A stretch of 44,154 nucleotides of DNA, taken from NCBI GenBank assembly GCA_903828975.1, contig CAIKOD010000021.1:1-44154 (forward strand), written 5' to 3'. How positions within the stretch are numbered: the first letter of the stretch is position 1; every line of letters starts with the position of its first letter. The notes under the pieces were generated by a model that saw nothing but the letters and a program-made list of their open reading frames with translations, was not told where the DNA came from and searched no databases. Source of the stretch: an uncultured Methanomicrobiales archaeon. GTDB taxonomy: Archaea; Halobacteriota; Methanomicrobia; Methanomicrobiales; Methanospirillaceae. Shown here one piece after another: positions 1 to 44,154 of this stretch. Made by a program: the position numbers and the translations under genes.

Positions 1-478
1 AATTTAACCCGTAAAGAATAAAAATTCCTCATGGGGCCAACTGGTGAATCGATCCTGATTGTCATGTTAAACGCTAAATTCAGAAAGGTGGGAAAAGGAG
101 GATTTTTAGAATAATCGCGTTGTTCACTTAATTATATTAACTAAGATATAACTACAATGGTTTTTATTTACTCACAACGAATACTGTTAATAGAATTTCT
201 TGTATTAAAACCGGAGCCGAATTTACTATGAGGGGAATAACGGATATCGAACCCATTGATAAGAAAAAATGTATAACCCATTTTCAAGTGGACCTTTTTC
301 GAAAATATACCCTGGTCCAGTTATTAATATCCCCGATCCCTGGCATAATGACGACCTTTTTTATTATATTCATAAAAGGACGATTCGTAACCTCAACCAT
401 GTCACCGGGAGAAAATCAGAGGGAGTTATCAGATAGGTTTTCTGATCCGAAATCAGGGAATTTTGAGGGTGGCGCCAT

Positions 479-2392
479 ATGGTAAAACGATATCTTAGCC
501 TGATTTCTCTTGAACGGGCAATCGATCTTACCCTCACATCCTTTGAGAAGCCTGACAAGAAAATTTCGATCCCCGTAATCAATTCTGTCGGGCGGGTTTC
601 AGCCACTCCGGTATATGCGAAATATTCCGTTCCTGAAGTGAATCTTTCCGCAATGGATGGATTTTCCGTCAGAAGCAGGGATACCGTGGGCGCAAGCGAT
701 CAGTCACCGGTAACTATCGTGGATTTCACGCAGGTAAATACCGGTAATATCGTCCCACCCGAGTTTGATGCGGTCATTATGATCGAAGATACCTGGGATA
801 AAGGAGATTGTTTCCAGATCCGGAAATCAGCATCTCTCTGGCAGCACATACGCCCTGCTGGCGAAGATGTCCGTGAAGGACAACTCGTGCTTCCCGAAGG
901 TCATCGGATACGTCCTTTTGACATCGGTGCCCTGGCCACGTATGGTATTGTCAATGTTGATGTCAGGGAGGTGAATATCGGTCTGATACCAACTGGCAGT
1001 GAACTGGTTAATCTTGGTATAAGACCCGGACCGGGCCAGGTTGTGGAAAGTAACACAATTATGGCACAGGTTTTTCTTGGCGAAATGGGCGCTAATTGTA
1101 CCCGGTATCCTATAGCCCGTGATGATCCAAAGACCATTGAAGAAAGCCTCTGCAGGGCTGTCGAAGAAAACGACCTCGTACTTATTTCAGCCGGATCTTC
1201 AGCGGGTACCCGTGACTATACTGCCGAAGTTATTGAATCTGTTGGTGAGTTGCTCTTCCATGGTGTAGCAATGAAACCAGGAAAACCTGCCATGCTCGGG
1301 AAAATTGATGATAAACCCGTGATTGGATTACCGGGTTATCCACTTGCTGCACAAACAGTACTCAGGGAATTTGCAGGACCCTTACTCAAATCGTGGGGAT
1401 TACCTGAACCATTGTATCACACATTCAGGGTGCAGTTATCGGGGAGCCTGGTATCTGATCTCGGGTTTGATGAGTTCATCCCGGTTTCTGTCGGACATGT
1501 TGGGAATAAATTCTTCGCAATTCCCCATTCCCGTGGCTCAGGGGTCCAGATGGCAACGGTCAAAGCCAATGGATTCGTCCATATACCTGCATTCACAGAG
1601 GGTTGTGATTCAGAAACTGAGATCGACGCAGTATTGACGACAGATCCGGGTAATATTGAGCGGACGATTCTTCTTTCAGGGGCATACGACCCCGCACTTG
1701 ATGAACTGGCGCATCTTGTCAGAGATAATGGTATCTTCATGCAGGTCAGGAGTGCAGGTAATATAGGGGCCGTACTTTCCCTCAGGCACAATTCCTGCCA
1801 TGCAGCGCCATTAAGTCTGCCTGATTTTTCGCTATTGCCTAATTGCAGGGAGATTATGCAACTACTACCGCTGTCAGATTTACGGTTTGTCCATATCGCA
1901 ACCACCTCACTCGGTATTGCATCATTGGGGGGGTATAGTTTCGAGAACCTTATTACTACGAGGTTCATTAACAGGCGGAAAGGGACCTCAGCCCGGATGA
2001 TATTTGACACAATTCTAAAATCCAGGGGTATTGATCCGGCACAAATCGATGGATATGGGCATGAAGTAGAGACGCATAAGGCTGTGGCTGAAGCTATTCG
2101 AAACGGGTTTGCTGATACGGGTATATGCACTTCCGGGGTTGCGGAAGAAAACGGACTTTTATTTGTTCCTCTCGTGGGCGAACAACTGGAACTGGCAATA
2201 CGAACTGATCTCATGAAAGAACCAAACATATCGGCATTGGTCTCAACAATTCGATCAGAATCCTTTAAATTATCCCTTGCAAATAAAGGAGGATATAATT
2301 TATCACAAACCGGATTAATCCGGTGTCTTTCTGAAGACTTCTCTGTAAAAGAACATCACTCTCCTGAAAGTGCTTCAGCGCCCTTACTTTGA
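479..2392 (+). CDS. moeA: Molybdopterin molybdenumtransferase MoeA with C-terminal PBP-like (LysR-substrate-type) domain
   Basis: N-term MoeA pattern ([60 protein letters not shown]) followed by a ~200 aa periplasmic-binding-like domain. Confidence 0.9.
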
Positions 2393-2442
2393 ATAGTAAA
2401 TGAAAACAGTGGATTTACGTTGTTGCTTGCGGAATGATTTGA

Positions 2443-2459
2443 TGGTGGATTAACCACCA
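2443..2459. other. Intergenic hairpin TGGTGG-ATTAA-CCACCA between convergent genes
   Basis: Perfect 6-bp inverted repeat between moeA (+) and the convergent minus-strand operon. Confidence 0.5.
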
Positions 2460-2507
2460 CCAGCCCTCCCTGCAAGTACCTAAATGGACACTACAAAAAT
2501 GGAACCA

Positions 2508-3287
2508 TTATTTGGTCCAGGGTTGTTCCTGAATGTCAAAGGTCTTCGAGAACGAGGACCATTGCACTTCCTCACCAAGGTTAAACCGACCGCCTGCCAT
2601 GAGGTTCTTTCCGACAGAGTTCATATAACCGAGCTCGCGGGTTGTACCAATCCCCACCAGGCTATTTGCACTGAAACTCATTGAACCAATACCTGATCCG
2701 GATCCGATGGCCACAAAGGTAAACGTATCTGGGACTTCGAGGTCAGCCTGATCAACCGACCCTATCGATCGATACGCCAGGTTGTCGGTCATGAACAGCG
2801 ATTTCGTGATCACGGTTTCACAATACGGTGTCGCAGTGAAATTCGCTCCCTCTGCATGAATCGATTCTGCTCCACAGGTTACACCTGCCGCAGCAGCACC
2901 GGCAGAGTGGAGCATCATACTCTCCCCGTAGAGGCCGGGACCGGAAGACTGCACCTGGCTCATCGTATCGAAGTGGACGATATCTGAATTGTTCAGCACC
3001 TGTGAGCTCTCATATTGCGAAGGCCCGGTGAGGATGAAACTGTCATGGTAACCTCCACTCAGTACTTCCTGCCCGATGGCGAGCTGAGGTGTCTTCGTGA
3101 GGTCGCCGTTTGACACAGTCCACGTCATATCAGACGAACCGACGAGCGACTGGTCAGAAGATCCCATGAAGGAAATGCCGACCGCTGCAGCCTGTGCCGG
3201 GGCTGCTGAGATCGCAAGCCCTGCCACAATTGCCGCGAAGACACAGCCACCGATGACTAATTTCCTCCTTTTCGTCAGGCGGTTCAT
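2508..3287 (-). CDS. Hypothetical secreted protein (signal peptide ...AISAAPAQAAAV)
   Basis: Sec-like signal peptide, Gly/Ser-rich remainder, start overlaps upstream gene stop. Confidence 0.65.
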   Translation of the reverse strand: MNRLTKRRKLVIGGCVFAAIVAGLAISAAPAQAAAVGISFMGSSDQSLVGSSDMTWTVSNGDLTKTPQLAIGQEVLSGGYHDSFILTGPSQYESSQVLNNSDIVHFDTMSQVQSSGPGLYGESMMLHSAGAAAAGVTCGAESIHAEGANFTATPYCETVITKSLFMTDNLAYRSIGSVDQADLEVPDTFTFVAIGSGSGIGSMSFSANSLVGIGTTRELGYMNSVGKNLMAGGRFNLGEEVQWSSFSKTFDIQEQPWTK

Positions 3288-3685
3288 ATTGCCGTCCCTT
3301 TCCCCGAGCCTCCCGAGCCCTTGATGAGCCCGTATTCGATGTCATACCATTCCGATGGGACCGAGATAGTGTACGTGTCGAGCCGTTCGGCCTCGGCCTC
3401 GGCTACCTGCCGGAGCAGGCTTTCGCGTTCAACCGGTGAGTGGTCGAACGTGAGCCACCGCTTCGTGCTGTCGGCCATCCTGTACGACCGCCCCAGCACC
3501 CCGGGAGGAGCGACCGTGACCGACTCGTCGGTCGCATCGAAGTAGCTCAGTACCTGTTCGGTCTTCAGCTGTGCCGCCTGTGTTTCAGCGATCGCGTTCG
3601 TTGCTCTCCGGTGCTGAATATATGCAATTCCGGCAGCGAAGAGAGCAATCAGAATTTCAATTACATTAGTCAATTCTGGATCCAT
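3284..3685 (-). CDS. Hypothetical protein with N-terminal TM helix
   Basis: TM-like IEILIALFAAGIAYI; overlaps neighbours on both ends, consistent with translational coupling. Confidence 0.6.
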   Translation of the reverse strand: MDPELTNVIEILIALFAAGIAYIQHRRATNAIAETQAAQLKTEQVLSYFDATDESVTVAPPGVLGRSYRMADSTKRWLTFDHSPVERESLLRQVAEAEAERLDTYTISVPSEWYDIEYGLIKGSGGSGKGTAI

Positions 3686-3836
3686 AATTTGCCTCTTTTA
3701 ATTTCTGTTCTTCGCGGTGGGCCTCGAATTCTGCACAAAAAACATCGTATTTTCCGATCTTCTCATAGATCACGAACAGCGAGGGGTACAGCGGAAGCAC
3801 TACCGCAAGAACAATAACGAGAAGTTCAACATCCAT
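3666..3836 (-). CDS. Small hypothetical membrane protein (56 aa)
   Basis: Start at internal Met (MDVELLVIVLAVVLPLYPSLFVIYEK) preceded by an AGGTGG-like RBS; overlaps next gene. Confidence 0.5.
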   Translation of the reverse strand: MDVELLVIVLAVVLPLYPSLFVIYEKIGKYDVFCAEFEAHREEQKLKEANYGSRID

Positions 3837-3932
3837 CCTTACCACCTGGCAAAAAGGCAGGGGTTTTTTGGTTTGGTCCAAAGACAGAGAGGGGTTGGTT
3901 CTCCACCGCCCCTGCCATTTTTCAAACCCTGT

Positions 3933-4439
3933 TTATGCAAGTGCGGGCTTCGTGTTTGCCCAGGTGTTCACACGGGCGACAATCGCATTGTCCTCGTACG
4001 AGGAGACGGTAATGGTCTTCCTGGCGAACGTGACAGTATAGTCTTCGCCGTTCGCGTCGTGACAATTCAGCGAGATGGAATACCCCTCACCTTCGGTGTC
4101 CTGGATGGGATCCCCGCCGATCGCGGTCGCAAGTGCGGCATTTCCGACGAGTGCAGTTGAAGCTGCGGTATACCCTGCAACGGTTGATGCCTTTGCAGTT
4201 GCAGTACCCATGTTCTTCAGGGTTGTGGGGTTTTCATAGACCACACGGATGCCGAATGACTGTGTTCCACGGACGGTACCGGGATGAGTTTCACCGGCGA
4301 CAACGTGGTCCACGCACTGGAATGCGTTGGTATCAATAACTCCCTGGACAAGGGTGTTTAAGGTCGCTACATCAGCGATCCTGGTCGTAAGAGTACGAAC
4401 CGATCGCTTTACATTTGCCTTCTGGACAAAATCTGACAT
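3933..4439 (-). CDS. Hypothetical ~18 kDa protein, first gene of the operon
   Basis: MSDFVQKANVKRSV...; strong AGGAGAG RBS at ~4446-4452, hairpin in leader, AT-rich TATA-like stretch upstream. Confidence 0.6.
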   Translation of the reverse strand: MSDFVQKANVKRSVRTLTTRIADVATLNTLVQGVIDTNAFQCVDHVVAGETHPGTVRGTQSFGIRVVYENPTTLKNMGTATAKASTVAGYTAASTALVGNAALATAIGGDPIQDTEGEGYSISLNCHDANGEDYTVTFARKTITVSSYEDNAIVARVNTWANTKPALA

Positions 4440-4453
4440 TTCTTTTCTCTCCT

Positions 4454-4470
4454 GCCCAAAACCTTTGGGC
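4454..4470 (-). promoter_or_regulatory. 5'-leader hairpin GCCCAAA-ACC-TTTGGGC upstream of the 3933..4439 gene
   Basis: Perfect 7-bp arms, 3-nt loop, immediately 5' of the RBS. Confidence 0.5.
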
Positions 4471-4840
4471 GTATGGCTGTACACGGAGATCTAAGAAATA
4501 TTTTGAGTGGGGGAGGGAAACCGGCAATAATGCAGGGCTGGTTCAAAGAAATAAAGCGAATTGATTGTTATTGGAGTAAACCGGATGAAATCCGGTCCGT
4601 AACAGTGATGGACAAATAGTCCTTGAGCCAGAAAACCCATCCCATTCCCGTTGGGCATACCGGTGCATCATCGCGGTCGTTTCTTTCCGGAACTATGCCA
4701 TGACAGACCAACGGTTTCCCAGGGATAATGCGGGATACAAAGCGTGAACGTGACCCGGACCGTTCATACCCTGTACTACTGTTCACTTTCAACACGCCTG
4801 GTTCAGCTCTATATCCTCACCGGTGCGATGTTCCTATTCT

Positions 4841-5974
4841 ATGAAGTACTACCATGACACGGGAGCGTCACCGTTCCGTAATCCTGATGCCTTCGAAATT
4901 GCGTATATCCCGGAGGTGTTCAATTTCCGGGACTCGCAGATGAAAGACCTTGCCGATGCACTGCGGCCAGGGCTTACCGGTAAATCCCCTTTCAACATGG
5001 TGCTCCGGGGCCTTCCCGGCACGGGAAAAAGCACCGCAGTCCACCGGGTCTTTTCGGAACTCGAAGAGACTACGTCACGGATCGTTCCGGTATACGTGAA
5101 CTGCCAGTCAGAAAATTCAAAATTCGCGGTATTTGCAAAAATCTACGGGAAACTGCATGGCCACCAGCCGCCACCCTCAGGAAAGCCAATCCGGCAGGTC
5201 ATATACGATATCGGAAAGATCCTTAACGAGAGGAAGGTGGTGCTCCTGGTCTGCTTTGACGATGCCAATTACCTGCTCCCGGGAAAGGTCCTCAACAGTG
5301 TCCTGTATATCCTGCTCAGGATGCACGAGGAATACCCCGATGCACGGGCAGGAGTCATCCTCCCGATGAGCGATATGGATATTGATCTCCGGGCAGTCCT
5401 CGACCCAAGCGTTATTTCCGTCCTGCAACCCGATACGATCTATTTCCCGCCGTATAACGAAGTGGAAATCAGCACGATCCTGCGGGACCGGATCAGGGTC
5501 GGTCTCAATCCCGGTGTCATTACCCCCGACATCTTTGACTGCATCATCTGCCATACGATGCGGACCGGGGACATGCGGGTCGGTCTCGACCTGGTGAGAC
5601 GCAGCGTAACGGCAGCCGAACGGGCTGGAATGGACGTGGTCACGAGAAACCATGTTGAGGCATCATTCGATCTTGCAAAAAATGCACCCCTTGACGCAAC
5701 CATCCAGACGCTTTGCACGGACGAGCGGAAACTATATGGGCATATTGCGGGCATGTCCCTTGGTACCGGTGAAAGCCTCACGAGCGGGGCCGTGTTTGAG
5801 TCGGTGAAACGTTACATGCCGATTAGTTACACCGGGTTCTACGAGAAACTCAAGAAACTGGACGAGATGCGCCTCATCGATCTGATATTTTTGAAAGGCA
5901 GGGGAACTACCAGGGAGATTGCGCTCCGGTACGATGCGGAAAAGGTGATGAAACTGACGAGGTACGGGGAGTGA
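4841..5974 (+). CDS. cdc6: Orc1/Cdc6-family replication initiator AAA+ ATPase
   Basis: Walker A GLPGTGKST, degenerate Walker B (VLLVCFDDAN), sensor-like TGDMRVGLDLVRR, C-terminal winged-helix region. Confidence 0.85.
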   Translation: MKYYHDTGASPFRNPDAFEIAYIPEVFNFRDSQMKDLADALRPGLTGKSPFNMVLRGLPGTGKSTAVHRVFSELEETTSRIVPVYVNCQSENSKFAVFAKIYGKLHGHQPPPSGKPIRQVIYDIGKILNERKVVLLVCFDDANYLLPGKVLNSVLYILLRMHEEYPDARAGVILPMSDMDIDLRAVLDPSVISVLQPDTIYFPPYNEVEISTILRDRIRVGLNPGVITPDIFDCIICHTMRTGDMRVGLDLVRRSVTAAERAGMDVVTRNHVEASFDLAKNAPLDATIQTLCTDERKLYGHIAGMSLGTGESLTSGAVFESVKRYMPISYTGFYEKLKKLDEMRLIDLIFLKGRGTTREIALRYDAEKVMKLTRYGE

Positions 5975-6035
5975 ACCATCGTCGCTTATTTTTTATTTGT
6001 ACATTATACAATTCTGGCATTGAAGAAACAGTAGG

Positions 6036-6112
6036 ATGCGAATAATGATGATAAGGATAAGGAGGACGATGAGGAATAGGATGATGAAGATGATGCTGAA
6101 TATGATGAGTAG
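6036..6112 (+). repeat. Purine-rich GAT/GAN low-complexity tract
   Basis: Repetitive gatgataaggataaggaggacgatgaggaataggatgatgaagatgatg. Confidence 0.6.
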
Positions 6113-6118
6113 ATCGAA

Positions 6119-6184
6119 ATACCCCTACCTAGGTACACCAAAATTAACATAAATGTTAACGTTAGTGTACTTGAGTAGGGGTAT
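6119..6184. promoter_or_regulatory. Nested inverted repeats upstream of the AbiE-like operon (putative autoregulatory operator)
   Basis: Outer arms ATACCCCTACCTAGGTACAC (6119-6138) / GTGTACTTGAGTAGGGGTAT (6165-6184), 17 of 20 paired; inner TTAACAT-AA-ATGTTAA. Confidence 0.7.
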
Positions 6185-6190
6185 GACGTT

Positions 6191-6949
6191 ATGTCGATTG
6201 AAATTCTAAAAAGGATGGCAAAGGATAACAAAATTTTTTCTTTTACTGATTTATACGAAAAAACGAAGATCAAAAAAGATATGCTTCGGGTAATAATCTC
6301 ACGTCTGGAAGAACAGGGATACATTGAACGGATTGAAAAAGGGAAGTATCTGATAATCCCCCTCGGGAGCGAGAAGGGAGAGTATACCTTACATGAATTC
6401 GTTATCGGGTCTTATCTTGTAAAACCTTATGCCATTGGATATTGGAGTGCACTCCACTATTACGGATTAACAGAACAGATTCCTAACATCGTCTTTTTGC
6501 AGACACCTGCTCGCAAAAAGAACCGAATAATTGATGTTTTTGGGGTCTCATACCGGATCGTCAGGATTAATGAAGAAAAATATTTTGGGATTAAAAAAGA
6601 GTGGATTGAAAATATTCCGATATCGGTAACTAACAAAGAAAAGACCATTATTGATTGTTTAGACAAGCCAGAGTACTCAGGCGGGATTATTGAGACAATA
6701 AAAGCATTAAATAACGGTACATTTGATACCGCTAAATTGACTGAATACGCAGAAAAGATAAAAAATGATGCGGTAATCCGGAGGTTGGGCTTTCTGTGTG
6801 AAAAAATGAATATCGATATTGCTCTTCCTCCAATAAAATCAAACACCTATTTGGCTCTTGATCCGACCATACCAAAAAAAGGCGAAAATAATTGGAAATG
6901 GCGACTGGTAGTCAATCTTGATATCCCCTTACGAGGAGAACTCGAATGA
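6191..6949 (+). CDS. AbiEi-like antitoxin / transcriptional regulator
   Basis: N-terminal wHTH (FTDLYEKTKIKKDMLRVIISRLEEQGYIERIEKGKYLIIPLG) and AbiEi-like middle region; overlaps the nucleotidyltransferase gene. Confidence 0.75.
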   Translation: MSIEILKRMAKDNKIFSFTDLYEKTKIKKDMLRVIISRLEEQGYIERIEKGKYLIIPLGSEKGEYTLHEFVIGSYLVKPYAIGYWSALHYYGLTEQIPNIVFLQTPARKKNRIIDVFGVSYRIVRINEEKYFGIKKEWIENIPISVTNKEKTIIDCLDKPEYSGGIIETIKALNNGTFDTAKLTEYAEKIKNDAVIRRLGFLCEKMNIDIALPPIKSNTYLALDPTIPKKGENNWKWRLVVNLDIPLRGELE

Positions 6950-7734
6950 TACCAGGTCGTGAGTTCGACGCAAAAGCCACGAGATTTGGTATTTTTCTGA
7001 CTACGATTGAACTTGATTACGCTCAGAACTGGCTATTAGCATATCTTACCAATTTTAACATGGCATTGAAAGGAGGTACCGGAATAAAAAAAGTATACTT
7101 TAAAGATTACAGATTCTCGGATGATCTCGATTTTACTCTGATTGATACTTATGAACAAGATGAATTGGAGAGGATGTTAAAAGAAACACTTTTGCACGTA
7201 ACAGAAGAGAGCGGCATACAATTTCAGGATACAATCACCCTTACGCCCCGTAAAAATGGATTTGAGACAAAGGTTAAATTTATCGGCCCAAGAACTCGAA
7301 ATCCAAGGAGCATAAAAATCGATTTGACCCTTCCGGCAAATGAAATTATTCTCCTCCCAGTAACTGAAAGAGAAATATTGCATGATTATTCTGATTCTTT
7401 ATCAGTTTCAGTCAAATCTTATGCGCTGGAAGAAATTGTTGCTGAAAAAATTCGATCACTCTTTCAGCGGGCCAGGGCAAGAGATATGTATGATTTATGG
7501 CGATTAGCAGATACCGTGGATAAAGCGATAGTTCATTCGATTTTGTCAAAAAAATTTGAGATTAAAGATGTTTTACTCGATATTAATTCAGTAATGAAAA
7601 ATCGAGATACGCTATCGAGCGCATGGAGAGACCAATTAGGCCACCAGATGAAAGACTTACCTGATTTTGAAGAAGTTTTTACTGCTGTTCTATCTATAGT
7701 GGATTCTTATGAAAAAATGGGTAACTCAAGTTGA
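6946..7734 (+). CDS. AbiEii-like nucleotidyltransferase toxin
   Basis: ALKGGTGIKKVYFKDYRFSDDLDFTL (KGGT + RFSxDLDF) and EEIVAEKIRSLFQRARARDMYDLWRL. Confidence 0.85.
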   Translation: MIPGREFDAKATRFGIFLTTIELDYAQNWLLAYLTNFNMALKGGTGIKKVYFKDYRFSDDLDFTLIDTYEQDELERMLKETLLHVTEESGIQFQDTITLTPRKNGFETKVKFIGPRTRNPRSIKIDLTLPANEIILLPVTEREILHDYSDSLSVSVKSYALEEIVAEKIRSLFQRARARDMYDLWRLADTVDKAIVHSILSKKFEIKDVLLDINSVMKNRDTLSSAWRDQLGHQMKDLPDFEEVFTAVLSIVDSYEKMGNSS

Positions 7735-7761
7735 ATGCTAATGACCAAATAGCAACACAAT

Positions 7762-8385
7762 TTATTTCGGCAGCAACGCCCGTAATTCCTTAATATTCTC
7801 TTTAATCCGGTCTTCCAGGTCTTCGATCTTCTGGAGGATTACTTCCGGTTTCTCATACGAGATCTCCTCATACACGATCTCCTTGTACCGCGAGAGTGAA
7901 AGGATATACCCGTTTTCCTTAATTTCGCTGATGGGGACATAGAAGCACTTCTTTGTCCGATCACTCAGGTTTTCCTCTTTTCTCTTCCGGAACCGTTCAA
8001 TGATATCCGGAATATCTCCCTTGCGATCGATTGGGGTCCGCTTATCGTCGAGGGAGTACCCGTCTGACTCCATATCGTAGAACCAGACCTTCCCGGTGCT
8101 GCCACCCTTGGTAAAAATCATGACTGCGGTGGAGACTCCTGCATAGGGCTTGAATACACCGGATGGCATCGAGACGATTCCTTCCAGCTGGCATTTGGTG
8201 AGAAGCAGTTCCCTCAGTTTTTTGTGGGTGTTGGAGCTCCCGTCCAGCACCGCCAGTACCGACCGTATGAGGACCGTGTAACACACCACCCCGATTGAAA
8301 GGTTCAATACCTTTCCGGATGCAGAAAACCGGGCGGACCCTGCCGATCCCTGGAAATCACAGCCTGCCTTCGGAAACAATTTCAT
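7762..8385 (-). pseudogene. Chimeric remnant: HsdM C-terminus (type I RM methyltransferase) fused to the C-terminal segment of the 15889..16344 gene family
   Basis: LEGIVSMPSGVFKPYAGVSTAVMIFTKGG is HsdM-like; preceding SARFSASGKVLNLSIGVVCYTVLIRSVLAVLDG matches the C-terminus of the 15889 gene; catalytic N-terminal HsdM half absent. Confidence 0.8.
8240..8345 (-). repeat. Dispersed repeat copy (3' end of the 15889..16344 gene family)
   Basis: ctcccgtccagcaccgccagtaccgaccg... to gcagaaaaccgggc, matching ~15927-16022. Confidence 0.75.
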
Positions 8386-8724
8386 ATATTACAGCCACGT
8401 AACACTATAACAAGAATTAAGTATCCCAAAGTCAACAAAATGATCAGGTAAGCTCATGTCTGTTTTAGTGCGTACGAGAGGCACAGCTACTATTCAGGTA
8501 ACAGACAACTTCTTTTTCTTCTTTAGATAGGGGACCCGTGCGATAGCCGGATCCCCTGTAATGTCGTTCCAGAGAGTTTACCGGATGGTTTTTATCATGT
8601 GTAAAATGTTTCTAACCCCACGTCAGGAGGCAGTAAGGCGGAATACCAGTATTAACGGAGGATACATTCCGCATGCCACCGAAGGTATGGCCGGCAGCAA
8701 TCCTTCATGCTGGAGGAGATTCTA

Positions 8725-10050
8725 ATGAGAGCTAGTACGATTATTCTGATAATAATAGCGGTCGGGCTCGTCCTTGGCGGTGTGGCCATTTCAGGGTGTA
8801 CCCAGCAGGCCGCAGCATCGCCAACTGAATTAAAGATCGGGGTGGTTGCCTCGCTGACCGGCCCTTCAAGTGCGACAGGGAAAGACATGTGGCAGTCGGC
8901 ACAAATTGCTGCCGACGAAATAAATGCAAACGGGGGGGTCTATGTTACTGAACTCGGGCAGAAAATCCCAGTAAAAGTCATTGTCGGGGACGATGAATCG
9001 ACCCGGGAAGGCGGGCAAAAAGCCGTTTCAAAGCTCATTTCAGCTGATAACGTCAATGCACTCGTCGGTGGTTTTTCAAGTGCCGTGACAACGGCATCCC
9101 AGTCTGTTGTTGCAGAAAACAAAGTCCCTTACGTCATAACCGGTGCATCGAGCCCGACCATCACGAGGAGGACCGATATTGATACGTCCTATATGTATCA
9201 CTTCTGCCCGACAACCGATGACTACGGAGGACAGACCACCCGGTTCATCAGCAATTTCATGAGGCCTGCAATCTACCAGAAATTTAATCTTGATACTGCC
9301 CGGCCCCTGCGGCTTGCAATTATTTACCAGGACAGTCCTTACGGGAAAGGTGTCCTCACCGCGGTCGAAAACACGATAAAGAATGAGAATTTACCCGTCA
9401 AAATTGTAAGCAGCGAATCGTTTAAAATGGGGGAGGCAGACTACCGGACATTGCTCACCAATGTCAAGGCCAGTCAGCCAGACGTGATTTATTCTGCGGC
9501 CTTCCTCAATGAACAGGGCCCCATGATCACCCAGGCCCGGAGAGATGTAGGGCTTAACACCTTGTTTGTAGTGGTCGAGTGCAACGATGATCCGGATTAT
9601 TACAAGAGCCTTAGCAGATATGGCGAAGGGTCGGTTATTGAAAGCCACTTCAGCCCTTACACGGTGCCCAATGGATCTACGTCCAATGCGGCGGTTGCAT
9701 TCAAGAACAGCTACCAGAAAAAATGGGGTGGGCTCCCCAGTATGATGGGCGCAACCACGTATGAGGGAGTGAACATTGTCGCTAATGCAGTCGGGCAGGC
9801 AGGATCGCTTGATAAAACGAAGATCAAGGATGCCCTTGCGGCCACAAATATGCCTGAATCAATAGAGGCCATGAAGGATGGAAAAATCACCTTCTCAAAG
9901 GATGCCCGTGAAGCGAACTTCAACCTCTACATGGAACAGCTTGCATGGAACGAAACACTGAAGGAACTCAGGCCGACTATTATTTATCCAGCTGACCTGA
10001 GCCAGGGTAATTTCGTTCTCCCTGAATGGTACCAGCCGGGAACAGCCTGA
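8725..10050 (+). CDS. ABC transporter substrate-binding lipoprotein, branched-chain amino acid (LivK) type
   Basis: Lipobox GVAISGC; LKIGVVASLTGPSSATGKDMWQSAQIAADEINANGG. Confidence 0.85.
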   Translation: MRASTIILIIIAVGLVLGGVAISGCTQQAAASPTELKIGVVASLTGPSSATGKDMWQSAQIAADEINANGGVYVTELGQKIPVKVIVGDDESTREGGQKAVSKLISADNVNALVGGFSSAVTTASQSVVAENKVPYVITGASSPTITRRTDIDTSYMYHFCPTTDDYGGQTTRFISNFMRPAIYQKFNLDTARPLRLAIIYQDSPYGKGVLTAVENTIKNENLPVKIVSSESFKMGEADYRTLLTNVKASQPDVIYSAAFLNEQGPMITQARRDVGLNTLFVVVECNDDPDYYKSLSRYGEGSVIESHFSPYTVPNGSTSNAAVAFKNSYQKKWGGLPSMMGATTYEGVNIVANAVGQAGSLDKTKIKDALAATNMPESIEAMKDGKITFSKDAREANFNLYMEQLAWNETLKELRPTIIYPADLSQGNFVLPEWYQPGTA

Positions 10051-10124
10051 AAACAGTTGGATGGGGATAACAGGGTCCCCCCAAAACCCATTTGGACTTT
10101 TTCGAGGTTTTCTCTATTTTTCAT

Positions 10125-10245
10125 TTCCCCACGAACAATGCCGCTTTCCTGTTTCTCCCGTCCAGCACCGCCAGCACCGATCGTAAAGGGACCGTGTAAT
10201 AAAAAGGGCGGAATCGTAATATCCAACGCCCGGCCCAAGGCAGAT
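10125..10245 (-). repeat. Degenerate dispersed repeat copy (3' end of the 15889..16344 gene family)
   Basis: ttccccacgaacaatgccgctttcctgtttctcccgtccagcaccgccagcaccgat vs 15893 ttccccacaaacaccgccgctttccggtttctcccgtccagcaccgccagtaccgac. Confidence 0.75.
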
Positions 10246-10368
10246 AACTAGGCTGAACCAGCCAGGTCACGGGCATTGAGCAGGCTTTCTTTATTGGGCA
10301 AAGAACGCAAGTTTGGGAAAATAAAATAAACTAGGAAAATGGAGTCCCGGAAAATATGAACTATTGAT

Positions 10369-11154
10369 CTATTTCTTATATCCTGTCTTTTCATCCAGTT
10401 TCTTCTCGAGGTTCCAGAGAAGGAACATATCGATATCCGCATAGGTCTTCTTCCCAACCTCAAACGGGTTGTCCATATCTTTTATCAGGAGCAGGAGAGC
10501 CATGAGTAGCATACAGAGAACGGTAAACAGAACGAGGCCCTCGTAATAAGGGTCAAGTTTTACAAAGAACAGTAACAGGATCACACCGGCAGCAGCCAGT
10601 TCTGCAATTGCATATGCTGCAGGTATGAATGAGGTTTCTGCAATGGTTTTTATCCGGTGCGAAAGGCGATCAATGGCCGTCACTTCACTTTTTAATTTGA
10701 TAATGAAATTCGGTGGTACTCCCTCATCAACAAGGGTCGAAATGTCTGTGGTGACAGTGTCAATTACCTTGTCCATTGCATCAAGGTCCCAAGTATTGTT
10801 CCGGAAATTCGTATTAATACCCCGCATCAGGGCAGCGACATTTTCCTGCATTCCGGCAATCAGGTTAACATCCTTAACCCGGACCAGAGAGAGATCACTG
10901 TAAAGTGACCTTATCGAGGTCACAATCTCCCCAGGTATCTTTTCGCTTTCCTTGTAATCGGTTAATGTCCCTGCAAAAATAATTGCAATAGTGAATATCG
11001 CACCCCCAATAAATGCGGTTATAAGATTCGTCACCGAGAGTATGTCGAAATTAAGGTAGTCAAAAACCAGTCGAACAATAAGCAGCGCTAATGTGATCCC
11101 AAATGCCTTGAAAATCAGGCCCCATTTTGTCATGAACGTTCCCATGATTATCAC
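10369..11154 (-). CDS. Membrane protein, possibly DUF4239/bestrophin-like; paralogue of 14683..15477
   Basis: Four predicted TM segments; shared GAIFTIAIIFAGTLTDYKESEK, FIPAAYAIAELAAAGVILLL, DMDNPFE..TYADID. Confidence 0.65.
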   Translation of the reverse strand: MIIMGTFMTKWGLIFKAFGITLALLIVRLVFDYLNFDILSVTNLITAFIGGAIFTIAIIFAGTLTDYKESEKIPGEIVTSIRSLYSDLSLVRVKDVNLIAGMQENVAALMRGINTNFRNNTWDLDAMDKVIDTVTTDISTLVDEGVPPNFIIKLKSEVTAIDRLSHRIKTIAETSFIPAAYAIAELAAAGVILLLFFVKLDPYYEGLVLFTVLCMLLMALLLLIKDMDNPFEVGKKTYADIDMFLLWNLEKKLDEKTGYKK

Positions 11155-11218
11155 AGTATATCCGAATAATGCATGTTATTTGATTGATTCAGGTTTCCCG
11201 GTCTTACTACATTACACC

Positions 11219-13783
11219 TCATATAACCGGACTCCTTCCCGTTTTCCTTGTATTCCAGAACTTAAAGCACTCAAACCAGATGATGCCCGATGCCCCGGCT
11301 AAAGCACATATCACAAGGTCTGTCAAGGGCACCGTCCCAAAACCAAAAAGGGATTGTAACACCGGAATGTAAAGGACAAGCAACAGACAGACAATTGTCC
11401 CGGCAAACACATACCACATCGCCTTGTTTGGAGTCCGCAAGGTCGTCAGGATAGTATCAGACCATGACCTGTTTGTCAGGATCAGGAAGAGGTTTGCTAC
11501 AACAATTGTCGTGAATGTCAGCGTCCTTACCTCATCCTCACTATATCCCCACGCCAATGCATCCACATACACGGCTAGAACGATGGCTAATACAACAAAT
11601 CCCTGGAGCAGGCTGAGTGCCAGAGTCCGTTTCGTGAAAAGTCCTTCAATTTTCTGCCGGGGCGGGCGGTCCATAATATTCCGCTCTTCTTTTTCTGATT
11701 CAAAGACGATTGAACAGGCCGGGTCAATGACCAGTTCAAGAAATACGATCTGGACTGGCAGCATAACCAGGGGCAGGTTAAAAAGGACGGGAATAAGTGA
11801 CATACCAGCAATGGGGACGTGAATTGAAAATATATACGCCATTACTTTTTTCAGGTTATCAAAAATTCTTCTTCCCAGTCTCACCGCAGAAACAATCGAG
11901 ATAAAGTTGTCATCAAGTAAAACAAGTGACGAGGCTTCACGGGCGACATCGGTACCCCTCCCACCCATAGCGATCCCGATATCCGCCGATTTCAGAGCTG
12001 GGGCATCATTCACCCCATCTCCGGTCATGGCAACAACTTCACCGCTGGCCTTCAGGGCGTTGACAATACGTAACTTTTGTTCTGGAACAACCCTTGCAAA
12101 GAGCGTCACATTATTTATACGCCTGATAAGTTCTTCATCGCTCATCCTTTCAAGTTCAGCACCGGTGATACACAGGTCCGTATTGATAAGTCCAATCTGA
12201 CGCCCGATATTCTGCGCCGTAAGCGGGTAATCCCCGGTAATCATGATCACACGGATACCTGCAGAATAACATTCTTTTACGGCATCTGCAACCTGGGGAC
12301 GGACCGGATCGGCAAACCCAACAAGTCCGAGGAAGGTAAAGGTGAAATCATGCTGACCCATAGGAAGCTCGGCGAGTGAAAACGACGCCTTCGCAACACC
12401 AAGGATTCGAAGGCCCTGTGATGCCATCATGTTGATATCAACAGATAGTTCCTGTCTTTTTTCCTCACTGAAATGACACAGGTCTGCGATTGCTTCCGGG
12501 GCCCCTTTGGAGGCAATAATATAATCTTTCCCTTCAGGAGATCTCCAGACATTTAACATTGCAAGGAGTTCCGGGGAGAGAGGGTACTCCTGCACAAGCT
12601 CCCATCCCGAATGTATATGCTCGGTAGTGCCGAAATCCCCCTCACCTAGCCGGAACAATGCTTTTTCCATCGGATCAAAAGGGTCTTTTTTACAGGCGAG
12701 AATGGCAAACTCTGCCATTTCATGACAGATTTCCGCGACAGAATTTTTTCCGGTGGCATCATGTTCGCACATCCGGCCGGACGCAAAAAAAGACTGGACC
12801 GTCATCCTGTTCTCTGTGAGTGTGCCTGTCTTATCCACGCACAGTACGGTCGCAGAACCCAGGGTTTCAATGGCTGGCACCTGGCGGGTCAGCACATTTT
12901 TCCGAGAGATCCTCCAGGCTCCGAGAGCAAGGAATATGGTCAGGACGACGGGGAATTCTTCCGGCAATATTGCCATAGCGAGGGTAATCCCTGCTAAAAA
13001 TCCTTCAATCCAGTTACCACGGGAGAAGCCATATACGACTACGATAACAGCACACAGGAAGAGACCAACAATCGCGATCGTCCGGACAATCCTTGAAATC
13101 TCTCCTTTCAACCGGGTTTCATCCCGTTCTACGGTTTGCAAAACGGAGCCGATCTTCCCCATCTCGGTCCCGGCACCGGTTGACCTGACCTCGGCAAGGC
13201 CCTGGCCCTGCACGACCAGTGTTCCCGAATAGACAAAGGGCAGGTCGTCACCGCCAGGCCGTTCTGCCTGCATGCCCTCAGTCCATGATATTTTACGGAC
13301 CGGGACAGATTCTCCCGTCAGGAGTGATTCATCGACTGACACGTTATTGGAGGAGAGCAGTACACCGTCGGCTGGTACTCGGTCCCCTTCAACAAGGATC
13401 ACCAGGTCTCCCGTCACCACTTCACGGCCCGGGATTCGTACCTGTTCACCGTCCCGGATCACCAGTGCCCGGGGACTGGAAAGATTTCGGAGAGCTTCCA
13501 ATGCCCGTTCCGTCTTCTGCTCCTGGTAGACGGTAATACCAATGATGACGAGAACGAAACTCATCAGCATCAGTCCTTCGGAGATATCCCCAAGGACAAA
13601 ATAGATCAGGCCGCTTGCAACAAGCAGAATAAACATCGGTTCGTGGATCACTTCAATAATAATACCAAAAACGCCACGTTTTTTCGACTCGGGGAGTTCA
13701 TTATACCCCTCGGTTTTTAGCTTTTCTTCCGCTTTTTCCCTGGAAAGACCAGTAAAAGAATTGAGATCAAGGACTGGCATCAA
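11219..13783 (-). CDS. Cation-transporting P-type ATPase (Ca2+-ATPase-like, HAD superfamily)
   Basis: DKTGTLTENRMTVQ, LLTGESVPV, TGDGVNDAPALKSADIGIAMG, ILPEEFPVVLTIFLALGAWR. Confidence 0.92.
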   Translation of the reverse strand: MMPVLDLNSFTGLSREKAEEKLKTEGYNELPESKKRGVFGIIIEVIHEPMFILLVASGLIYFVLGDISEGLMLMSFVLVIIGITVYQEQKTERALEALRNLSSPRALVIRDGEQVRIPGREVVTGDLVILVEGDRVPADGVLLSSNNVSVDESLLTGESVPVRKISWTEGMQAERPGGDDLPFVYSGTLVVQGQGLAEVRSTGAGTEMGKIGSVLQTVERDETRLKGEISRIVRTIAIVGLFLCAVIVVVYGFSRGNWIEGFLAGITLAMAILPEEFPVVLTIFLALGAWRISRKNVLTRQVPAIETLGSATVLCVDKTGTLTENRMTVQSFFASGRMCEHDATGKNSVAEICHEMAEFAILACKKDPFDPMEKALFRLGEGDFGTTEHIHSGWELVQEYPLSPELLAMLNVWRSPEGKDYIIASKGAPEAIADLCHFSEEKRQELSVDINMMASQGLRILGVAKASFSLAELPMGQHDFTFTFLGLVGFADPVRPQVADAVKECYSAGIRVIMITGDYPLTAQNIGRQIGLINTDLCITGAELERMSDEELIRRINNVTLFARVVPEQKLRIVNALKASGEVVAMTGDGVNDAPALKSADIGIAMGGRGTDVAREASSLVLLDDNFISIVSAVRLGRRIFDNLKKVMAYIFSIHVPIAGMSLIPVLFNLPLVMLPVQIVFLELVIDPACSIVFESEKEERNIMDRPPRQKIEGLFTKRTLALSLLQGFVVLAIVLAVYVDALAWGYSEDEVRTLTFTTIVVANLFLILTNRSWSDTILTTLRTPNKAMWYVFAGTIVCLLLVLYIPVLQSLFGFGTVPLTDLVICALAGASGIIWFECFKFWNTRKTGRSPVI

Positions 13784-14057
13784 TAGCTCCGATAAGTGCT
13801 GGTAACCGCATAGTGCGAATATTATCCTTGATGATTTCCTTTTTTGCCGGGTTATTTTTCATAGTGTGTGGAAATCCCTGCCTGAGTACGTAAGAATTGT
13901 TCGTGTTCCCGTTGGATTCTGCTTTAACAGGATAACATCCTGCGGGGAGCTTTATCTCGAATTTATTCGTAAATCTGAATTTATTGCCTTGGGTATTAAA
14001 TTTTGATGGAAGGCAAATCCCCCCATCATTGTATACACCTATGATAATTGCAAGAGA

Positions 14058-14267
14058 TCAGTCAAAGATTCCACGTAGGAATCCCCCGACCCCGCGTTCA
14101 TCATCGTCATCGTTCTGGCGGCGGTCATTTTTCCTGTCATTTTTGTTCTGGTTGTTTACATTGCTTCCTGTGGACGATCCAAGAAGTTGTTCAAGCCTGC
14201 CCTTTTCCAGCCAGGTTCCACGGCATTTCGGGCAGTAGTCAATCGGTACGGTCAATCGCTCACCCAT
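14058..14267 (-). pseudogene. 5'-truncated zf-TFIIB-type zinc-knuckle protein
   Basis: IDYCPKCRGTWLEKGRLEQLL retains the second CxxC; in-frame upstream reads M-Q-C-stop-L-L-M-G-E-R, so the first CPxC knuckle is lost. Confidence 0.6.
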
Positions 14268-14597
14268 GAGCAGTCAACATTGCATACTGGATATTTCATT
14301 CTTAAGCTAAAACGTTACAATTGTGAAGATAAAGGGTTTCCGATAGAAAATTGTTTCTCCATCGTTTGCTTAAAAATTAATTGAAAATAACAGTTATCTT
14401 CATTTCAAATGTCAACGATTATACAATATAATGTGTTAACGATCGTGTATCCTGTAGAGCTTTGGATCTATTCTGAACCACCTGGCATGGAACTGGATCC
14501 CCCTATTCCCTCATAGTGACAATAATGTTCCACAGGGAATAATTAAAACCTGTTTTATTCTGTTTTTGGCAGAATCTCAATAATATATAAGTAAATT

Positions 14598-14625
14598 ATT
14601 AACCAAAATAACCGATGTGGTTAAT
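14598..14625. promoter_or_regulatory. Inverted repeat ATTAACC-N14-GGTTAAT upstream of 14683 gene
   Basis: Perfect 7-bp arms downstream of a TATA-like AATATATAA at ~14581. Confidence 0.5.
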
Positions 14626-14682
14626 GTTTGGTGATTGAACAGAATCGAATTCCCTAAAACTGAATAATGATCAATACTGAGT

Positions 14683-15477
14683 ATGAAATTTAAGAAGAAA
14701 TGGGGGATTATGACCAAAGCTGTGGTCATGATGGTCATCCTCCTTGTAATTAGGACCATTGTTGAGTTCTTTGGGTTCGATGTTGTGCCAATAAATACCA
14801 TAGTTGGAGCATTTATTACCGGTGCTATTTTTACCATTGCAATTATTTTTACGGGCACATTTACCGACTATAAAGAGAGTGAAAAAGTCGGTGGAGAACT
14901 TGCAGCTTCTCTGAAAGCATTGTATAATGACAGCCGGGTCCTCCCTTTAGCTGATGAAAACCCGACCAGTGTATTGCGGACTCATGTAAGAGAACTCCAT
15001 AGGGCAATGTACAAATGTTTTATGGAGAATAACTGGAATCTCCCTGAACTCAATCATGAAATGAATAAAATCAACAATGATATCAGAATCCTGTCCTATG
15101 CGAATGTGGCTCCACCCCTGATAGCAAAACTGCGAAATGAACTTGGCGCAATCGACAGGATGACAAACCGGATTGAAGTAATTATCCGGACAGATTTTAT
15201 CCCTGCGGCATATGCACTTGCCGAGGTTGCTACAGCTGGGGTAATCCTTCTGCTGATATTTATCAAGATGGACCCCTTTCTTGAGGGAGCAATCATTTTT
15301 GCAGTTATTGTGACGATGCTCATTGGCCTGTTGCTTCTTATCAGGGATATGGACAATCCGTTTGAGTTTGAAACTAATACCTACGCTGATGTTGACATAG
15401 AAACTCTTGTGTACCTTGATTCCTACTTTGATTCTCAGGACGCAGAAATGGAAAAATTAAAAACTGAATCATCGTAG
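14683..15477 (+). CDS. Membrane protein, possibly DUF4239/bestrophin-like; paralogue of 10369..11154
   Basis: See paralogue; multiple TM segments and shared C-terminal DMDNPFEFETNTYADVD. Confidence 0.65.
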   Translation: MKFKKKWGIMTKAVVMMVILLVIRTIVEFFGFDVVPINTIVGAFITGAIFTIAIIFTGTFTDYKESEKVGGELAASLKALYNDSRVLPLADENPTSVLRTHVRELHRAMYKCFMENNWNLPELNHEMNKINNDIRILSYANVAPPLIAKLRNELGAIDRMTNRIEVIIRTDFIPAAYALAEVATAGVILLLIFIKMDPFLEGAIIFAVIVTMLIGLLLLIRDMDNPFEFETNTYADVDIETLVYLDSYFDSQDAEMEKLKTESS

Positions 15478-15654
15478 TTTCCGTAACAATGTAACCTGAC
15501 TGGGAATTCCCCAAATATTTTCCAGATTTAACTTAGTTAAGAGTGTTTTTTTGCTATTGAAACTCCTTGATCTTCCAGCCTTATTTTTGATGCAAAGCCA
15601 AGTGTTCTAATCGATTATTTTATCCGGTAGAAGTTGAAATATGATATTCCAAAA

Positions 15655-15759
15655 ATGAATGAATGTACAATGAAACAGATAATTAAGATCCTTGATTACC
15701 CTACACTTGTAATTGGAATAGCCCTGCTAATTTTCTTTGGTCTTACATTTTTGTCATAA
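15655..15759 (+). CDS. Small single-TM protein, 34 aa (MNECTMKQIIKILDYPTLVIGIALLIFFGLTFLS)
   Basis: Read directly; hydrophobic helix after a short polar N-terminus; below ORF-track cutoff. Confidence 0.4.
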   Translation: MNECTMKQIIKILDYPTLVIGIALLIFFGLTFLS

Positions 15760-15888
15760 AATGTGAATTATTGAATACCTTTTTACCTCATTGAAACTTT
15801 TCAAAATATTCGTTAGGGCTGTTCTCGGTATTGGGCAATTTATCGGTAGGTCAAGGCGAAGTAAACATGAGCTGACTATTTCTTCGCC

Positions 15889-16344
15889 TTACTTCCCCAC
15901 AAACACCGCCGCTTTCCGGTTTCTCCCGTCCAGCACCGCCAGTACCGACCGCATGGGAACAGTGTAATACACCGCCCCAATTGAGATATTCAATGCCTTT
16001 CCCGATGCAGAAAGCCGGGCTTTTCCGACGACCCGCCTGTTCCCGGCGAGCAACCTGATTTCCCGCTTATCCCCATCAAGCACCGCATCAATATCCTCAT
16101 TCAGCAGGATAAATACCCGGCTGTCAAGGTCAGAGTAGATCGCAAGCCCTTCCGGGCACATAATTAACCTCCCTGCTTTTTCAAATGATGACCGGCTGGA
16201 GGGATACGTTATGAACTGAATCGGCGGTTCTTCAGTGACCTGCTCTTGAGCAACCGGAGGAATTTGAACAGGTTCCTGCACACTCCTCCTCCCGGACAGG
16301 ATCCCTTTCAGCCGTTCAAAAATTTTCCAAAGGGCCGCAATCAT
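15889..16344 (-). CDS. Hypothetical protein (151 aa), last gene of the primase operon; source family of the dispersed 3'-end repeats
   Basis: Start MIAALWKIFERL avoids overlap with the upstream gene; C-term GKARLSASGKALNISIGAVYYTVPMRSVLAVLDGRNRKAAVFVGK. Confidence 0.6.
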   Translation of the reverse strand: MIAALWKIFERLKGILSGRRSVQEPVQIPPVAQEQVTEEPPIQFITYPSSRSSFEKAGRLIMCPEGLAIYSDLDSRVFILLNEDIDAVLDGDKREIRLLAGNRRVVGKARLSASGKALNISIGAVYYTVPMRSVLAVLDGRNRKAAVFVGK

Positions 16345-16399
16345 GCAGGTACCCCCGCAAATTCCGGGCAATAATCCAAACAGTTCGGCCACAACAGCA

Positions 16400-19300
16400 T
16401 CATTGACACATCCCCTCCTGCTCACTGCCACCGCCTTGCCGCGAGATCTCCCGGTTATAGCAGTAATCACAGAGTTTTACCTTCGTGGCTTCGTCATACC
16501 AGGCTGCACTTCCAATGTCACAGACCGAACAGCGGCCAAGGTCCCGGATCACCTTCATCATCGAATCCACAGGGAGCACCCCTGGTAACGGGACCCCCGA
16601 AGCCTGTACTTTAGATACTCCATCTCCGTGACAGGTCCTGCACAAACGCCGGGCAGGGAGTGCAGGATTATTGACCCGTTTGCGGGTAAGCTTCTCGATA
16701 AACCACGAATCCCCCCGTTTCCCACAACGTGCACAGGGTGCCCTGTCGGGATAGTCCGCCACCCTGTAGTCACCCGCACGTATCTCACCGGGCTGAATCC
16801 GGTCATGCCCCTGTACTTCAGGCGGAACATTCCGCACAGGTATTCCCGGTTCCATTACTCTGTTTTTACCGATCGGTGACTCAATTCCGGAATCCTTGTT
16901 TTGTCCTGCGGAATTCTGTACTTCATCATGAGTACAGGAGTGCATCTCACACACCCCACCAGATGGTTCCGCGAGACCTAATTTTCCAGAATATATCCTG
17001 TCACTGGTACAGCTATGGGTAAGGGAACCGGCAATTCCGGAATCAGTCCCTGTACAATGGGATTCATCCATGCGGAAATGTTCCGTGTTCCTGCGGCCTG
17101 TTTCCGTAGTCTGCCCGTCGTTTCCGGACGGGTCCTTCCTGAGCCAAACACTCCCGCCGCTGCACCAGGAACGGAACAACGCTTCATCAAAAGTATAGGC
17201 ATTCGTCCTTCTCCGCATCGAGATCCCGGTATTATTCTCATCGCACACCACCGTCCGGTCGGTATAGGCAATCGCCGGGCATTTCTCAAGCAGGCCGGAA
17301 TATGCGTACCCACGCGAGATATAGCCGTGCATCGTCCGGTAGACAACCCCGTTTGAGAGGCCCGTCGCCTTCTGGAGCATCGAGGTCGTGAACTCCGGCC
17401 AGCTGTGCCGGGCGATGACATCGACCAGGTCCGATTCTTTCTTCGTCAGCTTCGTGGTCTGGCCACCGGCCGATCCGTTGAGCAGGTCGAACAACCTGAC
17501 AGCAGCGGAGAAATCTTCAAGGGTTGCAGTAATGCAGGAAATACAACCTACATTTATTGATTCACGCTGCATGAACCGGAGGAGGGCATGGGCCTTGATC
17601 AGGTCGAGCAACATCCCTGAATTCCGCCTGTTACTCCTCGACTGGAATTCAATCTGTTCCGAGAACGGCACCCTCACATATAGCCGCTGGCGTCCCAGCA
17701 CCTCCCACATCGCACGACATACTGCGAGTTCCGGCCGTTCAACCTCGTTTGCAACAGGAAAATCAGAGTCCTTCGCAAGGATGCAGGCCAGAACGCGGTC
17801 GTCCTGATCGGCCGTGTCGTCGATCCAGCAGGTCAGCATCCGGTTGAACACCTGGTCGTCCCCGCTGCCTTCGACCTTCGCCACCCACCAGGTACATCGC
17901 TCAGGGATCGTGCAGACCTGGGGCTTCCGGTCCTTGTTCACCGTCCGGTACTCGAACGGCTCGTTGAACGAGGTGGTTACCCCCTTGAGGACCTCCTGCA
18001 TCTCCTCGGAAAGTGTTGTATCATCGAGCACGATCACCATCCCCGGAACCAGGTTTTCGAGATAGAAGAGTGCCTTGTTACTCATCCTGCCAGAGAGCCT
18101 GAAACGTTGCGGGACCTGCAGGAGCATTTTTGAAAATGCATGGCTCTTCCCCTTCCCACTCTCACCCGTGACCGAGACATGAAGCCCGACCGTATTGATA
18201 ACCGACCGGCTCGCAAGGGACATGACCAGGCACGCTGCGACGGTCTCGTCCCCGACGTGGTCGAGTGCAAACGTATTCAGCATCGCCTGGAGCGGGTCGC
18301 CATACTGAAGTACTGCCACCGCTTCCTGCATCCCGGGTAGGTCATGAAGTCCCGGGACTGGTGATGGAGGGATTGGCGGGGACTGGTAAGGGGTGACCTT
18401 TTTCATCGGAATCTTCGGTTCAACCATTTCCCGGAGTTCCGGCCACCGTTGCTCCCCTCCACCGCAGGACGCATGATGACACCCGGAGTAGATCGCCCCG
18501 TTACCGAACTGGATGGCAAATGCACCATCTTTGTGGTCGCCTGAAAACGGGCACTGTTGAAATGTGAACAACGTCCCGCCCTGGTATGGCTTCCCGGATG
18601 AGACTCCGAAATTATGCTCATGTAACCATGTTCCAAGGTCAGGAAGCCTGCCGTGTCCTCGTACACCGCTGGTCCCGCCACGGGTATTGACCGGGGCAAC
18701 CGGCAGGCATTCCACCAGTTGCATGAGCAATGTATCTCCCGCTTCATCTGCCCCAACCGGGAGAGACCGGACCATGGCCCGACGGTGAGGACGGTCAGAC
18801 GTATTGTCACCCTTCCTGCACATCGTGCCGTAAAGTTTCCAGATCCTTGCCGGGTTATGGACGGTCGTATCGATGGTGCTTTCAGGATCGTCGAACATCG
18901 CTGCGAGCACTTCCAGGCACTTCTTTACCAGCTCCCGGGACGCCTCGTTGTTCGGCAGGTCAATTCGGTACAACAGGTGGGCACCGTTCCCGCTGCCGGC
19001 AACAACCGGGGCCGGCCACCCGAGGTCGCCGAGGTACACCGCGATCCGGTCCGCTTTCGCCATCGCGGCATTATGCTCTGACTCTGTTGATGATACCCCG
19101 GAAGGCCGTACGGGGTCAATATCAACTGGCAGCCAGCGACGACGCATGATATCAGCATCCGCCGTGGTCGTATCTTTTTTCGAAAGACGCATCTTGATCC
19201 GGTTTGCACGCCTTGAGAGCAGGGCAGGGTTCACCTCGTTCAGGGTAACATAAATCCCCTGCACCCCCGGCAGGGTATCGAGCGGACTGACCGCCTTTAC

Positions 19301-19450
19301 CAGCGCTGCCGGGTCATTAAAGTACCCCGAGGCCACCCCGTCGTCGGTAATAGCCCGGACTTCTATGAGCTGCCCTGGTTTGAAAAGAACCGACAGGGCA
19401 TCCGTCATCGCCTTCATTACGGGAATAACTAGCGGACAGGGCTTATTCAT
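16400..19450 (-). CDS. Mobile-element replication protein: AEP primase-like domain + AAA/helicase-like ATPase + wHTH + zinc knuckles
   Basis: WLPVDIDPVRP (hDhD), SGNGAHLLYRID, DTTVHNPARIWKLYGTM; Walker A GESGKGKS, Walker B VIVLDD; CARCGKRG..CRTCHG and CSVCD..CDYCYN; start overlaps upstream stop. Confidence 0.8.
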   Translation of the reverse strand: MNKPCPLVIPVMKAMTDALSVLFKPGQLIEVRAITDDGVASGYFNDPAALVKAVSPLDTLPGVQGIYVTLNEVNPALLSRRANRIKMRLSKKDTTTADADIMRRRWLPVDIDPVRPSGVSSTESEHNAAMAKADRIAVYLGDLGWPAPVVAGSGNGAHLLYRIDLPNNEASRELVKKCLEVLAAMFDDPESTIDTTVHNPARIWKLYGTMCRKGDNTSDRPHRRAMVRSLPVGADEAGDTLLMQLVECLPVAPVNTRGGTSGVRGHGRLPDLGTWLHEHNFGVSSGKPYQGGTLFTFQQCPFSGDHKDGAFAIQFGNGAIYSGCHHASCGGGEQRWPELREMVEPKIPMKKVTPYQSPPIPPSPVPGLHDLPGMQEAVAVLQYGDPLQAMLNTFALDHVGDETVAACLVMSLASRSVINTVGLHVSVTGESGKGKSHAFSKMLLQVPQRFRLSGRMSNKALFYLENLVPGMVIVLDDTTLSEEMQEVLKGVTTSFNEPFEYRTVNKDRKPQVCTIPERCTWWVAKVEGSGDDQVFNRMLTCWIDDTADQDDRVLACILAKDSDFPVANEVERPELAVCRAMWEVLGRQRLYVRVPFSEQIEFQSRSNRRNSGMLLDLIKAHALLRFMQRESINVGCISCITATLEDFSAAVRLFDLLNGSAGGQTTKLTKKESDLVDVIARHSWPEFTTSMLQKATGLSNGVVYRTMHGYISRGYAYSGLLEKCPAIAYTDRTVVCDENNTGISMRRRTNAYTFDEALFRSWCSGGSVWLRKDPSGNDGQTTETGRRNTEHFRMDESHCTGTDSGIAGSLTHSCTSDRIYSGKLGLAEPSGGVCEMHSCTHDEVQNSAGQNKDSGIESPIGKNRVMEPGIPVRNVPPEVQGHDRIQPGEIRAGDYRVADYPDRAPCARCGKRGDSWFIEKLTRKRVNNPALPARRLCRTCHGDGVSKVQASGVPLPGVLPVDSMMKVIRDLGRCSVCDIGSAAWYDEATKVKLCDYCYNREISRQGGGSEQEGMCQ

Positions 19451-19790
19451 GGCGCCCTGCCCCCATAATACCCCCCGGTAATACATCGTACATATGCCAG
19501 CCTTCGTGGTCGACATAGATCCAGAGCTGTACCTTTGCGCCCGGTGGGGCCGGCGTCCTCTGGAGGAGCCGGATTACACCCCCGAAATGAATTGTCACGG
19601 TCCGTACCGACTCGATCTTTGACCGCCACCGGCGGGTCTTCACGAGGAGCACATGGTCAGGGGACCACGCAACAAGGTCAACCGGTGTCTGGGAACCTGC
19701 CGACCGGACGACAAAATAGCCCTGCCGGAGGAGCAGATTCCTTGCGATAAAATCCACTTCATGAGGCCTCGTATGCCCGGGCTCTGTCAT
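19443..19790 (-). CDS. Hjc/PD-(D/E)XK-superfamily-like nuclease or degenerate relative (115 aa)
   Basis: HEVDFIARNLLLRQGYFVVRSAGSQTPVDLVAWSPDHVLLVKTRR. Confidence 0.6.
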   Translation of the reverse strand: MTEPGHTRPHEVDFIARNLLLRQGYFVVRSAGSQTPVDLVAWSPDHVLLVKTRRWRSKIESVRTVTIHFGGVIRLLQRTPAPPGAKVQLWIYVDHEGWHMYDVLPGGIMGAGRHE

Positions 19791-20128
19791 CGGTCCACCA
19801 CCTCCGGGGACTCAGGTATCCGTGCCAGTTCTGCGACCGGCCGTAACCCCGTTGATACGTCAACGAATACCCCTCGTGGGAGTAGCCAGCATGAAAGGCC
19901 GGAATGGAATTCTATCGCTTTCCCGGCCCGGTTAGGGGTGATAAAGGAGCTGGCATCAATAATGCCGCCCGGTAACCGGAGTGGGATGGTACTGCCCCAG
20001 AAGAGCAGGCTCCTGACCTCCTTCGGGGAGAGCGTGAAGGTGTTACTGCCAATTAATACGATCAGGTACCCTTCGGTTGCGGTATGGATTGTAGCCGTGC
20101 AGGTCATGGAGATCACCCGGACCGCCAT
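19787..20128 (-). CDS. Hypothetical protein (113 aa)
   Basis: Overlaps both neighbours in the operon (4-bp overlap with 19443..19790). Confidence 0.5.
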   Translation of the reverse strand: MAVRVISMTCTATIHTATEGYLIVLIGSNTFTLSPKEVRSLLFWGSTIPLRLPGGIIDASSFITPNRAGKAIEFHSGLSCWLLPRGVFVDVSTGLRPVAELARIPESPEVVDR

Positions 20129-20229
20129 AAAAAGGATGATAACCCGTAAGTTACCAGACTAGTATTGCTCCCCTGTTCCATGGCCGTGGTAGGTTTATGT
20201 GCAGCGGGGGCACTTGGTTTTTGTATCAT
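20113..20229 (-). CDS. Small ORF (38 aa) in the primase operon
   Basis: MIQKPSAPAAHKPTTAMEQGSNTSLVTYGLSSFLWRSG; strong AGGAGGAG RBS, start overlaps upstream stop (TAATG). Confidence 0.4.
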   Translation of the reverse strand: MIQKPSAPAAHKPTTAMEQGSNTSLVTYGLSSFLWRSG

Positions 20230-20348
20230 TACCTCTCCTCCTGTTTTGGAGGGAATCGTATTCCTGTGAAAAATTCACCGGTACTGCCAAAACCCGTCCG
20301 CTTTTCAAAAGCAGTCAGGAAAGGACCTGGAATTGTTGTTTGTTGCAT
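20229..20348 (-). CDS. Small ORF (39 aa) in the primase operon
   Basis: MQQTTIPGPFLTAFEKRTGFGSTGEFFTGIRFPPKQEER; RBS AGGAG 6 nt upstream. Confidence 0.45.
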   Translation of the reverse strand: MQQTTIPGPFLTAFEKRTGFGSTGEFFTGIRFPPKQEER

Positions 20349-20525
20349 TTCTTTCTCCTGGCGGAATCGGAATGATCCGTCTGCCGCCACAAAATGGATG
20401 GTTTGAGACCAATCTAAAGGTTGAGCAGAGCGATTGAAAGTGAATGAACTATCAGCAATAGTAATATCATGGATTGAATATGAGCTGTTAGTTAAGCACA
20501 TTAAGGGAATATAGGGGTTATTTTG

Positions 20526-21665
20526 GTGGAGGAAGAGGTTCACGGCGGATTAAAGTTTAACCTGTCCGAGCTTGCCGGGGCATTGGGAGATTTCGGGACG
20601 ATTCTACCCCTGATGTTTGCTGTTGCCCTTGTGTGCCATCTCAACCTCGGGATTATTCTTCTCTTCTTCGGAATCTGGTTCATTTTTACCGGGTTTTACT
20701 ATCGCCTGCCGATCCCCGTAGAGCCGATGAAAGTGATTGCCGTTGTGGCGATTTCAAGTCTCCTCGCCGGGCCAGAAATTGCAGCCGCCGGTATCCTCCT
20801 TGGCCTCCTCTTTTTCTTCCTTGGTTTTGGCAAATGGATGTACTATATTGGAAAATATATCCCGAACGCAGTAATCAGGGGTATACAGCTGGGCCTGGCC
20901 CTGTTACTCCTCAAATCTGCGGGGGCCTTTATGTTTGAGGCCCCGGGATTCTTTGTGTTCGGAATTGCCGTCATTCTGCTCGTATTCCTGCTTTCTTACC
21001 TTGGAAAGATCCCGGACCTCTCTGCTCTGATACTACTTGTTGCTGCGGTTATAATTGGTATCTTCATACACGGAGTTCCTGATATTTACATAATCAATAT
21101 CCCGGGACTGGTAATCCCATCGTTCGCCGACTATATTGCATCAATCCCTGAACTTGTCCTCCCCCAGGCTGTAATCACTATCACGAATGCGATCCTGGCC
21201 ACTTCTCTTCTTACCAGGGACATGTTTTCCCGCGAAATACCACCGGAGAGACTTTCAAAAACAATCGGCGTCATGAATATAATTTCCGCCCCGTTCGGTG
21301 GATTTCCCATGTGTCATGGGGCAGGAGGCCTTGCGGCCCAGTACCGGTTCGGTGCAAGGACCGGGGGTTCGAATATCTTTGCAGGGATTATACTCCTCGT
21401 CATTGCAGCATTTTTTGCCAGTCCCGGTATACAGGAACTGATATCCCCGGGGATTTATGGGGCACTCCTTGTCTTTGTCGCTATCGAGATGGGAAAGCAC
21501 GGGTTAAAAACAGACTCCCTGCCAGTCACCGTCGTCACGGGAGTCCTTGCATTACTCTCTGTCGTAGGTGGATTCATTGCCGGGATGGTCCTCGCGTACC
21601 TGATGAAATGGAACAGGGAGAGGAAACAAAAGGGGAAAGATATCACACCACCCCTGGCGCCATAA
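20526..21665 (+). CDS. MOT1-type molybdate/sulfate transporter
   Basis: LSELAGALGDFGTILPLMFAVA and PIPVEPMKVIAVVAIS motifs, ~10 TM segments; GTG start. Confidence 0.8.
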   Translation: MEEEVHGGLKFNLSELAGALGDFGTILPLMFAVALVCHLNLGIILLFFGIWFIFTGFYYRLPIPVEPMKVIAVVAISSLLAGPEIAAAGILLGLLFFFLGFGKWMYYIGKYIPNAVIRGIQLGLALLLLKSAGAFMFEAPGFFVFGIAVILLVFLLSYLGKIPDLSALILLVAAVIIGIFIHGVPDIYIINIPGLVIPSFADYIASIPELVLPQAVITITNAILATSLLTRDMFSREIPPERLSKTIGVMNIISAPFGGFPMCHGAGGLAAQYRFGARTGGSNIFAGIILLVIAAFFASPGIQELISPGIYGALLVFVAIEMGKHGLKTDSLPVTVVTGVLALLSVVGGFIAGMVLAYLMKWNRERKQKGKDITPPLAP

Positions 21666-21677
21666 AAAAACTGTTCG

Positions 21678-21700
21678 CTTAACATTTTTATCTGGTTAAG
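21678..21700. promoter_or_regulatory. Inverted repeat CTTAAC-N11-GTTAAG in methyltransferase promoter
   Basis: Perfect 6-bp arms in the intergenic region. Confidence 0.4.
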
Positions 21701-21733
21701 TAGTAGTATAGAGGAAGAACCGGACGTGACCAT

Positions 21734-22609
21734 ATGGATAATGAGCTACCAATACAATCATCCAGTGACCAGTGTTTTGATACTATCGACTGGATTAACG
21801 TCTGGAAGGAGAGGAAATTCCGGCAGCTCGCAACACCGCACTACCAGAACAGTATCGATTTCTGGTCTGACGAAGAGAATGTCAGGCGCCTGTATCTCTA
21901 CGACAAGAAAGGGAGAGCAACGCTTGTCATGGAGCAACTGGGTGGCATAAAGATCTACCCGGGTGCAAAGGTCCTTGATATCGGTGCCGGGCCGGGCACT
22001 CTTGCAGTACCGCTCGCACGAAGGGGCTGTAAGGTCACCGTAGTTGAGCCTTCACCAATGATGGTGTCCGCACTAAGAGATTACCAGGCTTCAGAGCAGG
22101 TGGAGGATATCCGCATTATTGAGAAGAAATGGGAAGATGTGACGATCGAAGAGCTGGGGGGGCCGTTTGATATTGTTATTGCATCATATTCGCTCTCGAT
22201 GGTGGATATCGGAGAGGCGGTTCGTAAAATGGGTACCGTCTGTTCAGGTACGGTCTACCTGTTCTGGTTCTTAAAGCCGTCACCATCTTCGGAGATCCTC
22301 CATCATCTCTGGCCAAAAGTCCATGGAGTCCCATACTATTACGAGCCGAAGGCGGACTGTCTTTTTATGGCCCTTCTCCAGATGGGGATTTATCCGAATT
22401 TTGAAGTCTTGAAATCTGACCACAGGCACCGCTATCCAACGATTGGGGATGCAACTGCAGATTTTCACCGGCGCATGGACTGCACTGACGAACACCAGGA
22501 TAAAATTATCCGGGACTATCTCCGCACAAAGTTATCCATGATCGGGACTGAGTTCCAGCTCAGGGGTTCATCGTACGGGGCAAAGATCTGGTGGACAAAG
22601 GACCATTAA
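21734..22609 (+). CDS. Class I SAM-dependent methyltransferase
   Basis: AKVLDIGAGPGTLAVPLARRGCKVTVVEPSPMMV. Confidence 0.85.
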   Translation: MDNELPIQSSSDQCFDTIDWINVWKERKFRQLATPHYQNSIDFWSDEENVRRLYLYDKKGRATLVMEQLGGIKIYPGAKVLDIGAGPGTLAVPLARRGCKVTVVEPSPMMVSALRDYQASEQVEDIRIIEKKWEDVTIEELGGPFDIVIASYSLSMVDIGEAVRKMGTVCSGTVYLFWFLKPSPSSEILHHLWPKVHGVPYYYEPKADCLFMALLQMGIYPNFEVLKSDHRHRYPTIGDATADFHRRMDCTDEHQDKIIRDYLRTKLSMIGTEFQLRGSSYGAKIWWTKDH

Positions 22610-22761
22610 TCACCGGGGGTCCCTACGTCCAGGTCAGGAGACGGGAACCTTCTTTCAATAGGAATTCCACACGTAAAACCCAACTTTCATATGGCAAAAA
22701 ATCCGGAAATCATCTCATTCAGGATTGGAATCTACATAACACGTGATTTTTCTGATTGACC

Positions 22762-23259
22762 ATGAAACAAACTATGAAACCAGAATCACTCACTATTATC
22801 GGCACAATCAGTTCACCATGGAAATCAGCTGAAGGTATGCCTATTCAACCTACAGGAGCGATGGGCGTCAAGGGACGTGTTGATATTAACGAGGAATACC
22901 GCCCGGGGCTCTTTGACCTTGCAGGGTTCTCACGCATCATTCTGATCTACCTGTTCCACCAGTCAACCGGGTACGACCTGACGGTAACCCCGTTTCTTGA
23001 TACCAGGCCCCACGGGGTATTTGCAACACGGGCACCGAGACGTCCCAGCCAAATAGGGTTATCCGTGGTCAGGCTGCTCAGTGTTGATGGATCAGGGATA
23101 GAGATCGCAGATATCGACATCCTGGACGGGACTCCCATCCTGGATATAAAACCATATATCCCGGAAATTGATTCATACCCTGGTGAAAAAACAGGCTGGC
23201 TTCCAGAAGCAGGGAGTATGGCTACGTCCCGGGCAGATCGCAGGTTTGCCGACCGCTGA
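22762..23259 (+). CDS. TrmO/TsaA-family (UPF0066) tRNA methyltransferase-like protein
   Basis: IGTISSPW...MGVKGRVDI, DTRPHGVFATRAPRRPSQIGLSVVRL, ILDGTPILDIKPYIPEID. Confidence 0.85.
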   Translation: MKQTMKPESLTIIGTISSPWKSAEGMPIQPTGAMGVKGRVDINEEYRPGLFDLAGFSRIILIYLFHQSTGYDLTVTPFLDTRPHGVFATRAPRRPSQIGLSVVRLLSVDGSGIEIADIDILDGTPILDIKPYIPEIDSYPGEKTGWLPEAGSMATSRADRRFADR

Positions 23260-23580
23260 TAAAAAGGATGCAAATGTTCTGCCAAATCTGATGGAGACCC
23301 GGCCAGGGAACCCGGGGTTTCATCTTCCGGTATACCTGGCCGGAACCTTCCAAAACGTAACCAGACTTAACAATTCCCTTGTGAAAGGTTATGCAGGAAT
23401 AATCCATGCGGATTTCTCCCGGAAACCTATGAAGAGCTGGAGCGGGGATCACGATGATCGCTTTGGCCCTGGCTATACTGCCTGCCGGACCATAAAGATA
23501 CAGATTTGATTACCCTGTGCCGCAAAAACCCCCAATGCGGCATTCTAGTGTTACGACCGATCGAATAAAAATATGTTGTT

Positions 23581-23610
23581 TTTAGTTAATGTTAATAATA
23601 TTTAGTTAAT
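23581..23610. repeat. Direct repeat TTTAGTTAAT x2 spaced 20 bp
   Basis: TTTAGTTAATgttaataataTTTAGTTAAT. Confidence 0.7.
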
Positions 23611-23634
23611 AGGAGTGGTGAATGCCTGAATGTA

Positions 23635-24444
23635 TCATTCGGCACGAATCACGGTCCCGACTTTTTCACCCTTCAGGAGTTTCGGAAGATTTCCCGGGAC
23701 ATGCCCGTTGATGATATGCACTTCCCTGACATTCCTTGCATCCGGGAGAAGACTTACGATCATGGGTTCGAGGACCATGTCATCCAGGTCCATGGCAAGG
23801 AGTTCCTTTGCCGTGATATCGGCAATGAATTCAGCATCTGGATTTGTATACGGGTTTTCTGAATAAAGCCCATTCACATTCTTCAATAAGATACAGCGTT
23901 TTGCTCCAACAACTTCGGCAGCGAGAAATGCTCCGGTATCAGTCCGGTGGGGAGGAATGGCCCCGTGTTCACCCGGGTGCTCGTATAACCCGTACGGCGG
24001 GGTGCCGTGCATCACCGGTAATGCACCAAGGAAAATCTGCGTCGGTAACTCGAGGAGGTCTGCCGTGTGGATACGGACACCATGCCAGGGGGCCAGCAGG
24101 ATCGAGACCATGATCGCGTTCTGTTCGGATATTTTTCCCGCAAGTTCGGCGAGCACACCGGTGGGCATCCCGAGGTCAAGCCCGATATCCAGGATATGGC
24201 GCGCCCTGACTCCCCCACCGGTAACAACCAACATCTGGTTATCTTTCGAAAGCCCCCCTATCTCACGTACCAGGGGAAGGAGGACCTCGCGGCCGTAGTC
24301 GATGATGCCATGTCCTCCAATTTTTACGACATTGAGTTCAGGCATTAACCTGAGCCTCGGGCGGTCACGGTACGCGGCAAGAAGGCTTCTTCGTGAGAGG
24401 GTTTCCCCTTTTAATGTATTGTCAAGTTCAAATCTTCGGTGCAT
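23635..24444 (-). CDS. Amino-acid-kinase-fold protein resembling molybdenum storage protein (MoSto) subunits
   Basis: VVKIGGHGIIDYG, TGGGVRARHILDIGLDLGMPTG, GAIPPHRTDTGAFLAAEVVGAK, NVREVHIINGHVPGNLPKLLKGEKVGTVI closely resemble recalled MosA/MosB motifs. Confidence 0.75.
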   Translation of the reverse strand: MHRRFELDNTLKGETLSRRSLLAAYRDRPRLRLMPELNVVKIGGHGIIDYGREVLLPLVREIGGLSKDNQMLVVTGGGVRARHILDIGLDLGMPTGVLAELAGKISEQNAIMVSILLAPWHGVRIHTADLLELPTQIFLGALPVMHGTPPYGLYEHPGEHGAIPPHRTDTGAFLAAEVVGAKRCILLKNVNGLYSENPYTNPDAEFIADITAKELLAMDLDDMVLEPMIVSLLPDARNVREVHIINGHVPGNLPKLLKGEKVGTVIRAE

Positions 24445-24523
24445 AGAATCACGATATGTTTATATTCCAGTGTAGTTAATAATATGAGTGATAAACCAGT
24501 TGGTATATCAGCAGGTGCAGAAT

Positions 24524-24736
24524 ATGTTAAAGATCTATGTACGAGAACGCCAGAAGGTTGGCGAAGGTGTAAAACAGCCGAAATACCGGATAGTCGCGGT
24601 AACGGGCGGACAGTTACAGATCGAGGCGACCCATTTCCGCAAGGTCGAGATCGAGCAGATCGCAAAGGATGTAGGTGCCCAGGTTATCTACATGGAACCG
24701 GTACCAGAAGACGAGAAGCATAAATTCGAACACTAA
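24524..24736 (+). CDS. Small hypothetical protein (70 aa)
   Basis: MLKIYVRERQKVGEGVKQPKYRIVAVTGGQLQIEATHFRKVEIEQIAKDVGAQVIYME; amphipathic, plausible start. Confidence 0.6.
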   Translation: MLKIYVRERQKVGEGVKQPKYRIVAVTGGQLQIEATHFRKVEIEQIAKDVGAQVIYMEPVPEDEKHKFEH

Positions 24737-24910
24737 TACTTTTTTTCATCGCCGGTATGGCAACAGAAGCAGAATAACGCCTGATGGTGTATCTGGATAA
24801 TACATCCGCGGGTCCGGTACCTCCCGGCCATGTCATCATGAAATGAATGGAGTCACATCCGGGTGAGCAAGTCTTAATGGCAGTTAATCAGAATATATAA
24901 TCACAATATC

Positions 24911-25273
24911 ATGGCACAGGCGCTTTCTATCGATATCCTTTTTGACGCGGCCATCAGGATACAGGTCCTGCACGACCGGAATATTTCGGTCTCGTTCTCG
25001 GAACGACAAATCCAGGTGAAATTTCCGACAACGCGGAGACTGGCAGAGTTTCTTGAAGTGCCACATTACTATGTCCTCCCTTACTTTGCCATGATGGAAC
25101 AGGAAGAGCTGGTCACACGGGCAGAACGGGTAGGTATTCTCACTACCATGAAAGGGACAAAAATTCTCGTAGGTTTGATGAAAACCCATTACCGGCCGGA
25201 GGCGGAGAAAATCCTCGGACCTGAATTGTTCAATGATATTATCAATGCATTATCCCGCTACGGGGATCCATAG
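24911..25273 (+). CDS. Hypothetical protein (120 aa), possible winged-helix
   Basis: RRLAEFLEVPHYYVLPYFAMMEQEELVTRAERVGILTT resembles a wHTH. Confidence 0.6.
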   Translation: MAQALSIDILFDAAIRIQVLHDRNISVSFSERQIQVKFPTTRRLAEFLEVPHYYVLPYFAMMEQEELVTRAERVGILTTMKGTKILVGLMKTHYRPEAEKILGPELFNDIINALSRYGDP

Positions 25274-25442
25274 ATACCCACCCTCTGCAATGCCCAATGT
25301 CAATACAGTTTAATGTACATCACCGGAAATTACCAGAATATTCATTACTTTCCAGAACAAATGCCAGATAGCGGGAATTGAGTATTTTTACTATTCCGGG
25401 CAATTCTCAAACGGCAAACCCGGACCAGGAGGGGTATGTTGC

Positions 25443-26138
25443 ATGAACGATATTATTGATGGATTTACCCAGGCAATCCAGCTGATCGTTACCCTGAACC
25501 CTGAGGTGATGGAGATCGCGATGAGGACCCTCATGATATCCCTCACCGCCACGCTCCTTGCATCACTGGTGGCCATCCCGCTCGGGTGGTGGATCCATTT
25601 TCATGAGTTTTCCGGCAAGCGTGTGGTCATTAACATCATCCAGACCCTGTATGCAGTACCCACCGTGCTTGTAGGTCTTTTTGTCTACCTGCTCATCTCG
25701 AGTTCCGGCCCGCTCGGTATGCTCGGGCTCCTCTTCACACCGGCAGGGATGATACTGGCCCAGATGCTCCTCGTCATTCCGATGATGATCGGTCTTACCA
25801 TTACCGCGTTTTCCGGTGTCGACCGGACCGTCGTAGACACCATCACATCACTTGGCGCAACCGGGTACCAGTCCATGGTTGCGGTTATTAAAGAGGTCAG
25901 GTTTGCGGTGTTTGCAGCAGTTATCCTCGGGTTCGGACGGGCAATATCCGAAGTCGGGGCAGCAATGATGATTGGTGGCAACATCAGGGGATACACCCGG
26001 GTGCTTACGACCAGCATCGCCCTTGAGACCTCGATGGGGAACCTCCCGCTCTCAATCGCACTCGGCCTGATTCTCCTCAGTATCGCCCTTGTTATCACAG
26101 TGATTCTGAACATCGTCCAGCAGAGGAGCAGGACATGA
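25443..26138 (+). CDS. tupB: Tungstate-type ABC transporter permease (TupB-like)
   Basis: MRTLMISLTATLLASLVAIPLGWW, GRAISEVGAAMMIGGNIRGYTRVLTTSIALET. Confidence 0.85.
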   Translation: MNDIIDGFTQAIQLIVTLNPEVMEIAMRTLMISLTATLLASLVAIPLGWWIHFHEFSGKRVVINIIQTLYAVPTVLVGLFVYLLISSSGPLGMLGLLFTPAGMILAQMLLVIPMMIGLTITAFSGVDRTVVDTITSLGATGYQSMVAVIKEVRFAVFAAVILGFGRAISEVGAAMMIGGNIRGYTRVLTTSIALETSMGNLPLSIALGLILLSIALVITVILNIVQQRSRT

Positions 26139-27217
26139 TCGAGATCACCGGGCTTTGCAGGAAGGTTGGCGACCGGGTGCTGGTAAAAGATGTAAACATC
26201 ACCATCCCCGATGGGATGATATTTGGGGTCATCGGACCAAGCGGGTCAGGGAAGACTACCCTGATGAGGATGATAGACCTCCTGGACAATCCTACCAGGG
26301 GATCCATCGTAATCAACGGTACCCGGGCAACAAGGGATAAGAAACAGCAGCTTGAACTCAGGCGGAAAATGGGAATGGTCTTCCAGAAACCGATAGTCCT
26401 CTCCACCACGGTATTTGAGAATGTTTCATACGGGCTCCGGTTCCGGGGCGTGAAAGGAGAGGAACTGAAGTCAAGGATATTAGAAGCGATTGACCTGGTA
26501 GGTTTATCCGGCTACGAGGACCGTTATGCCCCTACCCTCTCCGGGGGGGAGATGCAACGGGTTGCAATTGCCCGTTCAATGGTCACCCGACCAGAGGTGC
26601 TCCTCCTTGATGAACCGACTGCAAATCTCGACCCGGCCTCGACCGAAAAGATCGAGGAACTTATCAGGGCAATTAATTCCCGGTTTGGGACCACGATCAT
26701 CATCTCAACCCATGACCTTGACCAGGGCCAGCATATTGCCCACCGGATTGCCGTGGTAATAGGGGGCATGATCACCCAGGCAGGGACCCCGGAAGAGGTC
26801 TTTCACCGGCCGTTGAACAGCGAGATCGCGAAGTTTGTCGGGCTTGAAAATGTTATCGGGGGGACAGTGACAAAAGCTGAGGACGGACTTGCAGCAATTT
26901 CCATTCATGGGACTGGGATCGAGGCTGTGACAAAAGAGGAGGTTGGAAACCGGGTATTTATCAGTATTCATCCGGATGACATCACGCTTCATAGCGGACA
27001 GGGTATTGAAAAAAATACAACCAGTGCCAGGAACTGTATTATGGGGACGGTCACGGTTACCACGCTGAGTGGCCCTTTTGTCCTCGTTACCCTGGACTGC
27101 GGGTTCCCGCTGAAGGTCATCGTCACCAGGAGGTCGGTGGAAGACCTGGGGATCCAGCCCGGGAAGGAGATGCAGGCCTGTTTCAAGGCGTCAGCTGTGC
27201 ACGTTATGAAGAGCTAA
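26135..27217 (+). CDS. tupC: Tungstate-type ABC transporter ATP-binding protein (TupC-like) with C-terminal TOBE-like region
   Basis: Walker A GPSGSGKTT, signature LSGGEMQRVAIAR, Walker B VLLLDEPT; 4-bp overlap with permease. Confidence 0.9.
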   Translation: MIEITGLCRKVGDRVLVKDVNITIPDGMIFGVIGPSGSGKTTLMRMIDLLDNPTRGSIVINGTRATRDKKQQLELRRKMGMVFQKPIVLSTTVFENVSYGLRFRGVKGEELKSRILEAIDLVGLSGYEDRYAPTLSGGEMQRVAIARSMVTRPEVLLLDEPTANLDPASTEKIEELIRAINSRFGTTIIISTHDLDQGQHIAHRIAVVIGGMITQAGTPEEVFHRPLNSEIAKFVGLENVIGGTVTKAEDGLAAISIHGTGIEAVTKEEVGNRVFISIHPDDITLHSGQGIEKNTTSARNCIMGTVTVTTLSGPFVLVTLDCGFPLKVIVTRRSVEDLGIQPGKEMQACFKASAVHVMKS

Positions 27218-27300
27218 TGCGACTACTCTGAGGAAACCCTTCGTAATGTTAAAACATGAAGCGGGACGCATAGACAGGAGGGAGGTTCACCCCAACATGT

Positions 27301-27485
27301 CTCACCCCTGATAAGATATCCTTTAGGCGGGGTTCAACGGTAGAATTCCTGATAATTTCAGAGATTCGGGAGACCATTCCCAATCCAAACCGGGGTCGCC
27401 AAAGCGGCGCGGCGAAGTACTGTGGCGTGAGTGAATTTTTGGAATAACCTTGGATCTATAAGATAAATTTCAGAGCATTTCAACC
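27301..27485 (+). repeat. Dispersed intergenic repeat copy A (~185 bp)
   Basis: Aligns end-to-end with reverse complement of 31502-31683. Confidence 0.75.
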
Positions 27486-27584
27486 GGGTAATTCAATTCC
27501 TTTTCCCAGTCCATTTTCTCACATTTTGCCTGTCCTGTACCAATCATATCCTATTAATGGGGCTGACAACGAATATTATTCAAT

Positions 27585-28373
27585 ATGCGGTGTATCACTC
27601 TCGCGAGCGGCAGCAAGGGTAATTGTACGTACATCGAAGGTGAGAGCGGGGCCATTCTCATCGATGCAGGGCTCTCAATCAAAGAGACGCTCCGGAGGCT
27701 CACGGAAGCCGGGGGGAGCCAGGATATGATCAGGGCAATCCTCGTCACCCACGAACATGGTGACCATATGAAGGGGCTTGCACCGCTTGCAAGGAGACTG
27801 GATGTCCCGGTGTATGCGACTGAAGGGACGCTCTATTCGTTCCTGACGAGAAAAATCCCGGAGAGAAAACCGGTGCATTATACCACGCTCAGCTATCATG
27901 AACCGTTTAGCCTGGATGAATTTACCGTTGAGGCATTCCCGACATCCCATGATGCACGGGAGCCGTGCGGTTACCTGGTCACTTCCGGCGATACCAGGCT
28001 CGGGTACTGCACGGATACCGGGATCGTTACAGAACGGATGATGGTATACCTGAAACGGTCGGATGCGATCGTTCTCGAGAGCAACCACTGCCCTGAAATG
28101 CTCCGCACCGGGCCCTACCCTGAAATGCTGAAACGGAGGATCCGGTCGAAAAACGGCCACCTTTCGAATACCCAGGCATCAGAATGTATCAAGACACTTG
28201 GCCAGGATATAACACATATCCGGCTTGCGCATTTAAGCGAGGTCAATAATACACCAGATATTGCCTTAAAAAACGGGAGAACGGGCCTTGGATTATTCAT
28301 CAGCGATACCATGCTTACCGTGGCATCAGAGATCGGGCCTTCCCCCTGCTGGTCAGATGAAATAACACTCTGA
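27585..28373 (+). CDS. MBL-fold metallo-hydrolase (YycJ/WalJ-like)
   Basis: LASGSKGNCTYIEGESGAILIDAGLS, VTHEHGDHMKGL, DAREPCGYLV. Confidence 0.88.
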   Translation: MRCITLASGSKGNCTYIEGESGAILIDAGLSIKETLRRLTEAGGSQDMIRAILVTHEHGDHMKGLAPLARRLDVPVYATEGTLYSFLTRKIPERKPVHYTTLSYHEPFSLDEFTVEAFPTSHDAREPCGYLVTSGDTRLGYCTDTGIVTERMMVYLKRSDAIVLESNHCPEMLRTGPYPEMLKRRIRSKNGHLSNTQASECIKTLGQDITHIRLAHLSEVNNTPDIALKNGRTGLGLFISDTMLTVASEIGPSPCWSDEITL

Positions 28374-28422
28374 TGATCAAATCCGACTGCCTGGATACCA
28401 ATAACCGGGTGATGCTGAATTT

Positions 28423-29619
28423 TCAATCAGTCTTCATTTTCAGAATTTTCATGCAGTAGAGGTCAAGAGAATCAAGGAGAGCTTTTCTCGCCGCCTTTGC
28501 CCGTTTTTCCTCGCCTGAAAAGGCATCTTCCGTGGCATATTCTATCAGTATGAGGTAATGACTTTTCGGGAGGGCCCGGTTCCTGATCTCCTCGAGACAT
28601 GCATAGGTCTCGGTCTTTTTTCCTGCGACAAGTTCGAATTCAAAATCGAGAAGCGCGAGGACATTGGAGGGCATCTTTTTTCCAACCGCGATCTTCCGGA
28701 AACTGCTGTAGGCAGAGTTCTGCGAAGAGATTATTGAAAGCTGCATCCCATAATAAACAGGTTCCAGTTCATCAGGGTGCTGCTGCATCATCTGCCTTAC
28801 TACCGCCGTTGCCCCGCTTGCATCACGGATCTCAATTTTATAGTGATACAGGTCACGGAGGAAGAACATATCACTGAAGTACCGTTCTGATGCAATCTTC
28901 AGGAGCTCCCCCCTCATATCCCTGTTACCATCTTTCCTGGCCTTTTCGAGGCCGATTTTTAAGAACTCCACTTCAGCAGGGAACCAGTCTACTGAAAGCC
29001 GGAGCATGTACCAGAAAATCTTGTTGATTTTCAGCTCCTGGAGCACGTGGGGGAATTTCAGCCGGTTCACCGGGGGACAAAGACGTACCATCTCAATCAT
29101 CTGTTCCCTTGCAGCGAGTGCTTTTTCGCTTGGCCTCCGGTTATGGGCAGGTATTCCGTCTTCTTTGAGGTGCTCCTCAGAGAGGGCATAATAACAGTAG
29201 GAGATAGCGGTACAGATGATCGCGTCGGTTGTCCGGTATTTGGTAAGGACCTCTGCAGCCTGGTTATACTTTCCAAGATCGATCAATTTGAAACCAAGGA
29301 TGATATCAAAAATCATCCGGCCGCTCTGCCGTTTCCTCATCCGGACTGCGTGGGAAAAAAGGCGCTCGACATACTCGATCTCACCGGAACGCTTACTCAC
29401 TTCCAGCACTTTCATCGTTACATCATCGATCAGGCGGTCGTGTGCTTCATCGCTGATACCCCGGAACGAATTCTCTATGATAGACATGACATGCCCGTAA
29501 AAAACCGGGAGGTTCGAATCAATCTTGTCGGCATTCTTCTCGACATATTCCGATAATTCTTTCTTCACCTGGGCAATTCTGACGTCGAGAACCGCATCAG
29601 GCTGCCACTCTTCTTCCAT
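28423..29619 (-). CDS. Hypothetical helical-repeat (TPR-like) protein
   Basis: Alpha-helical repeats; start MEEEWQPDAVLDVR. Confidence 0.55.
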   Translation of the reverse strand: MEEEWQPDAVLDVRIAQVKKELSEYVEKNADKIDSNLPVFYGHVMSIIENSFRGISDEAHDRLIDDVTMKVLEVSKRSGEIEYVERLFSHAVRMRKRQSGRMIFDIILGFKLIDLGKYNQAAEVLTKYRTTDAIICTAISYCYYALSEEHLKEDGIPAHNRRPSEKALAAREQMIEMVRLCPPVNRLKFPHVLQELKINKIFWYMLRLSVDWFPAEVEFLKIGLEKARKDGNRDMRGELLKIASERYFSDMFFLRDLYHYKIEIRDASGATAVVRQMMQQHPDELEPVYYGMQLSIISSQNSAYSSFRKIAVGKKMPSNVLALLDFEFELVAGKKTETYACLEEIRNRALPKSHYLILIEYATEDAFSGEEKRAKAARKALLDSLDLYCMKILKMKTD

Positions 29620-29774
29620 AGGGTACCTTTGACATTTCAGACTATAATAATTTTTAGAAGATGGCCGGGATTTAACAAACAGGCAATGATTCCACCATAT
29701 TATTCCACTACTCACCGGTGGGAACTCTTATCCGGGACAAGGGACAATTATTTGTCAGACGAATGGGTCTTTCC

Positions 29775-31409
29775 ATGCTCTTCCGGGAATTTTCTGCCAT
29801 CTGTGAACAACTTGAGGGAATTTCAGGTCGTCTCGAGATGATCGACCTGATCAGCCGGCGGCTCCCGTCACTTTCTGACGAGGAACTGCCGGTCTTCGTG
29901 CGGTTCATCATGGGCCGCATATTCCCGGACTGGAGCCCGTTGAAGCTTGGGATTGGTCCAAGCCTCCTCTACGAAGGGGTCGCCTATGTTGTTGGTACAA
30001 AGAGGGAATCTGTTATTGAGACCATCAACAGGACGGGTGAGGTAGGAAAGGCAGTAGAACTCCTTCTAGCCGGTAAAGAACAGACTTCCTTTTTTTCCGA
30101 AGAACTCGATCTTGTCACGGTCTATTGTGAGTTCGAAAAAATCGCGGATACCGGGGGAAAGAAATCGCAACGGGAAAAACTGCTGGGCGTCCGGAAGCTC
30201 CTTGCAAATGCAACACCCCTCGAGGGGCGTTACCTCGCCCGGATCATGCTGGAAGACCTGCGGATCGGCATAGGGGAGGGGAATATCAGGGAAGCAGTTG
30301 CCAGGGCATTCGGGATTGATTCCGCCGTTGTTGAACATGCCGTGCAGGCCTTAAACGATCTCGGGTATGTTGCGCAGCTCGCAAAGACCGGGGAGGCCGC
30401 CCTCCGGGACGTCCACATATCCCCGTTCCGACCGGTAAAGATGATGCTCGCCCAGCAGGGGTCAATTATGTCAGCAATCGAAGAAAACGGGACAATCGCA
30501 GCAGAATACAAATATGACGGGAGCAGGTTCCAGTTTCATCGGCGGGGCGGCCTTTCCCGGCTATATTCCCGGAAACTTGAGGACGTGACAAATGCCCTCC
30601 CGGATGTGATCGCCATCCTGAACGGGTCAACAGACCATGATATCATCCTCGACGGGGAGGTAATTGCTATAAAAGAGGGAAAACCTCTCCCATTCCAGGC
30701 AGTGCTCCGCAGGTTCCGCAGGAAACACGGGATTTCTGAAATGCAGGAGGAGGTGAAACTCGTCCCGAATGTATTCGATATCCTCTACCTCGACGGCGAG
30801 ACCCTGATCGACCTCCCGTTATCAGAGAGGAGGAAGCGTCTTGACAGGGCTGTCAGCAGTCATGTCGCACCGCAGCTCGTAAGCGGTGACCCGGTGGTTG
30901 TTGAAGAGTTCTACCATGCTGCCCTTGATGAGGGACATGAGGGGATTATGATCAAGGCTACGCGATCTCCCTATACACCCGGGATGAGGGGGAAGAACTG
31001 GTTGAAGGTCAAGCCTGAAGTAGACACCCTCGACCTTGCCGTTGTCGGTGCCGAATGGGGGGAGGGAAAACGGGCCCATTATTTTGGTTCCTTCCTCCTT
31101 GCATGCCAGGAGAATGGTGAGCTCATCACCCTCTCAAAAGTAGCTACCGGGTTTTCGGACGAGCAGCTTGCAGAGGTATATGACCTGCTCCATGACCGGA
31201 TCATCTCCCAGTCCGGAAAAGAGGTGCGTTTTGAACCGGGACTTGTCTTCGAGGTCGGTTACTCAGAGCTCCAGGTAAGTCCGAACTACCCGGCAGGATT
31301 TGCATTGCGTTTCCCCCGGTTCGTCCGGATCAGGGATGACAAGGACATTACTGATATAGAAACACTGGGGGGCATCAGGGAACGGTACCAGCGGCAGCCA
31401 AATAGTTAA
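29775..31409 (+). CDS. lig: ATP-dependent DNA ligase
   Basis: [14 protein letters not shown] (motif I KYDGxR), [38 protein letters not shown]. Confidence 0.95.
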
Positions 31410-31472
31410 AGGAACGGCAGATATGAAAAACTCCGGCAAAACAATCTGAAAGGCCACTTTTTTCATGCTCAT

Positions 31473-31493
31473 CTATGAGCCAGAGGCTCATAG
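31473..31493 (+). terminator. Hairpin CTATGAGCC-AGA-GGCTCATAG downstream of ligase
   Basis: Perfect 9-bp arms, 3-nt loop. Confidence 0.5.
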
Positions 31494-31501
31494 CATGCTT
31501 T

Positions 31502-31683
31502 GTTAAAACTCTTTCAAATCTATCTTACGGATTGGTAATTCCAAAATTTCGTCACGCTCCCGGGGCTCATGGCCCGCCGCTGTGGCGACCCTGGTTGGGA
31601 TAGGTATTAATCTTGTAAATCTCTGAAATTTTCTTGAATGCCCCCATTAAACCCTGCCAATGAATATCTTATCGGGGGTGGGG
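31502..31683 (-). repeat. Dispersed intergenic repeat copy B (inverted relative to copy A)
   Basis: Shared GATAAGATAT, AATTTCAGAGATT, GGGTCGCCAMAGCGGCG, GCGTGA, TTTTGGAAT. Confidence 0.75.
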
Positions 31684-31814
31684 CAGGGAGGGGGTGAAAA
31701 CCCCTCCTGTCAACGTATTCCCTCTTTTTTTAAATATGCAGGGTTTCAACAAAGCCAAAGGAACGTTTTTAATATCAGGCAGGGCCAGGCATTCCGATGG
31801 TATAGAACCTCTTT

Positions 31815-32963
31815 TCAGGTCCTGAAATCAAAGAGTGCCCTCTGGTTACGAATTTCGGGAAGAAGGGTGCTGTATCCTTCCCAACCGGTAAAACCTGATG
31901 CAATACCAGCCCTCATTACTGCCTGATCAACGGTCTCACACGGGATACCAGGTTGCCTCAAGGCACCCCTCGTTGCTTCCCTAATCACCCAGGTCCCAAG
32001 CGGTGCCCAGTATTCAGCTGAAACACACCTGATAACGATAACTCTCGCACACTTCCTGGTTGCTTCCAGGTATTCAGCTACCGCGAGCCTTGCAGAATAA
32101 TAAGCACCACTTATCGGGGAGTACCCCTTCTTCTTCATCCCCTCCCGGTCAACGGTGATACTTTCAGAATCCCCTGACCAGAGGCTCTGTGGTTCCCACC
32201 GTTCAATCATCTCATAACGCCAGTCACCCGGCAGTAACACCACGACAATCCGGTTGGCATAGAGGTCATTCGAGAATACCCGGATATGATCAACCGGCGT
32301 GTAACGTGCAATCTTTTGTTTCAGGGCAGAGGAGACAGCGTCATCAACCGCCGTTATCGACCACCGTGTCGGGACGACCTTCCGTCGCCTGCCAATTAAC
32401 CCACCGGACATCAGGTGGCTTATCTGGTATACATCAATACCGGACCGATGGAGTTCGGAGCAGGCACCATTCGCTCCCAGGTCGGTATCAGATGTGACCC
32501 GGTCAACGGAAGGATCGACTTTAGGGTTATCGATCACCTTCATCTTCTCAAGACTGCCGGACAGCCCGACAGGGGCAACCGTGCCGTCAAACGTCAGGTC
32601 AAAAGATACCGGACGGGTGAACCTGACTTCAACATCAAGCGGGACACTCGAAATCGCCAGTTCCTGGAGGGCCGGAAGGTAGGGGGCCACAGGGGATACT
32701 CCCCTGATTGTCCGGGCCCTGATATCCACGATATCATCAATCCCAAGCCCGGATGCTACCCATGACGGGGGGTCATCCGCATCGTTAATCAAGAGAGGGC
32801 CCCCGGTAACCCTCGGGTACCCGTACGAACCGATAAAAAGTGAAGGTGAAGCCCCCATGAACTCCTGCCTGGGAACAGTCCGTACCTGGGCATGGAACCG
32901 TTTCATCACCGGGCAATGGGGGAGTCCGCACATTCCCTTTCCCTTACAGGTCGCACACATCAT
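31815..32963 (-). CDS. nreA: Nre-family archaeal DNA repair protein with C-terminal PIP-like motif
   Basis: N-term CATCKGKGMCGLPHCPVMKRF zinc motif, GSYGYPRVTGGPL; C-term QRALFDFRT fits QxxLxxF. Confidence 0.85.
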   Translation of the reverse strand: MMCATCKGKGMCGLPHCPVMKRFHAQVRTVPRQEFMGASPSLFIGSYGYPRVTGGPLLINDADDPPSWVASGLGIDDIVDIRARTIRGVSPVAPYLPALQELAISSVPLDVEVRFTRPVSFDLTFDGTVAPVGLSGSLEKMKVIDNPKVDPSVDRVTSDTDLGANGACSELHRSGIDVYQISHLMSGGLIGRRRKVVPTRWSITAVDDAVSSALKQKIARYTPVDHIRVFSNDLYANRIVVVLLPGDWRYEMIERWEPQSLWSGDSESITVDREGMKKKGYSPISGAYYSARLAVAEYLEATRKCARVIVIRCVSAEYWAPLGTWVIREATRGALRQPGIPCETVDQAVMRAGIASGFTGWEGYSTLLPEIRNQRALFDFRT

Positions 32964-34009
32964 CGTGGGTATTCCTCCGGATACACAACAGTCCCCCGGT
33001 CACCAATAGCAGATACCTGCGCTTTGACCCATGTATCCCATTCTACAGGTCCGTTTGGAATATTTTTAGCAATTTCACGCCCAAGATCATCATCACGACC
33101 GGACTTCACCATGACCACCACTGAACCAGGCGCAAACTTCGGTGCTATTACCCCGTCTGCGTCACCATCGACAATACCGAACACCGGGATACCCCGGTGC
33201 GCACAGATATGCCCGCAGACCGAGGTGGTATCGTCACCAATGGCGAGCACTCCTGCGACGTCTTCATCCAGGTTCTGGTACAGCCCATGACCGCAATGGT
33301 CTATTACAATCACGCGGCCTACCGCCGTGCCTCTATGTTTCTCATACGGGCCACCATGATTCCGGCGCCTGACAACCCCGCTCTTACACCATGCCCCGAC
33401 AGGTGACACCGGACCGAGACGGGCAAGTTTCTCAAATCCATGAATTTTCGGACGCAACCCGGATACTGGTTCAATCCTGCCATCCAGGCCCCTGATTACG
33501 ACGGTGGCTGCGGTGGCAGTCCCGATTACAAGACCGTTTACAAAGACCGGCTCACCGGGGATGCAGCCGCGAATTTCCCGCAGACCTTCCACTTCCACTT
33601 CCGGAAGGGCACTACACCGCTCAACCGGAAAGCAGGTTGCACGGGATAAAAAATCTGCAAGCCCGGGGTCTGCATCGTTCCAGGCATAGATCGTCCGGTC
33701 ACTGCACTCGAGATGGACGAGTCCCGCCGGGAGCAGTCTCCCGGCAATAATCCGGCCAAAAATTTGCCCCGATTCACGGGTCTTGCCACAGTTTGCGAGA
33801 AACGCAGGGACTTCCAGGTCGCGGAGGACATATGAAGGTGGCTGTCCGGCGAACTCAAGGGGGAGACCTGATTCCTCGGCAGCGGTCCGGGCCATGATCC
33901 CGGAAACAATCGTCCTTCCAGGCCGGATATTCTCTATCAGCCACCGGACGTAGCCGAGGTCAAAGATATCGGGACCATGTACGACCATTACAGGGGGATT
34001 TGTCAGCAC
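32960..34009 (-). CDS. DUF2117-family protein
   Basis: VMVVHGPDIFDLGYVRWLI, GRTAVGRVIVIDHCGHGLYQNLDEDVAGVLAIGDDTTSVCGHI. Confidence 0.7.
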   Translation of the reverse strand: MLTNPPVMVVHGPDIFDLGYVRWLIENIRPGRTIVSGIMARTAAEESGLPLEFAGQPPSYVLRDLEVPAFLANCGKTRESGQIFGRIIAGRLLPAGLVHLECSDRTIYAWNDADPGLADFLSRATCFPVERCSALPEVEVEGLREIRGCIPGEPVFVNGLVIGTATAATVVIRGLDGRIEPVSGLRPKIHGFEKLARLGPVSPVGAWCKSGVVRRRNHGGPYEKHRGTAVGRVIVIDHCGHGLYQNLDEDVAGVLAIGDDTTSVCGHICAHRGIPVFGIVDGDADGVIAPKFAPGSVVVMVKSGRDDDLGREIAKNIPNGPVEWDTWVKAQVSAIGDRGTVVYPEEYPR

Positions 34010-34174
34010 CGCGGTTCACCACCAGCGAACATTGTACAGGTATCGCTCCCGTGTATCAGTACCCTCCCGGATCAGCCCGCAAGGGTCGGGTGGGAAGTAC
34101 TACCCCCGACAACAAAAGCAATAATCACATGCAGGTCAACCTACTATAGTAATTTATTGCCGGATTGCGAGACT

Positions 34175-35404
34175 ATGATGACAGAATGGAACGATCGAAG
34201 GGTACTGATTACCGGTGCGGGAGGGTTTGCGGGCCCGTACCTCGCCCGCTACCTCCTCGACCAGGGTGCCCGTGTCCATGGTCTGGTGAGAAAACCCATT
34301 AAAGATGACCTCCACCAGAATACAGCCGGCTCGCGGGGTGCATCAGGGATGATACAGGTCATCGGGGATCTTGATAATCCTGCAAGTCTGGAAGACGCGA
34401 TTGAAGCTGCGGACCCGGAAGTAGTCTTTCACCTTGCAGCCCAGTCATCTGTGGCGAAGTCATTTACCGATCCGCTTGGGACGATGCAGACGAATTGTAT
34501 CGGGACCAATAACCTCCTTGAAGCGGTAAGGAACGGCGATGGTGACCCGGTCGTGGTGTTTGCAGGCTCTTCTGATGAATATGGACTGGTGGTGAGCTCC
34601 CCGCAACAATATGAGCAACAAAAAAAGCACTATGGCATAATCTTCCCGGAACCAGTAATCCCAGAAGTACCAATCTCTGAAACAAACCCGCTCAGGCCAA
34701 TGTCCCCCTACGCGGTAAGCAAGGTCTTCGGGGACCACCTGACAAGGAACTATTTTCATAGCTATGGCGTAAAAACGGTAGTTTCACGCACATTCAACCA
34801 CGAAGGTGCAGGGCGCGGGGTTATGTTTGTGACCGCAGTTATCGCACGACAGGTAGCACAGCTGGTTGCAGGTGAAACCGGTTCCCTCTCGATTGGCAAT
34901 GTCAATGCGTTCCGGGACTGGTCCCATATCGACGACGCCATCCGTGGTTACTGTATTCTTGCCACAAAGGGAGTCTATGGTGATGTCTATAACCTCGGTA
35001 CAATGCGGACCACCTCGGTATTGTCGTACCTTCTCATGAGTCTCGAGACTGCAGGATACCCGGTGCAGCAGGTAGAAGCATCAAATGGTGGTAAGGTCAT
35101 CAAGGACCCGACGAAAACCGATATCACACCCATGTTTGGTATCCGGTTCCCCAAGACAAAACTTGACAGGATGCTCCTTTCAGGGGAGGTGGAATACCTG
35201 CTTGAAGATGGCGGCATCACAATCCGGACAGCGAAAGGGACGGTCCCTGTTATATTCGACCCGGCGAAGTTCCGGCCTGCAGAAGTACCGATCCTGCTCG
35301 CAGATACCCGGAAAATAGAAAAAATTGGGTTCCGGGTATCATACAGCGTCGAAGATATTATCCGGGACCAGCTCGCATTTTTTTCAGACCCTCTAAACAG
35401 GTAA
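34175..35404 (+). CDS. NAD-dependent epimerase/dehydratase (GDP-mannose 4,6-dehydratase-like)
   Basis: LITGAGGFAGPYLARYL, FHLAAQSSVAKSF, PMSPYAVSKVFGDHL. Confidence 0.88.
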   Translation: MMTEWNDRRVLITGAGGFAGPYLARYLLDQGARVHGLVRKPIKDDLHQNTAGSRGASGMIQVIGDLDNPASLEDAIEAADPEVVFHLAAQSSVAKSFTDPLGTMQTNCIGTNNLLEAVRNGDGDPVVVFAGSSDEYGLVVSSPQQYEQQKKHYGIIFPEPVIPEVPISETNPLRPMSPYAVSKVFGDHLTRNYFHSYGVKTVVSRTFNHEGAGRGVMFVTAVIARQVAQLVAGETGSLSIGNVNAFRDWSHIDDAIRGYCILATKGVYGDVYNLGTMRTTSVLSYLLMSLETAGYPVQQVEASNGGKVIKDPTKTDITPMFGIRFPKTKLDRMLLSGEVEYLLEDGGITIRTAKGTVPVIFDPAKFRPAEVPILLADTRKIEKIGFRVSYSVEDIIRDQLAFFSDPLNR

Positions 35405-35409
35405 CATCA

Positions 35410-36765
35410 TCATGATCGCAAGTAGCGGTCATCGAACCGGATGATATCGTCTTCCTCGAGGTACTCGCCGATCTGGACTTCGATAACCTCGAGGGGGATC
35501 TTTCCTGAATTACCTAACCGGTGTTTCGTTCCTTCAGGGACATACGTGCTCTCCCCGCGTTTGAACTGGTACTCCTTCCCATCAAGGTGGACATCGGCCA
35601 TCCCGCTTACGACAATCCAGTGCTCGCTCCGGTGGAGATGTTTCTGGAGGGATAGTTGTTCAGCGGGCTTCACGGTAAGCCGTTTAATCCGGAAAAACTG
35701 GGACCTTTCAAGCTCGATATATGAACCCCATGGCCGTTGTACCTGCAGGGGATAATCGACCACCGGGTCACCTTTATCCCTGAGACGCCTGACCATCTCA
35801 TTGACCCTGCCACTCTGAACTGTGTCCGCAACGAGCAGGGCATCCCCCGTATCCACTACCACGAGGTCCTTCACCCCGATCAATGCAACTTTCCTTCCCG
35901 GTGCAGATACAAAATTACCCGTTGCATCGAGGTATTCAGCCTCCCCGGTATTCCCGGCAGAATCATGGTCTCGGTACTCATACCAGGCCTGGAATGTCCC
36001 TAAATCCGTCCATGGTGCCTTCAGTGGTACTACCGCAACCTGTCCGGATTTTTCAAGAAGTCCATAATCAATAGACAGTGAGGGAAGTTCCTGGTAATCA
36101 GGGATATTGTTTTCAAATGCCTTTAGAAATTCCGGCTGGTACCTCGCAAGCTCCAGAAAAAACATTTTCGTGGAAAAAAGGAACATCCCGCTATTCCAGA
36201 GGTACCCGGATGACAGGTACTGCTCAGCGGTAGGCAGGTCAGGTTTTTCCTTGAATTCCAAAACCCGGTAGCCTGATGCAAGCGGGGTGCCCTGTGCGAT
36301 GTACCCGTACCCGGTATTCGGGTGGGTGGGGGGTATGCCAAAGAGAACAAGGTAGTCGCTGGCAATTCCTGCTGCCTCTTTGATCTCATCCGTTGCAGAC
36401 TCCCCGAGTTTATGGTCGCTTGGAAAAATGGCCACATCTGAGTCGCCAAACCGCTTCCGTATCTCGGACATCGCCCAGGTAATCGCAGGAAGGGTATTCT
36501 TACCAACCGGTTCCCTGAGGACCTGTGATTCCGAAAGGAAATGTCCAAGCTCTTCGATCTGGTTCCGGACAAGGTACTGGTGAACCTCATTGGTAACGAT
36601 TATAATATCGCATGGAGCACCCAAGCGTAGGGCACGGAGAAAGGTCTCCTGAAACAGGGAATGCCCTTCAATTTTAAGGAATTGCTTTGGCTGGTACGTC
36701 CGCGAAAGAGGCCACAGCCTTGTACCGACACCTCCTGCAAGGATCACGGATTTGAGAGAGCTCAT
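35410..36765 (-). CDS. manC: Mannose-1-phosphate guanylyltransferase / mannose-6-phosphate isomerase
   Basis: VILAGGVGTRLWPLSRTYQPKQF, FPSDHKL, RPWGSYIELE, SLQKHLHRSEHWIVVSG. Confidence 0.93.
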   Translation of the reverse strand: MSSLKSVILAGGVGTRLWPLSRTYQPKQFLKIEGHSLFQETFLRALRLGAPCDIIIVTNEVHQYLVRNQIEELGHFLSESQVLREPVGKNTLPAITWAMSEIRKRFGDSDVAIFPSDHKLGESATDEIKEAAGIASDYLVLFGIPPTHPNTGYGYIAQGTPLASGYRVLEFKEKPDLPTAEQYLSSGYLWNSGMFLFSTKMFFLELARYQPEFLKAFENNIPDYQELPSLSIDYGLLEKSGQVAVVPLKAPWTDLGTFQAWYEYRDHDSAGNTGEAEYLDATGNFVSAPGRKVALIGVKDLVVVDTGDALLVADTVQSGRVNEMVRRLRDKGDPVVDYPLQVQRPWGSYIELERSQFFRIKRLTVKPAEQLSLQKHLHRSEHWIVVSGMADVHLDGKEYQFKRGESTYVPEGTKHRLGNSGKIPLEVIEVQIGEYLEEDDIIRFDDRYLRS

Positions 36766-36907
36766 CGTAATTCATGGCAAGTGTTAGAGATTATTCTCTC
36801 TTATCTGTTCCTGTCCTTTTCTGCTGATGAAAAAAGACATAGAAACTGACACCAGGTAATACCCAGGATCGCGATAACAACAGCGTGCTATGCACGGTCC
36901 TGGCGGA

Positions 36908-39334
36908 TCATGGAGAATCAGCTGTCTGCACCGCTTTTAACGTAAATATCATGATCGCACCCTGTGAAGGGTTATTTGCCACACGATCGTTCACCTTGAT
37001 CTTTCCACCGTACCGGTCAAGGAGCATCTTTACAATATACAGGCCTAATCCCTTTGAATTTCCCCTTGTGGAACCTTTAGACGAATTGATAAATAACTTC
37101 GGTTTTAATTGGTCCGGGATCCCGGGACCATTATCAGCAACCGTTACCGTCACCGTTTCCCCTGTTTGTTTTACCTGGATCCATATGGTGACAAACGGTC
37201 CCCCGAATATCACCGAATTGCTGATAAGGTTGGCAAAAATTTCCGATAGGAGGTCATCTGCCATGACCAGGATGCCGGTTTTTTCATAAAACAGGGCAAC
37301 ACCCCTGTTTCTGAGCGTTTCCGTCCTTATTATGGCATCAAGGTCGACAGGGGCAAGGTCAGTCGTTTTTTCCCTGATGCGCCGGATCAGTGTTACTTTC
37401 CGGATTATCTCGATACTCTCTTCGATCCCTTTCCGGGTCGTGATTGCATATTCTTTCATTTTCCCGTTAAGCATCTCGGTAAGGATATCAATATACCCGA
37501 ACGAGCGGGTATTGGCATCGTTGATATCATGGACAAGGATATCAAGGTACAGGTTGGCTTCTTCGTGGAGCCGCTTCAGTTCTGCGTGGAGTGTTGCCTC
37601 TTCAATTACCCTTCCGATTTTTTCCCCGAGCACTTCCAGGATTGTTTTATCGGTTTCATCGAAGGTATCATTGTCCATCCGCCCTACAAAAATGATGCCT
37701 GAAACCTTTGAATCGGTCCTGATGGGCACAGCAGCCGCAGATTTCAACCCGGTATCCACCAGGTCCCGCAGCATGCCGGGCCTTTCAAAATAGAGCGCAC
37801 GACGATGGAGCAGCAGGGGGGCGAAATCTTCGTTATCTATTCTGATCGAATGGAATTTTGTGGAAAACAATTCATGAATGGGTTTACCGGTACTATACCG
37901 GTATTCAAATTCCCTCCTGTGGGGATCATACACGAATAATGCAGCGAGATCAAATCCCAGATGTTTCGAAAGGCGGTCCATACTCTTCCGGAAAATAATC
38001 TGGAATGGTTGTGTGGGCGAAATAATTGTAACGATATCATTAATGACAGCAAGCTGGTGTGCTTGTTGTTTAATGTCAGATTCGCGCAGTTTTCGTTCAG
38101 TAGTATCAATAATAAACCCCTCAAGTGCGAGAAGGTTATCTTCGCTATCAAAAACACCACACCCCTGCTCCCATACCCACTTTTCGGTACCATCAGCGCA
38201 CAGTATACGGTAGGTGAGTGTAAAGGGGCGCTTTTGCTCGATTGCCTTCTGGACGCTGCTCCAGACTTTTTCCCGGTCTTCCAGGTGGATGAGGCTACCA
38301 TAGAGACAGTTCCCTCCAGATAACTCCTCCGGGTTATATCCCGTCAGCAGGAAACAACCGTCGCTTACAAAATCCATCGGCCAGTCCGGCCTGTTCTGGC
38401 ACCTGTATGCCATTCCAGGAAGATTTGATAGAAGGGTAGCGAGCATTCTGCGGCTCTCCTCGAGCGCCTTCTCGGTTTTTTTCCGCTCGGTAATCTCTTC
38501 CTGGAGGTTCCTGGTGCGTTCGTCCACGCGGTCTTCCAGTTCCTCATTTAGTCGCTTTAATGCCTCTTCTGCCCGCTTTCTGATGGTGATGTCACGTGTA
38601 ATCGAAAGGACTGCAGGCTGACCCTCATACTGGATAAGGCGGCTGGATAACTCTATCGGAATGAACGACCCGTCCCTGCGGATATGGGCACCCTCAAAAA
38701 AGAGGTGTTTTTCAACAAGAAGTTCCTGAATTTTCCCTTTCACCATTGCCGCGTAGTCCGGGGACTCTATATCCATAAGGGACATCTGCAGCAGTTCTTC
38801 ACGTGAATAACCAAGCCGTTCAGAGGTCACCCGGTTTACTTCAAGAATCCGGGCATCAAGGTCGTGGATGATGATCCCATCGCTTGCATTGTCAAAAAGT
38901 GTCCTGAATTTTTCTTCGGATAGTATGAGCGATGCCTCTGTCTGTCGTTTTTCTTCCCTCAGCCGCTTTTCTTCGATTGCGTGGGCAACTGCAATACCAA
39001 GACGGGCCATCCGGTCTTTCAGGAGGTAATCGGATGCACCCTGCTTCATACACTCGATCGCAATTTCATCACCAATGGCCCCGGTAATTACGATAAACGG
39101 GATATCAAACCCTTTCTCCTGGAGAAGGCCCAGCGCAAGGAGCGCATCGAACTGGGGCATCGAGTAATCAGCCAGGATTACCTCAAGTGATGGATCAAGA
39201 TGTGCGAGGAAATCCTCTCTCGTCTCCACGCGCCGGAAGATTGGGTCATAACCCACCTTCTTCAGTTCATGAAGCATCAGTTCGGCATCGGATGGCCGGT
39301 CTTCGAGGATCAGCATTCTCAGAGGGATTGGCAT
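36908..39334 (-). CDS. Hybrid sensor protein: N-terminal receiver, PAS domains, GAF, HATPase
   Basis: LRMLILEDRPSDAELM / ILADYSMPQFDAL receiver; PAS repeats; VADNGPGIPDQLKPKLF..GLGLYIVKMLLDRYGG. Confidence 0.85.
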   Translation of the reverse strand: MPIPLRMLILEDRPSDAELMLHELKKVGYDPIFRRVETREDFLAHLDPSLEVILADYSMPQFDALLALGLLQEKGFDIPFIVITGAIGDEIAIECMKQGASDYLLKDRMARLGIAVAHAIEEKRLREEKRQTEASLILSEEKFRTLFDNASDGIIIHDLDARILEVNRVTSERLGYSREELLQMSLMDIESPDYAAMVKGKIQELLVEKHLFFEGAHIRRDGSFIPIELSSRLIQYEGQPAVLSITRDITIRKRAEEALKRLNEELEDRVDERTRNLQEEITERKKTEKALEESRRMLATLLSNLPGMAYRCQNRPDWPMDFVSDGCFLLTGYNPEELSGGNCLYGSLIHLEDREKVWSSVQKAIEQKRPFTLTYRILCADGTEKWVWEQGCGVFDSEDNLLALEGFIIDTTERKLRESDIKQQAHQLAVINDIVTIISPTQPFQIIFRKSMDRLSKHLGFDLAALFVYDPHRREFEYRYSTGKPIHELFSTKFHSIRIDNEDFAPLLLHRRALYFERPGMLRDLVDTGLKSAAAVPIRTDSKVSGIIFVGRMDNDTFDETDKTILEVLGEKIGRVIEEATLHAELKRLHEEANLYLDILVHDINDANTRSFGYIDILTEMLNGKMKEYAITTRKGIEESIEIIRKVTLIRRIREKTTDLAPVDLDAIIRTETLRNRGVALFYEKTGILVMADDLLSEIFANLISNSVIFGGPFVTIWIQVKQTGETVTVTVADNGPGIPDQLKPKLFINSSKGSTRGNSKGLGLYIVKMLLDRYGGKIKVNDRVANNPSQGAIMIFTLKAVQTADSP

Positions 39335-39502
39335 GACAGGGTACCTGGTATGAACGTTGTGAATGAGCAGGTGGAATTCGAAATGACATGATGTTCAGGG
39401 CCACATAACGTTCTGCAGCGGCCACCCACTGTTTTACACGTATGCAGTATGCGGGGCCTTTCCCTGGGACGGGTCATCGTACCACATACGGGATCAGAGA
39501 GA

Positions 39503-42175
39503 TCATGTTTCGTCACCGGTACCTCCGTCTATTGTGAAGAAAAATGTTGCGCCCCTGTCAATCTCTGCCTCTGCCCAGACATCCCCTCCATGACGGTGAA
39601 TAATCCGCTGGACGATGGCAAGACCAAGACCAGTACCTTCATATTCTTTCACAGGGTGGAGGCGCTGGAATACCACGAATAACTTTGGACGGTACCGCAT
39701 ATCAAACCCGATACCATTGTCCCGTACAAAGTAAACGTTATGCCCGTCTTTTCTAAAGGAGCCAATTTCTATCCGGGTTTCCTGGCATTTGCGGGTAAAT
39801 TTCAGGGCGTTGGAGATGAGATTGGTGTAGACAAGCTTCAGCATATCCGGATCTGCCCTGCAGGGGGGCAGATCTTCGATCGCAATATCGACCACTCTCC
39901 CCACCTTCTCATTCCGGAGTTCATCAAAGGCCTCGCGTGCAATGTCTGCAGGATGTACCGTAACAATTTTTAGCGATTTCCGGCTCATATGGGAGAAATT
40001 GATCAGATTGTCAATGAGTGTCCTCATCTGGGACACATTTTCCCTGACAAGACTGAGGTATCGTTTTCCTTCATCCGGCAGCTCTCCGGTATAATCATCA
40101 AGCACGATACGCGAAAAACCGTCGATTGCACGAAGCGGGGCCCGGAGATCGTGTGACACCATGTAACTGAATGATTCCAACTCCTTGTTTATCGTCTCAA
40201 GCTGGGCAGTCCTGCTTGATACCCGGGCCTCGAGTCCCTCATTGAGTTGCCAGAGCTCTTCTTCAACCTGTTTCCGGGCGGAAATATCACTGTGTATTCC
40301 AATGAGACCGATGATGTTCCCTTTATCGTCTTTAATTGCATCTGCACGCAATTCAACCGGGAACTGGCGCCCGTTTTTCGCCATCATAGTTACCTCCCCC
40401 TTCCAGGAATCACCACCCATAATTGTTTCAAAGACCCTACGTCCGACACCCTGATCTGCATACAAAATAATGGGACCGAGTGGTGAATGTAATTCTTCGA
40501 CCGGGTACCCAAATAGGTCAGTAAATGCACGGTTCTGATAAATATGAATTCCACAAGGATCTGAAATACCAATTGCATCACCGGTACTTTCCACCGCCTT
40601 AAGGATACGGAATAATTCATCCTCAGTTTGTTTCCGGCCTGTGATGTCCTGGCCTGCAGCATAGAAACGGACCAGCCTTCCCTCTTTTTCATCCCATTCA
40701 GGCTGAGTCCTGTGGTTAACCCAATGGACCTCGCCATTTCTGCTGATCACCCGGAATTCACTTTCATGGCTCTCGTTTGCAAATAATTTCCGGCGGTGTT
40801 CCTCGATAATTCCCCGGTCTTCCGGATGAATGAATGAACTCCAACCCCCGGCCTTGAGAATTTCTTCCCTTGAAATCCCGATAATGCTCCGGAACGCCCC
40901 CGTCGCCCATTCCGCAACAAACTTCCCGGAGGGATCGACCCTCATCGCATAGGCATAATCAGATATCAGGTCGGAAGTCATCCGGTAACGTTCTTCACTG
41001 ATCTTAAGGGCTGATTCGACCTCCTTTTGTCTACTGATAGTTTGTTCCAGTGTGGAGACCATCGAATTGATGCTTTTTCCAAGCTTCTGGAACTCTATTC
41101 CGGTCGAATTAAGGATGGTGTGGTCCAGGTCCCCCTGTGCAATTCTGTCAACATCCTCCACGATCCCCCTGATTGGCCTGGTGAGGTATTCTGAAACCAG
41201 GAGCGCAGCACCGAGACCGACCATAAGGGCAATGAGGGCAATTGACAATCTCATGAGAAGGAGACGGGTTAATACATCATGGATAAGCAGGTTATTATAC
41301 GTTAATTCAACAACCAGGCTTGTATCAGACCCGTAATCAGGGTCTCTCATGTCGATAAAAAGATATTTAACAGTTAAACCGGTCGAAACATTGACATTTT
41401 TTATATCTTTACGATTCTGGAAGATCTTCTGGAACAAAACTGCTTCTCCAGGGTCTGATATATCCGGGTAATTTCCTATTGGCTGTCCTTTTGAATTGAA
41501 GATCCTGATCTTTTCAATGTAGGGGTTGTGTGAAGCAATCCTGTTAATAATAACCTCATACTGAAGGCTACCGCGTTCTTTTGTAAGTTCTTCCCCGGTT
41601 AGCCCCAGTTCAAGAATATAGCGGTGGTCAGGAGTGGGCATATAGGCAAATTTTCGTAATTTTCCGGTTGCTGTTTCACGCACTACACGATCAGGAAAGA
41701 AACCCTCGGACAGCCTGATCCGGTTGAGATAATCAAAAAAGTAGGGTACCGTCCTGAAATCAAGACCGATTTCCGGTTTATATGTTGAAAACTGGATGAC
41801 CCCTGACTCATTAATAATATAAAGGTCAATATTATCACCCATCTCCTGTTGGATTCCTGTCAGGTCCATTTTTCCAGGGTCCATCCCCGATCGGTTGTAT
41901 TCCTCAAGAAATATCCTGAAATTTTCCTTCATCTGGCGATTCAGGGTATTATCATAGAGCTTAAACCCCGAGTCGACCAGATGAAGGGACTCTTTAAGGT
42001 CAGCCTCTGTCTGGAACTGGACAATATTCGAATTTTGTTCGAATGCTGTCTGTTCATTGAGATAATCAATGACGGTGATGCCGGTGACTAAACAGATAAT
42101 GAGAAAAACCATGACAAACAGCAGGTAACGGGAGAAAGACCTTGTTTTAAGGAATTCACGAATTCTTGGCAGCAC
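39503..42175 (-). CDS. Membrane sensor histidine kinase (extracytoplasmic sensor, HAMP, PAS-PAS, HisKA, HATPase)
   Basis: N-terminal TM, HAMP-like region, SYMVSHDLRAPLRAIDGFSRIV, VRDNGIGFDMRYRPKLF..GTGLGLAIVQRI. Confidence 0.9.
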   Translation of the reverse strand: MLPRIREFLKTRSFSRYLLFVMVFLIICLVTGITVIDYLNEQTAFEQNSNIVQFQTEADLKESLHLVDSGFKLYDNTLNRQMKENFRIFLEEYNRSGMDPGKMDLTGIQQEMGDNIDLYIINESGVIQFSTYKPEIGLDFRTVPYFFDYLNRIRLSEGFFPDRVVRETATGKLRKFAYMPTPDHRYILELGLTGEELTKERGSLQYEVIINRIASHNPYIEKIRIFNSKGQPIGNYPDISDPGEAVLFQKIFQNRKDIKNVNVSTGLTVKYLFIDMRDPDYGSDTSLVVELTYNNLLIHDVLTRLLLMRLSIALIALMVGLGAALLVSEYLTRPIRGIVEDVDRIAQGDLDHTILNSTGIEFQKLGKSINSMVSTLEQTISRQKEVESALKISEERYRMTSDLISDYAYAMRVDPSGKFVAEWATGAFRSIIGISREEILKAGGWSSFIHPEDRGIIEEHRRKLFANESHESEFRVISRNGEVHWVNHRTQPEWDEKEGRLVRFYAAGQDITGRKQTEDELFRILKAVESTGDAIGISDPCGIHIYQNRAFTDLFGYPVEELHSPLGPIILYADQGVGRRVFETIMGGDSWKGEVTMMAKNGRQFPVELRADAIKDDKGNIIGLIGIHSDISARKQVEEELWQLNEGLEARVSSRTAQLETINKELESFSYMVSHDLRAPLRAIDGFSRIVLDDYTGELPDEGKRYLSLVRENVSQMRTLIDNLINFSHMSRKSLKIVTVHPADIAREAFDELRNEKVGRVVDIAIEDLPPCRADPDMLKLVYTNLISNALKFTRKCQETRIEIGSFRKDGHNVYFVRDNGIGFDMRYRPKLFVVFQRLHPVKEYEGTGLGLAIVQRIIHRHGGDVWAEAEIDRGATFFFTIDGGTGDET

Positions 42176-42324
42176 CTTTGCGGACCCCCCTGTTCGCCCT
42201 ATTGGTTTAAGTACACCGGTCAGGTTAACTGGATCTGGGGCGTCACCCCTGAAAATTTTTGTTATATCATTTTCTGTAAAAACCCGTTGAAAGGGTGGGA
42301 TGGTGAAGCTATGACATCATCCTT

Positions 42325-43180
42325 TTAACGTCTTCGAAAGATAAGGGACATGAAACCTGCAATCACTAATGCGGCAGGCATTACCGGCATGGACGCGGCA
42401 GCTTTGGTAGTATCCGGAACCGGTGAAACCATTGGTATTGTCGCGGGAAGGTTACTCCCGGGCAACGTTACCACCGGCAAATCAATGCTTGAATTCAACA
42501 CTGCAGTCTCATTCTGATAAGCAGCAGATAGGTTTGCCTTGACGGCCCCACTGGCGAGCTGTTTAGCTATCGACCTGTTTAACAGGACCTCAGACCGCCC
42601 GGGGTTCATTGCAATTTGCCCGGTCATAGCACACAATCGCTTCCTGGTATTTGCCGGCATTCATCAACGCCTCCCCTCTCTGTTCTGCTGCAGATCCATC
42701 TGACGGGTCGAGGTGAAGCACCTGGGAATACGCGATTATTGCCTCATCATAACGTCCCATGGCGGACAACCCCTTCCCCCTGGTCATCCATGCCTGTACA
42801 GAGTACGGGTCAATGGACAAGGAATTGTTCAGCATGCTCAGCGACTGGTTCATATCACCTTCGCGGAAATAGTCAGAACCCTTTACGACAAGCAACAGAG
42901 CGGAATCTGATGAACATTCTGAACCGCTTACGCCTCCGCCGGAACGGTCCCCTGATGAACCGGTGTCGGATATTGAATTCCCTGGCGCAGAACTGCCACA
43001 TGATTCAGAGGGCTCTGCGCCCGCGCCACCCGGTGTTGACCCCCCATTGGGGCTTTCATGGGTATCAAGCCCGCTAAACCCCGGACTGTTCCATCCATAA
43101 TCAGGGGGACTTGTATCAAAACCACCGCATCCACAATCTTCACCACTACAGGTTCCAATAAGGAAAAGACATACTATCAT
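42325..43180 (-). pseudogene. Frameshifted secreted TPR protein with C-terminal TM-RRR tail
   Basis: 42590..43180 TPR reading frame breaks at a T3 run (42615-42617); removing one base joins ...CYDRA to IAMNPGRSEVLLNRSIAKQL... of 42325..42660. Confidence 0.7.
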
Positions 43181-43510
43181 CCCGGTTATAACAGCAATAC
43201 CTGCCCCCTGAAAATTGATACCTCATTCCTCCTGCAATAATACGGTGTTCCTCTACCCGCATATACATATTGAGACATTCCACGCTCTGATAGCCCGGAA
43301 TGGTTATATGTCTTGATAGGAACGCTCATTGGAAAGCAATATGCAGCCATGAACAGAACACCATGATTTACTTTGGAGTGGGAGAGAACAGCGGATTTTC
43401 GGTTGATCGCAGAATACGCAGATCGTCTCTTGTATTTTATAATATTACCGGGTGAAAACCTGAAATTTATCAGACCCATGTCGTACATCTGTCAGATAAA
43501 ATACGATACC

Positions 43511-43518
43511 TTTTTAAC
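43511..43518 (+). promoter_or_regulatory. TATA-like box for ncRNA candidate (TTTTTAAC)
   Basis: Centred ~25 bp upstream of the start of the closing stem. Confidence 0.45.
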
Positions 43519-43538
43519 AAGAATGTGATATCACAATT

Positions 43539-43662
43539 AGGTGTACCGATCAACCGCCCCCGCAATAGGTTGCCTGTGATATCGTCTCTATTGACGCCAC
43601 CTTGATCTTTAGGCGATATTCAGGCAGGCGTCGCCTGCGGAACCGGTGCACCTTAGTTTTTT
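43539..43662 (+). ncRNA. Candidate structured non-coding RNA (~124 nt), four-way-junction fold with oligo-T end
   Basis: P1 43539-43548/43644-43653; P2 43551-43555/43568-43572; P3 43572-43584/43614-43625; P4 ~43625-43629/43633-43637; T6 at 43657-43662. Confidence 0.6.
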
Positions 43663-43793
43663 GTTAAATCTCCTTGTATATAAAGTATATTGGTCGTGGG
43701 CGTATAATTCATCCCGCGTTTCCGATTTCATATGACGTCTTACCTTTATTTTCGAAAACAGTCCCCACAATGATAGGGATTACATATAAGGCC

Positions 43794-43839
43794 AATATGA
43801 GCTTAATTTACAAATTACCTCGATAATTGCGCTCATATT
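43794..43839. repeat. Inverted repeat AATATGAGC-N28-GCTCATATT
   Basis: Perfect 9-bp arms in intergenic DNA. Confidence 0.5.
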
Positions 43840-44018
43840 CAAGGTTCGTGCCTTCTGCAAAGCTGTCGGGGAAGATCCGTTCGTATCTATCTCTCTGGTA
43901 AAAATTCAGAGGGAGCGCATCCGCAAACGGAAAAGCAGACCGAAAACATACGACCCGCCGCAGTCTGAAAACCAAAAACCCTTACCAGGTTCAACGAAGA
44001 AACAGGAATATGAAAAAT

Positions 44019-44091
44019 GGGCTCGAGGAGATTCGAACTCCTGACCTCCGCCATGTCAAGGCGACGTCATAGCCAGCTAGACCACGAGCCC
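44019..44091 (-). tRNA. tRNA-Val (GAC)
   Basis: GGGCTCG..CGAGCCC acceptor, TTGACAT anticodon loop, AGGAG-TTCGAAT-CTCCT T-arm; no encoded CCA. Confidence 0.92.
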
Positions 44092-44154
44092 TCAAAAATT
44101 GGCAAATGCTTCTTTAATTTGGATCATCCTAATATTAAAAAATTGGCTTTTTAA

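Follow-up and report, generated by a model that had tools for sequence, protein, structure and literature searches.

A conserved structured small RNA of Methanoregulaceae with a loop complementary to histone and exported-protein mRNAs

Introduction

Near the end of a 44-kb contig, in the 2.58-Mb draft genome of an uncultured Methanomicrobiales archaeon, an intergenic segment of little more than a hundred nucleotides can be folded into nested helices. Is it an RNA gene and, if so, with what might the RNA interact? A preliminary description, made from the letters alone, had proposed a structured RNA with its own promoter and terminator signals and named a mobile repeat as an alternative. Here we examine this locus across related genomes, using "window" for the whole stretch of 44,154 nucleotides that was analyzed.

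Results

An RNA family outside Rfam

The predicted fold has a minimum free energy of -46.6 kcal/mol, compared with -34.0 ± 3.5 kcal/mol for shuffled sequences (z = -3.6), and none of 200 shuffles was as stable. When the Rfam 15 covariance models were run, only tRNA passed its gathering threshold and nothing matched 43400-43800 at E ≤ 5, leaving the RNA without an Rfam family, in line with the earlier judgment that it did not resemble tRNA, 5S, SRP or RNase P RNA. BLASTn with 43480-43700 as the query recovered a single locus in the genome itself; another 24 genomes of its family have significant homologues. A degenerate pattern run over 85,462 species genomes gave 33 loci, all but one from records titled Methanoregulaceae, Methanolinea, Methanomicrobiales or Euryarchaeota; the exception, in Phycisphaerales (L043), is a chance match within a bacterial coding frame. 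Viral contigs searched for the RNA gave no match. A covariance model built from 17 sequences, all of them from genera other than the window's, gives the window RNA a score of 83.8 bits (E = 7e-18). Across the order, the covariance model is positive in 32 of 232 genomes (counting G186, where the contig ends within the RNA and leaves a fragment), belonging to eight genera of a single family (Methanoregulaceae/Methanolinea). Positions 43540-43652 of the plus strand belong to a real, conserved RNA family.

Genomes carry one to three copies at mostly syntenic loci. The order in many species is a FKBP-type isomerase gene (+), the RNA (+), tRNA-Val (-), a methyltransferase-like gene (-) and a methenyl-H4MPT-cyclohydrolase-like gene (-), the flanking genes being named from a reading of their protein sequences. 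In the window's genus the flanking genes are different and the tRNA-Val neighbor is retained; in the window it is present as first described, and lies on the opposite strand. An extra copy accompanied by a degenerate one about 10 kb away, with P1 and the loop altered, was also seen in one genome (G055:C57, L065 and L119).

This distribution bears on two other explanations. A MITE-like mobile repeat with terminal inverted repeats would account for the invariance of the outer stem and for the two or three copies in some genomes, but homologues in eight genera, mostly syntenic and at one to three copies per genome, indicate that the RNA is not such an element; there are no evident target duplications, and the loop is conserved while the stems covary. 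We give this explanation next to no weight. The preliminary preference for an RNA gene over a mobile repeat thus holds up. A cis-acting element, either a riboswitch or a leader of a neighboring gene, would fit one group of paralogs (type B: L044, L055, L058 and L059) that lie downstream of an adenine-deaminase-like gene, between it and a response-regulator gene on the same strand. It fits the type-A copies poorly, since these are followed by the convergent tRNA-Val with no plus-strand gene at a fixed position downstream, and their flanking genes vary between genera; we consider such a role very unlikely.

A covarying hairpin presents an invariant loop

The features of the locus are listed in Table 1. 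The outer stem, hairpins, T6 tract and TATA-like box that had been described are all present: the terminal stem joins 43539/43540-43548 to 43644-43653, and the long hairpin is formed by GCCTG (43572-43576) and GATATCGTCT (43578-43587) with AGGCGATATT (43611-43620) and CAGGC (43621-43625). Two further proposals, a CAACC/GGTTG helix and a CAATAG/CTATTG pseudoknot or switch, exist in the window's genus and are not kept across homologues, where the P2 pairing is conserved in place of the former.

Table 1. Features of the RNA locus and its surroundings, in window positions
Feature	Position	Strand	Remark
Conserved upstream block GATAAAATACGATAC	43495-43509	+	all type-A homologues keep GATNCGATCCGATAC
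TATA-like box TTTTTAAC	43511-43518	+	starts ~28 nt before P1; homologues keep TTTTTTAT
Palindrome TGTGATATCACA	43524-43535		between TATA-like box and RNA start; perfect in window, partly kept in homologues
Structured small RNA core, P1 to P1'	43540-43652	+	covariance model, fold z, homologues in 8 genera
P1 5' strand GGUGUACCG	43540-43548	+	pairs with 43644-43652; invariant
P2 CCGC	43554-43557	+	pairs with GCGG 43637-43640
P3/P4 hairpin	43572-43625	+	GCCUG + GAUAUCGUCU with AGGCGAUAUU + CAGGC; presents the loop
Invariant loop GCCACCUUGAUC	43596-43607	+	predicted mRNA-pairing seed; most conserved internal segment
Small 3' hairpin GGC-GUC-GCC	43627-43635	+	95% of cells paired
P1 3' strand CGGUGCACC	43644-43652	+	invariant
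T6 in T-rich tract	43657-43662	+	after P1; T-rich tract in type-A and type-B homologues
Conserved TATATAAA	43677-43684		24 nt past P1; TTTATATA on the other strand
tRNA-Val(GAC)	44018-44091	-	convergent neighbor; adjoins the RNA in many other genomes too

P1 is identical in 27 of 27 distinct aligned sequences, including one internal U.G pair; the pattern search required it, and the unbiased BLAST set shows it too. Compensatory changes had been looked to as the decisive evidence in P1 and P3. P3 has them, as do P4 and P2, and P1, being invariant, yields none. P2 occurs as CCGC/GCGG, CCAC/GUGG or CCGC/GUGG, or shifted as AGCG/CGCU, and is replaced by UCCCG/CGGGA in the type-B paralogs (L044, L055, L058, L059 and L120). 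P4 has been rebuilt by lineage, from GAUAUCGUCU/AGGCGAUAUU in the window to AGUACU/AGUGCU in Methanolinea, CUUCC/GGAAG in L044, GUCAU/AUGAC in L058 and GCGGA/UCCGC in L120. The P3/P4 arms form a duplex of -20.7 kcal/mol on average with their own partner, against -15.6 kcal/mol when arms are swapped between lineages. In the model-based alignment, which was fitted to the structure and so leans towards it, 94.3% of cells pair and double changes occur in six pairs compared with 2.0 expected (0 of 500 shuffles); four of the six P4 pairs show them. MAFFT misaligns the diverged stems, and RNAalifold alone therefore missed P2 and P4.

The wobble pairs favor the plus strand as the one that is transcribed: 66 cells are G.U and 7 are A.C, most of the 66 coming from two near-invariant columns and thus representing fewer independent events; by column, G.U types occur in 10 and A.C types in 3.

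The loop GCCACCUUGAU is mostly unpaired in predicted folds. No internal part of the RNA is better conserved than this loop, GAUGCCACCUUGAU, which has GACGCC in the window. In the window's genus the loop ends in GAUC, not GAUU. We also considered a mini-ORF in the loop (AUG CCA CCU UGA) and rejected it: the window has ACG where the start codon should be, and it is the bases, not the codons, that are invariant.

Upstream, the TTTTTAAC box and the GATAAAATACGATAC block look promoter-like and would serve the RNA; the type-B paralogs, L120 included, all lack the upstream block. The palindrome TGTGATATCACA may possibly be an operator, and the T6 tract is likely to be a terminator. These signals agree with the preliminary description, which gave the RNA promoter-like and terminator-like signals of its own. 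Absent from that description were the invariant loop, with its matches elsewhere in the genome, and the TATATAAA element, which nearly all homologues, type B included, keep as such or as TATTTAAA at a fixed distance after P1 and which could act as a promoter on either strand. Beyond it, between the RNA and tRNA-Val, lie further conserved islands (GATATTTT..GCGTCAG, GAACGCATAA and GGGTGCCGCA; L037, L040, L050, L053, L054 and L064), at about +180 to +430 relative to the start of the RNA, which suggest a second non-coding element.

Complementarity of the loop to the 3'UTR of one histone mRNA and the start of another

A search for the complement of the loop, AUCAAGGUGGC, in 12 RNA-bearing genomes led to a conserved site within the main-histone 3'UTR (archaeal histone, Pfam PF00808, NCBIfam NF043032). 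In 14 of the 15 RNA-positive genomes checked, the genome's own loop can pair over 12-18 bp with its own main-histone 3'UTR, 28-61 nt past the stop codon and usually just before a U-rich stretch, with pairing energies of -21 to -32 kcal/mol. Compared with 500 shuffles, 13 genomes beat all 500 and one beats 499. Neither a histone nor an exported-protein site was found in G005, which has the RNA. Within the window's genus both ends of the site are variable: it begins with GAUC in G002 and G003 and not in G001, and G003 has a further A-to-G change that retains a G.U pair with the plus-strand RNA. The window's own assembly lacks the main histone gene, and its two other histone copies, at contig ends, carry no site.

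A second histone gene, with a GUG start, is matched at its beginning. In all 10 RNA-bearing genomes examined its leader AATCAAG (GATCAAG in G023) directly precedes GTGGCAgat, giving about 13 nt of complementarity to the loop that cover the start codon; the main-histone leaders of the same genomes differ. Order-wide, the start pattern GAGGTNATCAAGGTGGC occurs in 22 of 232 genomes, 21 of them in RNA-bearing genera, where the matches that were read are histones. The remaining match, in G012, was discarded, as it falls in a non-histone gene, and the RNA was not detected in G228 and G058, two incomplete assemblies among the 21. Of 30 histone loci read in 20 RNA-lacking genomes, not one carries the motif within the interval from -60 to +400. 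The complementary sites and the RNA thus co-occur, although the RNA-positive genera are probably one clade, so that this agreement in presence and absence represents few independent events. Pairing energy does not single out the predicted targets among starts: of 376 sampled in G016, one scores slightly better than the second histone.

The motif is found in the same sense as in the mRNAs only on the minus strand of the RNA locus, and a minus-strand transcript from TTTATATA (43684-43677) might carry AUCAAGGUGGC in its loop and serve some RNA-binding protein as a decoy, like CsrB with CsrA. The distance from TTTATATA to the end of P1 is about 26 nt, and even the type-B copies, which lack the plus-strand promoter block, retain TTTATATA. 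The excess of G.U over A.C cells, the T-rich terminator-like tract that follows P1 on the plus strand in all types, and the G003 change that preserves pairing with the plus-strand RNA all favor the plus strand, and we regard a minus-strand decoy as unlikely.

Some exported-protein genes carry the same match at their ribosome sites

Further matches lie at the starts of genes for exported proteins. A protein of about 270 aa, with no Pfam or NCBIfam match, has ATCAAGGTGGC at its ribosome site in 14 RNA-positive genomes from eight genera, the window's own included (G000:C91). The compared proteins are only 36-77% identical, yet ATCAAGGTGGC is kept; neither the seven homologues read in RNA-lacking genomes nor the more distant members of the family that were read have it. 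In the window's genus, a second copy of the protein has the one-letter variant GATCTAGGTGGC. A census of ATCAAGGTGG in the window genome (G000) gave 12 matches outside the RNA; only two of them extend to the 11-mer ATCAAGGTGGC, and both are exported-protein starts, one belonging to the 270-aa protein and the other to a PKD-domain protein at C138. Another exported protein (MKLRKCLLYC.. in L331 of G016, MKLQQCLLYC.. in L327 of G010) has AATCAAGGTGGTG at its start in two genera and, judging by this match, is likely a further target. In G016 a few 11-mers also occur within genes or at unclear places. All predicted targets are on other contigs or far from the RNA locus. Separately, we observed that this Pfam-less family of the 270-aa exported protein is strongly expanded, mainly in the RNA-positive clade, with up to about 32 matches per genome (G016, G027, G034 and G040); in any one genome the RNA site seems to be confined to one or two of them.

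AGGUG is also a normal Shine-Dalgarno core and matches the end of the archaeal anti-Shine-Dalgarno sequence, so some complementarity at starts would be expected in any case. One could go further and take the AUCAAGGUGGC leaders for nothing but strong ribosome sites, with the resemblance to the RNA unrelated or serving another purpose, the more so as ATC AAG GTG is a frequent codon run that makes the 10-mer common in coding frames. But the longest match is that of the histone 3'UTR, which is not a start, the conserved match reaches well past the Shine-Dalgarno core, and the sites are absent from the histones and exported-protein homologues read in RNA-lacking genomes. We find this explanation quite improbable.

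Discussion

Our findings make it likely, as far as sequence comparison can tell, that the RNA is a trans-acting antisense small RNA, transcribed from the plus strand under its own promoter, that pairs with histone and exported-protein mRNAs. It is intergenic and apart from its predicted targets, structured with covariation, and has conserved complementarity at ribosome sites. A plus-strand transcript of about 115 nt would start near GGUGUACC, and its covarying hairpin would hold out the loop GCCACCUUGAU. Complementarity of about 12-18 nt links this loop to AUCAAGGUGGC sites in the main-histone 3'UTR, at the GUG start of the second histone and at the exported-protein ribosome sites. In the second histone and the exported proteins, pairing over the AGGUG core, the start codon or both would block initiation. 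Pairing in the main-histone 3'UTR may alter mRNA stability or 3' end formation and processing; alternatively, the abundant main-histone mRNA may titrate the small RNA. The structure and the complementarity are computed; that the RNA is expressed and pairs with these mRNAs in cells, and in which direction it acts on them, we infer.

A broader reading, on which we are evenly divided, is that the RNA couples chromatin composition to the cell surface: it would repress the second histone at its start codon, modulate the main-histone mRNA at its 3' end or be titrated by it, and silence exported proteins. If true, this would be RNA-based control of the balance between histone paralogs. In any case, a conserved small RNA with an invariant loop that fits the 3'UTR of one histone mRNA and the start of another is a concrete, testable candidate regulator, with a putative regulon that sequence comparison can trace through many archaeal species. 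In the open-licence literature searched, we found no archaeal small RNA described with histone targets.

In animals, the small RNA of the U7 snRNP pairs with histone pre-mRNA near its 3' end and acts in 3' processing. The likeness is one of analogy only and would have arisen independently, and the archaeal RNA is also predicted to pair at start sites. The bacterial RybB and MicA are Hfq-dependent small RNAs that pair close to the start codons of several surface-protein mRNAs and thereby silence them; unlike these, which are not known to have histone targets, the RNA described here is archaeal and has predicted histone targets in addition to exported-protein ones.

Closer comparisons come from methanogens. 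Methanosarcina mazei sRNA154, whose targets belong to nitrogen fixation, masks ribosome sites with a loop and also stabilizes mRNAs (PMC5867862). Both RNAs are intergenic, structured and trans-acting, the latter predicted for the one described here; sRNA154 comes from a different order, we found no sequence relation between the two, and our RNA has one loop that matches both start sites and a 3'UTR. sRNA41 of the same species represses several mRNAs, those of the acetyl-CoA decarbonylase/synthase operons, through ribosome-site masking (PMC5867862), as we predict here for several mRNAs, although no histone targets are described for it. Finally, M. mazei sRNA162 acts in trans, pairs over the ribosome binding site and has conserved stem-loops (PMC3510493). 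The pairing segment of sRNA162, a single-stranded linker, is also its most variable, whereas in the RNA described here the predicted pairing loop is the most conserved.
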